Assembly: GCA_963575645.1 (NCBI GenBank)
Contig: OY754466.1
Span: forward strand, 35,000,001 to 35,064,000
Direction: 5' to 3'
From: Xanthostigma xanthostigma
Lineage: Eukaryota > Arthropoda > Insecta > Raphidioptera > Raphidiidae
Length of the DNA stretch: 64,000 bases
Shown here: positions 1 to 64,000 of the stretch, piece after piece
Numbering within the stretch: the first letter of the stretch is position 1
Layout: the number at the start of each line of letters is the position of its first letter
The notes under the pieces: model-generated
What the model saw: the letters and a program-made list of their open reading frames with translations, nothing else
The model's database searches: none
What the model was told of the DNA's origin: nothing
Program-made: the position numbers and the translations under genes

Positions 1-1211
1 TTTGTTTTTTACTAGTTCACAACTATTTATACAGGGTGTCCCTAAAAGGTCTTTACAAAAGCCTACCACATATTCTTCAGGCCAAAACAACTCGATACAA
101 GCAAACTTACCTCAGTACAAAGTTGCTTAGTTTGGGCGCTAGACGGCTCTTAAGTTACAATTTTCAAATCGTTTTTGCTTTATAACTTTTAAACGGCTCA
201 TGAGATTTTACTCAAATTTGGTACGTTGGCATAGCTTTATTGGGCAATAAAACCCATATCATAATAATGATGAATATCATTCCATGGGCGTAGAACTTGA
301 TTTTTTCGATAATTAAACATCTAAAACTTCTACTCCAATGGAAAAAAATCAGTTTGAGTATGAAATCTGAATCACGCGACTCATTTACTACAAAAAAGGT
401 ACTCTTGATAAAATTCGATTACTCTCATAGTTTCGACAAAATTTCAATAGATTTAGACAGTATTTGGCACAGATACCAGCCAGTAGTGAACAAATAATAC
501 GGTCAAGTTAAGAACCAGTGTTCATTTACGATGTCCGCTGCTTTTATTAACAGAATGACCTCAGCAGTGAGAGTAAAATCAAAGGTGAAAATAATATTAA
601 TGTATGCACACACCTAAACATGGCCTGTTCTTGCAGTTTATGTTATTGTTGACCTGTGCACAATACAAACAGCCTAGCCGTGACTCTGAAGATCTGTACA
701 TATATTATTTTATGGAATATTGACCGTTAGTTAGAAAAAGAACGGCATATAATAAAGAACTGGTTTTGTTAAATAAAAGGTGATTTCATATGCACTGCTG
801 ATCTAATCTCATAGTCGACGTGATTCAGCGTTCGTTTGTTTTATTGTTATTATTATTGCAATATAGTTAATGTCCGCGTTATCGACATGCTATCGATCGA
901 TCTTTTTTTTTATTAGAAAAACGTGCTCGGTAGCCGATCTCTGTTCCATTTGTTCTAAATTACAATAACTATAGCCAGTAAAACAAATCTGTACAATTAA
1001 TTATTATATATAGGTATTCTCTATTTTTTTTTTTCAAAATTTTAGGCTCAATAGTTTCGGAGAAAAGGGGGAATGCTCGATTTTCGAATATTTTCAATGA
1101 TATTTTTTAAACTATGCATTTTAAAATTATAAAAATATGTATTTGTATTTCTCATAGCAGTCCTTTTATTTGAAATATATATTTTCGATTTTCTAATCCT
1201 TAATTAGGTTG
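1..1211. other. Intergenic DNA without a recognised gene
   Basis: AT-rich sequence with short ORFs only, none with recognisable protein features. A string reading ACAGGGTGTCCCTAAAAGG at about 32-50 resembles the terminal or tail sequence of several insect transposons, but I see no partner end or target duplication. Confidence 0.4.
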
Positions 1212-1219
1212 TCTAACTC

Positions 1220-1476
1220 AGAGGTGTCAGACTGATTTTTCTAAGATTTAGGGTGTGTTAGCGGGCCAGACTCTAAATTAAAAACTAAAACACATTTTTC
1301 ATATAAAGGTAATAAAAAGGGTAAATTATCTTGAGCTTGAGGATCCAGCAATTTGAAAATACGTAGTGGCATCGAATGCCGTCTAAAATCCTCACTGGAT
1401 AGAGTCTGGTCGCAGACCGTATTGAGATGGCTTAAGGGCTGAAAGCGGCCCGCGGGCTGTATCTTCGACATCACTG
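1220..1476. mobile_element. Non-autonomous hAT MITE with 8-bp target duplication
   Basis: A 257-bp element flanked by the perfect 8-bp direct repeat GTCTAACT (1212-1219 and 1477-1484). Its ends are imperfect inverted repeats: CAGAGGTGTCAGACTGAT on the left and, read inward from the right, CAGTGATGTCGAAGATA. An 8-bp duplication with a central TA and CAG-type ends is the hAT superfamily (Buster-like) signature. A GGCCCGCGGG block lies just inside the right end. It is related internally to the element at 34900-35234, sharing the stretch about AAAGGGTAAATTATCTTGAG. No transposase is encoded; the 87-codon ORF inside is not convincing. Confidence 0.88.
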
Positions 1477-1484
1477 GTCTAACT

Positions 1485-2558
1485 CTATATGTACAAAATT
1501 TCAACCTTTTATCGTCCAGTAAATTCAGAGAAAAACATTATGGATAGACAGACACACGGGAGTGATTCTGAAAGGGTTACATTTTTTTAACGGAAGAACG
1601 GAACCAAAAGTATATATTCTTCTCAAAAAGTAAATTATCGAAATTGTTTTTAAAAATTAAAAATACTGCGTCTGGTATCTACACAGCATCTATGTGATAT
1701 ATATGCATTTTTAGGATTGCTTAGAAGCTACGAACCGTTATAATTTTGTCAAATCCGTCCGTCTGTCCGTATGTAGTCTTGTAATTCTTTCAATTTTTGA
1801 TTTCTAGAGATACATTTGTATAAATACATATGTTTCTTAAAAATTGTGCCGAACTGGTATCATACTTGTAAATAAATTATTTTGTAGGTGCATGTATTTT
1901 TTTCAATTATTAATAAATTACTAGATAAAATTGGACAGTTCAAAGACGAAATATTTTGAACAAAATAAAAGAAACATGAAGAAGCATAATATGTTTATGA
2001 TAAAACCAAATATAAATAATATCTAAAATATACTTCCAATCGTCATAGTGGCCTTTAAAATTATGTAGGTGACCCTTTTAATAGCTAGGTACTTCCTAAA
2101 TCCTACTTTTTTAAGTTCTCAGTTGTTTTTATAAAGATACAAACATTTAACCCTTTCATGACCGGTTACTGATGATGTCTATATTTCAAAAACAGTAAAA
2201 ATTGGAAATCTGTCAGATTTGAATGAAAGTGTATTTTTATCACATTTTAGCGAAAGTTATGACATGCAGCATATATATCGTAGAAAATAAAATTATAAGA
2301 TATTATTTTAAATTTCGAATATAGGTATACATAGATATTTCAGAGTGCAGATGCCTGACAACTCAGATCATTAGCGTCAAGTTAATGCGATTATAATATC
2401 GCGAAGTAAGGAATACCAACAAAATTAGAAGTTTATAATTAAATCAATCAATAAATCCCCTACCATAAGTTGAGATAAACATTCAAACTATACGTTTTGT
2501 TTTGTTTCGCCAAAAATTGTTTATCAATTAATTGCAACTAGCTTAGGCAACGAATAAT
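1485..2558. other. Intergenic DNA, a possible TE-tail fragment only
   Basis: No gene seen. The phrase CCGTCCGTCTGTCCGTATG near 1760 resembles the tails of RTE/Helitron-type insect repeats. The rest is unstructured AT-rich sequence. Confidence 0.35.
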
Positions 2559-3741
2559 TCTAGATGGAAAAGTCGAAAGCAGAACATTTGACTTAGGAAC
2601 TTTGTTTGGACTAGTTAGGAGATAAACATACTAAAAGTCCTTACCCCTCCGAGGTACGCCCGAAGAAGGGGAGCACAAAGAAGGTCCCGTTTTTTGGTAT
2701 TTTGCTTTCATCTCGAAAACGGTACGTCGTACGAAATTTTGTTGGAATACATAATGAAAGCTGATAAAATTCTCTACAACTTTAGCTTTCACACTTTTTA
2801 TCTATCTCCAATCTTTGCTTAGCTATGAGCTCCGAAAAATGGTCGATTTTCAAAAATGTGTTAAATTCTCTGTAGCACATTGTAACAATACGAATTTGTC
2901 AAAATCATTTCGTATCGCTCATCCACACTATTAAAAACACCCACACACTATTAAAAAATAACATAAGCTGGGAGTACCTCCACACAGGGCCCTCTTTCCC
3001 ACTGGGCACTCTGGCACGTGCCCAGGGCCCCGCGATCGATAGGGACCCCCTAGTTTAATGGTATACTAAGTACCTAAACTGTTTTAAACAAAAATCATCA
3101 GTGAACTATTTTTCATATACCTACTTATTTTTTTTGTGTCCTTCATGTTAAAATTGGGAACGTGATCCTTTTAAATATATGCATTTTATATCACATTCCT
3201 CGACTTAGAATCTAGAACCTAGTTTATCTATTTTCTTTGTCTATTCTAACAAAATAGTGCTCTGTTAAGGTCATAGGGGCCCCATAATCCTAATGTGCCC
3301 AGGGCCTTCAATAGGTTAAAGCTTATGTTATTTTTTAATAGTGTGTGGGTGTTTTTAATAGTTTGGATGAGCGATACGAAATGATTTTGACAAATTCGTG
3401 TTGTTACAATGTGCTACAGAGAATTTAACACATTTTTGAAAATCGATCATTTTTCGACCATTTTTCGGAGCTCATAGCTAGGCAAAGATTGGAGATAGAT
3501 AAAAAGTGTGAAAGCTAAAGTTGTAGAGAATTTTATCAGCTTTCATTATGTATTACAACAAAATTTCGTACGACGTACCGTTTTCGAGATGAAAGCAAAA
3601 AACCAAAAAACGGGACCTTCTTTGTGCTCCCCCCCTTCGGGCGTACCTCAGAGGGGCAAGGACTTTTAGTATGTTTATCTCCTAACTAGTCCAAACAAAG
3701 TTCCTAAGTCAAATGTTCTGCTTTCGACTTTTCCATCTAGA
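2559..3741. mobile_element. Foldback element with ~410-bp inverted repeats
   Basis: Left arm 2559-2969 and right arm 3319-3741 are near-identical inverted copies. Both outer ends read TCTAGATGGAAAAGTCGAAA from outside inward. A TA inside the palindromic TCTAGA at each border could be a mariner-type TA duplication, but a CTAG target is equally possible. The arms carry no gene; the short ORFs are by-products. The spacer between the arms (2970-3318) looks like a separate later insertion. Confidence 0.85.
2970..3318. mobile_element. GC-richer insertion at the axis of the foldback element
   Basis: Roughly 349 bp separate the two arms of the surrounding palindrome. Near its edges are inverted GC-rich motifs, GGCACGTGCCCAGGGCCCC on the left and GGGGCCCC...GTGCCCAGGGCC on the right, as in many small hAT-like MITEs. 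I could not find a clean target duplication, so the superfamily is tentative. Confidence 0.5.
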
Positions 3742-4335
3742 TGCCCCTTATGAGCACTCATTGACTAAACTAAACTTTCACCTAACGATAAAAATCTGTC
3801 TTCTCACATTCAACCTTATGTTAGAGATCTATGGCAACGTTATATACCTACAATATAAAACATGGAAACTATGTTTAATAATAGCTCGCGAAATATTGCG
3901 AATTGATTATAATAAATTTCAAATTTAAGACTCTACTTTCGCTTATGTTAAAGCAGTTGTTATAAAGTTGTGAATCAACAGACGTTCTACCGTTTTGTAC
4001 TTTCATACATAAATAATTCACAGAGCGCGAAAGCAATGTCAGTGTCATCTCATTCCCAACCAGTTTTTGTTATTTATAGATTAGCTCCAGGGGCGTAATT
4101 AGGGTTGGCGTTGCTTGGAGCAGCTTGGGAGGTCTCCTGTCGCAGCTCTATGCGTGTGTACACCACAAACACGCGAACGAAAATACGTTATTGTTGATAA
4201 ATCAACATGATGATCAATACTGGCTTCACTGAATTATTCGAAAAATTGTTTACACCAGTAGTATACAATTGGGTGGTTACAAAACGTTTCTTATATAGAA
4301 TTATTGTAACATAACATGACAAAAGCCTGTGCTTG
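3742..4335. other. Intergenic DNA, nothing recognised
   Basis: No gene or clear repeat boundary. A CAGGGGCGTAATTAGGG string near 4087 looks like a transposon end without a visible partner. Confidence 0.35.
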
Positions 4336-4892
4336 TAAAAAAAAATCCAGCCAATTGGGCGACGGGACCATTCCAACTTAAAAAATGTTGACATTTGATT
4401 ATGATAAAGAAAATAAATTTTTTGATATCGCGTGAGGTGACGCGGGTAATGGCTAATATTCAATATGATATTTGCTATTCGTTGCCATAGTTACCTACAT
4501 AATATTTCCGAAACTATAAAGTTTAGAGTTTAGACAAAAATGTGTTTAACGAAACTGTCTTGAAAAAATAAATAGAATAATTATCCGTATGCAAAGTATA
4601 CCATTATTATATATAAAAAAATCACCGTTATAGCAAGCGCCGATTTTCCCCAAAAGCAATAGGGCTCTTAATATTTGCATACCAAACATCCTCCCAAAAT
4701 TTGGTTTCAATCCGCTCATCCGTTTGACCTGTATCGTGTTCAGACTAACAGACGTACAGAGTTTTTCCAAAAATCTGTTTTTTTAGATTCGGGGGACCTC
4801 AAAACGGAAAGATATTGTAAAATTTTTGAAAAGTGATTTTTGACCTAAACTGGTACCATTCCCCACTTGTGGGTTGGAATGGTAAAATCGCC
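4336..4892 (+). repeat. R1 dispersed repeat, copy A
   Basis: This is the first of several copies in the window of one interspersed family, here called R1. Shared landmarks are a GATATTTGCTATTCG stretch, CCGAAACTATAAAGTTTAG, CCCAAAATTTGGTTTCAAT and CGTTTGACCTGTATCGTG. Other copies are at 9233-9830 (inverted), 30668-30990, 38316-39360 (interrupted), 57660-58200 and 61665-61735. No protein is encoded. A GACGCGGGTAA-GGCTA motif resembles a Helitron 3' end, so a degenerate Helitron family is one option. Confidence 0.7.
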
Positions 4893-4912
4893 TATTGACG
4901 GTTTTATTAATA

Positions 4913-5405
4913 GACCGAGAGCTACTGAACTTTTTAGAACCTGATTTAGGCATAGAAATGACGTACCTACTTTACAATGTACCTACTTTAATCAGTGCAA
5001 ACAACGAAAATTACATTTGGCGTCACCAAGTCTAATCGTTTTTAGGGATAATCAACCACCAAATTTGCACTAGTAGGGTTGAAAACATTAACTCATTTCG
5101 AGAAGGCTGAGATTTTCACAGTATTTTAAAAGCCAGAACAAAATTCCGGTCGGAACACCCCGGCAGATTACTCTGAACATTCTTTATCTCACCCCTTCAA
5201 GGCTGTTTGCTGGGATATTCGGATTCCGAACGGAATTTTGTTCTGCCTTTTAAAATACTGTAAAAATTTCAACCTTGCTTGAGTTAACTTTTTTAACCCT
5301 TTTAGTGCATATTTAGGGATTGATTACCCCTAAAAAAGGACTAGACTTGGTGACATTTTAAAGTATGTCACTTCCATGCTTAAATCAGTTCAGTAGCTCT
5401 TGGAC
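4913..5405. mobile_element. MITE with inverted repeats and TA flanks
   Basis: Inverted ends read GACCGAGAGCTACTGAAC on the left and GTCCAAGAGCTACTGAAC inward from the right, each bordered by TA (4911-4912 and 5406-5407). Inversion extends inward through TTTAAGCATGGAAGTGACATAC-like and AAAATTCCG stretches, so the element is a long imperfect hairpin. TA flanks suggest Tc1/mariner-type mobilisation. Non-coding. Confidence 0.7.
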
Positions 5406-5463
5406 TATAATGCTTTGATATAAATTAACTGTAGTTACAGAATACCTATACCTACTATCAATA

Positions 5464-5894
5464 ATAATAATAATAAAAATAATAATAATAATACTAATGC
5501 GTTTAACGTCCGTTTCTCGACTTTATGTCATAACAGACGCCATTCGCTCCATTACTGTTTTTTTCGACAACTGCACTTCCCGTTGTTTTCTAGAATTTTT
5601 AAACCTCAACTTAATTAATGGCAATGGGCGAATGAAGGAATTCTTAGGAAATTAAGGATAAGATAGGTAAATTTTAAACATAGGAGTTTAACAGGTAATT
5701 GGCTATGGCCTTGAACAAGGAACCATCTCGATATTTATCTGGAATTATTGAGGGAAACCATGGAAAACCACAACAAGATGGCCGGTCCAGGAATTACCGT
5801 TTCTCGGCGAGAGGCAATCGGAAAAACTCCCAGCCACATCTACCCCCGCCGGGATTAAAACCCGGTACCTTCTGAATGCGAGTCTAGTGCTCTC
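5464..5894 (-). mobile_element. tRNA-derived SINE, 5'-truncated head
   Basis: Flanked by the perfect 14-bp direct repeat ACCTACTATCAATA (5450-5463 and 5895-5908), typical of LINE-driven retroposition. On the minus strand the tRNA-like head comes first, broken inside box A (GAGAGCACTAGACTCGC). A degenerate box B (GGGTTTTAATCCC) follows, then a conserved body, and an (ATT)n tail at the plus-strand left edge. Body and tail match the fuller copy at 51518-51943. The truncated box A suggests this copy cannot be transcribed by Pol III. Confidence 0.85.
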
Positions 5895-6292
5895 ACCTAC
5901 TATCAATATAATTATATGATTTGTTTTCATTGCCGTGTTTACGGCGTTTCATGAAATTAATTCACTCTACTGTGCGTAAAGAAGCTTCACGCCAACAATT
6001 TCTCACGTCATGAAATCGGAGCATTTAGCTCACTCAAAGAAGCAAAAATAGGGGAAATAATTCGTGTAAAAGCGATTTTTGGCATAGTTGTAGGGGATGG
6101 TGTCTGAAGCAACATACTCAAAGTACTGATGGATGGGGGTGGAGCTAAGGGGTGGGGGTGGCGTTAAGGTCCCCTTTTAAAGTTTTTCTTATATATCTCG
6201 TAAACGGTGGCTCATAACAAAAAAATTTTTTTACTCAAGCAATCTACATAAAATTCTCTACAAAAAAGGTCCTGTACACTTTTTCGGTGGGA

Positions 6293-7660
6293 TCAATATT
6301 GAATGACCCGTGAAGGAAAGAAGATGGTCAATAATAAAATAAAGATACAGTTCTTTGAGTAGGTATGGCATGTATTAAAAAAATTCCAATTATCTTCTAA
6401 ATCTAACATAATATCATCATCAACATCATCGTCGAGGGTGTTTTCGATTGGGGCTCCGTTAGTGCATGAGCTGGAGCATACCCCGCAAACACTGGAGCGG
6501 GCAATTCCTGCTTTCCGGCAGCCGAATCGCACCCCACACCCAGTTCTACATCGGCAAAATATGCTGTTGAGTATTGAGTCAGGTGCCACAGGATCGTTTG
6601 TTGTCACCGACTTTAATGCCATCGTCTCTTCTGGCCCAGCCCCATTGAGTAGGTGGTAGGGGCTTGCTGAGCCATTGTTGTATCTGTAAAAGATGTAATA
6701 AGATCAACGTAAGTATTTAGCTCAAATATATATTTAATATATATTTGACAACTTCTGTGGTTAATGATACCTGTAGGTACACTCTCAACGAGTGCTGCTT
6801 CGAAGCTTCTCTGGTAGGACGAAGAGGTGCCTGATCTGATTTCGGATTCATTGATGCTCTCAAAAAAGCTGAGTATCGTAATTTATTTAGATTTTGTTCC
6901 TGGTTAGACGCTTTGCAAATGGCCAGAAACAGTTTCTCGCCGGCCTGTTCAATACTCTCAGGTGATGTTGAAGGCTCATTAAAAATGTCTGAGATTTTTT
7001 GGGTCAGGTCTGGTTTATCCGTGAATAGCTTAGCAATTCCCACTTTGCTCTTTCCATGGATTGCAGTGGTGGTGTCGCATCCGGAGAAGCTGTGGAGAAG
7101 GAGAATTGTCTTGGCAAGTGGAAACTGTTGAAGTTGTCGCACTGAAAACAATTTGGTTTCCACCTTTCCACGCCCTGGTTTCATAAAGAACACGTTAATA
7201 TTTGGTGGAGCCAATCCCATGAGGAGGACTATCAAGTCGATATTTTCCCCAACTATTACAACAGTTGGATGGATGGCAGCCTTATCCAACCCGCATCTGA
7301 CAATAGTACCATCAGCATCTCCTGTTGCAACAGTTGTTTCAATCCCTGCTGCTGTCATTTTCTCGGTGAGGAACTGAATCAGCCTCGTTTTATTTTTTTC
7401 GTTGTCGAGGAAATGCTCCTGTTTAACAGTGATGATCGTATTTTCGTTACAGTTAATATCAACCGACGTTTTAGTCAGACCTCGTCGTTTCTGCTCTGCT
7501 CGTTAGTGCTGTTGACATCACTGTAACCATCAAAAACCACCATATAGTTTGGACCGTAATGTTTCTGGACGTAGGTAATGTTTTGATGGCAAATCGTAGA
7601 AACGTTGGAGGACGGGTTCCATTTCATACTCCACGTGTGCGTCGTGATTGGTTGGCGGTG
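6293..7660 (-). pseudogene. Decayed FEN1/XPG-like (PIN superfamily) protein gene with Cys-rich tail
   Basis: Read on the minus strand, the conserved segments come in order. The stretch YVQKHYGPNYMVVFDGY lies near 7550. Next is a block with GDADGTIV and VIVGENIDLIVLLMGLAP (about 7310-7200), like an XPG-I acidic core. HSFSGCDTTTAIHGKSKVG (about 7090-7030) recalls the FEN1/XPG GCDY helix-turn-helix segment. A splice site follows: CAG|GTATCA donor at 6771/6770 and TTTTACAG acceptor, exon resuming at 6683. This is an 87-nt phase-0 intron that joins VYLQ to IQQWL. The tail has CRCRTGCGVRFGCRKAG and more cysteines (6570-6490). Two frameshifts are visible: a 5-bp tandem duplication (GCAGA twice) near 7490 and a one-base slip near 6620. 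The N-terminal part is missing. I recall similar proteins in arthropod and cnidarian genomes, but nuclease activity is inference. Confidence 0.62.
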
Positions 7661-7674
7661 ACCTTGCCGCCAGT

Positions 7675-8357
7675 GAGAGATGATATAAAATACTAGGAAC
7701 AGTTATTTTGGAACGGTTTCGAACGAGGAACAGATTGGAACAGTTGTCAGTATAATAAAATACCTGTTCCGGGCTGTTCCAATGCTTCGACTGTTCCGAA
7801 TAACATAACGGGCGTTCTTCTGCATAAAATAAACATTCTCCGTTCCCGTTGTCAATTATTATTGTACCTACTTTGCAAACTGCAACAGTTATGCTCTTCA
7901 CCTACGCCTAGCGTACATTGTACGTAAAGTCGATTTTAGTATCACACCATCACATTAACATGCGTCGCAAAGTTTCAGACAAAACTGGACGGCTTATTAA
8001 TTTTATATTACATACGCGAATAATATTGAACTGTGGTGAAATAATATTATTTGATTTTGTCATAGTATAAGCATTCTGCAGAACAACTGTTACTTACATT
8101 CTGTAAAAGTATGTTTTTAATAATTAGGTACCTTAAATTATTAAACTTGAATAATAGAATTAATTCACGAAAAAATACAAATCATACACATTTCATAATT
8201 TGAAATTTTTATAAGTTGCATGTTACTAGCTATTCCGAGAATGTCAAGGTTCCAACGTTGGAACTGTTAAAAAGTAACAGGTTTTTGGAACTGTTCCGTA
8301 AGCGGAACAGGAACGGAACGGAACTGTTATTAAAAAATAACAGTTTGTACCACCTCT
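7675..8357. mobile_element. hAT-like MITE nested in the FEN/PIN-like element
   Basis: A 683-bp insertion bounded by the perfect 8-bp repeat CCGCCAGT (7667-7674 and 8358-8365). Ends are AGAGATGATATAAAATAC on the left (after one extra G) and, inward from the right, AGAGGTGGTACAAACTG. GGAACAG/CTGTTCC motifs are dense just inside both ends, as in the subterminal transposase-binding repeats of hAT elements. It has no transposase. Confidence 0.8.
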
Positions 8358-8731
8358 CCGCCAGTCCCTTGCACCCGACGACGCTACAGAAACGTGCCGT
8401 GTGCGCCAGCAGTTTGAACCAATACGTAAAAACGCGAGAATTGAGCATAATTAACTTTTCTTCTTTGATATCTCGTTAAATATTAATCCCACCGAAAAAG
8501 TGTACAGGACCTTTTTTGTAGAGAATTTTATATAGATTGCTTGAGTAAAAAATTTTTTTTGTTTTGAGCCACCGTTTACGAGATAAATAAGAAAAACTTT
8601 AAAAGGGGACCTTAACGCCACCCCCCACCCCTTAGCTCCACCCCCATCCATCACTATTTTGAGTATGTTGCTTCAGACACCCTCCCCTACAACTATGCCA
8701 AAAATCGCTTTTACACGAATTATTTCCCCTA

Positions 8732-9232
8732 TTTGGCAGTTTTTGGTCTTCGTTGATTGAACTAATTGTATAGTGTACAGACGAGTAGTTATAAAAGTAA
8801 TGATGTTTTATTATTGTTCGTTCTCTGTTAAGAAAACACGTTAACTGTATTTTTCTAAAATTACGTGCAAAGTACTAAAAATCGTAAATGCTGATGTGGA
8901 GTACCGACATCGTAATAATTAGATATCAAGTAATTCAATGTAATGTTTGTATTATTTACTTTTGCAATTAATAGTTATTATTCAGTGATGTTTGTTTATG
9001 ATTGTTCACACATGCAGGTTCTACCTACCTAAATAGTTAATTCATTACATGTGTTTAGATACAGTTAAAATATGTTAAATGTAGTCGAAGCAATGGCTGT
9101 TAAATCCAATTACTGCTGGGGTGCAGAAGGCATTGTCAGAAAATCTAATTTGACAATGATTTTAAATTTTCACCACGAATATTTCTTCAAACGAAACGCA
9201 TAGTAGAATAATAAATCGATTCTGCTCGAAAA
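8732..9232. other. Intergenic DNA, nothing recognised
   Basis: AT-rich sequence with no ORF, inverted repeat or known repeat landmark that I can support. Confidence 0.35.
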
Positions 9233-9830
9233 ATTATTGATCGGTTGAAACATTTTTTTTTTGCGATTCCAACGACATAAATGAGGAGTTATGCTAATTT
9301 ACATAGATCAAAATTCACTTTTCAAAATTTTGCAATATTTTTTTTTGTTTTCAAGTCACCCGAATCCAAAAAAACATATTTTTGTATGTCTACACAATAC
9401 AGGTCAAACGAATGAGCCAATTGAAACCAAATTTTGGGAGGATGTGTGATGTGCGAATATGAAGAGCCCTATTAATTGTTTTTGGGGAAAATCGGCGCAC
9501 GCACAAAAGATATTTATGCTATAACGTTGTTTTTGATATAATAGTATACTTTTTGTAACAGTTTATTATGTATTCGATTTATTTTCACAAGAGAGTTTTT
9601 ATAAGTTTTTTTTCTAAACTTTATAGTTTCGGAAATATTTTGAAAAAAAAATTAGCTGTTCTTTTGTTCTGTAGATCTGTCAGGAAGAAATTAGTTAAGC
9701 GTGATGTGGTTTATTTTTACATGACGTGAAACATGTAGGTAACCATGCAAACGAATAGCAAATATTATAATATTTAATACTAGCCGTTACCCGCGTCACC
9801 GCACGCGATAGCAGAAATTTTATTTTCTTT
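9233..9830 (-). repeat. R1 dispersed repeat, copy B (inverted)
   Basis: This is the reverse complement of copy A at 4336-4892, sharing ATTGAAACCAAATTTTGGG, GGGGAAAATCGGCGCA, CTTTATAGTTTCGG and CCGTTACCCGCGTCACC. It also keeps AACAAAAGAACAGCT (minus strand), the point where copy D at 38.5 kb has been interrupted. Non-coding. Confidence 0.7.
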
Positions 9831-9860
9831 ATTATACTATATCAAGTGTCATGTAACTAA

Positions 9861-10303
9861 AGGCCACTGCACACGAGGCTAGAAATGCTGCTAGGAGTTC
9901 TGCTAGCCGGTAGGTTGGGTACGAAGCTGGAAATTACGTCACTGCGGGCTACCTTGCTAGTTGCTAGCTCAGAAGATAGGTTTTAAAATTAGAACAGGGG
10001 CTATTTTCCCTGGTAGATTTGCGGCTAGGTATGAGCAAGAACCAATCAGGAAGCAGTATCTTCACGTGGGCACTTGACAAACGCCCACATGCGGCGTCAT
10101 TCTGTCAGACAACAGACACGTTTTGCTCTGTGTTTATATTCCGTCACTGCGCGCGCACCAGATCTATGCACAAAACAAACTTGAAAAAATAGTCTCGTAT
10201 GAAGCGAGCACTTAACAGCAATCAAAAAAACCAGCGCTAGAAAATTAGTAGGCAAATCTAGCAGGGAATCTAGCAGCGTTTCTAACCTCATGTGCAGTGA
10301 CCT
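9861..10303. mobile_element. Harbinger-like MITE, TAA duplication
   Basis: A 443-bp element with ends AGGCCACTGCACACGAGG and, inward from the right, AGGTCACTGCACATGAGG. It is flanked by TAA (9858-9860 and 10304-10306). A 3-bp TAA duplication with GGCC-type ends fits PIF/Harbinger. The interior has many CTAGC-like motifs, a CACGTGGGC block and a GCGCGCACC stretch. It belongs to a cluster with 10846-11300, 11305-11752 and 13604-13997. Confidence 0.72.
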
Positions 10304-10306
10304 TAA

Positions 10307-10842
10307 CATAGTTCTTTGTATTCTCATGCGGTTAGCCTATAATTTAGTATGGAAATGGTAGTACGTTTATTTTACTTGGCGCCACTGTTAAATGTGTCAT
10401 TTCAGGCATGCAACTAGCTTTTTTATAGGGAAGTGCGCAAAAACAATTATTTAGGTTTAAGTGGAGACGCACTGTATAAGACAGATGCGGATGTAAAAAT
10501 CTTCTTTTTTCCGATAGATAAATAAAACAGTTGAAAAGATATTGTAGTTCGAAAGGTTAAGTGACTAAAAATATAACCGCTTTGATCAGTTAAACATATT
10601 TACATAAAATGTTTTTGCTCAAAACAAACGACAGTTATGTTATGAAAAACGGCAAAGTTCATGTCTGAAAACAGACGACTGTAAAATGTTTATACTTCCG
10701 GAAAAGTCATAACAATTTTATTAGCGTTCATTTCGAACAAAGTGTCTCTTATTTTCGTATTAAATACAAAAAGGAAGCGGAGTTTCTAAATGTTTATCGA
10801 AATCGCTTTTTCTAGAATATTAAAATGTTACTGGATGGAGTG
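10307..10842. other. Intergenic DNA between MITE copies
   Basis: No gene, tRNA or inverted repeat recognised. Confidence 0.35.
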
Positions 10843-10845
10843 TAA

Positions 10846-11300
10846 AGGCCGCTACACACGAGGCTAGATACGCTGCTAGATTCCTTGCTAGATTTGCCTA
10901 CTGTTTTTCTAGCGCTGGTTTTCTTGATTACTGTTATGTGCTCGCTTCACACGAGACGTTTTTCCAAGCTAGTTTTGTGTATAAATCTGGTGCGCGCGCA
11001 GCGACAGTTCAAATATACACACAAAGCAAAACACGTCTGATGTCTGACTCTGAGCTGAATGACGCCATGTTGTTTGTAAGCGTTTGTTCAAGTCGCCCAC
11101 GTGACAAGATACTGCTTCCTGATTGGTTCTTGCTCATATGTAGCAGCGTGTCTAGCAAGGAAAATAGCCCTTGTTCTAATTTTAAAACCTATCTTGTGAG
11201 CTAGCAGGCGAGCCAGCCATGGCGTCATTTCCCGCTTCGTACCCAGCCTACTAGCCAGCAGAGCTCCAAGAAATGTTTCTAGCCTCGTGTGCAGCGGCCT
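10846..11300. mobile_element. Harbinger-like MITE, opposite internal orientation
   Basis: Same family as 9861-10303 but with the interior inverted: GGTGCGCGCGCAG precedes the CACGTGACAAGATACTG block. Ends are AGGCCGCTACACACGAGG and, from the right, AGGCCGCTGCACACGAGG. The left flank is TAA (10843-10845); the right flank reads AAA or TAA depending on the border chosen. The 88- and 100-codon ORFs here are by-products. Confidence 0.7.
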
Positions 11301-11304
11301 AAAG

Positions 11305-11752
11305 AAAACCAGCGCTAGAAAACTAGTAGTGAAATCTAGCAAGGAACCTAACGGCAAATACAGCCTCGTATGCAACGGACTTATAGACACACGAAAAGTA
11401 AGGTCATTAACGTCTTAGAAAATTACTACCTTAGTTGGAACAAGTATGAGATACCATGGGGATGACGATATATCTTCATTTGTATTAAAACAACCATAAA
11501 AGTTGCAAAAAAGTACATAATCAACAATTGCATTACAATTTTTTTAAGAACGCGTGATATTAAGTTCATTTTAAATTAACATTCGAATTGTCACTGCGCG
11601 CGCACCAAACCCATCTTCAAAGCAAGCTTCAATACACGCATCGTGTGAAGCGAACACATAAAAGCCATCACGAAACCCAGCGCCACAGAACGCTTGAAAC
11701 CTAGCAGCCAAATCTAGCGGCAAAACCAACCTCGTAGGCAGCCAGGACCGTA
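11305..11752. repeat. Two partial end-fragments of the Harbinger-like MITE family
   Basis: About 11305-11386 and 11590-11752 repeat the right-hand part of the family (AAACCAGCGCTAGAAAACTAG-type motif, CTAGCAAGGAACCTA, GCGCGCACC, GTGTGAAGCGA). Neither has a matching left end, so both are truncated relics. About 200 bp of unrelated AT-rich DNA lies between. Confidence 0.6.
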
Positions 11753-12574
11753 ACTAAAACCTCGGGGGCCCCGGGACAAGATGTTAAATTGGGGTCCCCT
11801 ACGTAGAATTTTAAAAGTGCTCTTTTTCAATGGGTTTTTTTACGTACAATCCTGGAGGTAATTTGTAGAAGGGTTCTAAAAAGTTAAAAGCGAGTGTGTA
11901 CACCTTTGAACCCCTAAAAAGTAGGCAACGAAAAGGGGCTCGGCCTTTAAACACTTCCAAATTCTAAAAAAAACATTGATATTAGAAATCGAAATTGAGC
12001 ACCTCATTAGAAGTTTTAAGAACCATGAAATTTTGGAACAATTTTAACATCTTGTATTTTTAAATATAAAGTTAACGTTTGATCTAAAAATATTTTTTTT
12101 TTTATATTTTACATATTATAGTATAATTATTTTCGTTTTCTCTGTTGTATTTTAAAGCCAGAAAAGAGAAAAAAAAACAAAACAAAACGAGAACAACAAA
12201 GCGGATTTAGAGGAAAGCGTATTTCGTTATTAAATAGGTATTGTGTCCAAAATGTTTGTTCTATGTCGAAAACAGGTTTTAAACTTAAAAAATAATTAAT
12301 CGCGTCAAAAGGGCGCTCGGCGTTTCTAATTTATTCTTTGAACGGAACTTTATGTAATTTAGTTTATTATTATTATTCCACGTAAAACAAGATTAATTGA
12401 AAGCATGTAAATATTGTTATAAACAGTTTTTATTACGTAAAGATATACGTCATAGTCGGGTGTTTTATATTATTATGCATGTCTGTTATTGTTTAACAAC
12501 TTTACGGTTATTAAATCTGGAAGAATGAATAATTCTTTGCGATATCGGACCGTTATCGTCTTATCAGAAGATAG
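11753..12574. other. Intergenic DNA with a GC-rich TE-end-like fragment
   Basis: CTCGGGGGCCCCGGGACAAG near 11762 resembles the GGGGCCCC motif of small MITEs such as 2970-3318, but no partner end is visible. The remainder is AT-rich and featureless. Confidence 0.35.
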
Positions 12575-12576
12575 TA

Positions 12577-12774
12577 CAATTGAACCTTGAATATTCAAGA
12601 TGCTCGATTTGTCATTGAATTTTATTAAAATTAATAGTGTTTGAAGTTACACTTCTTTTGGCGCGCTATGAAAGAATGATGAGAATGATTAATGCGGAGT
12701 GCTCGGATAAGTCCGTTGCCTCGAATGACGCGGAGACTCGGTTGATCGAAAGCCGGATAAACGAGATTTTACTG
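12577..12774. mobile_element. pogo/Tigger-like MITE
   Basis: About 198 bp flanked by TA (12575-12576, 12775-12776). The left end is CAATTGAACCTTGAATATTC. The right end read inward is CAGTAAAATCTCGTTTATCC, close to the CAGT-AAACCTCGNTTATCC ends of pogo-type elements. GCTCGGATAAGTCC and GCCGGATAAACG inside are typical of the group. Non-coding. Confidence 0.62.
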
Positions 12775-12776
12775 TA

Positions 12777-13600
12777 CTAACAAAATAAACTAAAATTTGT
12801 TACAACTCGGAAAGCTAAATTATATTCGAATGTTTTGATTGTAAGCATTGCTTGTGAGATTTTCGGGTTTTAAAAGAGAAATTATTCTATAATCATTTTT
12901 TTTTTAATTACAATTTCAGTATAGTCTTAACAATCGACAACAGTCAATATTTAAATTTTATGACCGTTCTTTCATCACGTGAACCTATTTTATCGTTACA
13001 TGAAATAACTCTTATCTCTTTGTGATTCATTGAAATTCACTTTTTCATATTTGCAGATAAATTTGTTAGGAAATACAAAATACGCATACTTTATTTATTA
13101 TAAACTTACCTGTTTATCGTTTAAGACCTTTTCTAAATGATTCTGAGAATTTCGTTGGAACAAACATATTTCAATTGAAACACAATTTATACAGTTTTTT
13201 TATTAATTACCTTATATTAACATATTGAATGAGCTAATTTGCACTTTAAATAACTGTAGTAGCAACGTGTTAACTGGAATTTATTTGTAGGTATTTCCAA
13301 AAAAAAATTTCTACCTAAAAAAATGTCAACCGTCGTGCGATGCCTGGCAGATGTGAAACATAAATTGAAGCGAAATTTATAGTACCTTAATAAATTTTAC
13401 CCTTTTATCTACTTAATTTCGCCCTGCCAACTGACGAAATTCTAGTAATTATAAATATCGCCCTGTACCTAAATTTTGCCCTGTCATGTGGTTGTCGACT
13501 GTAACAAAAACCAAGTTACAATTTCACGTATAGACAAAGCAAGCATCACACGTTGTCATTGAACGAAATACTACTCACTAAATTTCGCCCTGTTATCAAC
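12777..13600. other. Intergenic DNA with repeated TTCGCCCTG strings
   Basis: No gene. Four occurrences of a (T)TCGCCCTG or TTGCCCTG string at about 13420, 13459, 13486 and 13583 hint at an old degenerate tandem repeat; periodicity is irregular. Confidence 0.35.
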
Positions 13601-13603
13601 TAA

Positions 13604-13997
13604 AGCCATGTTTAATTCAACGCTGGCTTCGAGGCTTCAAATGATGTCACTGCCTTTTAAATTTTAAAATTAGAACGGGGGGCTATTTTATTGCTTGGTC
13701 CCCTGCTTGTTCTGAGCAAGAACCAATTAGGAAACAGTATTTTGTCACGTGGGCGGCATGAACAAACGCCCAAAACAAACAAACACTGTGTGTTCTGTTC
13801 ACAGACAATAAATGTCTACTTTTGTTATCGTTCTATCACTGTGCGCGCACTGAACCTACCTACAAAGCAAGCTTGAAAAGACGTCCCGTGTGAAGCGAGC
13901 ACATAAAACCAATCAAGAAAACTAGCGCTAGAAAACTAGTTGTCAAATTTATATAGCAAGGAATCTAGCGGCAAATCTAGCCTATGTGCAGCGACCC
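13604..13997. mobile_element. Degenerate Harbinger-like MITE
   Basis: It carries the family interior (AAAATTAGAACGGGG, GAGCAAGAACCAATTAGG, CACGTGGGCGG, TGTGCGCGCACTG, GTGTGAAGCGAGCACATAA). TAA lies at both borders (13601-13603, 13998-14000). The left end has decayed relative to the copy at 9861. Confidence 0.62.
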
Positions 13998-14118
13998 TAA
14001 CGTCTTTCCATAAAACGTTGTCCCATAAAAGTGTCAATTTGTGACAATTACGAGTGGTTATCCATTAAGTGGCACTCTAGCCGAATATTTTAATATTGGC
14101 TTGTACAATCTAAAGCTA

Positions 14119-14385
14119 TCTAAACTTACTAATACGTATTATAAAGAGAGAGTGCGAATTTTGTTAGTTTGTAGGTATGTAAGGATTAATCTCCGGAACC
14201 GTTGCACCTATTTGAAAAATCTTTCACCATTATATAACATGAACCTTTAGGATGGACATAGGCTATATGTTTATGTATATTAACGCTTTAAAATAAAAGT
14301 TATTGTCGTGGAGACCAATTTTGCAACGTTAGTCGACGAAAAAATGGTGGAAATCTACAAATTCGGGCGAAGCCGGACCGGGCCA
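14119..14385 (+). mobile_element. Helitron-like remnant
   Basis: It starts TCTAAACTTACTAATACG after an A, as Helitrons do. It continues with TTAGTTTGTAGGTATGTAAGG and ACATAGGCTATATG, phrases common in insect Helitrons. It ends near CGGGCGAAGCCGGACCGGGC, where the normal terminal CTAGT has been lost. A ~40-bp piece (GTCGACGAAAAAATGGTGG region) recurs at about 35928-35968. Confidence 0.6.
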
Positions 14386-14953
14386 TTATAAATAATAGAT
14401 TGAAAAGCACACATTAATCAATAATAATAATTAGTCTATGATCATTTTATAAACAGATGCAATTTCGATATTTGATTTTACTAATATCCATTACGTCATG
14501 TTAAAACTTAAATATATAATTCATAGCAACAATTAATTATAAAGCTATTGACATAGATAAATGTAGTTATTTATTCTGTTATAATTTAAATCGATGTTTT
14601 AAATTTAAAACACCGTCAAATTGGCTTAATCTTGCCCACTTCAATAATCAGTAACCATTCGAAGATTTGTAATAAATTATACAGCAGTGTTAATTATTAC
14701 CTTTAGACATGTGTTTAGACACATCTACGTAAAGTCAACGTATTTGGCTCGAAATTTATTCAATTTAAAATTTACAAATGCGTCCGTAAATATTTGGCTT
14801 TCAAACTGCGTCCAGATGAATAAAATACGTTTTCACAGCATTCTTGTCAATTATGACGTTTCTTCAAATAGCCCAGTAACATAAAGAGTGTTAACAATTT
14901 GTTAAATAAACATGACGTTATTTATAAATGCCTCAATAACATATATTTATAGG
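14386..14953. other. Intergenic DNA, nothing recognised
   Basis: AT-rich; the 65-codon ORF at 14687-14884 has no recognisable feature and is not called. Confidence 0.35.
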
Positions 14954-14955
14954 TA

Positions 14956-15085
14956 CAGTAGAACCTCTTTAAGTTGAACCTCGATAAGTTTAAAACCTCC
15001 AAAACTCGAAATAATGTTTTGTTCCCTTCCCTTCATGCCCCAAATTCTCCATTACTCGAAATCTCAATCCTCTATAGGTCGGAAT
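14956..15085 (+). mobile_element. pogo/Tigger-like end fragment
   Basis: It begins CAGTAGAACCTCTTTAAGTT after a TA (14954-14955), followed by AACCTCGATAAGT and ACTCGAAAT motifs typical of pogo-type termini. I do not see a matching right end. Confidence 0.5.
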
Positions 15086-15397
15086 AATCAGTGTGTCCCT
15101 CCAAAATTATAGTTAGAATGAAACTATTGGAGATAGGTTCGTTTTTACAAGTTTTTATTTATTTTTTAATTTGTATCTATGTTTGTTTGTTTATGCCAAA
15201 TCTTGGAAGCTTAATTATAACCACTTCCTCTTATCCTACTGAGTTGAATTTTTACATATTGTTTCAGTTCCGATTCCAATGCATTTTAGTGAAAATAAAA
15301 AATGAAATTATAATAGTAAAAAAAAACATTTATAACACAAACTTTTATTAAATGCTCTAAAAAAAAGGGTAAATATACATTTTCGCGGTCACCTGGT

Positions 15398-15926
15398 TTT
15401 TTGGCTCTAGAAAATCGAAAAATAGATGGATTTCAATGATCTCGGTCTCAAAAAGTTCCATTTTACGGCGGATTTATGAAAAAAATTAGTTCACCCCGGA
15501 ATTACAATTCGCATACCCGTTTATCGTTCACCCCGGAATTGTTTTTTTAAAAACTCCACATTTGCCCCTTCCCGTTTCACTGCGAGACAATTCGCATACC
15601 CCTTTATCGTTCAGCCCGGAATTACAATTCGCATACCCCTTTTATTAACTTTTTTGAAATTTTTTTTTTTTCAAAATATTCATTTTTTTATATAGATTGC
15701 GAAAAAAAATATACGAACTTGATTCCACGACGTCAGAAACAGTTATAAAGGATTATATGTAGAAAGTCAATTTTTTTTTTGCATTAAAGTCATGAAACTG
15801 TGAGAAATATTGATTTTTTCAATTTTCGTATTTTTTTCCATAAATCCGCCATAAAAACGAAGATTTAAAAAAAAAATTCATGGAAATCGGATGATTTTTC
15901 GATTTTCTAGAGCCAAATATTGCTTT
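15398..15926. repeat. Inverted repeat enclosing short tandem repeats, upstream of LINE ORF1
   Basis: TTGGCTCTAGAAAATCGAAA (15402-15421) is inverted at about 15900-15922, and ACGGCGGATTTATG recurs as CATAAATCCGCC near 15840. Between them are repeated strings GTTCACCCCGGAATT (15489, 15526, variant at 15610) and AATTCGCATACCC (15507, 15590, 15627). This could be the LINE 5' UTR, whose tandem repeats often hold the promoter, or a separate MITE. Confidence 0.5.
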
Positions 15927-16167
15927 TGTTATGATTGTGAACGGACGTGTTTCTAGATCTCTCGTGCATTTTGCTTATAAAGTAATATTATATGTGGTTA
16001 ATAACAAAAAAATAAAAATTTATAAACAAGAAATTTAGGATCACTTGCTATATGTGTGTGTGTGAACGAAAATCTACTAAATGAGGTGGAAAATGGTGAA
16101 AACATAATTAAATTAGGTGCATTGTCCTTAAATTTCACTCAAACCAATGCCAGTTTCAATCTAATGT

Positions 16168-17136
16168 ATGTGCAGTACTCAAACAATGGTTAATTGTAAT
16201 CGATGTGATCAAAACGTAATTGTAGGAGAAAACATACAGTGTTCTGAATGTAAAAAAACTTATGATTTCTCGTGTGCTGGCTTTACTGAAACAAATTTTC
16301 GCAAACTAAGTTCTTCTAATAAATCAAGCTGGAAGTGTCCAAACTGTCATTATTATACTAGATCTACGCGTAAAAATAGTGTTTCGGAGATTCCAACTGA
16401 TTCTGATTCAAAGATGATTACTTTAGAGCAACTAAACTCAGTACTTAGTAAACAAATGGATCTGCTTGAAAATAAGCTAACAAAAATTATTGACGATAAA
16501 GTCAAAACAATTATTCAAGAATCGATTTTTATGGAAAACAAAAAATATGATGAACTTATACAAAAAATAGATAGCATTCAATTAATCAGTAAAAATGTCG
16601 AAGAACTAAAAACAGAAATAAGCAAGCAGTCCAATGAAATTAATAATTTAAGCGAAAGGTTGGCAAGACAAGAACAATATACACGAAGGAATCAATTAGA
16701 GATAAGCGAATTTCCGACCCAAGAAAACGAAAAAAGTGTGGTAGATGTTGTCGTGAAAGTTGCTGCTGCAGTTGGTGTCCAAATTACCTCAGATAACATT
16801 GAAATTGCTCACAGGGTTAGAACCCGGCGCAAGAGTGGCATTGAACCCATCATTGTTTCATTTTTTGATCGCAAGGTACGTGATCTCATATACAGCAAAC
16901 GATACATTGTGGTGCAACGCGATGAGATAGGAGGATTTGGCCAAAATCGTATATACATCAACGAGCCCATGTGTTCCTACTACCGACGTCTTTTATATGA
17001 AACTAAAGTATATGCCAAGCAAAGAAACTATAAATTTGTGTGGTTTAAAAATAACAAAGTGCTTGTGCGTAAATCGGAATCTGATATGGCAATTACAGTT
17101 TCAAATATCAGTGAGATTTCTGAAAAAATTAAATAA
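16168..17136 (+). CDS. LINE ORF1 protein: PHD-type finger, coiled coil, FP-like C-terminal domain
   Basis: This is a 322-residue nucleic-acid-binding ORF1 protein, expected to coat LINE RNA and act as chaperone in the ribonucleoprotein. Residues 10-60 hold a PHD-like zinc finger: C10, C13, C25, C28, C36, W55, C57, C60. Residue 33 is Asp (TYDFSC) where the family normally has the His ligand, so the second zinc site may be altered. Residues about 85-170 are heptad-rich (coiled coil, probable oligomerisation). They lead into RRNQLEISEFP and a domain resembling the baculovirus FP-like region common in insect LINE ORF1s (IEIAHRVRTRRKSG, YINEPMC). I used the first Met; Met7 is an alternative. ORF2 follows 592 nt downstream in the same orientation. 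Confidence 0.85.
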   Translation: MCSTQTMVNCNRCDQNVIVGENIQCSECKKTYDFSCAGFTETNFRKLSSSNKSSWKCPNCHYYTRSTRKNSVSEIPTDSDSKMITLEQLNSVLSKQMDLLENKLTKIIDDKVKTIIQESIFMENKKYDELIQKIDSIQLISKNVEELKTEISKQSNEINNLSERLARQEQYTRRNQLEISEFPTQENEKSVVDVVVKVAAAVGVQITSDNIEIAHRVRTRRKSGIEPIIVSFFDRKVRDLIYSKRYIVVQRDEIGGFGQNRIYINEPMCSYYRRLLYETKVYAKQRNYKFVWFKNNKVLVRKSESDMAITVSNISEISEKIK

Positions 17137-17728
17137 TAAAAAACTAAGAATTATCTATGAAATAAATGACCACCGTTGTAGAACTACTGATCTGGCTAAT
17201 CAGTGACAAATCTTGTTAAACTAAATCTAACATGATTCTTTTTTTCCCCTACATTTGAACAGATAATGTTTCGATTAATGATTGTAATTTTAATTTACAT
17301 TTGTGACTATTGGCTAGAAAATAAAATTTAAATAAAATTCACACCATATGGAAAAAAAAATAATAATAATGTCTACATAAATAATATTATGTCTCTAAAA
17401 TATAATATTAGATACTTATGCATCTCGATTTTAGAGGTAATGCTTCTTGATTTAATTTTGTTTTCACCCGGATTCTTCTCATTTTTCTGATTATTATTAT
17501 TTTTTTCTTTTTGTTTTCTCTCTCAGACTAAACTTAGTATAAATACTTTTCTTTTCTTTTTTATCAACTATTTTCTATTAATAGGTATCTATTATATTTC
17601 TTTGCTTTAATTTCTTTTTTATTTACATATACACACTAAAAACATCAAACACACACATACACATTTTATTCATACATTTTTCTCTTCATTAGTGCACTGT
17701 CTACAATCTCAAATACATATAGGTAAAT
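17137..17728 (+). other. Long inter-ORF spacer of the LINE
   Basis: There are 592 nt between the ORF1 stop and the first Met of ORF2. The spacer is AT-rich with stops in all frames, and no coding potential was seen. Most Jockey-type elements have overlapping or closely spaced ORFs, so this length is unusual. The last 100 nt are pyrimidine- and ACAC-rich. Confidence 0.6.
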
Positions 17729-20704
17729 ATGGAACAACTTATGGAAGAAATACACCTTACTAATAACATCCCAAACATCGTTACCAATGATGCCGGAATT
17801 ATACAGTCTTTAAATTCCAGCCAGAATTTCTCAGTAATCAGTTTGAATATACGAAGCATAAATAAAAATTTCGACGAGTTTGTAATCCTCTTAGCAACGT
17901 TAGCGGTAAGTTTTGACATTATAATTTTGACTGAATGCTGGCTAAACGATACGTATATACCGAAAAAAATCACGAAATACGTCAGCATTCAGACAAAATT
18001 ACATCTAAACCAAAATGACGGTATAGTTGTTTATATAAGAGAAGACTTAAACTTCACGTATTCAGAAATTTCAATAGTACAAGCAAACTACCTAAAAATC
18101 ATTATTGATAATAAACTTTCAATACTAGCAATATATAGATCCCCATCTCATAGAGATATTCTTCCCTTCCTAGACGATCTAAGGACAACTGTCGACTCGT
18201 TACAAGGTCATGAAATAATACTTGCTGGTGATATAAACATTAACATTCTTGATAGAAATAAGCATCCGCAAGCTGATCATTATTTAGATCTACTAGCAGA
18301 AAATAACTTGAAACCGGCCATTACGAAACCTACCAGAATATCTGAAGATACCGAAACGTGCATCGATCATATAATGTTAAGAAGTAATAGAAATGCACAA
18401 GCGGCCGTCTATGAGTCCACAATCACAGACCACTATACTACAATACTATTCTTAGAGCAATCTTCACCAAATACTAAAAACAAGCCACTACATAAAATAA
18501 AACAATTTATCAATTATGAACATTTGAACACTTCACTAGAACAGGAAACATGGCATAACACAATAAATACACAAAATATTGACACATCAACACAACACTT
18601 TGTAACAACGCTACAATCACACATCACATTATCGACACAAACACGAACGCTTAAACACAAACAAATTATATTAAAAAAATGGATTACACCCGGTATACTA
18701 CGTTCAATACATAAAAGAAACAAATTGCATCAACAAGTTAAAAGATTCCCAAACAACACTGAATTGAAAAATTATTACAAACGTTATAAAAATATATGCA
18801 GTAATCTTATAAAATTAAATAAAATACAATACTACACTACAGAAATAAACAAGAACACTGGCGACGCTCAAAAAACATGGAAAACAATAAAAGACATATC
18901 AAATCAAAACACAAATACAACACAAAATATAAACACAATACATACTACAAATGACATTACAATAAATGCAAAAAAAGATCCAAAGACGGCCGCGAATGCA
19001 TTTAACGATCACTTCATTGACATAGGAAAACAATTATCAGTACGTATTCTTGAAAAGTTAAATGCGACAGAAGATGATCTTGCCAAAAATATTAGGTCTT
19101 CCTTTCCATGCCCAACACATTCCATGTTCCTTACTCCCGTCACTAACCAGGAAATTGCTAAACTTATAGACAATTTAAAAACAAACAGTAGTCCAGGACC
19201 AGACAAAATTACATCTGATATACTTAAGAAAATTAAAAACCATATTACAAAACCATTGACGTATATAATTAACTTAAGTATATCACAAGGACAAGTACCT
19301 AACCATTTCAAAACAGCTGTAGTATGTCCAATTTATAAAACCGGTGACAAGACTGAACTGACTAATTACAGACCAATATCTTTACTTAATACAGTTAGCA
19401 AATTATTAGAACAGACTATAAAAAAACGACTTATGAACTTCTTGGACCAAAACCATATGCTCTCGACAAACCAATACGGCTTTAGACAAGGACGAAGCAC
19501 TGAAGACGCTCTAATACGCTTGACAAATAACATAGTGACCGACCTAAATGAGGACAAAAAGAGTTTAGCAATATTCCTGGACCTGGCCAAGGCTTTTGAC
19601 ACAGTGTCCCATAAAATTCTACTTCAAAAATTATATAATATTGGAATACGCGGGGTGGTACTACGGTGGTTTGAGAGCTATCTCTCTAGCAGAACACAGG
19701 TTTCAAAAGTAAATTCAGTACTCAGCAAAGAAAAATACGTTGCTTTTGGAGTCCCACAGGGTACAGTCTTGGGACCAATCCTATTTCTAATATATATTAA
19801 CGACCTCTGTAATATGTCCTTTGATGGTACTGTTGTATCCTTTGCTGATGATACTGTGCTTTATTTTACTGGAGAAACCTGGAACGAGACTGTAACTAAA
19901 GCGGAAGCTGGCATGAATAAGGTATATGACTGGTTAACTAACAATTTACTGACATTAAATGCAAAAAAGACTAAATATATGACTTTCAGCCCGACAGCCC
20001 ATGGACAACCAGAAAATACGACTATAACGATACATACCTGTAAACAGAACAGACAAACATGTGATTGTATACCACTAAATAGAGTTGACTGCATAAAGTA
20101 CTTAGGGGTATACATAGACAACAAATTAAAAATGACTAATCATGTACAAGAACTGACAAAACGATTACGAAAACTAATATATCCCTTCTTGACTTTAAGA
20201 CAGATATTAAATAACCGACTCTTGAAAAACGTTTACTATGCTTTATGTCAGTCTTTGCTTAGTTACGGAATTGCGGCTTGGGGAGGTATCTACAAATCTA
20301 CTTTAGTTCCGCTTAAAAATACAATGAAGCTGCTTATCCGTATTATATTAAAAAAACCTCCCCTATTCCCTTCCGTGGAATTGTTCAAAGAATTTAACGT
20401 ACTGCAAATCGAACAACTCTATGCTAGAACAATTCTATCCTTCTATCATCATCACTCTGAAATCCAAACTTCTGTCAGTCATCCATATCCTACAAGGTGG
20501 AAAAACCATCATCCTGTACAAATTCCAAAAATGTCAAAAACCTTTGGCCAGAGACATATAGTGTTCCTTGCTCCAAAATTATACAACCATTTACCCCATG
20601 AAATGAAAGTTATTAGCAATAAAAAAAAATTCAAAGCTAGAGTAACAAACTGGTTGCTGACCAATTCAGATGCCAAAGTTGTATTTCAAATCCTATCTGC
20701 CTAG
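17729..20704 (+). CDS. LINE ORF2 polyprotein: APE endonuclease and reverse transcriptase
   Basis: This 991-residue protein nicks target DNA and reverse-transcribes the LINE RNA from the 3' tail. The endonuclease occupies about residues 34-250: SLNIRSIN (38-45), TECWLND, a GDININ motif around D168, and CIDHIMLRS and TDHYT near its end. The RT core holds SSPGPDKI, NYRPISLL, QYGFRQGRSTEDAL, FLDLAKAFD from residue 616 (motif A, D618), GVPQGTVLGP from 674, FADD at 705-708 (catalytic Asp pair) and YLGVYID. The C-terminus carries YPTRWKNHHPVQIP and LAPKLYNHLP, normal for the group. All catalytic motifs are present with no stop or frameshift. No RNase H domain is evident. The Met at 17729 is the first in frame. 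Confidence 0.93.
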   Translation: MEQLMEEIHLTNNIPNIVTNDAGIIQSLNSSQNFSVISLNIRSINKNFDEFVILLATLAVSFDIIILTECWLNDTYIPKKITKYVSIQTKLHLNQNDGIVVYIREDLNFTYSEISIVQANYLKIIIDNKLSILAIYRSPSHRDILPFLDDLRTTVDSLQGHEIILAGDININILDRNKHPQADHYLDLLAENNLKPAITKPTRISEDTETCIDHIMLRSNRNAQAAVYESTITDHYTTILFLEQSSPNTKNKPLHKIKQFINYEHLNTSLEQETWHNTINTQNIDTSTQHFVTTLQSHITLSTQTRTLKHKQIILKKWITPGILRSIHKRNKLHQQVKRFPNNTELKNYYKRYKNICSNLIKLNKIQYYTTEINKNTGDAQKTWKTIKDISNQNTNTTQNINTIHTTNDITINAKKDPKTAANAFNDHFIDIGKQLSVRILEKLNATEDDLAKNIRSSFPCPTHSMFLTPVTNQEIAKLIDNLKTNSSPGPDKITSDILKKIKNHITKPLTYIINLSISQGQVPNHFKTAVVCPIYKTGDKTELTNYRPISLLNTVSKLLEQTIKKRLMNFLDQNHMLSTNQYGFRQGRSTEDALIRLTNNIVTDLNEDKKSLAIFLDLAKAFDTVSHKILLQKLYNIGIRGVVLRWFESYLSSRTQVSKVNSVLSKEKYVAFGVPQGTVLGPILFLIYINDLCNMSFDGTVVSFADDTVLYFTGETWNETVTKAEAGMNKVYDWLTNNLLTLNAKKTKYMTFSPTAHGQPENTTITIHTCKQNRQTCDCIPLNRVDCIKYLGVYIDNKLKMTNHVQELTKRLRKLIYPFLTLRQILNNRLLKNVYYALCQSLLSYGIAAWGGIYKSTLVPLKNTMKLLIRIILKKPPLFPSVELFKEFNVLQIEQLYARTILSFYHHHSEIQTSVSHPYPTRWKNHHPVQIPKMSKTFGQRHIVFLAPKLYNHLPHEMKVISNKKKFKARVTNWLLTNSDAKVVFQILSA

Positions 20705-20998
20705 TATGACAGTATACGCACTTCACACACACACACATACACACAATCACACACACATGCACACGCGCACACACACACACACACACCAATTCACGCACGC
20801 GCACTCGTTTTTTTCTGTTGTTAATTTTTTATTTCCTTTTAAAATAAGCACGTCTTCAGAATATTTTTGGACTCCTGCCCTAGCACTGGTCATCCAAGTT
20901 GGGCAGGATATCCTCTATGTAATAACATATTATAGAAATTGTATATTTTTTTTATTGAGGAAATAAATAAATAAAAAAAAAAAAAAAAAAAAAAAAAA
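20705..20998 (+). repeat. LINE 3' UTR with CA microsatellite and poly(A) tail
   Basis: It includes a (CA)n tract at about 20724-20788 and a possible stem (CTCCTGCCCTAGCACTGG...CAAGTTGGGCAGGA at 20871-20910). It ends in AAATAAATAAATA plus about 25 A at 20960-20998. The unknown LINE RT would start cDNA synthesis from this tail. The 98-codon ORF through the CA tract is an artefact. Confidence 0.8.
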
Positions 20999-21033
20999 CC
21001 AGGTGACCGCGAAAGTGTATATTTACCAAAAAA

Positions 21034-21206
21034 AGAATATAAACTTTAAATTAAATCAAGTTCAACCATTTATATAAAAGCTTGCCGCGAGATGTTCCTG
21101 TGTAAATTCTATGCATTATATCTTTCATAAAATAAATTTACACAGGAAAATCTTGCGACAAGCTTTTATATAAATGGTTGAACTTGATTTAATTTAAAGT
21201 TTACTT
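21034..21206. repeat. Long hairpin (MITE-like)
   Basis: Arms of roughly 75 bp (ATAAACTTTAAATTAAATCA...ACAGGAA-type) flank a ~30-bp loop at about 21105-21130. TATATAAAAGCTTG is mirrored as CAAGCTTTTATATA. It lies inside the right arm of the palindrome that contains the LINE. Non-coding. Confidence 0.75.
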
Positions 21207-21228
21207 TTTTTTTTTAGAGCATTTCAAT

Positions 21229-21867
21229 AAGTTAAAAATATGTTTTTGCCATTAATTTTATTACTGTTAAGTAACTTTGATTTAAATTTAATTGGAATTA
21301 AGTTGAATAAGAACATGATTATCATAAATTTATAGGTGCAAGATGTTTAGATCTCCAAATAACAATACAATGCAAATGGATCACGTTAATATTAATGAGA
21401 GAAATATAAATTATTTTAATTATAATTAATAATTGCAAAAACAAACAATAACGCGAAACAAATCAATTTTTTTTATTATTATTTAGATTTTGAACGATAT
21501 GCGACGAGTTAAATCTTAAAAGATTGATAACGCGGAGTAACGAAACAAATTCAGAAACATGCTTGTCAGAGAAAAATTTTATAAACAAGCGTAAAAGGAT
21601 AACAATATTAAATTGTATTCTATAATAAAATGATTGATATGAAACTAAAAGCTACTCGATTTACAATATTGAGTAACTTTTACGGCAATTTTTGGAATTT
21701 TTCAATAAACTTTAAAATCTAATCTATAAACATTTAACCACGAAAATGCTAAAAGTCTCATTTAAATTTATTTATAGGAACCGGCCGTTCACAGATTTTT
21801 CACTAACAACTTTGTTAACCTCTATCTACATTATAAATTAATTAAAACATAAAAAACTTTTTAAAAA
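21229..21867. other. Intergenic DNA, nothing recognised
   Basis: AT-rich, no ORF or repeat landmark. Confidence 0.35.
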
Positions 21868-22040
21868 ATTGATCCTCCTTCAAAAAAGAGTCATCAAGAA
21901 TTGTAAAATAACAAAGTTTAGAGGTCGGCGCCTAAAATTACTATCACGTGTTATGTAGTTAGGTATATTAAATGGATCCCGACCTCGAAACTTTAGTATT
22001 TTACGCTGTTTAGTGACTCTTTTTTGAAAGAGGATCAATT
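21868..22040. mobile_element. Palindromic MITE, GGTCGGCGCC family
   Basis: Inverted ends are AATTGATCCTCCTTCAAAAA and AATTGATCCTCTTTCAAAAA (from the right), with GAGGTCGGCGCC inside the left arm and CGACCTC in the right. A second copy lies at about 49071-49220, sharing GAGGTCGGCGCC and the CTTTTTTGAA arm. Confidence 0.65.
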
Positions 22041-22552
22041 AATAAAAAATATTTTTAATTTTTTAGTGTCTAATGAAACCGAAGAGCAACTACAACTTTT
22101 GCAATATTTATTTGATTTTTGTTAATTAAAAAAAAAAAACACTGATGAACTGGTTGCGCTAAAATTAAAAAAATAAATAAAAGAAAATACAATCGAATAG
22201 AGAGCCCCTTCATCGGTTAATAATAACAGGAGCAGCGTCACAGCGATGTGAAAACCAAGTTACGCTGTTGAACTCTGAACCATATTCATTTTTCGGGAGA
22301 AAAGAAATTATTGGGCACTATTCTGTATATTTTACAATGTGTAATAACGAGCACTGTGACTAGGGCCTGGCAACCAAAGCTCGCAGCAGGGGCGCAAACA
22401 AGAGAGGGCGCGTAATCAGCAATGCGATTATGATTGCTTAATTTGAATATATATCGACCAACAAAATTTTGAGCACACCGATGAATAACATATTTATTAT
22501 TATTTACGGCAATTTCATACTATACTTATATACATTAGGGTGATTAAAAAAC
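22041..22552. other. Intergenic DNA, nothing recognised
   Basis: AT-rich sequence; GGGCCTGGCAACCAAAGC near 22364 looks mildly TE-like, but no structure supports it. Confidence 0.3.
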
Positions 22553-22893
22553 ATTTTTTTTCTTCATACCTCGATCGAAAGTGCCTATTTTTGGCACCAA
22601 TTGTAAGGCAGAAAGTCTAACATTTACTCCTTGGTGATGAGATTACACGCCCAAATGCGGAAAGTTCGTACGCTCGGGCGGTCGTAAAGCAAAAACAACC
22701 AATCAACTGTTGTTTAGATGTCGTTCTCATAGCAACCCTATTACATTTTAGCTAATAATCGCGATAAGCTGTCATTTTTGTGTATTTACGTATAAATTCA
22801 AAGCTCGCTTGGAATTTATATGTGTTTTTATGTAATTAATACGTAATTAATGTATTTAATAAGCGTGCTTACGACCGAGATATGAAGAAAAAT
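22553..22893. mobile_element. MITE with TTCTTCATACCTCG ends, copy 1
   Basis: The left end is TTTTTCTTCATACCTCGATC. The right end read inward is TTTTTCTTCATATCTCGGTC. The interior matches 37115-37370 (AATCAACTGTTGTTTAGATG, AATAAGCGTGCTTACGACCG). Both copies are followed directly by the CACCACACTGGCCGAA element or a fragment of it, so the pair may have spread together. Confidence 0.65.
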
Positions 22894-22899
22894 AGTATA

Positions 22900-23013
22900 C
22901 ACCACACTGGCCGAAGGTGTGATAACCTTGCCCTGCGCTTTATGATGTCTTCGGCTTCGTCTCAGGCATTGTGGCGCGCAAGGTAAGATATCACACTTTC
23001 GGCCCTTGTGGTG
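22900..23013. mobile_element. Short palindromic MITE with TA flanks
   Basis: 114 bp with ends CACCACACTGGCCGAAGG and, from the right, CACCACAAGGGCCGAAAG, each bordered by TA (22898-22899, 23014-23015). It is probably Tc1/mariner-type. A fragment recurs at 37376-37403, and related sequence (CTCGGCTCGCCTCAGGC) appears around 60060. Confidence 0.68.
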
Positions 23014-23015
23014 TA

Positions 23016-23991
23016 ATAAACCTACTAATTTTTTGCTCTTACCCTTTCAAATGTTTCTATTTAACGTAAAAAAATTCTCACCAAAGATGGTCGCTATTTT
23101 AATTTGTTTCCATTTAATTAACAAAGAGAAAAATGTTTTTTCTTTTAAATTGAAGTTACATGTAATTAACTCAAATTTTTACAAATAACCATTATATATT
23201 CATGAAGGTGACTCTCTAAGCTTTCAAAAACTCTATAATAATGTATGATTACAGGCTACAGCCATTTGAAAACTACTGAATTTCTGACTACGGATCAGGA
23301 ATTGTATATAATATTTTTTTATGTACCTGCATGATTTTTTGAAACTTCAATTAAAAAAATAAACATTTTTTCCATGTTAATTAATTGAAAACTAAAATTA
23401 AAATAGTGACCTCTTAGAGTTGACCTACAGCGCCTATCTTTAGTGAGGATTTTTTTACATTAAATAGGAACATTTGAGAGGATAAGAGCAAATCAAAATA
23501 AAAAAAAATTGCATTGGTCATAGTATACTGTATATGCAAACCTTTACTTTTTTAGTTACGTTTGTAGTTATGCAAGAATAAATTTAGTTTGTAAAAATTC
23601 TTTGTATAAAATTGTACTTACTGTCAATATAGAAGTTAAAAAATTATGACAACTTGTTTGTTGTTGTTTTTTTTTATTGCACAGTACAATTTTTAATGTA
23701 GAAATTTGATAGCCACCTTTTGGAAACTAAATCGAACGTTAATCTCTAAGCTTTTTTTATACAATATCTATTCTTTGTACATTAGATATCAATTGCTCAT
23801 CGTATATCTAATTAAAGAACAGATATAACATTACAATAGAACGAAGTGTGTGTAAAAAAGGACAGACAAACTTATCTTAATTCGAGATAAACGTAGTGCT
23901 AAATAAATTAACGTTTCACCGTTGTCCTATAAACCAAGGTGTATCAGTGTTCACATAGTCTTATTGCATACATTGTTATTACTTTATAACA
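23016..23991 (+). promoter_or_regulatory. Upstream region and probable 5' UTR of the split gene
   Basis: No coding sequence. A TCAGT initiator-like string at about 23945-23950 lies some 45 nt before the ATG, and TATAAAC occurs at about 23930; neither is compelling. The ATG context is TAACAATGT. Real 5' exons could lie further upstream. Confidence 0.3.
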
Positions 23992-25518
23992 ATGTCTGAG
24001 AAACAACAGGTGAAATCTAAGAAAACAAACAAGAAACGCAGTAAAAAAACTGCTACTATGTTAAATGAAGTCACAGACTGCATGCCAACATCGGGTGACG
24101 GTAGTGACGTCGCGCTGGAGTGTGGTAACAGTACGGTCTCAGACAAGAAGAAGAACAAACTGAAGATGGCTCTCAAGACCCATCTCGGTCGGAGAAACAG
24201 TGTGAAGAAGAAAATCGACGAAAACAGTAGAAATACTACTGACAACACTAACAATAATAATAGTGATGTTATAAAAATTAATTCAAGTAACAATGACACT
24301 TTTGTAGAGTGTAGTGATATCAATCAAGTAAATAATGTGATAATTGATAAAAATGCGGAATGTGATAGTGAAAAAAACGATTGTGACGATCATCTGATTA
24401 TTAACGATAACGGTAAGGATTGCGCTGTTAGCGAAATTATGGTACGGTGCGAGACAATCCAGAGCGACAGCGTCGATGATTGTGATGAGCAAAGTGTTAG
24501 AGATGATGTGCAAAATTTCATTAATAACATGCTAACTGTCAGTGATAAAACTGAATGTAGTGATGATGTAAACAGTTCAACGAGTGATAAGAGTAACGGT
24601 CCATTAACTAAGAGCAGTGATAAACCAAATACAGTCAGTGTTGAGGATGACAGTACGGATAACGATGTCAGTGCCAGATCGGCATTTGACAGCGGCAGTG
24701 GTACTGTTTACAATTCGTTCGATTTGGACGATAATAGTTCAGCCGTGGACTTGACAAGTGTTAAAGAAAGTGACAATGTCAGTGATTGTACCGTTTATGA
24801 AGATGCCGTTGAATCTATAGTAGAGACAAGAAATGTAAATGTCAAAAATATTAATAATCTAAAAAGTGAAAATATTAACAACAGTCGTTCAGTAATGTTG
24901 ATAGACGACACAGTTTCGTTACCTTTGACTGGTAATGAATTGGTTAAACACAAATCAAAGTTGTTTTCCAAAGAAAAATTGAAGAATGGTATCTTGAGTC
25001 CGTTCCTGAGAAGGAAATCAATCAAGAAGAAGGACACGAAAGAAGGCACGTCGTTGAACTCGTCCGAAGACGACATTCAACATCCGGTGATATCGGAACA
25101 TCCGGACGACGTGATTGCATCACTGAGGAAAATGTCGTTCGGATCGGCAGTCGAATTGTCTTCCGGTCAACCGATGGTCCGGAAGCCGTCGTTCATTAAA
25201 CGAAAGTTATCGCAGTTGTTGAAGAGCACGCCGGAATTGCAGCTGCAGAGATCCCTCAGTTTCAAGGACGTTAATGTAAAACAGGAATCTGATAGAAAGA
25301 GGTCGTCGTTAAGTCGACTGATGGATAAAAAACGCACGTGGTCCAACACGTGGTCTACTTCGTTACAGAGTTTGGCTGAGGACGAGATCACTCGTTCTTA
25401 CACCAGTTTAAATAACGAGGTGTTCGGTAATGATCGCGCGCACGACTGCGAATATGACGAGTTCGGTGCTCGGGTGCTAAAAAGGACACAGAGCCTTTCC
25501 ATTAGGCCTGCTGATGAG
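23992..25518 (+). CDS. Split gene, first coding exon (509 codons)
   Basis: Long open exon of a gene I do not recognise. It starts MSEKQQ in a fair context and has a Lys-rich N-terminus (KSKKTNKKRSKK, possible nuclear or membrane-binding basic patch). A ~250-residue Ser/Asp/Asn/Val-rich acidic low-complexity region follows. The second half is basic with many RxxS sites: LGRRNSVKKK, LRRKSIKKK, RKPSFIKRKLSQLL, LQRSLSFKD, KRTQSLSIRP. No catalytic domain, signal peptide or membrane span is visible, so a phosphorylated intracellular scaffold or regulator is the most one can say. The exon ends GAG|GTAATT, phase 0; without splicing it would stop six codons later at 25537. Confidence 0.82.
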
Positions 25519-25620
25519 GTAATTAATAACTTACTATAACAATTTAATACCTTTCCTGTACATTGGGAAATAATTGTAATTGGTTCTAAGAAAGAAATCT
25601 AAATTTTTAACATATTTTGT

Positions 25621-26170
25621 GCCCATATTCACCGAACACTATTAAAGATAGAAGTTACTAATTTTGGGAGAAATGTATTCGTTACAATAAAATTTACTTT
25701 CAATTCACCAAGCAAATTATCAGGTAGAAAAGAATAAATATACACTGCTCTTTGTGTTGAATATCTTGATGTTCATCCAAAAATCCGATCGATGGCGAAA
25801 GTGTAAACGTCAAAAAAAGATTTTCACAAAATAATAATGTTTTATCCTAACCCAATTGCACACAAAACTTTCACTGACTTTAATGTTTTACAACTATATA
25901 CTTCACTAAAGGTTAATAAACAACATATAAATAAATTCACAAGAGCAAACTATAGATATTCCACGTTTATAGGTTAGGTACTATGATCTATGTGGAAGCA
26001 ATTATTATTTTATCAGGTGAATAAATATTTATACCATGAAAGTAAGACAGAATAGATTTATACGTAATTATGGTTGGTGAATTGAATTATAGCAATTTAT
26101 TCGGAGGAATAGCTACCTGAAGAACAAACGAACCGAATAAATAACTACTTACGTTCGGTGAATTTGGTCA
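25621..26170. mobile_element. MITE with CATATTCACCGAAC ends, copy 1 (intron 1)
   Basis: Ends CCCATATTCACCGAAC and, from the right, CCAAATTCACCGAAC. Interior landmarks are ACTTTCAATTCACCAAGC, AATCCGATCGATGGCG, CACGTTTATAGGTTAGG and GGTGAATTGAATTAT. Copies are also at 45418-45896 (inside a hAT element, ends lost) and 49328-49980. Confidence 0.7.
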
Positions 26171-27113
26171 TTAATGTTTCAAAGTCACTACACCATTTTT
26201 GAAAAGAAGTATGCGTGTGTCTGCACGTACGTAGTCATTTCTTTTCAGTACAACATTTCGAGAATGAGAAATGATTTAAAAGATTTGTTTTAAATTTGCT
26301 CAGTTATTCTTTGTGAAACTGCAAAAAGTAGATTTTATACATAATCTCGCAGATGAAAAAATTACATCAACATCGTTAGGTTGTCAATCAAAACGTGTTA
26401 GCGTCATTTTGAAATGTTTTTAAAATGAGTCCGGCCGTTTTTGTATTTAAAAAAATACTGCAAAAAATTGGGTTTTACACGAAATTTGGGAATAAAAATT
26501 GGTATCGTTTTTGTTAGGGTGCCGATCGAAGCGTATTAACGTCTAAATGATCCAAAAGAAATTTTATCAAAATTGAGAAATATTGAGCCGAACCTCACTT
26601 AATCTCACGTGGGGGAAAGAGGGGTCTCGACAAATATCAGGTAATTTTTTTCGTAAGAAACTGTAAAATTGCGAGAAAACTGGGTTAAATTAAGTTAAAA
26701 ATGTTTCTCCACTAAAATATGGCTAAATTATATGCAATAAAATTTATCGCATTTTGAAAAATCTTACGTGAGATTAGAGGGTAGGGAGTCGAGAAAATTC
26801 TCACGGTATCTCACCAAGGGGGGGGGGGTCGAAAAGTCGCCAATTTTTCTCACGTAATCTGTGAACACCCCCTAAGTTGGCTTCTGGACCTAAAGAGTCG
26901 CACTAGTAGAGTCCTTATATAATATATACACATAACCCACTTCACGGCTTGTTTACAAATCGTTTTTATCAGAGAAATGTTGACTGATTGTGTTATTTTT
27001 ATCATCTATCTACATAATGGCATAAGAAAACCGTATTACTTTTGAAAAAAATGCAAATAAGACTTACTGTATAGACCTAATATAGGCCGGTCAAAATAGA
27101 CAAAAAACATAGA
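26171..27113. other. Intron 1 DNA with an old MITE-like stretch
   Basis: No exon seen. About 26590-26875 has opposed motifs AATCTCACGTGGGGG and CTTACGTGAGATTAG plus CTCACGTAATCTGTGAAC, resembling worn ends of a transposon, but I cannot define borders. Confidence 0.4.
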
Positions 27114-27225
27114 AGTTAGAAATAATTCGCATAGAGCTGAAAATTGTTACAGGTCTTAGGTACGCTATAATAGCGTACCTAAGACTTGTAACAATTTTCA
27201 GCTCTATGCGAATTATTTCCAACTT
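27114..27225. repeat. Near-perfect 112-bp palindrome
   Basis: Arms of about 55 bp meet at TAGCGTACC/GGTACGCTA with almost no spacer and about two mismatches. A partial arm copy (GCTCTATGCGAATTAT) recurs at about 27840-27858. Probable small palindromic MITE in intron 1. Confidence 0.8.
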
Positions 27226-28700
27226 ACTATGGCAAAAGGCAGTAAGTGACCAACTTATGAATTTGAGTAAATCAAGGTTTACTAAAAATGTATTGACCGT
27301 CCAGAATTTTAGATTATGGAAACCAAAACATGGGGGGAAACATTTTTTAAAGACAATAAAATTATTGCTTTAGCACTTACTGCTGTCGTTGGTTTCAGTA
27401 TGAACTCATTTTTCAACAAATGTCACTTACTGCCCTTTGCCTTTTTAGGGCAGTATTACAAATAAAATATCAAAAATTCCTACCGATCCTATACCTCTGC
27501 TGAAAATTTTATTGACTGTCAAAGGTCAAATCTATCGGTTTTTTGCATTTTTCTCGTAAACGGTGTTATCATAAAAATAGGTCAGACAAAAGTTGTAAAT
27601 CGTGCAATTGTCTACAAAAATTCTTCTTATATTTCACCATTCGCCGACACCGTCCATATACATCATCGGACATTTAATTTAAGTAATTGGGTTGGTGTAA
27701 CTTATATATACAATTATACATACTAAGGCATTTGGGAATGAAATTGAAAAATTCTTTGAATACATTTTGTAGCAGATAAAGGATCGATGGAAATTTTTGA
27801 TATTTTATTTGTATTAGCGTACTTAAGCCCTGTACCGATTTTCTGCTCTATGCGAATTATAGTAAATTGAAATGTTTATTTGGACTGGATTATAATTTAA
27901 TGGTTGTTGTAAAAAAATCTCTATAACTGGTATATTGTACATAAACATGTTCATTAATGTCGACAAGACTTTAGATAATAACGATGAATTTCGTCATCGA
28001 TAGTACTGGAACAAGACAATAAGCAGCGAAAATAAAAGGTTATTCTAAAATATATTGACTATACAATATTTATAAAATAAAATTTGCAATCATTTCGATA
28101 AAATGTTCACAACATAATAATATTAAAAGTTCAATGATTGAATAAAAATTATATTCGCTATAAAACAAAGAATTTTATAGCGAGGAAAAGCATCTGGTTT
28201 ATGTTCTGCAATAAATATAAATGCAGGCACCGATTGTAATAATTCAGAATAATTTATTTTTCAGAAAAGGATATGTGAAACTTTGATATTTTAATTATGT
28301 AATAATTTAAACAAATTATAAACTGTTTTCTAATAGCTTTGATATTTTGGTTTCAAAGTGTGGTTTATTTTTTTGTGAATATTAAGTAATTAATTCTTTT
28401 GTTTGATTTTTTTATAAAAAAGAAAATATTTTCCTTTTTTTATCTAAAAAGTCACACATAATATAAAAATGTCAACACCAATGGAATGAGTTCCAGCTCT
28501 GGTTGTATTAGTGTTTTCCGTCGAGCTACGACGTTTGAAAAAATAAAAATAAAAAAATCAACGTCTGGATCATATTGTGTTCGTTTTTAAAATTGACTAT
28601 TAGATAAATTAAGACACGCTTATTAAGAGTAATTATTGAACGAGCTTTCAAATAATATCTCAAATAGGTATATGTTTTTTTTTTCACTCTCGATTTTATA
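27226..28700. other. Intron 1 DNA, no recognised gene
   Basis: AT-rich. GGCAGTAAGTGACC and TGTCACTTACTGCC (27238, 27420) are inverted to each other and may mark another worn hairpin element. Confidence 0.35.
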
Positions 28701-29290
28701 GGCTATTGATTTATGTGACATAGAAAGGAACTAAGACGTTCACAGGTTTGCATTGCAGGAATCCGTAAATAGGTCATTTACGGAGAAAAAACCGCGGATT
28801 GTTATTAAATTAGATGGTGGAAATAGGAGATAAGGGTGAAAATGCACCCTTTTCAGTTTTTTCAATATCTCTTGCAAACGAAGTAAAATTTCGATATACT
28901 TTATATGAAACTATTTGTAGAGAATTGAATTTTTTATCGGAATGGTTTATTTAAAAAAAAATTAAATCATTTTTTCGACCCAGCAGTTTAAAGGAAATTG
29001 TTTCATCATTTTTGGCATAAAAAATTTGTTAAATAAGCCATTTCGATGTGAAATTAAATTCTTTACAAAAAAATTTCATATAAAGGATATCGAAATTTTA
29101 CTTCGTTTGCAAGATATACCTATATTGAAAAAACTGAAAATGTTGCATTTTCACTCCTATTTCCAATTTCCACCCTCTAACTTTGTAGCACTCCGCAGTT
29201 TTTTCTTCTTAAATGGCCCATTGACAGATTCCTGCAATAAAGGACGTCTTAGTTCCTTATTGCCCTGTTTTTAGGACATAATCAATAGCC
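28701..29290. mobile_element. 590-bp MITE with long inverted repeats and TA flanks
   Basis: Ends GGCTATTGATTTATGTG and, from the right, GGCTATTGATTATGTCC, with TA on each side (28699-28700, 29291-29292). Inversion continues for ~250 bp (AAGGAACTAAGACG; CTTGCAAACGAAGTAAAATT). Probably mariner-type; the 82-codon ORF is incidental. It sits 275 bp before exon 2. Confidence 0.75.
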
Positions 29291-29565
29291 TATTAAACAA
29301 TCATTTTAAACCAGCTTTGTGCCGTGTGAGGTTATAAAATTCAGCCTATAACCTTTCGAAAAATTGATAAGTAGGTACCAATACTGTTTTCTGTTTCAAA
29401 TGATGTAACAGGTCAACATTTTGGTTTCCCACCCCTAGCCCTGGGTCCCGCCAACTAGCCAACACTAGTAGTGCATCTTGTTCATATAGAAGTTTTATAG
29501 GCAAATACACTTAAGTATAGAAATATAAAAAACAAATTATTAACAGTGTTTTTATTTATTTGCAG

Positions 29566-29638
29566 AGCTCCAAAATTGGCCGTCGTTGCGGTGTGTCACA
29601 CAGTCCTGCGCTTGCTAGACATTATCAGTCAAATCTTG
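29566..29638 (+). CDS. Split gene, exon 2 (73 nt)
   Basis: The acceptor is TTATTTGCAG and the donor CTTG|GTAAAT. It enters in phase 0 after the GAG of exon 1 and encodes SSKIGRRCGVSHSPALARHY then QSNL. It leaves one base (G), which joins AT of exon 3 to make Asp. No domain is recognised. The call rests on exact phase fit, good splice sites and absence of stops; 73 nt alone would be weak evidence. Confidence 0.7.
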
Positions 29639-30038
29639 GTAAATAATCACTGTTCATTATTTTGCATGATTTTTTTGAATTAGTTACTTTTCATATGTAG
29701 ACAGCTGAAAATGTGGAGATTCTTTTCAAGTTGTATTGAGTTTATGGTTGTAGTGACCTAGAAATGCTCAAATTTTTTGAACATCGATTTTAACATGGAA
29801 ATTTACAGTAAATTTCCTAAATCAATGTTGTAAAAATATCAGGGAAAACACTGATCTTTTCAAAATCATTATTTTTCATTGAGTAAAAATCATAATTTTA
29901 GCACAATCCTAGCTCAGAAAGAGACTAAATACATAGTACAAAATTGAGAATTCGTTGTAAGGTACAAAATTAAAATTAGAGTTAAAAAAAATCTTTTATA
30001 ACAATGTGGACTAAAAAGTACAAAATCATTTTTAAAGA
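29639..30038. other. Start of intron 2, nothing recognised
   Basis: AT-rich intronic DNA with no repeat border or ORF that I can support. Confidence 0.35.
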
Positions 30039-30040
30039 TT

Positions 30041-30097
30041 TAGTTCAACAGCGATAGGAAGTCCTCCACGGGGGACTTCCTATCGCTATTGAACAAC
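30041..30097. repeat. Short perfect hairpin in intron 2
   Basis: GTTCAACAGCGATAGGAAGT and ACTTCCTATCGCTATTGAAC are inverted with one mismatch around a ~12-bp GTCCTCCACGGGGG centre. This is likely a small MITE core. Confidence 0.7.
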
Positions 30098-30125
30098 ATG
30101 TTTATATCTAGAAATTTGTTTTTAC

Positions 30126-31118
30126 TTTTGACGTGATAACGTCTTATAAATTGATGAATCACCAATCTTATAAATTGATAAAACACCGACTGCATGCACG
30201 AAAAAGTGTAACGTAACGTTCCTAACGTTCGTAACGCGTAACGTTCCGCCTGACCCTGTGCGTGCTTTTTGCTAATTTCTCGCTCAATTTAAATCAGATC
30301 GGTTTGAAACCAGTCTTAAACGAAAGAGGAGAACATTTTACATAGATTTCGTATAACAGAATTTGCCTAAACAGTTTTTTTATACAAATTTATATAGAAA
30401 AATAGCTGTATAAATGCAATGTTGTCTAATGCATGGCGCGACGCGGTCGGTTGTCTTTGTTTGCCGTACATGGAAATTAGAAAATAACGTATGTCTTGTC
30501 TTAACATGAAAACGGCTGCATTTCTAATGCTTAATTCAATTTTTTGACATTAGTATTTTGTGAAATGCAACGCCTTCTAAGTTAACTATTGGAATAACTA
30601 ATTATTATTAGAACATAATACTTTGACAGTTGCAAACGTCACTTTTGACATTAATTATTATCATTCCGACACCAAGGATAAGCGGATTGAAACCAAATTT
30701 TGGGAGGATGTTTGATATGCAAATATGAAGTGGCCTATTGTTTTTGGGGAACATCGGCGCATGCGTAAAAGAATATATCTCTTATAATGATGTTTTATAT
30801 AATAATAATATAGTTTTTAAAACGGTTTTTACTCTATCTATTTTTACTAGAAATTTTTGTAAATTTTTTGGGGAAAATCGGCGCATGCGCAAAAGAGATA
30901 CATGCCATAGTTGTTTTTTATATAATAATAGTGTACTTTTTATAGTGTTTTATTATTCTACTTAATAAAATTTACCTAAATTTGAAGCGAATGATGCAAT
31001 ATCATAGATTCGAATTATTATAATTATTATATAAATTTAGGTTATGTATTACGGAATACGTTATCACGTAAAACTATCGTCCGTAAACCGACTTTACAGA
31101 CAACCAATTTTTTTTTGT
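30126..31118. mobile_element. R2 inverted-repeat element containing R1 sequence
   Basis: It begins TTTGACGTGATAACGTC and ends with ACGTTATCACGTAAAAC then GACAACCAA. These are the same termini as the copy at 38773-38963. Landmarks are GCATGCACGAAAAAGTGTAACG and CGTCCGTAAACCGACTTTACA. Within it, 30668-30990 is R1 copy C. At 38.5 kb the reverse nesting occurs. Family unknown; no ORF of note. Confidence 0.6.
30668..30990 (-). repeat. R1 dispersed repeat, copy C
   Basis: Shares GATTGAAACCAAATTTTGGG and GGGGAAAATCGGCGCATGCG with the other R1 copies. It contains an internal repeat of the GGGGAA-ATCGGCGCATGCG block (30748 and 30871), suggesting local duplication. Confidence 0.65.
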
Positions 31119-31783
31119 ACACATTGTTATTTTTTAAACTCTAATTTTGATTACATTAATACATAAGTACAAGTGAGATTAATAAAAGAGTGTTAATAAT
31201 AACTATTTTCATGTTTAGTGTTCCGTGCAAAAAAACTAAACAGTTGTTTTGTGTGACTCGTGGACTAAAATAATTAAAAACAAACAAAAAAACACACTTG
31301 AAAATTCATTTTGTTATTATTCATGTTCTACCAAGTGCCCAGTGACAAATCACTGCAAATTATAAAAATAATTCATGATTAATTCCTTTAGTAAGCAGTG
31401 AACAGTATTTAAAAATTACAGATACAAAATAAATAATTTTAAAATTGAGTAGTATACAGATTTTTCCTACTCTGAAAATTTAATGATGTCGAAATATTAA
31501 TTTAATGGTGTAATTAAACATCAAATAATAAAATTCTTTAAAAATAATGAAAATTCGAATATATAACATGCCTACGCTGAAATTCCTTCATAAAACGCGC
31601 GTTAATTTTTCCTTATTAATAAAGCTTTATCGGCAGCAGAAATATAATACATTGCATAACAGAATTAATGAGGCAATTTCTCTACATTTCATTTGTTTTA
31701 ATTTTTTCATCTGTGTAGTACCGTTTTAAGGTAGTTTAATCGTATGAAACAGCTTTTCTTAGGAATTCAATAAAATTGAAGTC
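31119..31783. other. Intron 2 DNA, nothing recognised
   Basis: AT-rich; the 60-codon ORF at 31547-31729 has no recognisable feature. Confidence 0.35.
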
Positions 31784-31786
31784 TAA

Positions 31787-31921
31787 GGCCTAGCACACAT
31801 GAAGAGCGTTCAACGCGGGTTGGCCCAACGCGCGTTTACAATTTCTATACAATTGTATATAACTGTTTATATGATAACGCGCGTTCGACGCGCGTTGAAC
31901 GCTCTTCATGTGTGCTAGGCC
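31787..31921. mobile_element. 135-bp palindromic Harbinger-like MITE
   Basis: Ends GGCCTAGCACACATGAAGAG on both sides, with TAA at both borders (31784-31786, 31922-31924). Arms of ~55 bp include GCGTTCAACGCG and CGCGTTGAACGC. GGCC ends plus a TAA duplication fit PIF/Harbinger. Confidence 0.78.
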
Positions 31922-32244
31922 TAAGGCTAATAAAAGTGCCTTATATTTAATTTTAAGAAAACGAAATTTTTCACCGACTATAAAACGAAATAGTTGGCAA
32001 AACCAAAAGTGCACATCCCGCAAGTTTTCCACTGTATGATAAAAAAATAACTATTAAAAAATATTTTTAATAAATTTAAAAAGATTTAAAAATTTAAAGA
32101 AATAAATAATTAAAAATTGAAAAAATATTTTTTTTAAGTTTGCAAAAATAAAAAAAATTAAGAACTATACATAATATAATATCTAATTAATATCAAGTGG
32201 AATAAAATAAAACAAAATAAAAAGAAAAAAAAAAGAAAAAAATC

Positions 32245-32330
32245 AATGATTTCGTAAGGAATCGAACCCAGGACCTTGCCCTTGGGGATCCAACGGCATA
32301 ACCATTACGCCACGGCGCCCTACTACGTGT
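32245..32330 (-). other. tRNA-like sequence (tRNA pseudogene or SINE head)
   Basis: On the minus strand, box A is TGGCGTAATGGTTATGCC (32312-32295) and box B GGTTCGATTCC (32268-32258), spaced as in a tRNA. A TTTTTTT run just downstream could terminate Pol III. The D stem can form (GGCG/TGCC), but the anticodon and T stems pair poorly. A functional tRNA is therefore unlikely. Confidence 0.55.
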
Positions 32331-33649
32331 AGTGGTGTTATCACGGTATAGAAGTGTAGCACTTGTTTTATGGATTACACTATATTTACACAGCAATTAT
32401 TATATTGTTTTTTTAAACTATTAGCTGTTAAAAATAATAAAATAAAACTGTTTATAAAAATTAAACTACTGAACACATTTTAGTAAATTTAAATAGGGTT
32501 CTGGTCTGATAGTAAACAAAGTGAATAAAATATAACCCAAGGCAATCCGACCAAAATTGCGATCTGTAGAGTCGTGACGTATGTACGTACATACGTACGT
32601 ACATACGTACAGACCAACCGACAACTGCTGTTTGTGATTTTCAATTACAATTTTAATAGTATTTATGAACTCGAATTGATTTAAAAATGGTTCTGTTTTA
32701 TAGATTAGAATCTCCTCTTTTCAAAAAGCTTCAATTTGAATGGATTTCGTGTGAAATTAACTTAGATATAACTTCTTATATGAACGAAAGTCAGCTCTGA
32801 CGCACAAAGCGATAATAAAGCACATACCGCTAGTTTAGCGGTATGTGCAATATTAACAATCAAAATGTGCAGAATTAACATGCTGGTGGTATACCACGTA
32901 TAAAGAAAACAAGTACATTCCAGAATATCTCAAAAACGGCTCATATATTTATTAAATATTCATGCATTGTACATTCTAAAATTATAATTTTTTTTACCGA
33001 TTTTTACCGATTTGTTAAAAAATATAGATTTTTAAAATAAAAATATTTTTATTGTACTTACAATTGTAATTGCATAGGAGTGTATCTGTATATTAAATCT
33101 TAGATGTGTTGGGTACAGTCTCTTACAAAAATGCACGGAAAATCTATAATTGTTACTTACTAGTTACTTTTACGCTATACTGTCGCAAGTGAACTACCTT
33201 AAAACTTTGTTGTAAAACTTTGTTGAGCGTCTTTAATCTGCAGTCTAATTTAATAATCTACTCTAAACTTTATTTTAATAAAAAAAGATAAAGTGTGTAT
33301 TTTACACTAAACACTACAGAAGGAAAACTGGTTACACACCTACACACGCGCGAAAACAACAATATAGCGTTTATATGTAGATACTAGCGGATTTTTTATT
33401 CGCTATGAATTTACGACCTACAAATGACCCCTAAAAATAAAGAGTCAAAGCTTACTTGGGTTTAATACTACACATTTATATTGACAAGGGGCCCCCACAT
33501 GAAAAATTCCCAGGGGCCTCTCAAACGTAAATCGAACCCTGTCATTAAGTATAATATTTTATTATTCATTATCCCTAGAAATTGGGTCAGTTAGTCAGTG
33601 AATCTGTCACAGATTTCCGCCACCTCTTTTTCTGAAAATATTATATTGA
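32331..33649. other. Intron 2 DNA with simple repeat
   Basis: No gene. An ACGT-type simple repeat (GTACGTACATACGTACGTAC) lies at about 32583-32610. GGGGCCCCCACATG near 33488 looks like a worn MITE end. Confidence 0.4.
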
Positions 33650-33657
33650 CATTACGC

Positions 33658-34166
33658 CAGTGGTTCCCAAACTCTTTTGACCCACGGACCCCTTTTCATA
33701 GTCAAAACTTCCCTATGGAACCTGGGTAAAAACTACATAAATGTAAAATAGGAAAATTAAAAATTTAACTTTGATGTCTTGAATGGTAAATGGTGACGTA
33801 AAAATAAAATATAAATAAAAAATTTTGTTGAAGAAGTATTTATTGAAATTATAACTTTTGTTTTAAAATACAAAATAAGTTAATGATTTGGATGAATCTG
33901 GTTTTCTGGTGGGATGTTATGAGTGTATTTATGTCCAGCTCAATATTTGTGAGTAGCAACCGCAAATCCCCACGAGTACTATTTTCTAGTCGGTTTCTTT
34001 TTTTGTGTTAATAAACATGTGTCACATTTTTTTAATTTTATATTAAACCTTGCGCGGACTCCCTGACGCTGTTCAGAGACCTCAAAATAGAATTGAATTT
34101 TCCAAGGACCCCCTGAATGATCTTAGAGACCCTTGGGGTCCGTAGGGACCACTTTGGGAACCACTG
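33658..34166. mobile_element. hAT MITE with CAGTGGTTCCCAAA ends
   Basis: Ends CAGTGGTTCCCAAACTC and, from the right, CAGTGGTTCCCAAAGTGG, among the best-known hAT termini. Flanks CATTACGC (33650-33657) and ATCTACGC (34167-34174) agree at 5 of 8 positions including the central TA, consistent with a decayed 8-bp duplication. Non-coding, 509 bp. Confidence 0.8.
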
Positions 34167-34600
34167 ATCTACGCAATCATCCACAGCCTCCCACATAACA
34201 ACTCACACCCAGACGTATCTGACGGTAGGTGAAAAGGCCGTTTTGGATAGGATTCGCATAAAATACGTTCTTAGTGGGTGTCTCCGTCAAGAAAGGAGTA
34301 ACTATGCCAAATTTAAAATGAGCTTTTATTATATGACAATGCTTTCTGCAGCCCAGCATGAATTTATCCACGGTATTGCAATGATGCCAACTGTACACAA
34401 TAATCCCTAACGGAATTAAATTTCCGTGCGCAGTTCTAGGGAATCAAGCTTAATGCATACCGCAAAATTGATTTGATATCTATATGAAATATATGTACAG
34501 GTTATTCATCTATCAAATGCGCACAGTTTTCAGGACCACGCACACTATTATTGTCAAGCACAGCGAAAACCTACTGCTTGCACAATGTCATACACTAGAC

Positions 34601-34891
34601 CAGGCTTGGGCAAATGGCGGCCCGCGGGCAGGATCCGGCCCGAAGTAGAATTTTCTCCGGCCCGCGAAGCATTTTATAAATTATAGAAAAAATAGTAAAG
34701 AAATAGCAAGGGCGCCAGAACAGACGAAAAAGAGCTTTTTTTTTTGCTCTCCGAATGCGGAAATAGAATGTGAGGACCTTTTTTTTTTGCTCTCTCCAAA
34801 TGCGGAAATGAATGTGAGGACCTTTTTTTGGCCCGCGTTCAAATTTTCATCAGCTATACGGCCCGGCGATCAAAAGATTTGCCCGCCCCTG
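34601..34891. mobile_element. hAT MITE, first of an adjacent pair
   Basis: 291 bp. Ends CAGGCTTGGGCAAATGGCGG and, from the right, CAGGGGCGGGCAAATCTTTT. It is flanked by the perfect repeat CACTAGAC (34593-34600, 34892-34899). GGCCCGCGGGC and GGCCCGCG blocks lie near the ends. It contains a ~55-bp internal tandem duplication (GCTCTC...AATGCGGAAAT...GAGGACC, at 34757 and 34803). Confidence 0.88.
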
Positions 34892-34899
34892 CACTAGAC

Positions 34900-35234
34900 C
34901 ATGTGTGTCAAACTGATTTTTCTAAAGGGTCATCTATAAGATTTAGGGTGTGCGTGTGTTAGCGGGCCAGAATTAAAATCTAAAACACATACTAATTAAA
35001 ATATTTATTTATTTAGTTTAAATGAAATTTTATATAAAGGCAATAAAAAGGGTAAATTATCTTGAGCTTGAGGTCTCTTGTTTTTTATACGCTCATTAAT
35101 GTCAGGTGTCATATTTGAGGTAGTTATTTTCAGAATAGATTGGAATGCTCACCGGATAGATTCTGGTCGCACGGGCTGTATTGAGATGCGTGAAGGCCGG
35201 ATGTGGCCCGCGGGCCATATCTTTGACATCACTG
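34900..35234. mobile_element. hAT MITE, second of an adjacent pair sharing the same target
   Basis: 335 bp, starting right after the second CACTAGAC (34892-34899) and followed by a third copy (35235-35242). Ends are CATGTGTGTCAAACTGAT and, from the right, CAGTGATGTCAAAGATATGG. The interior matches the 1220-1476 element, so it is a different subfamily from its neighbour at 34601. Confidence 0.88.
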
Positions 35235-35393
35235 CACTAGACCAACACAAACCTGCACAGATGTTAAAAACACGTCAAAAAATACAATATTAGGTTGCAT
35301 TGTTCACCTCTAAAAATTTTTGGTACGTATAGAAGCACTGTTTAATAAAATATTTGTAAATTGTTTTTTTGAACATTTTAAAGATCCTGGTTT

Positions 35394-35600
35394 CTATTGG
35401 TCAAAGATTATTAAAAAATTGTAATTAGAATAAAAAATGGGATCTTTTGTCAGACAAAAAGGAATGAAAAAATCTTCTTTTCTTCTTATATTGTAATGGT
35501 GCAGGGACATATGATTATTAAATTTATCTAAATGTTTTGTAACAAATATTAAACAGTTATAAATATACTTATGTCCGCAAAATAACATGAATATCTTCAT
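35394..35600 (-). pseudogene. Remnant of a non-LTR retrotransposon ORF2 C-terminus
   Basis: The minus-strand frame reads HKYIYNCLIFVTKHLDKF then LHHYNIRRKEDFFIPFCL. This fits the region after the RT in CR1/L2/Jockey ORF2s (YIYN-LIF-KKNLD; YNTR-K--F-IP). It is not a copy of the LINE at 17729-20704, whose equivalent part differs. Only ~65 codons are recognisable; upstream residues of the same 129-codon frame match nothing I know. Confidence 0.55.
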
Positions 35601-35783
35601 GAACAAACTTTTTTGCTCTGTGCTGTGCTCGTCGTGCAGGTTCATGCTTAACAAGTGTGCGCGGTCTTTTAAAAGTAATAGTTTATTCATTGGGCTAGAT
35701 TTATATTTTTGTTGTAGATGTTGATCTAGAGGGGGGAGTACCAGCCGGGACATGATCCTCGGGTGACAGATTTTCAGGGCCAC

Positions 35784-36734
35784 CGAGCAACATAACTAAT
35801 ACAAGGTGTCTAGTACGATAACAGTTTTTCCAAAAAAAAATATAAATCAGTATTTTGAAATGACTACCAGCTAATTAGGCTAAGGTTGTGTTAATAATTA
35901 TGATTTTAATTATCGCCTTTAGGAAACAAACATTAGTCGACGAAAAAACGGTGGCAATCTACAAATTATTTTTATTTAATTTAATTTAAGGTATTTAACA
36001 CATATACATAAACATAAATATGAACTTTAACTATGCCAAATCTCATACTCCTCCGTGCGCACAATCTGCTTAAAAAAGAATTCAAAGTTTTTACTTCGCG
36101 TATTAATATATAGATGCTACAACAGTTTTGAATATTGATGTACAATATTCCAACACCTGCATCCCCTTGGAGCAGGGAAGGGTTTTTAATTTCCCGCTTC
36201 GATGAACTTTTATTATTTTTATTACAGTTTTGACTCAATTAAGTGAAAGGCTCCTTAAACGCTTAATGACAACTCCAACGCAATTTTCTTATAGGTAGAA
36301 GTGAGAAGACTATAAATTCCTGTAAATGCAACGAACAATAACGCATCACTCTAATATAAAACCTCTTCGCTACATCCGCACATAACAGAGTTCAAATATC
36401 TAAAAGCTTTCTCGTAAAGATAATGCTTTTGTCAGTATTTCAATGTTATATTACTTTTTTTACATTTTGCGATATGAATATAAGGAATATTTTACAATAA
36501 GTAGTAATTATAATCTACATATTGCAATATTTTATTTATTATTATTTGTTTATTTTTTGTTATCATTCGAATGCGTTTATCACATGGCTGATTATAAACA
36601 TTAAAATATACAGCCAAAACTTTCTATTACAAAAAACTCTATAAAATAAACATTAGCCGTACTGCTTAGACCCTTGATTCACAGTCACTGGATTGTAGAT
36701 TGAAAATTTAGAAAATAATTAAGTTTTGTTCTTA
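35784..36734. other. Intron 2 DNA with a Helitron fragment
   Basis: 35928-35968 repeats the GTCGACGAAAAAA-GGTGG piece of the Helitron-like remnant at 14326-14372. The rest is AT-rich and featureless. Confidence 0.45.
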
Positions 36735-36950
36735 TACTGCACCAGCGCGGTTATCCTTCGCTCGGGTGCAATTATATCCTGACTTTATCCTCATAGGGGT
36801 TGAATTTTGAAAAAAAGGCCTTTGTCTTTCTCCAGGCTTCAAACAATTTCCATATTAAATTTCATTGCAATCGGTCCAACGGTTTGGCCGTGAAAGCGTA
36901 ACAGACAGACAGAGTTATCTTTGCATTTTCACCTTAGTATGGATGGTATA
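36735..36950 (+). repeat. RTE/Helitron-type repeat tail
   Basis: CCAGCGCGGTTATCCTTCGC, TTGCAATCGGTCCAACGG, CCGTGAAAGCGTAACAGACA and TTAGTATGGAT in sequence form the 3' part of a repeat type common in insect genomes. The class (RTE LINE tail or Helitron) is uncertain. Confidence 0.5.
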
Positions 36951-37114
36951 TTTTGCCCATACCTTCGATAAATAGCTGCTTTTCAGTTCATTTTCTAAAT
37001 TTTTGACAATTTACTTTTGAACAAACGTCACTTTATAATAGGAATTAGGAGGTTATAATAAAATACTTGAAAAACAATCGATGATGTACTAAAAGATAGA
37101 AAACAAAAATATGT

Positions 37115-37403
37115 AAAAAAATGTTTTTCTTCAGACCTCGATCGAAAGTGCATACTTTCGGCATAAATTGTAGGGCAGAAACCAATCAACTGTTGTTTAG
37201 ATGTCGTTTCCATAGCAACCCTATATTTTAGCTAATAGTCGCGAACAGCTCTCATTCGTGTTTATACGTATATCCTCCAAGCTTCTTGCTTGAAATGGAT
37301 CTGTGTTTTGATGTAATTAATTAATTAATGTATTTAATAAGCGTGCTTACGACCGAGGTATGAAGAAAAATAGTATACACCACACTGGCCGAAAGTGTGA
37401 TGT
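37115..37403. mobile_element. MITE with TTCTTCATACCTCG ends, copy 2
   Basis: Same family as 22553-22893 (ends TGTTTTTCTTCAGACCTCG and, inverted, ACGACCGAGGTATGAAG). It is followed at 37376-37403 by the CACCACACTGGCCGAAAG end of the second small MITE, as at 22900. Confidence 0.62.
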
Positions 37404-38315
37404 AATTTACTATTTAATTTAACCGGTTTTTTTGTAATGTCGGTGATGTACTAAAATCCAGAAAATAATTATGGCTCAGCAGTCTGGGGCTTTGATCAGA
37501 CTAAAATAAAATCGTGTAATGCATCTAGTAGAAAATTTTCTTTTGTTGAAGATCGGATGCCATCATATCTGACTTTTGATTCTATTCTGCGATTTTAATA
37601 TAACTAGATGCATCCTACGATTTTATCTCCATTTGATTCAATACGGTCTAGGTACTTGAGTTGTTAATTAAATCATTGTTATATAAAAGCATTATTCGCT
37701 CAGAGTTGGTATTTCAATTATTTTTATTGTATAAATATAAATTTTGATTTAATCTATAATTAAAATATCTTTGCGGTGATTTTTTAAATATGTAAATTTT
37801 ATATTATTTAAATGTTTTTTGTAAACGATGACTTCTTCTATACATTGTAGTTATGTTCTTGGAGTAATAAAATTATTAAGAGTGTTTATGGAACGGATTG
37901 TATATGAAGTACATCCGCCGCTATAATTTGATGTTATCATGCAGTTTTTATAGCTTGCCATATAATTAGTTATGTTTAAATACGAAATATCATGGCCACA
38001 CTCCAACATTTTAAGTATTGCGAAATAGCGTTCCATAACTATTTCTTTTCCGATTTGTTGATGTGTTTTTGTCTATTTTTTGTTGTTTTAAACTAAATCG
38101 GTACCTATATTTTGTGTGTCAAATAAATAATTCATAGTATTTAACTAAACGATGTAAACATAATTTATTACGTATATATAGTTTTAACTCAATGCTGGAG
38201 TTTCATTCGACTTCCTAACGAAACAGTTGCCAATTTCGATTTTCTGACAAGGCTATATGAAACATGATGAAATCTATCTACTAGTGAAGTGAAACAACAG
38301 GACCATAGCCTAATA
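37404..38315. other. Intron 2 DNA, nothing recognised
   Basis: AT-rich; CTAGATGCATC (37608) and GATGCATCTAG about 100 bp apart near 37520 are inverted and may be a worn small MITE. Confidence 0.35.
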
Positions 38316-39360
38316 TAAAAAATTCCAGCCATTTAGGCAATGGGTCCATTCCAACTTCAAAAATATTGACATTTGATAAAGTACAATAAAGAAAATATGT
38401 TTGTTATTCGTTTGAATAGTTACTTACATAATACATGCTTCACGCCATGAAAAAATTATCCAAAGCATGCTTAATTAATTTCTTTCGGACAGATCTACAG
38501 AACAAAAGAACAGCTGACGTGATAACGTCTTATAAATTGACGAATCACGTCAAAATAAAAAGATGAAACACCGGCTGCATGCACGAAAAAGTGTAACGTT
38601 CCTAACGTTACTAAGTGAGCGACTAGATGCCTTCGGTAATTTTGAAGCAGATATCATCAACTGATTGACATGAAAATTTGTATACACGTTTAGTTTGAAT
38701 GACAATGCATGGTTAGCTGTGTGACGTCACTCTAAATCCAATATGACGGACTTCTAAAGATGGCGGACTAAGTTTTTGACGTGATAACGTCTTATAAATT
38801 GTTGAAACACCAGCTGCACGCACGAAAAAGTGTAACGTTCCGTCTGAACCTGTGCGTGCAAGCGAGAGCGCAGTAATGTATTATTAAATATGATATTCGA
38901 GCGGAATACGTTATCACGTAAAACTATCGTCCGTAAACCGACTTTACAGACAACCAATTTTTTATATTCAAAATATTTCCGAAACTATAAAGTTCGGAAA
39001 AAAAACATTTTTCTACAATAGTTTCTCATAAAAATAAATAGAATAATCAACCATTATAAAAAGTATAGCATTATTATATAAAAAAACAACATTATAGCAT
39101 ATATCCTTTCTGCGCATGCGTTGATTTTCCCGAAAAAAAATAGGACTCTTCATATTAGCATATCAAATATCGTCCCACAATTTGTTTTCAATGCGTTCAT
39201 CCGTTTGACCTGTATCGTGTTTACAGACAAACAGACGCACAGAGTTTTTCCAAAAATATGTTTTTTGGATTCGGGGAACTTCAAAGCGAAAAAAATATTG
39301 TAAAATTTTGAAATGTGCATTTTGACCTAAATTATATAGTGATGTTGGAATTGTAAAAAT
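38316..39360 (+). repeat. R1 dispersed repeat, copy D, interrupted
   Basis: The R1 order of landmarks runs from TCCAGCCATTTAGGCAATGG to AACAAAAGAACAGCT (38516). It resumes at about 38964 with CAAAATATTTCCGAAACTAT and continues to TTTGACCTAAATTATATAG. The inserted 38517-38963 is R2-family sequence. Confidence 0.65.
38517..38963. mobile_element. R2 inverted-repeat sequence inserted in R1 copy D
   Basis: It holds one complete short R2 unit (about 38773-38963). This starts TTTTTGACGTGATAACGTC and ends ACGTTATCACGTAAAAC then GACAACCAAT. A partial R2 left end (38517-38640) precedes it. Terminal GACGTGATAACGT and ACGTTATCACGT are inverted. It must be younger than the R1 copy it splits. Confidence 0.6.
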
Positions 39361-39460
39361 AGACATGAGCGGAGAACGCGTATTGTATTTCAATTTTATT
39401 AATATTATACGAATTTGCTGTGTCGTTAGATAATTTTTTAGAAAATAGATTGTAGATTAA

Positions 39461-40047
39461 ACGCTAGGAAAGTATCATTTGACACGCGATCTTTGCGCCC
39501 TCTCGTGTTTTTTTTTAAATTCTGGTTCAGTCAAAACCTCAGTGTCATAATATGTTACAACTTGTTACATATTATGACACTGAGGTTTTGACTGAACCAG
39601 AATTTACAAGTGCATTTTAAAAAGGATTAATTTTTGAATAAAATGGGGGAAAAAGCTATCAAATCGGAAGTGCTGTGTTGTTGATGGTAAAGATACACCA
39701 ATTAAAAATCCAGAATTACAATTTCAACGTTTTCCTGGATTTTATTATGAATTAGAGAGGGAAAAAAATGAAATGCCGAAGTATGTCGTAAAGGGTAATT
39801 TAATTTTATTTTACACCTGTTATCATTATTAAATCTATGAAAAATAACATAATTGTTATTTTGTTAACAAAAATAAGATTTAAAATATTTTGAAATAAAA
39901 AATGTACTGACATTGTGCGTAAATATTTTTTTATGGTTAAGAATAAAGCTGGTTTCCATGGGTTTGTAAGTTTTGAGTGAACCAGATTTTAAAGAATCAA
40001 TTACGAGATGGCGCAAAGATCACATGTCAAAGATATTTTCCTAGCGT
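39461..40047. mobile_element. P-element/THAP-like MITE
   Basis: About 587 bp with ~80-bp imperfect inverted ends: ACGCTAGGAAAGTATC, GATCTTTGCGCC and CTGGTTCA(G/C)TCAAAAC on the left, mirrored at 39968-40047. Inside is a fragment with THAP-like sequence (39668-39790). P elements carry an N-terminal THAP DNA-binding domain, so a deleted P-like element is the working idea. I found no clean 8-bp target duplication. An 80-bp palindrome (39522-39600) repeats the subterminal motif. Confidence 0.5.
39668..39790 (+). pseudogene. THAP-like domain fragment
   Basis: The frame reads KCCVVDGKDTPIKNPELQFQ then RFPGFYYELE and ends near a GT donor-like AAGGGTAATT. FQRFP and the spacing from the leading cysteines fit the first half of a THAP zinc finger. 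The second Cys of the C-x(2-4)-C pair is not clearly present and the C-terminal C-x2-H half is absent, so the domain is incomplete. No good start codon lies in this frame; a nearby ATG at 39643 is in another frame. Confidence 0.35.
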
Positions 40048-40438
40048 ATAGGCGTTTGACAACTGTAAGTAGTCATTAAATTTATGACAATTTTCTAAAT
40101 AACAAATCCTGCATATGTTTTTTTCGTGTGATGTTATGTATTATTAAAAAAATTGTAGCTAAATTTGAAAGCTGTTTCGAACAACATCTTTGCTCTTTTC
40201 GTGATTGAAAAAGATTTTCTAATACACGCCAAGAAAGCAAGTAGTGTGTTCACTAATTCTACTTGGATTTGTATAGCGGCACACAACCTATATCTGGTGT
40301 TTTCCTGATTCATCGTCAGTATTTGAAACAATTGTACAAAATATATATTTATATTTTGCAATTATACATAAACATTTTTGCTAATTGTTTGGGGGGCTGT
40401 GAACCGTCGAGTAATTTTTATCTCATCCTTATTAGACA
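40048..40438. other. Intron 2 DNA, nothing recognised
   Basis: No repeat border or coding feature seen. Confidence 0.3.
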
Positions 40439-40977
40439 AAGATCCCGGACCCGCCAGACCTACTGTTAAAATTTTATCAGTAAATGTACAATATTTAGTT
40501 AAAAACGTATACCAATTTACTAGCTTGACAGCGGGGGCCTTTTAGAGACAACAGGTTCTTAAGATACGTAAAACACCTGCTTACCTACGTACGCAATGGT
40601 ATTATGCATGCATATATATGAGTGAGAGTGAGAGCATTAGAGGATTTTTTTTGACATCTTCATGAAAATATGTAGGTTATTTGCTTCCATGGAATTTTTT
40701 TCTCAAACTCATGTATAAACAAATAAAAAACCTAAATTTCATGAAGCTGTCAAAAAAACATCTAATGCTCTCACTCGCACTATTTTGCATGGATAATACC
40801 ATTGCATACGTAGGTAAGCACGTGTTTTATGTACCTTTACTTTAGAACCTGCTATCTCTAAAAGGCCCCTGATTTCAAGCTAGCAAATTGGCACACGCTT
40901 TTAACTAAATATTGTACATTCATTGATAAAATCTTAGCAGTATTGAAATGGCGTAGGTCTGGCTGGTCTGGGATCTT
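40439..40977. mobile_element. 540-bp foldback element
   Basis: Arms of about 260 bp are inverted around an axis near 40700. The ends read AAGATCCCGGACCCGCCAGA and, from the right, AAGATCCCAGACCAGCCAGA. GAGTGAGAGCATTAGA is mirrored as TCTAATGCTCTCACTC. It lies just 213 bp upstream of exon 3. Class unknown. Confidence 0.78.
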
Positions 40978-41190
40978 GGTATATAGGTTTCGGCATCTGG
41001 CAAATACATTAAAAATAACAAAGCACTATAGTTAAATTTTTATTTCAGATGTACACTAGGTACCTATTATAAAATAGACATTTCATATGCAACAATTAGT
41101 GTAATAGATAGATCTAATTTTACTGTATGTATCACATAGTTTAATCGTTGATTATTAATCAACTCTATAATGGCTATTTTTTTTTTGCAG

Positions 41191-41302
41191 ATATTAGCAA
41201 CCAATCAGGAGCCGTATCGCTTCCTGCCCTGCATTGTTTGCAGGAGCATGGCCCGTTGTCATCATATACCGCCGACGTTATCAACACCAACCCTCACCGA
41301 TA
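41191..41302 (+). CDS. Split gene, exon 3 (112 nt)
   Basis: The acceptor TATTTTTTTTTTGCAG is strong and the donor is GATA|GTAAGT, near consensus. In phase with exon 2 it reads DISNQSGAVSLPALHCLQEH then GPLSSYTADVINTNPHR with no stop. It leaves two bases (TA) for exon 4. Other frames are also open here, but only this one links exons 2 and 4 in phase. No domain recognised. Confidence 0.75.
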
Positions 41303-43211
41303 GTAAGTATTTTTCACGTATATTTTTTATATATATATATATACCTATATATAACCCGAGACAAACAAAAAAAACTTCCAAAATATTCTCTTAAATTTAA
41401 CATTAAAAACATCGAACCGGAATTATAATGGCAGTTAATAACAAACTGAGCGTATATTCTGCCATTTTTGGTGCTGTTCTGTACTGTCAATGTTCGAATG
41501 TACACTATTCTTATTTTTTCATTTTTTTAACATTACGTAAGTTAAAGTTAAATAGAAATTTAATAGCGGTGTTTATTTTCACATTGATCACATAGAATAG
41601 CGCCATTTTTTGTTAGAGATACAATCATTTGTCTTTGGAGATCGCAGTGTCGGGCTGTCTTAAATGGAATTTCTCGACGACTCGAAGCAAATGAAGCTCT
41701 CGCCGTATTGTTTTGTCTCTAAAGTAGAGTTATCAATGCTCCGGCTGATAACAATAGTGTTTCCGACGAAATAACGGCAATTCTTTCACTGGAAACACTG
41801 CAGTCTCTTGGAGTTATTATTTCGCAATCATTTGTAGCATCTAATTCAGTAATTTCGTTTCTTAAACTAGCTCGCACAAACCGTGAACTGGTTGATTAAA
41901 ATAATCTTCTGAACCCATTCTTGATTATCCATAAATTACTTGTCTTCTGGGATCCAGAGTCGGACATTTCGTTTCTGTCTCTTTATTGCACTGTATGTAC
42001 TTTTTTTTTAACAAGATGGTCTTTACTCTGATGAGTAATTAGCCAGGGCTAGTTTTTATATTAGGCTAATTGCGATGGAATCTGATTGATTGGGAACATA
42101 AGCGACGCTATAGGAAGCAAAACATATAACAGGGACATAAAAGGGATGGAATACACGGATATTACGGTTGGGGACAAGGATTAGCCTCGGGCCATTCTCG
42201 GCAGGTATTAGACAGACATGATGGCCAGGAAGAAGGGCCGCCGCTGTCTGTACCAGAGAACATACACGTCTGTACTTTAAGCGTCCATTAAATTCTTGTA
42301 GGTATCATTTCACTCTTCAGAGCATTATGTCTTGTTAATAGGTCTACCACTAGGCGAAGACTGTTTAAACTAAGTTGTAGTAGTTCTTCAGTTATTTTTC
42401 GGGTGATTATTTAAGGAAAGTTTTGCCTAATTGTTGATTTTTTATCCATTTCCCTTATTTGCTACCGTACTGTGCCTTGAATTTCTGCATTATTGTATTG
42501 GTTGAATATTTCTCAATGCTTAATTTTATCAATTCTGGAGTTTTTACGAGACCAAAGGAATGATTTTTGAAGAATTGTGGTTACACTGAGTAAAAATTAA
42601 AATAGCATTGGGTAAATGTTTTCAATTGGATATTTTTTTAACAAAGCACTCTGAGTGATGTGAGTTACGATTGAAATTGAAATGTCTGTTTGAATAAAAG
42701 AAACCCTTGTGTGCCTCTTGTTTATAATGAAGGGTTGAACTAGGCTATCATCATTAAAGAGATATTAAAACATTCCCCGAACTTCTATACTTATATACCG
42801 GTACACATCTGGCTCCAAGCTCTTCTTGTACGAGGGGCTTTTAAACATTAGTTTTTGTAGGATAGTGTTTCTTCTTGAAGAACAATTAACTATTTTGGAA
42901 AATTAATCAAACTGTTTTTTAAAGTTTTGGAATACTTCTCATGTATAGATTTTTGTCAGTTTAACCTTTTTTCCTCGTATAGAATTTTAAAATACATTAG
43001 GTTCGGGGACAGTCTACAGATAGACACTGTCTGTTTGCAGACGCAGTCAACAGGAGGTACCTCCTAAAACGTGCTAGGAATGATGGAAGGGGGGGTAATT
43101 AAATTATGAATCACATCCACGTTTATGGAGTTTTATTTATTAACTTTATTCAAACATTATTCATAACAAACCACAATATACACTGTAACACTAGTCACTA
43201 CTGCTATAAGC
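41303..43211. other. Intron 3, first part, no recognised gene
   Basis: About 1.9 kb without a convincing ORF. 42105-42275 is more GC-rich (GGGACAAGGATTAGCCTCGG, GGAAGAAGGGCCGCCGCTGTC) and might be a repeat or decayed exon, but I could not read a coherent frame. Confidence 0.35.
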
Positions 43212-43219
43212 CATGTATC

Positions 43220-43470
43220 CAGCGCCGGCTCTAGCCCTTGATCAGGGTAGAGCGAGATTGCCGTTCAGCTCCCTTTGATCGACGCTTTCACATCACATAA
43301 ATTGTATTTCAGTTTATGTTAAAGAAATAATGATAACCAACTTTTGTTCTACCGCTATATATAATTAAATTAGTATTTGGTGCTACTTTCAATATTTGGC
43401 ATTTTGGCGCCCTTTGCTACTTGATGCCTAGAGTGGCCGCTCCTCTCGCTCTACCCCAGAGTCGGCGCTG
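43220..43470. mobile_element. hAT-like MITE with CAGCGCCGGCTCT ends
   Basis: 251 bp. Ends CAGCGCCGGCTCTAG and, from the right, CAGCGCCGACTCTGG. Flanks CATGTATC and CGTGTGTC match at 6 of 8 positions, consistent with a decayed 8-bp duplication. Confidence 0.7.
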
Positions 43471-43650
43471 CGTGTGTCGTGTATCACTGTATTTCAATGT
43501 GTATTGTGTATATCTACGACATACGTACCGCCAAGTCAAAGCCGTCAAAGGTGTTGACTGAATGAGATAGATTCGGTGAACACTTGTAGTATATGACAGT
43601 GGATAGATGCTTATTTGTACTAATGTGCTGACGGTAAATGCAGCTCAAAG

Positions 43651-44208
43651 TCGATCTAAATAATACGCTATAATTTGTGTACACCTGGGCAAGCTAATGA
43701 GGGCGTTTCATGTGTTGCTTCGGAGCACAGAATAGCTCCTGAACGCAAGAACGTCTGCCATATATAGAACAAACGAGTTTTGCGGTCTGCCAGTGGCTGT
43801 TAAACCATGACTTTGATTGTGTAACTATTACACATTAAATATTGTTTAAATATGGAAAATATAATGCATTCTAAAGTAATGAAGTACCCAAGATTTTGGT
43901 TGTTCTGCAGTCGAATTCTTAGACCCTATCGATCTAAATAATACGCTATAATTTGTGTACACCTGGGCAAGCTAATGAGGGCGTTTCATGTGTTGCTTCG
44001 GAGCACAGAATAGCTCCTGAACGCAAGAACGTCTGCCATATATAGAACAAACGAGTTTTGCGGTCTGCCAGTGGCTGTTAAACCATGACTTTGATTGTGT
44101 AACTATTACACATTAAATATTGTTTAAATATGGAAAATATAATGCATTCTAAAGTAATGAAGTACCCAAGATTTTGGTTGTTCTGCAGTCGAATTCTTAG
44201 ACCCTATC
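43651..44208. repeat. Perfect 278-bp tandem duplication
   Basis: 43651-43930 and 43929-44208 are identical over 280 bases, period 278, by direct reading. The unit holds no gene or TE end that I recognise. It is either a very recent duplication in intron 3 or an assembly artefact. Confidence 0.9.
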
Positions 44209-44427
44209 ACTATACTTCCTTACGTACATTTGAAGTAAAAGTCAGGAATTTTTTAGTGTAGATGTGGAATAATAGAGAACCGAAATACAAAAATACTAAA
44301 GGAATTTTCTTTACATAATATTGGTTTTTGTGGAGCACCCCGTACTTATCCCATGTTGACAGCACTATACTCTGCGGTGGTAATCCCGATACGCTATCCC
44401 CGTTTCGTCTATCTCACAAACATAAAC

Positions 44428-44459
<32 letters not shown>

Positions 44460-45129
44460 GTATCTTCTATCTATTCACTGTTTGAAGCAGGCGGTACTTA
44501 ATCATCTCCTACAATTGTTCAACTCAAAGCTTCTCTCAAACTTTGTGTTTCATTGTTGTTTAAAAGATTAATGGATTGCATTATTTGTTTAATAACATGT
44601 ATGTGTAAGAAATATAAGTAGACAGATCCAAGAAATAAGAAAACAGTTCCCATGATTCACTGCGTTAAACAAACTTAATTCGCATGCAAGTCATTAAACA
44701 TTTGTTTACTTAAATAAGTCGGTTATAAAAAAACTATCAATTGTTCACTTGCATTCTAAGTGAAACTTAACCACGCAAGCAAAATGATTTTATCATTATT
44801 GTCTGAAAATTCAGATTGTTTCACTTTTAAAATCGGCAATGAAATGAACGTATTTTTTGACCTTTTATAGACGCAACTTGGCAACATTGCTGCTATCTGC
44901 TTTATGTATGACACCTATTCAGAAAAACATGACCCGATTTTTCTTTCTATCTGTATTATCTGAGAACGCTGGAACCTATCTGAATGAAGCTTGGTATACT
45001 ATTAATTTGTGCTCAAAATTGTTTTATGCAGTTACCTTCGGGTTAAAAAAAGGTCCAACTCGTCTTGTACGAAGCCGCAGGTATCAGCTGATTTGATATG
45101 TTGCTACTGTTGTTCAAACTTCTATGAAT
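44209..45129. other. Intron 3 DNA with CT microsatellite
   Basis: (CT)n tract of ~28 bp at about 44432-44459. No exon or repeat border otherwise. Confidence 0.45.
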
Positions 45130-45137
45130 GAATAAAT

Positions 45138-45966
45138 TAGTGATGTAACGAATGTCAACTTTTAGACATTCGCGATTGCGAATGCGAACATCCGTCGTCG
45201 ATATTCGCGAATGAGAATATTCAGTTTTCAAATCTGGCGCAATTTGTCCAAGGCAAAAATTCGGCAGCTAATTGAGCACGCAAGACGTACGCACACATTT
45301 GCAGTAGTTCTAGGTACCAGGTTGATTATTCATACTAAGTCTAAAGCTGAAGTTCTATTTTTTTAAAGGAGTAAGAAAAAACATTTCTTTTAAAAATACT
45401 AATATTACTGAATACAATTAAAGATATAAGTTACTAATCTTGGAACAAATCTATTCGTAAGAATAAAATTTACTTTCATTTCACCAAGCATTTTATCAGG
45501 TAAAATAGTTATTTCAAGGCTAAATACTGACTGCACTATACTCCTTAGTATTTTTGCAGAATATTGTGACGTTCACCTAAAAATCCGACCGATGGCGTTA
45601 GTGTAGACGTCAAAACAAAAAAATTCATAAAATAATTGCACCCAATTGCACACAAAACTTCCACCAATATTAATGTTTTGCATCTATACTTACACTTCAC
45701 AAAAGGTTCATCATCAACACATAAATTTTACAAGAGCAATATTTCACGTTTATAGGTTAGTTATTATGATCTATTATATCAGGAGAATAAATATTTATAC
45801 CCTCGAAGTAAGACAGAACAGATTTATACCTGTAGTAAACATATTTATGTTTGGTGAATTGAATTATCGCTATTTATTCGGGGAAATGGCTATAAGAAAT
45901 TTATGTGTATTGTCGTATTTAATATTTGCATGAATTTTGCGAATGCAAATATTCGTTACATCACTA
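45138..45966. mobile_element. hAT element with perfect 8-bp duplication
   Basis: 829 bp. Ends TAGTGATGTAACGAATGTC and, from the right, TAGTGATGTAACGAATATTTG. It is flanked by GAATAAAT (45130-45137, 45967-45974). Its middle (45418-45896) is made of the CATATTCACCGAAC-family MITE without that MITE's ends. No transposase. Confidence 0.87.
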
Positions 45967-45974
45967 GAATAAAT

Positions 45975-46579
45975 GACAAGCCACCCAAATGCTGCGTCCG
46001 GCTGAATGGTGAATTCCTTAAAAAAAAAAACTGTCACATCCAATATAAAAATATTTTTGAGACGTGAGTAATATGTTGAACAGAGTTCATTTTTATATTA
46101 ATCTACAATTGGACTAAGTTCCGATCCAAATTAGAATTAACACAAGCGAATCCGCTGGCAAAGTCTTGTAAAAGTCGAATAGAAAAATGGAAGAGGTTAT
46201 TAATCGTTTATAAATGCTCACATTTATGAAAAGTTCAATCACTCAGTTGTAAAGATTCTTAAAATAACTGTTTTTTGTGTTTACTACAAAAAAAATGCTT
46301 ACTAAGAATATTTCGCAAAATTAAAAAAAAAAATGACAACAAAAAACTGAAAGGATGGAATATCGATTGACTATATGAACATGCACTTAGCGTGCTATGA
46401 AAACCACTTGACCGTACTTATCCACCAATTGACCGTCTGCTTTTTATTCTAATGCACGTCCAGACCTACTCTATTATACTTCACTCTACTCAATGTAAAA
46501 CCACCTCGTTTACATTATCATGCTATAAAACGTAATTATTTATTAAGCTGAGGGCTAAGTAAAAATTCAACCATCTTTG
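45975..46579. other. Intron 3 DNA, nothing recognised
   Basis: AT-rich, no feature supported. Confidence 0.3.
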
Positions 46580-46587
46580 ACTTTAAT

Positions 46588-47045
46588 CAATGGCGGATCC
46601 AGGATTACGGCAAGGGGGGGGGGTCTTGAAAAATTTTTACTCCTTTTTTTCGAAAAATGTTTTTCCAACTGATATGTAGTTTTTTGAGATCATTTTGTAC
46701 CTATACATATATAAATTATTCCATAGTGTATTATGTACATGCGAAGTTCAAGTCAATTCTACCAACACACTCGTTTATATGAAATACAATAAAATGAATT
46801 CTATCTTTACAATAAGAGCAACATGTTCAATAAAATAAAAAAAAAATTGATGTGAACCAGAGCTACATTGATTTTTATGTATTCTGCAATTTCCGAGGCT
46901 TTTTGAAAAAAATTTGGAGAATTTCGTCCTCAGTTAGATCAATTTTATGGTGAATGGCGCAGTAAGATTTTAATTTGGGATTTTTGATTCTCTGGAAGGG
47001 GGGGGTTTGAACCCGAAACCCCCCCCCCCCGTGGATCCGCCACTG
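46588..47045. mobile_element. hAT-like MITE with TGGCGGATCCA ends and G-runs
   Basis: The ends are CAATGGCGGATCCAGG and, from the right, CAGTGGCGGATCCACGGG, with long G/C homopolymers just inside both. ACTTTAAT (46580-46587, 47046-47053) is an 8-bp duplication. The flanking match can be stretched to 13 bp (TGACTTTAATCAA), so the exact border is ambiguous. Confidence 0.75.
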
Positions 47046-47053
47046 ACTTTAAT

Positions 47054-47784
47054 CAAATCATGACAACCGTGTTTTAAGGAGGCGCAATGCCGGATTAAGG
47101 CTCCTTGATGCCCTAAGCATTTTTTAAAGATATATGTATGTGAAATCACTACGAATAGATTTCATCAAATGAAGTAAGAAAACATTATAACGCGGGTGTG
47201 GAGTGATCAATTTTAATTCGATATTAGGTTCACAAATCGCGTTTGAAAAAGTTTGCGACCTTGAAATATTTTTAGTATAGATATGTATTTTGTATCATTT
47301 CAACTAACAGTCTGGTGTTCGGGTTTCGGAAAATTGAATTTATTTTTTTTACATTTTTAGTATTGAGAAAATACTGTAAAAAATTTAGACCGAAATATTA
47401 AATATTTACAAAGCTATAGCATATATCGTGGTTAGACAATATTAAAAAATGGACTGGCCTCAATTTTACTAGCCTCATCCGTACTGTCCAGGATAGAGAT
47501 AAATGGAAGGAAGTGGTTTCGAATGTCCTCTAGGGGATTTGGAACTAATCATCATCATAGCATATAGTCGAGAGCAGCAACGGTCTTACCTGTTCTTACC
47601 TATCAATATTATTGTTATCCCTTATACTCTCGCAGAGTATAGCAGAAAACGATGCCTTTGAAGAAACGGAAGGTTTACTATACACCAGGAATAGCTGATT
47701 AGTGTAAATATTCATTTTTATTTTTTTGTAGGAAATCTGAAATCAAAACTTTAAACGCGTTTTTCTCAAAACTACGTTTTTGTA
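47054..47784. other. Intron 3 DNA, nothing recognised
   Basis: No gene or clear repeat; GCGCAATGCCGGATTAAGGC (47081) resembles an orphan transposon end. Confidence 0.35.
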
Positions 47785-48096
47785 AGTGGCGCGGGTGATT
47801 GAAACAATTGTATACAAGCGATTGCTTTCAATTTTGCACAGTATATTCTACACAACAATAGCTCCGTCCCGTACTAGAATTACTTAATTATAAAAATTAT
47901 TTCTATTTTTTTTAATCGATTTTCAACGACAAAATCACAATTTAATCGTTGTTTTTTTTTCAAACCCGCCATTTTGTTATTTACCAATAAAAATGTTTAT
48001 TTCTAGTACGGGATAGAGCCACAAGCCTACAAAACAATAACCAATTTAATTTTTATAATTCAGATGACTTCAAGTGACGTTATCACCCGCGCTACC
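47785..48096. mobile_element. MITE with GTGGCGCGGGTGAT ends
   Basis: GTGGCGCGGGTGATT (47786) is inverted as ATCACCCGCGCTAC (48083-48096). A second inverted pair (TAGCTCCGTCCCGTACTAGAA, TTCTAGTACGGGATAGAGCC) lies inside. Target duplication not identified. Confidence 0.6.
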
Positions 48097-48408
48097 CACC
48101 TACCTCCATTTAAAGTTGTCTACTTTAGGTTAAAAAAACAATTATAAAATGGCGTAAAATTAAGCATAAATTTTTTTTTTATTTAGTTTACGATGTCAGT
48201 AAAAACATGTAACAAAATTGAAATGATTGTACATTATTTTGTTATTAAAAAAAAATTCTGAAATAAGGGTTGAAAACGAGCCTGAACATAAGACTACGTC
48301 CTTAATCAAAATCGGTCTAGTGGTTTGTGAGATAAGTGTTCCATAGTAGCGACAGCTGATTTTGATGTTTCTTTTTCTTTTATAAATCAGTTTTTTCTAG
48401 TCTATACT

Positions 48409-49015
48409 TCTATACTAATATATACTCGTATAAAGTTGAAGAGTTTGTTTGTTTGTTTGAACGCGCTAATCTCAGGAACTACTGGTTTAAATAAAAAAAA
48501 AATTTGTTGAATAGCCCATTTATCGAGGAAGGCTATAGGCTATATAATATCACGCTACGACCATTAGGAGCGGAGCATTAATGAAAAATGTTGCAAAATG
48601 TATCTCAAAAATAAGCTTCTATTCATTTGAAATGCACTAACTAGATATACTCATATTATCGTTGTGAGTACACAACCCCAGCTGGCTCAATCAGTAGAGA
48701 ATGCGACTGTCAATATCAGGGTCGTGGGTTCGAGCCCCACGTTGGGCGAATATATATATTTTTTTTTATTTTCTACATTGCTTTCTTCTAAGGCTTACAT
48801 TTAAATTTTATTGAATTAATTAAAAAAAAAATATTAGTTAAAAAAAGTATAAATACTGCTTTTTATCGACAATAACTTTTGAACGGTAACTCCGATCATC
48901 ATGAAATTTGGACACAACATTCATCTCGGTAAAGTAAGATGAATGTGTGTACTCATGTTCCTCCCTTCCCCATTCGTTCTTTTACACCCGGGTGAAACCG
49001 GACGGGACCGCTAGT
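48409..49015 (+). mobile_element. Non-autonomous Helitron carrying a tRNA-like sequence
   Basis: It starts TCTATACTAATATATACTCG and has TTTGTTTGTTTGTTTGAACG, GCTAATCTCAGGAACTACTG, AATAGCCCATTTATCGAGG and CACGCTACGACCATTAGGAG. It ends ACCCGGGTGAAACCGG-CGGGACCGCTAGT, the usual Helitron 3' hairpin plus CTAGT followed by T. The start might instead be 48401, where TCTATACT also occurs. A tRNA-like stretch lies at 48676-48748. Confidence 0.75.
48676..48748 (+). tRNA. tRNA-Lys-derived pseudogene (anticodon position reads GTC)
   Basis: The 73 nt resemble tRNA-Lys: box A is TGGCTCAATCAGTAGAG and box B GGTTCGAGCCC. The T arm CGTGGGTTCGAGCCCCACG is perfect, and the acceptor is nearly paired with GTTGGGC. 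The anticodon stem has two mismatches (TGCGA/TATCA) and the loop CTGTCAA puts GTC at the anticodon, not a Lys triplet. The first acceptor pair is C-C. Decay of the stem argues for a pseudogene or SINE head captured in the Helitron. Confidence 0.6.
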
Positions 49016-49070
49016 TTAGTAATAAAATATTAAGGAAAAGTAAAAAATTAAAATTGAATCTCATTCACAA

Positions 49071-49220
49071 AAGCTATTACTAAAAAGCGAATAAAATAAT
49101 AAAGTTTTGAGGTCGGCGCCAAGTACATAGGTACATAAAAAGTTATACTAATTAATTTGTCGTCGACCTCAAAACATTATTATTTTATACGCTTTTCACT
49201 GACTTTTTTGAAGGATGTTT
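49071..49220. mobile_element. Palindromic MITE, GGTCGGCGCC family, copy 2
   Basis: AAAGTTTTGAGGTCGGCGCC is mirrored by GTCGACCTCAAAACATT, with CTTTTTTGAAGGATG outside. Same family as 21868-22040. Confidence 0.6.
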
Positions 49221-49327
49221 ATGTTTTTGTTAAAAGTTTTTTGTTTCTCGTATTAATCTGTGTTTTGTTTTGATAGATTTTGTAATGCATGCGTATTTCT
49301 CTTAATTAACAAAATAAAGTCACTTAT

Positions 49328-49980
49328 GCCTATATTCACCGAACACTATTAGAAGTTTTGGAACAAATTTATTTATTATCTAATTTTTCTACCTGAACTA
49401 ATTTATTTGTTAGAATAAAATTTACTTTCAATTCACCAAGAAAAATTGTTTGGTGAATTGAAAGTAAATTTTATTCTAACAAATAAATTTGTTCAGGTAG
49501 AAAAATTAGTTAAAAAATAAATATACACTGCACTATACTCCTTGCTCTTTTAGTTGAATATTTTGATGTTAACCCAAAAATCCGACCGATGGCGTTAGTG
49601 TAAACGTCAAAAAAAAGTTTCACAAAATCATAATGTTTTATCCTTCTACTAACTTTAATGTTTTACAGCTATACACTTCACAAAAGGTTAATAAACAACA
49701 CATAAATACATTCACAAGAGCAAACTGTAGATATATACCTCCACGTTTATAGATTAGGTTTTATGATCTATGTGGCGGCCTTTATTATTTTATCAGGCGA
49801 ATAAATATTTATATCCTCGAAGAAAGACAGAATAAATTTATACCTGCCGTTATAAACATAAATATGTATCGTGAATTGAATTATCGCTATTTATTCGGTT
49901 CATTTGTTCTTGAGATAAATAGGTATCTGAAGAACAAATGAACCGAATAAATAACTACTTACATTCGGTGAATATGACCA
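49328..49980. mobile_element. MITE with CATATTCACCGAAC ends, copy 3, with internal hairpin
   Basis: Ends CCTATATTCACCGAAC and, from the right, GTCATATTCACCGAAT. Unlike the copy at 25621, it has a ~120-bp near-perfect palindrome (about 49382-49508). In this palindrome TTCTACCTGAAC...CAATTCACCAA is followed at once by its reverse complement, a local inverted duplication. Confidence 0.7.
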
Positions 49981-51020
49981 TTAGTATATAATATGTATTT
50001 TACATATTACGTAAAAGTAATATCTAATTAATATTGGGAAAAGACATTTAAAAAAAGTGCTCACACCTAATGCGTAGATATAACCCTTTTATATTTACTT
50101 CCTCGGTGGCTTCAGCACTCTCATGTTATATAATATAATGACTCACAGTGTAACGTATACAGTAACAACGGGGTCGTCAAACTATGACAATTTTGAATAA
50201 GGCACATTAATCCTCATTCGTAAACAAGCAACTTAATCATTTCTTTTTATTGCGAATAAAGAAATAAAAAAAAAACGTCTGAGCGTCACCCACACAAGCT
50301 TGCAGAGGAAGTGAAATTCCTTTAGAGTATTGAATACATTTCATTGATGCGTTATCCATTTTACGTTACTAAGGTTTCGTTTAAATTTCCCCGCCATTGA
50401 ATCATTTCCCCTTTAACGTTACAGATAATTTCAAACATATTTACTATAGAAGTTTCAAAAACGTGTAACGATGCCGGCCCTGTGAAGTGACATAATTTCA
50501 TTTTATTACAAATTACTCTATGCCCGGCATCCTTACTTTCAGTTTTAAAATTCTTAATTCTTAAAATATTTAAAATACAGTTCAATATTAGCAATCGAAA
50601 TAATAACATCTTTAAATATAAAATTCTGACTACCAGTCGCCAGAATTATTATAAATTCATAATTTAATTTATCAATTTGTCTAACCTAACCAAACACATG
50701 CATACAACAATAACAACAATCACGCTGAACTTTAAAGATCAAGATAGGCAAACGAGCGTCGTGATATTGATATCCGTGTAATGATATTGGCTGTTAGTTC
50801 ACGTGTTTGCCGCATTACCGTTTTTTAACAGTTCCGAATTTCACGAAATTATTAAGAGATATAAATTTCTTATATATTACTTTACCCTCAAACTCACTTT
50901 CAACCTCAACCTCACCCTTTCTCACTTTTAGCTCAGAAATATTGTGCGGGATCGCCGACTTGTTATACATACATTGTCACTCACTTCTCATCCCACTTTT
51001 ATCGTAACGTAAAGGAAGCG
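49981..51020. other. Intron 3 DNA, nothing recognised
   Basis: About 1 kb without a supportable ORF; the 82- and 66-codon ORFs lack any protein-like feature. Confidence 0.35.
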
Positions 51021-51034
51021 TTTAAACGGCGAAA

Positions 51035-51110
51035 GAATTTTTCAAATCGGCCCAGTTATAGTTTGCGGACAAACAAACAAACTTTTCATCTTCATAATAA
51101 TAGTACGGAT
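51035..51110 (+). repeat. Fragment of an RTE/Helitron-type repeat tail
   Basis: TTCAAATCGGCCCAGTTATA, GGACAAACAAACAAAC and AATAATAGTACGGAT in order form the tail type also seen at 36735-36950, heavily truncated. Confidence 0.45.
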
Positions 51111-51517
51111 GTAAACGTTCCACATTTTCCGTTGAGTCCTGTATAATGATGCGTACATTAGTTTATATATTTAGAGGAACTGCGGTTCCACTGTAGCATA
51201 AACATGCCGTTATGATGGTAAATAAAGCTGGGCAGAGCAGCTGTTCAAGAGATTTAATCCTAAACAGGGTTGCAGGAATAGCAGGACTTCTCTGAACACT
51301 CGCAGGAAATTAACAGTCTAGTGTATTTACTTAGATTTCAACTTGTCTGCTTTTAGCGTTGGATTAGTCGTTGAATAATTGTACGCTGAATTTAACTAAT
51401 GCTCATCTTGGTTGTTTCTGAATAATGCATTTGAACAAAGAATCAATCTATCTATCTAATTCTTATCTATTGGTCACCGCTAGATTGTAACATAATTTTA
51501 TTGTTACATCATCTATA

Positions 51518-51943
51518 AATAATAATAAAAATACTAATAATAATATATTAATAATGCGTTTAACGTCCGTCTCTCGACTTTATGTCATAACAGACGCCAT
51601 TCACACCATTACTATTTTCCATCACTTCCCGTTATTTTTTTACATTTTTTCAACTTCGACTAATTAATAGCAATGGGCAAATGGAGGAATTTTAGTACAT
51701 TAGGATAAAATAGGCAAATTTTGAACATAGGATAACATAAGAACATAAGATACTTATTTGGAATTATTGAGAGAAACAATGGAAAACCACAACAAGATGG
51801 CCGGTATAGGAATTACCGTTTCTCGGCGAGAGACAACAGAAATTAGTCCCAGCCACATCTGCCCTCGTCGAGATTCGAACCCGGTACCTCCTGAATGAGA
51901 GTCTAATGCTTTTACCACTACGCTACTCTGCTCGGTGTTCTAG
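51518..51943 (-). mobile_element. tRNA-derived SINE, fuller copy
   Basis: Minus strand: a tRNA-like head with box A TAGCGTAGTGGTAAAAGC (51925-51908) and box B GGTTCGAATCT (51881-51871). The body is shared with 5464-5894 (AATTACCGTTTCTCGGCGAG plus strand), and an (ATT)n-type tail follows. It is flanked by CATCTATA (51510-51517, 51944-51951). Both Pol III boxes look intact. Confidence 0.85.
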
Positions 51944-52215
51944 CATCTATACGTAAAAATTATTGTATCGTTTCCGTAGAATTTACAGGAAAACTTAAGT
52001 GAAATTAAGTACAGTGTGTACAATAAAATATAAATTTAATTATGTCTATATTGTTATTCATTTATCAAGAAATCCAAATTATTATTGGAATTCATTTATA
52101 GAAGTGAATTACATTAATTGTAAAATTAATTAATAATTGTGATGATGCTCAATAAAATTTTTATGTCAGTTAATATTATTAGGTATTACATAAGTCTTTT
52201 TTTAATTTAAGTTTT

Positions 52216-52477
52216 GCCTCCACTACACACGTGGCCAGCATCGCCACTCAAATAAGTGCCTATCATCGCCGCGATGATTGCCTAGCCCTCCACACAATCG
52301 TGCCGGTCCGATTGTGTGTACGGGCGCACGATGCTGGCCACGCATTCCTTTGATGTACCGACAATCAATCGATTACTGCCGATTACAAGCGATTATGTCC
52401 ACGCACCGACGAATATGCCCTCTACACAATCGTGAGTGCCTGTAAGTGGCGGTGCTGGCCACGTGTGTAGTGGAGGC
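52216..52477. mobile_element. MITE with GCCTCCACTACACACG ends
   Basis: Ends GCCTCCACTACACACGTGGC and, from the right, the same 20 bases; TTA follows on the right, with TTAAG near both edges. The interior is rich in CGATTGTGTG and GATTA-CGATTA motifs. Probably Harbinger-like; the target duplication is not clean on the left. Confidence 0.68.
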
Positions 52478-52815
52478 TTAAGATTGTAATTTTAAAATAA
52501 TAAAAATTCAATTGATATTTAATTTGCAATGAATAAGTGTCTTTTTATAAAACCTTTAAAATATTATTTCAATAATTTACAAAACAAAAAATACAACTTG
52601 TCGCTACACACAGGACTAATTAATTAATTAAATGACAACTGATCACTATGGAGAGGAACATAAAAATCCTTGTTACTTTCGATATTTTTCAACGCGTATT
52701 TTATGTGCCACCTTGCAATATAACGCCACTGCTTTTCGATGACTACTGTCCTAATCAACTGCACTAATGCATTTTTGGCAAAATTAAATTCACATATCTT
52801 GGGTGAGTTGATTAC

Positions 52816-53491
52816 TGTAACAAAACTGTTCTAGTTCATGATGGAAATTATTTACAATAATAAATGTTTAACAAACCAGTTAAACACACAACGAAAGCGT
52901 ATTTCTTTAACGAATAGTAGTAATAACATTAACAGAAACAAAACTAATAGTGCTAAATAATAAAATAGAAAACTAAGTAACAGAAGAATATAAAGTCCTA
53001 ATTATGTACAAAAAATATTTACAACAATTACAACACACAAACACACCGAAGTTTATCTAGTACACTTATTCGCACTTGTCTATTAACTATATTAATACGA
53101 TTATTTACAACACAAAAGCTATTTATGTAGAACCAGATTTATATAATTGCACTAAATGGTTTACACAGCTCATTTATCTTCTATTTTAGCAGCTACCTCA
53201 GTCTTGCTGTACCGACACTGTTGTATCATACAGTTGCTTGTCATCCACTGTACGTACGCGCTGCAACTAACTAACTGACTGACTGACCTGCCAACCACTC
53301 CGCTCGCCTTTTATAGCTTCGTCCCTTGCCTGGAGAATGTTCTAGAAGCACCGAGATCCTTCCTTTACATGTATTGGCTTCTCCAGGCAATTCTAAGAAA
53401 GTCGGGTTCTCTTGGCTACCTGTTTTCCATTGTTGTTGTTGCTAGAAGATTCTACAGAATCCATAGTCGTCCCAACAGGGAGCACGCAACA
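52816..53491 (-). mobile_element. Solo LTR (Ty3/Gypsy-like), copy 1
   Basis: 676 bp, flanked by the 4-bp repeat TTAC (52812-52815, 53492-53495). On the minus strand it starts TGTTGCGTGC and ends TTTTGTTACA. It has a TATAAAAG box (53315-53308) followed ~30 nt later by TCAGTCAGTCAG initiator motifs, so transcription would run on the minus strand. No internal retroviral-type genes are present, indicating LTR-LTR recombination. It ends 105 bp before exon 4. Sequence class is inferred from the 4-bp duplication. Confidence 0.72.
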
Positions 53492-53596
53492 TTACGTTGA
53501 AATAAAATCCTAAATGACTCTTCATGTTCTATATGTTTTTACGTCAAATCTTACGTAAGGTGTGTCAGTAATTACACCTTGTTGATTTGATTGCAG

Positions 53597-53744
53597 CCGG
53601 CGTCGTGTTCAGAGTTCATCGTACGACGATACAAGACCATGTTCATCGGGGAGCTTCCGGGCTGCCGGGACCGGTTGTTCCAAGTTGAAGCGCTACAACG
53701 TCGGTAAACAGAGACATCAATTTGTTGCGGAGTCTGATGACACG
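53597..53744 (+). CDS. Split gene, exon 4 (148 nt)
   Basis: Acceptor TTGATTGCAG, donor ACG|GTGAGT. Its first base completes a Tyr codon with TA of exon 3. The exon then reads RRRVQSSSYDDTRPCSSGSF, RAAGTGCSKLKRYNVGKQ and RHQFVAESDDT without a stop, ending in phase 0. It is notably more GC-rich than its surroundings, as expected for a real exon. The next exon was not found in the remaining 10 kb. The basic-serine character matches the rest of the protein. Confidence 0.78.
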
Positions 53745-54050
53745 GTGAGTTTTTTTTTATTACATGTGCTCTGTACGAGCTATAAATAACCGAAATGCGA
53801 TATTACAGTAAACTTAACCCGTTCGTTGCTAATAAAGATAACTAGATAGTATGTAACTTGTATAATAAGTTGAAATAATAATAAATATCTATATGAAATA
53901 TTCAAAGGTACCTATACTAAATAGATATATAGCGTCAATACAAAAAAAAAATACGAGCATCACCCATTTATAAGCTCACAGGGGAAGTGAAACTTTTTTA
54001 CAAATTATTTACCACTGCTGAAATGATGACAGAGTTCATATCATGTATGC
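53745..54050. other. Start of intron 4, nothing recognised
   Basis: AT-rich intronic DNA. Confidence 0.3.
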
Positions 54051-54058
54051 GCTAACAC

Positions 54059-54351
54059 CCGGATTTAGGAATATGGCGCTCCTAGGCAGTTTAAAAAATT
54101 GCCGCTCCCTCACTCCTGTCCTTCAGTGTAGAAATAAGTTAGGTACAATAGAATTTCAATCAATACAATGCACATTCCTCGAGCAAATATTTTATTTTTT
54201 TCTATTTATTACGTTGGTACATGAATCAACAAAATAGAAAAATCCTAAGATCGTGTTTTACAATATTGATACTACTAAGTATTGTCAAGTTCTTCTCGCG
54301 GGTAAAACAGATTATGAATGCCTACGTTGCCTATTCGGTAAATCCAGGCCT
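54059..54351. mobile_element. hAT-like MITE, 293 bp
   Basis: GCTAACAC and GTTAACAC flank it (7 of 8). Ends are CCGGATTTAGG and, from the right, AGGCCTGGATTTACCG; CCTGGATTTA-type ends are common in insect hAT MITEs. Confidence 0.6.
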
Positions 54352-54359
54352 GTTAACAC

Positions 54360-55373
54360 TAAATTAAATACATACATTTATATAAACAATGTAGGTACAT
54401 AGTACATACATTAATAATTATCAACGAACACTTTTTCTATTATATTATACTTTAGCAGTTTATACGGTATTATAAAACCCACACAGGATTACTGAATAAA
54501 TCAATCTTGCCACATAGTTTATACACGTGTAAATGTGTATTTGTATACAATTGCCTCTTCTTTTCTCGAGTTCAAGGTTTCGTTTATATTTCCCCGCTGT
54601 TGAATTATATTCTCCCTTAACGTCACAGAAAATTTCAAACCTATACGTCGCTAAAGAAGTTTCACTTCAAAAAGTTTTAAAATACATGAACACGTGTATA
54701 GGCTGTGTGCACGAAGTCTACTAGCGTCGCTAGTGGGTAATAGAGAATTATTGAATTCACTTTTTATGGAAATCGCGACATGTTTCTATGATGAGAAGTC
54801 AAAAACTTTAGTTGACCATGATGTGTCAAAAAAAACATAATAAGGAAAACTGATGTTAATTTTATATATTATCATAAAAATCAGTTTGTAAACCATTATA
54901 TAAATAGCATTGCATAAAAGGTATGTGAGAATTATTTATTTATCGATTATGGTCTTTATTTTACTTAAATCGCCATCAGCGCAACAGCCCCGAACACAAC
55001 AAGCACTTCCAGATTGCTTAGTTTTGCCCATGTTTCTTTGTAATTAAAAAACTTCATAAAATTATAACTATTTTCACTTTTAATAAACATTGCTCACTGA
55101 CATACGGAAAATTTGAGCTTGAAGTTCCCCTAGTGCTCACCACAAACGCTCGCATCGAAAAATTTGTAACTTCGCCTCCTTGCACATAGCCCATAGCTCA
55201 AGACTCATCTGCCTATCTGCAACGGTTTTTTAACGGTTTTATGATAAGATTTTTTTCGGTGGGTGATTATAAAATTTAACACAATATTATTATATGCAGT
55301 AATGACGGTACAATAATTGAGTGAATGAATTGTTAATTACAGACGCTCAACATCTAAGGTCATAGCGTCTATG
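54360..55373. other. Intron 4 DNA, nothing recognised
   Basis: No exon with acceptable splice sites and phase was found, and no repeat border is clear. Confidence 0.35.
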
Positions 55374-55377
55374 GTAC

Positions 55378-55844
55378 TGTGACAAAACTGTTCTGAACCT
55401 GACGGTAAAAATATTTATTTACCAAACTAAACGTTAATAAAAACAAACTAAAAAGTACTTCTCTAATAATAATGAAAAATGAAATAAAATAAATAACAAA
55501 AAACAAAATAATTCTAAAACAACAATAACAACTATACTATGTAGACAGAATATTCATATCACAGTTCTCTATTTATCTCTATATTTATTTAGAATACTTA
55601 TTTATGTCGTTCGCTCACTCTTCACTGTCACTGACACTGACTGACTGCCTGCCTTCCACGCTAGCGCTGTTTATATAAGTTCTTCAGCCGCATTCTGGAA
55701 CATTCTTCGGCATTCTTCTATGTGGTTCCGATGACAATGCGCGTACTGTTGTCTATGCGGTTCAGACGACAATGCGAGTATTGGTGTCTACGCGGCTCCG
55801 ACAACAATGCACTGCCGCCGCTTCCAGTATAGCGCCTCGTTACA
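55378..55844 (-). mobile_element. Solo LTR, copy 2, related to copy 1
   Basis: 467 bp. Minus-strand start TGTAACGAGG, end CAGTTTTGTCACA. Flanks GTAC and GTAT (3 of 4). A TATATAAA box (55677-55670) is followed by CAGTCAGTCAGTGTCAG. Shared with copy 1 are the TGT-ACAAAACTGTTCT edge (plus strand), promoter layout and GAATGTTC-like motifs. Diverged family member. Confidence 0.65.
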
Positions 55845-55848
55845 GTAT

Positions 55849-56249
55849 GATAATTTATTTTGCGTCTGATATAATGGTGATTAAGTGTTTAGGCGTTAAA
55901 ATCGATTTATTTGTAAAAAATCGCCGCGGTAGCGCATAAGAAGTTCAAAAGTTATAAAAGATGCCATGACGAATAGCAAATAACAAACAAACTGCGAGAA
56001 ACTACTAAAGGGTTTATTCTGCTCATTTGTATGTAATAGAGCTCTAACGCGTTACAGAAGTGAATAGTGATACATCCCTACAATACGTCATCTTAGTTTT
56101 TTACGACAGGTCGTAAACGGGTACCCATCTTGCCATGTTTTTATTATTTCCATGCAAGAAAAGTTTCACATCCGGTTAAACGAATAGACTGTGTTTCTTT
56201 TACAGATCGTACTGTTCAGTAATTTTAAAATACTTATATATATTATAAT
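55849..56249. other. Intron 4 DNA, nothing recognised
   Basis: TTTCTTTTACAG at 56206-56217 could be an acceptor, but what follows has no donor and no protein-like content. Confidence 0.3.
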
Positions 56250-56478
56250 AAAAATAAAATATAGTTTAAAAAAAACTAAAAAACACGCTTTATATCGAAC
56301 TAAAAAGTAAAAAATATTTTTTTTAAAATAAGCTTAAAAAGCGTGGGGCGCTTTGTTCCACATTTTCGTACATCGAGCGCCCAACGCTTTTTAAGCTTAT
56401 TTTAAAAAAATTATTTTTTACTTTTTAGTTCGATATAAAGCGTGTTTTTTAGTTTTTTTTAAACTATATTTTATTTTT
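56250..56478. repeat. Long hairpin repeat
   Basis: Arms of ~95 bp around a loop at about 56346-56378. AACACGCTTTATATCGAAC is mirrored as GTTCGATATAAAGCGTGTT, and AAGCTTAAAAAGCGT by ACGCTTTTTAAGCTT. Very AT-rich arms; a probable foldback MITE. Confidence 0.78.
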
Positions 56479-56485
56479 CACTTTT

Positions 56486-56894
56486 TAGTTTGAGGATCTA
56501 TAAAAGAATTTATTAATCCTGGGGGTCCTAATAAGGATAATGGGAAACTGTTATCAAATTATTGCATTGTCATCGGTCCTTGATACGTATGCAAAGTTTC
56601 AAATTAATCAGACTTCGGGAAATTGGTGAAAATTATGCTCAAAGATTCCGTTACATACATAGTTAGTTACAACCCAAACTAATATAAAGCGTTTAATGAC
56701 ATGCCGTTTCATATACAGATTACCACAATGTTGGGCGTCGAAAATATTTATAAGTTTACTTTTGGGATTCTATTGTTTCTTTTATTACAGTACCGGATTT
56801 AGAATTGTTTTGCCTAATATTTTTTGCACTATTCTGAAAAGAAACTGCGTATTTTACGAAAAACGTCATTTGAGTTTTTCCTTTGATCAGGTAT
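56486..56894. other. Intron 4 DNA, nothing recognised
   Basis: The 69-codon ORF at 56696-56905 has hydrophobic stretches but runs into the hAT element and is not called. Confidence 0.3.
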
Positions 56895-56902
56895 ACTCAC
56901 AG

Positions 56903-57647
56903 TAGTATCCGACCGAAACTAGTTTTACGGCCGAGACCGAAACCGGTTTTCGGCCTCAGTCTCAGTTTCGGCCGAAACCGAAACTTCATGTTTTCGTGGG
57001 AAAAATAAAGTAAACATTATCATAATCAGGATTTATTATTTTTTTTTTTATTTTTAAATTAATTACATATTAATTATTCAGCCTATGATATTTTAACTAA
57101 TCATTAACTTATCATATTATTAACCCCCTTATTTCAAAAACACAAATAAATATAATTTTTTATTAATATTATGAAATAAAATAAAAGCTTCAAAACAAAA
57201 TTACTTTTTAATAAAAAGTATTTACCTAATAGCAGGTACACACACACAAAAAAAGAAAACACTCTTTCATCTTAAGAACAAAATTATTTCTTCTAAACTT
57301 TGGTCATTTTGTATGGTACTCTTGTTAACGAACTACAATTGAATTCAAATTAATAAGTACCTACCTACCAAATACAACCACTAAATAAAATATATATTTA
57401 ATGCAAATAATCGAAAGTATCAAAATAAAAAAGTTTTCTTTTAAACTAAAAAAAAAAAAACGCGGAGCGCGCAGGCATAAAAGACACTTCGTCGCTCGCA
57501 GCTGCACCGCATTTGAGCGCGAAACCTCCCGAATGTAGTTTCGGTTTCGACCGTAGTTTCGGCCAAATGGGCAGCCGAAACCGAAACTAAGCCGAAACCA
57601 GTTTTTTGGCCGAAAGTGGCCGAAACCGAAACTTCGGTCGGACACTA
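56903..57647. mobile_element. hAT MITE rich in CCGAAAC repeats
   Basis: 745 bp flanked by ACTCACAG (56895-56902) and ACTCAAAG (57648-57655), 7 of 8. Ends TAGTATCCGACCGAAACTAG and, from the right, TAGTGTCCGACCGAAG. Subterminal regions hold many GGCCGAAACCGAAAC copies in both orientations, typical of transposase-binding arrays in hAT MITEs. Confidence 0.82.
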
Positions 57648-57659
57648 ACTCAAAGTAAT

Positions 57660-58200
57660 AAATATGATATTTGCTATTCGTTTGCATGATTACATAATGT
57701 GGTTTCACATTTAAAAATTACCGAAGTATGCTACGTAACTAATTTCTTTTTGACAGATCTTCAGAACAAAAGAACAGCTGATTTTTGTTTTATTATTATC
57801 GAAATTCTAAAGTTTAGAAAAAACGTTTTTTTTACAAAACTCTCTTTGGGAAAATAAATAGAATTATAAACAGGTATGAAAAATATACCATTATAATAGA
57901 AAAAACATAGTTATAGAACATATCTCTTCTGATGTGCATGCGTCGACCTTTCCCAAAAACAATAGAGCTTTTCATATTTACGTGTCAAACATCTTACCAT
58001 AATTTGGTTTCGATCCACTCAGCTGAGTTTTTTCCGGAAATATTTTGAAATAAGAAAAAAAATCAACTGTTCTTTTGTTCTAAAGATCTGTCAAGAAGAA
58101 ATTAACCAAAGCATGCTTGTCAGCTGACAAGCATGCTTTGGTTAATTTTTACATGTGAAACCATATTATGTAACCATGCAAATGAAGATATTTTTAATAA
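57660..58200. repeat. R1 dispersed repeat, copies in opposite orientation
   Basis: 57660-58020 is forward R1 (GATATTTGCTATTCG, CAGAACAAAAGAACAGCT, ATTTGGTTTCGAT). 58021-58200 is a reverse R1 part (GGAAATATTTTGAAAT, AACTGTTCTTTTGTTC). 58101-58146 is a perfect 46-bp palindrome centred on CAGCTG, made from R1's GCATGCTTTGGTTAAT motif. Confidence 0.62.
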
Positions 58201-58749
58201 TTTAAAGGCTCGCAATTATAAAAGCGTGGGTTGAAAACACTATGATAGTTTATAGTGACGACCCACGCTTTTATGATTATGAACCTATTTTTTTTTTAAT
58301 TATGTTTTTCCTTTGTAGCACCGAAACTCTTCATTAGTGATCTTAAAAAATTTTACTGCAAGACTTTTTACGTAAAGCTGTTATGTAAGTTGTGACATAC
58401 CTAATATCTGTTATAGTTTAATGTTCTTTTAAAGTCGATACATACAGTTAATTCTGTTTGCTAACTTTTCAAATAAATTGCAAAGTTCGAGTTGAGAAAA
58501 TCGTAAGTTGCAAATTTACAATCTGAAAAAAAAAATAAACGAACGCTAGCAAAAATTGCCGTCTACGTAATTTATGCAGAATACAGGTTGTACAAAAATT
58601 CATTGCACTTGGGAAATGGGAATAGGGCCCAGATCTCGAGGCTGTTCAAAACAGTCGGTGATTAGTCCGCCTTAGAAAATTACTGATCAGTCGGTAGTCG
58701 GCTAGTTGACCGAACCTGTAGTCGGTGCACTTTTTTCGTAATAGTAATT
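58201..58749. other. Intron 4 DNA with a small hairpin
   Basis: ATAAAAGCGTGGGT and ACCCACGCTTTTAT (58218, 58262) form a ~60-bp hairpin. CAGTCGGT/ACCGAC-type motifs at 58650-58735 resemble worn hAT subterminal repeats. Confidence 0.4.
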
Positions 58750-59170
58750 TAGTGTAAATACACCAAAAACGTTTTTATATTTAACTAGCGGCCCTGTACG
58801 TTTTTCGCTACGTATAAAGTGAAATAATAAAACAATTTAATTGGAACATCTATCTATCTATTTTATTTATTTTAAAATATACATGGACGTATATGTGTGT
58901 ATGTCGAGCACTCCGGCTGCGCCGTCGTGCCCGGTGCAAAAGAACGAATGGGGAAGGAAGAAAAAAAATTTAGGGGTGAACTACCCCTAACATTTAGGGG
59001 GATGAAAAATAGATGTTGGCCGATTCTCATAGATACCGGATAAGCACAAAAAATTTCATCAAAATCGGTCAAGCCGTTTCGGAGGAGTATGGCAACGAAA
59101 ACTGTGACACGAGAATTTTATATATTAGATTAGTAAATATTATAAAAACGTTTTTGGTGTATTTACACTA
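58750..59170. repeat. Small palindromic element split by a Helitron
   Basis: TAGTGTAAATACACCAAAAA (58750) is mirrored as TTTTTGGTGTATTTACACTA (to 59170), with ACGTTTTTATA continuing inward. The Helitron 58794-59129 lies exactly between the arms. Confidence 0.75.
58794..59129 (-). mobile_element. Non-autonomous Helitron (336 bp)
   Basis: On the minus strand it starts TCTAATATATAAAATTCTCG and contains TTGCCATACTCCTCCGAAAC, GGCTTGACCGATTTTGATG and GAGAATCGGCCAACATC. It ends GGGCCGCTAGT. The flanks are A before TC and T after CTAGT, the exact Helitron A/T target. This family is widespread in insects. The 66- and 74-codon ORFs are incidental. Confidence 0.85.
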
Positions 59171-60082
59171 TTGGCGTCGGTCAGATGGCGTTAGAATCCA
59201 TCACCGTATGAAGTTTTTTTTAAAATTGACTATTTAAAGGATTGTATTTAGAGGTTGAAAAAAGTTTTTGAGCCCAAAAATACCGAAAAAATTCTCAGAA
59301 TCGTTTCAAATATGAAATTTAATCCTTTAGTAGTTATTAAAATGTGCTGCTAATATTTAAGTAAATAAAATCGGCCCGACAGGACCAGACATACAAATTT
59401 TATGAAAACGCTAATTTGTGATTTACATATTGAATGGTGTATTTAATTGGGTGTAAACGTTGAATTGATAATAATATTGAAATTAAGAAAAAGAAAATTA
59501 AAATAAAGGTTGTACTAAGGGTTAATTTTTTTTATTTTGTTCAAACACAAACATAAGTTCACGTAATAAAGCTACAATACCTGTATTAGCAAATACACTA
59601 TACTGTCGGCAGTTTTTTTTTAGTGTAAAATTGTGTGAAAGTATTTAAATTGTGAAATGGATATTTAAACGGGGTAGTGTATATATGCATGAATTACTTT
59701 AGCTATAACTGAGTTATAAACCGTACAATTTAAGAAAGATTTCTCCCCCTTTACTGACCTCTACCGCTCGGAGAGAGACCTTTCCTTCTTATCACAGTCT
59801 GCCGCCTCGCTGCGAGTTGTTGGAGTGAGAGGGCAGTCCAATGACGCGCGAACATAGTTCACAACGTGTGTGCTTTTTAAACTGCCCTGCGCTAGATTTG
59901 TCATCGTTTGTGGTAATGCTGCGTTTTCTTAAACCATCTGCACACGACGCAATATGAAAGAAATTCAAAGGCGATATTCGTTCGTTGTCACTTCCAAAGT
60001 AAAGAAGTGGGGGGGGGGCATTAACGGGGAAATATGAAAGCCGTCTATCGGCGATATACTCGGCTCGCCTCAGGCATCATGG
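59171..60082. other. Intron 4 or intergenic DNA with a GC-rich patch
   Basis: 59740-59900 is locally GC-rich (ACCTCTACCGCTCGGAGAGA, CTGCCGCCTCGCTGCGAG, GACGCGCGAAC) and stands out from the AT-rich surroundings. I could read neither an exon nor TE ends; it may be a repeat or a regulatory/promoter region. Confidence 0.35.
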
Positions 60083-60090
60083 TTTTCTGC

Positions 60091-60534
60091 TAGGGTTCTG
60101 GTTTCTCGACCGTTTTAATTTTTCGAGGCCCGAGAATTCACGACCATGATTTCTCGAGTATCTCGACAAATTTTGAAATTTTTAATAAAACACGATGTTA
60201 TGTTTAAATTTTTGCTTTATTAAAAATTAGACTGTTGAGATCAATTAAATTAAATGGCACTTTTTTAATTAACAAATCAACAACAAACAATAAATTAAAC
60301 AAACTATACTCGGCTGGTCTATATAAAAAGTAAAGACTAAAGAGTAGGGTAGTACAAGTCTTTAATTAAATAAAAAGTATTAGTAAAATTAAATCAACAA
60401 AATACTCTAAACTCGTCACATGTTTTTTTAGTTACCGAGCGCACGGAATTGATTTCTGGAGTTGTCAAGGCGTTAAGTTTTTTCCCGTCTCGACTAAAGA
60501 TAAATTTCTCGAGAATTCTCGAGCGGAAACCCTA
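60091..60534. mobile_element. hAT MITE with TAGGGTT ends
   Basis: 444 bp. Ends TAGGGTTCTGGTTTCTCGAC and, from the right, TAGGGTTTCCGCTCGAG. Flanks TTTTCTGC and CTTTCTGC (7 of 8). TCTCGAG-type subterminal motifs are present. It is inserted in sequence resembling the 22900-23013 MITE family (CTCGGCTCGCCTCAGGC ... GCCCTTGTG). Confidence 0.78.
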
Positions 60535-60542
60535 CTTTCTGC

Positions 60543-61664
60543 CCTTGTGATGAATTATACTATTTTCATAACGACCGTCAAACTATTATAAAACATAACT
60601 ATCAAATCAATTAACCCAATTAATTGACGTATACCTCACTTGGCAGTGGCGCTACAAACTGGCAGAAAATAGTCTGGTAGCTCTCATTCGAATAACTATT
60701 TGACAGTACTGATATCAGTACTAAATGTTGACATATTTAAAGATCCGGCAGTATACTATTTTGGTACAGAAAATACAAATGTACTTTAGGTGAAGTAGCC
60801 TATAGCGATAGCCTATAAGTTTAAACCTTCAGTCCATCTCACTTCATCTCTTGAACCTCTCAGCTCTCTGTCGGGTGAGACATATAAATCCTACTGTGCC
60901 CTACTGATGTCACCATCTAGGGCTGCCCTGTATTTAACTCATTTTTATTACTCTGTTATATTATTTTTCGTTGATTTTGGATAGAAAAGTCTTCGACCAT
61001 TTATTTGAATGCAATACTTTCGGCACAAGTTGGTATCGTAAGTACAATGGGATTACGAGAGCTTACTATATAAAACCTCTTCAGGTTATGTTGTTCCATT
61101 GATCCTTCTTACAACCTACTTGACACACACTACCTAGCTAATATGTGTGCTTTTCCACGTACTCAAATATTTAAGTGATCAAGATATTCATTTTTCTCGC
61201 GGAATTATTTTAAGTGCGTACATTGCATTTTTAGTTTCGTATCAAAATGATAAAAAACGAAACCCGTATATGGCGAGATTTTATTATTCGTTCGTCTGTC
61301 TGATCTATCGCAGGCCTGTAACTTCTAAACGGTAATTTGAAATGCAGATTGCAGATAGAGTGAAACGTTCTTTAGAAATTCCAGGGATCGTTTGAGTTTA
61401 TTTGATAAAACATTTTTTTTAAATTTATATTGTGACGTTGCATTTGAAGATGCTAAAAATGTATATTTATGATTTTTTGGGTGAATTTTTTATCGTCAAC
61501 TTTATAAACATGTGGGTAGATACCAAAAAATTATCGCTCTTTCCCCCTATTTCCGTAAGTGTTAGGTCTAGGATTTTGCAAAATGCTAGAGGGTAACATT
61601 AACAGATGAACAGACTTTTTTTAAAAATATGTTTTCTAACTTCAATAGGTAGGTACTAAAAAAA
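60543..61664. other. DNA without a recognised gene
   Basis: The phrase TTCGTTCGTCTGTCTGATC with CTTCTAAACGGTAA near 61290-61335 resembles RTE-type tails. No ORF is supported. Confidence 0.35.
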
Positions 61665-62120
61665 TTGGTAAAATATTGAAAACTGAATTTTGACATAAAT
61701 TAGTACCATTCCCCACTTGTGGAATTAGAATTTTTTTAGTATCCATTTTTTTTTCAATTTTTATGAAAACAAATTTTTGGACAAAAAAAAATTTTTTTCT
61801 ATCTTGGCCATAACTTTTTTCTGAAGGCAAAAAATATCTAATAAAAAATAAGTTCAAAAACTAAAACCCGACCACTGAAAAATATGAAACAAGAAAATAT
61901 TCTCAGCCGTGGTCATATGCCACCTACCCTAAAAACATTACATTTTAACAGTATCTAGTAAGCGATCATATAAGCTCTAGGGCAAAGTGCATCACACTGT
62001 GCACCTAGAGGGGCTTCATATATTATATGAGATGGCGTAGGACCACGGCTATCCTCACGCGACAATATTTTCTTGTTTCATATTTTTCAGTAGTCCGGTT
62101 TTAGTTTTTGAACTTACATT
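61665..62120. repeat. R1 fragment followed by an inverted-repeat element
   Basis: 61665-61735 repeats the R1 right edge (TTTGACATAAATTAGTACCA, TTCCCCACTTGTGG). From about 61856 to 62118, AAAACTAAAACC-GACCACTGAAAAA and TATGAAACAAGAAAATATT are mirrored at the right edge, giving a ~260-bp MITE with a CCGTGGTC/GACCACGG inner pair. Confidence 0.55.
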
Positions 62121-62256
62121 TTTTTTTTAACTTATTTTTTTTAATTTGCTCCTCCCTGGGATCAAAATTCTAAAATAAATATAGTCTATGTTGCTCAGGT
62201 CATAATAACGAATCGATTGACACATTATTTATTAAAATCGGATGAATAGTTTAGGC

Positions 62257-62793
62257 CAGAGGTCCCCAAACTTTTTTGTCTCGTAGACCACTTGCCATGC
62301 TTTTCGGTTTTGGGTAGACCCCCTGCTTATCTGATATTGATTTTTTGCAAATTCATTAATTTAAAATGTATTTTTGACAACCGGTATAGTGCTACTCACT
62401 TTGAACGATTTAAATTTATAACGGTAGTGAAATGTAGTGAGAAATGTTTAGTTTTATACATTTATTAATTAGATTCAAATTAAACGAATCAAATTAAAAT
62501 TTGCTTTCTGTTACATAAAATAACTAAGCAAAACATAAATGCTTTTAGTGTGAGGGATGAACCTGATGGTTTAATAATAAATTTTCAACATTTGGCATCA
62601 ATTTAGTTAGATTTAATCTTAAATCTCTTCGGTTAACGATGTCCAGTTTGTTTCTTTTTTTGTTAGGAGATTCACTATCGTGGACCACCATTTTCATTTC
62701 ATGGACCCCCAATTTTTTTTCCCGCTGACATGGACCCCTTGCAAGTTGTCGTCGACCCCTGGGGGTCGATATAGACCACTTTGGGAATCACTG
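62257..62793. mobile_element. hAT MITE with perfect GTTTAGGC duplication
   Basis: 537 bp. Ends CAGAGGTCCCCAAACTTTTT and, from the right, CAGTGATTCCCAAAGTGGTC. Perfect flanking repeat GTTTAGGC (62249-62256, 62794-62801) with central TA. Related in its ends to 33658-34166. It repeats GTAGACC/TGGACC blocks inside. No transposase. Confidence 0.9.
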
Positions 62794-62801
62794 GTTTAGG
62801 C

Positions 62802-64000
62802 GCTACGGTGGAACATCCGTAAATACATACATCCATATATACTGCTAAACTCATAACTCTTCCTTTTGGCTACTCCGTGGTCGGGTAAAAAATACGTATT
62901 TATATTTTCACTTTGTCAAACTTCAGATCTCATGGAAATTTATATTCTGCAAATATAAACAGAGTTTGTAGATTATAGACGCTAAACAGATGACGTCATC
63001 TGCGTCTAACACACAATATTTTTCAAACGCAATAGGCATGATATCGGATCTTCTTGCCACAGATTATAATGTTTGGAAAACCCTCGTGTCTTCATAGAGG
63101 GTTGCTATCTAGAAACTAGCATCTACTCTATAAAATTGCGTTCGCATTCCAATTCTTCAAGCTCAAGTTTACACCAGAGTCATATTTTCACTACGTGTGG
63201 TCATTATTTTCTACTTGAGCTTACAATCATAAAAATTGATCTTTAAATGAAATCTTACTAAGACATTTTTATAAAATATTATATTATAGATTGTTTCGAA
63301 CAAAGTATATAGTAGAAAATGCTGCAGTTTTATATCATACATTTGCACCTGACAAGGCTCCATAATTAAACCAATTTACGACGTACAGCTCCGAAAGAAA
63401 AAAGTATTTTTTTTTCACTTTGAAATTGTACGTTATAAATTAGTTTAATTATGAAGCACTGTCAAGTTACAAATTGTGTGGTAGAAGCGAATTGTATCGT
63501 TTTACGTCATATACTGGACATACACAATATTTCTAAAAGGGCATAACGAATCAGCTTATGCTATACCATTTAGTTAGGGAACTAGTGATGATTTTACTTA
63601 TAGTATATCCTCAAACCTGAGTTTTTGTTCATTCATTAAAGGCGCTACCCTGAACGTAAAAACCGCAGTCTGGCAGCTGAGACCGGGGAGGTGTCACTTA
63701 ATATATATTTATCATGTTTGAAATTACCTGAGCGATAAGTTCAGATGCCCTTGAGCACAAAAACTCAAATCTGGCATTTCGTACCCGGGATTGGCAAAGG
63801 GTTAACATGTCAAAATTCGTGGCCCCTCAAAATATTTCATTAACTTATATTAGTGTAAAGTAAAATAGTAGGTACTTACAATGTTACTAAACATGTCAAA
63901 AATTTGAAAATTAAGTAAGGAGGTATGTGCAAAAAATACCAGTTGTCTTATGCGTAATTAAATTACAACTCGTGTGACTATTAAAACTCGCTGGTTCTCG
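62802..64000. other. Right edge of the window, nothing recognised
   Basis: No exon of the split gene, no repeat border. AT-rich with short ORFs only. Confidence 0.35.

Follow-up and report, generated by a model that had tools for sequence, protein, structure and literature searches.

What moves a DNA element whose long inverted repeats enclose only the remnant of a nuclease gene? Such a unit is found in Xanthostigma xanthostigma (Raphidioptera), in a stretch of 64,000 nucleotides from contig OY754466.1 (G000:C3:35000001-35064000 in our numbering), referred to here as the window. The original prediction gave two possible answers: an undescribed transposon family with a FEN/PIN-like nuclease as its own gene, or a pair of MITEs that had mobilised such a gene. 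The features of the element are listed below, with the basis of each in parentheses.

6023-6025, no strand: target site duplication ATT, one flank (flank comparison and direct reading)
6026-8764, minus (gene strand): non-autonomous element, whole, 2,739 bp (borders over 20 copies)
6026-6306, plus: terminal inverted repeat, 3' side of the gene (self-comparison, multi-copy borders)
6370-6683, ends approximate, minus: second-exon remnant, Cys-rich CXC-like tail (translation, DNA check)
6684-6770, minus: intron-like GT...AG stretch, 87 bp, between LQ and IQQW (DNA comparison of L029 and the copies)
6771-7502, minus: nuclease core remnant with GDAD, GENIDL and SGCDTT (translation, family alignment, DNA check)
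7475-7627, minus: opening segment of the remnant nuclease frame, with its ATG at 7627, MKWNPSS...VVFDGYSDVNST (translation, family search, DNA comparison)
7675-8357, no strand: nested insertion, 683 bp, hAT-like MITE (DNA comparison of L029 and the copies)
8473-8764, minus: terminal inverted repeat, 5' side of the gene (self-comparison, multi-copy borders)
8765-8767, no strand: target site duplication ATT, other flank (flank comparison and direct reading)

Two other repeats were seen in the window. Another long inverted-repeat pair (2559-2969 and 3320-3741, 98%) is perhaps a foldback element or a MITE, and a 278-bp unit is exactly duplicated in tandem at 43651-44206.

Copies, borders and target duplications

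A search of the 623-Mb, 28-contig genome with the end repeat returned at least 40 scored matches among 134 candidates, the window's own included. The 20 best-scoring of the 39 non-window matches were fetched for comparison. The gene was present at all 20 loci and both ends at 19, so that the ends and the gene do occur together elsewhere, as the original prediction had proposed to check. Compared with their own majority sequence, 20 copies were 98.8-99.6% identical. The window element is a young, internally deleted copy, one of many. An exact 25-base end pattern had no matches in viral contigs.

The inverted repeats, predicted to be near-identical and about 250 bp long, were recovered as arms at 6046-6306 and 8473-8734 (~257 bp, 96% identity), outside which the outer ~35 bp of the terminal repeat on the 5' side of the gene is imperfect. 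The TA dinucleotides at 6051 and 8729, proposed as the borders, both turned out to be internal, with conservation extending past them in 19 other copies. In gene orientation the element starts with TAGTTC and ends with GAGCTA. Flanks were compared in 20 copies (19 fetched loci and the window; L016, in which a single end was found, was left out). They were identical in 18, over 3 bp in 16 and over 4 bp in 2, and only L019 and L028 lacked matching flanks. When partners were shuffled, a mean of 1.4 copies matched, with a maximum of 6 in 2,000 shuffles.

These flanks bear on two rival readings. Tc1/mariner elements duplicate a TA target, and almost all copies displayed have TA at each end. However, a further 3 or 4 bp match outside the TA in 18 of the 20 copies. 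The TA therefore belongs to the element as its terminal dinucleotide and was ruled out as a target duplication, which leaves a Tc1/mariner-like element with virtually no probability. The window alone, an inverted-repeat pair around a gene remnant with no transposase, would also fit two independent MITEs on either side of a captured host gene. Yet the entire unit recurs, a single duplication surrounds both ends, and related ends are carried by a full-length element; we regard this reading as extremely improbable, and the duplications, which lie around the unit as a whole, refute a MITE pair that mobilised the gene.

The gene remnant and its full-length relative

All of the motifs proposed for a minus-strand FEN/XPG-like remnant (GDADGTIV, VIVGENIDLIVLL, SGCDTT and the Cys-rich tail) could be read. 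The frame is shifted within 7475-7502, and this copy is missing the nuclease's upstream portion together with the entire transposase. The protein family of the remnant had 57 matches at E<=1e-3, its nearest named relatives being lepidopteran (Cydia pomonella and Parnassius mnemosyne). Pfam searches with four pieces of the window gave only two matches, both under the curated cut-off. One relative, P0018, is filed as Klebsiella pneumoniae with a longest contig of 1,111 bp and is probably contamination.

A full-length relative, L029, was found at G000:C5:19369001-19379000. The element (positions 1590-7221 of this locus, 5,632 bp) has 275-bp inverted arms of 98% identity, related to the window ends, that enclose a single 1,449-codon open frame. 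In place of a 3-4 bp duplication it is flanked by identical direct repeats of 67-68 bp (1522-1589 and 7221-7288), and its right end lacks the last TA. The three main blocks shared with the window are 93.5% (5' end), 96% (nuclease core) and 92.5% (3' end) identical, and ~3.7 kb of L029 (1977-5707) is absent from the window copy.

The copies (20 fetched loci plus the window) share several differences from L029. At the DNA level, all 21 encode Asn in GE(N)xDL, where L029 has the otherwise invariant Asp, and all 21 carry the 87-bp intron-like stretch, which L029 lacks at the corresponding codon boundary. In the relative P0001, an intron at this position seems to have been read through. The second-exon frameshift is found in 20 of 21 (the exception is L023) and the nested insertion in 20 of 21 (the exception is L016), and both are absent from L029. 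The insertion has short imperfect inverted ends and 8-bp direct repeats, CCGCCAGT, at 7667-7674 and 8358-8365.

The 5' part of the gene was lost across copies. In a search with P0004, the rows ranked 2-62 (61 rows, 85-89% identity) start at residue 46 or later, and among the best 62 rows only G000:C5:19374572 covers residue 1, which is also covered by more distant rows (37-41% identity). Distinct variants in the first frame comprised 41 non-synonymous (7 of them stops) and 17 synonymous changes, a per-site ratio of 0.82. Such a pattern is what would be expected of a passenger sequence that selection hardly constrains, if at all.

The protein encoded by L029, P0058 (1,445 aa), has 225 relatives at E<=1e-3. 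Of these, 120 were listed; the named ones come, among others, from arthropods, a soft coral and a record of a rust fungus, and the listed source names are 'uncharacterized', 'hypothetical', 'Tesmin/TSO1-like CXC', 'XPG N-terminal' and similar, none of them Academ. Individual relatives include P0059 (91% identity, Parnassius mnemosyne), P0109 (46%, in a record named Austropuccinia psidii) and P0077 (40%, the soft coral Dendronephthya). The whole protein matched no Pfam family at E<=10, and therefore no helicase family either. A single-sequence search of the PDB with the full protein gave 0 matches.

In the predicted models, the nuclease occupies the C-terminal third of the ~1,445-aa protein and the middle looks like a DDE-type transposase. 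The predicted fold of the central domain was nearest to P element, Hermes, HzTransib, ISCth4 and RAG1 in a VIA-align comparison covering mainly model residues 7-81 and 169-700; Foldseek with this domain gave no match at E<=0.001. The best fold match was the Drosophila P element transposase (6pe2, 6p5a), at ~10% identity. D424, D598 and E832 are invariant in 61 of 61 aligned rows and are the putative catalytic acids. The absence of a visible transposase thus holds for the window copy, from which this domain has been deleted, and not for the full-length relative.

The C-terminal domain is predicted to fold as XPG/FEN1/EXO1, as had been anticipated for the remnant. The human proteins are ~13% identical to it; here the nuclease is fused to a transposase and a CXC tail. 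Acidic residues are present at D1055, D1095, D1166, D1168, D1191, D1193 and D1247 in 61 of 61 rows, with E at 1166 in two; we take these seven to be the metal-binding acids of the N and I regions of Rad2/XPG/FEN1. The window copy lacks the first of the seven and has Asn at 1191. A FEN/PIN-like nuclease is therefore part of the element's own gene, as proposed, but only its C-terminal third.

Other elements of the genome have the same layout. In L030 the frame spans 1,463 codons and the inverted ends measure 449 bp (96%), with TAGTAC termini and GAG/GAG flanks; in L031 the frame spans 1,521 codons and the inverted ends measure 1,060 bp (98%), with TAGTGC termini and CAT/CAT flanks. A single copy of each was observed. 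Both frames contain the transposase and nuclease motifs DNAD, FDQ, IEQ, DGG, DAD, DxDL, GCDT and FDGY. Thus, TAGT termini, a 3-bp duplication and a large transposase-nuclease protein are not peculiar to the window's family. The inverted ends of L031 (303-1350 and 6037-7096) extend into the 3' end of its frame. A further element, L032, is broken: its gene is split over two long open frames, and the 8 kb fetched showed no inverted ends.

Placement among DNA transposons

The nuclease of Academ elements is XPG-like. According to PMC10045372, AcademX has target duplications of 3 or 4 bp and AcademH of 9 or 10 bp, a difference described there as apparently linked to their encoded nuclease or helicase. 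The elements described here resemble AcademX in their 3-4 bp duplications (18 of 20 copies, L030 and L031, though not L029) and in combining a DDD/E transposase, recognised by predicted fold and three invariant acids, with an EXO1/FEN1/XPG-like nuclease rather than a helicase. L029, at 5,632 bp, is also near the mean of 5,565 bp that PMC10294476 gives for bivalve Academ elements. Since duplication length, nuclease and element size agree with these descriptions, we filed the window element as AcademX-like: we are fairly confident that it is a young, internally deleted copy of an AcademX-like cut-and-paste DNA transposon, named by description. It differs from AcademX in that a shortened, internally deleted version is what has multiplied here. 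There is nothing unusual about the window copy as such, which is non-autonomous and derives from a transposon of a known kind, and the family is probably not undescribed at the level of kind, given what PMC10045372 states for AcademX. None of the titles and abstract openings listed described this family, and no paper searched contained both 'Academ' and 'XPG' as whole words.

Other known elements fit less well. P elements make 8-bp target duplications and are not known to carry a nuclease; the flanks here are 3-4 bp. Kolobok elements duplicate TTAA. Some Kolobok lineages similarly pair a DDD/E transposase with an unrelated accessory nuclease, but of other folds (DEDDh, PD-D/ExK and His-Me) according to PMC9587614.

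Two alternatives to an AcademX-like parent were weighed. The nuclease could itself be the transposase and the truncated form functional; the truncated gene does occur at 20 of 20 fetched loci, and its first frame is open in 5 of 20 aligned copies, although not in the window copy. We rejected this reading as very unlikely, because the common form is missing the segment with the first conserved Asp and carries Asn in place of another, its variants look near-neutral with 7 stops, and full-length relatives contain a domain resembling a transposase, in which three acidic residues are invariant. The family could also form a superfamily separate from Academ, defined by a P-element-fold transposase, an EXO1/FEN1-like nuclease, 3-bp duplications and TAG termini. 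The lack of any Pfam match, the absence of the name Academ among the listed relatives and a best fold match to an element with 8-bp duplications speak for this view, but the duplications and nuclease given for AcademX (PMC10045372) and the bivalve element size (PMC10294476) make it unlikely. There is likewise only a small chance that the lineage lies outside the described Academ families, with the P-element-fold transposase covalently tied to its nuclease. If it did, the transposon would supply its own flap-processing step, and the 67-68 bp repeat of L029 would be a trace of unusual nuclease-dependent insertion.

Proposed mechanism and significance

From the ends, duplications, copies, frames, predicted folds and conserved acids, we infer the following route for an AcademX-like element. 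The N-terminal zinc-finger-like repeats and winged-helix-like domain of the parent protein would probably recognise the ~300-bp inverted ends. The DDE domain, with its P-element-like fold, would cut and join DNA with a 3-bp stagger, and insertion would leave 3-bp, sometimes 4-bp, duplications. The EXO1/FEN1/XPG-like nuclease and CXC tail would probably remove flaps or branched ends while the element is excised or gaps are filled, clearing up intermediates of excision or integration. The window lineage would have lost ~3.7 kb, including the transposase, gained the nested MITE and then amplified, its derivatives keeping their ends and presumably being moved in trans by the protein of an intact relative.

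Relatives of this protein recur in arthropod records as 'uncharacterized' or 'Tesmin/TSO1-like CXC', and recognising them as transposon proteins does away with one kind of spurious host gene. With a predicted P-element-like fold next to that of a flap nuclease, the protein offers a possible model of Academ-type transposition that can be put to the test.
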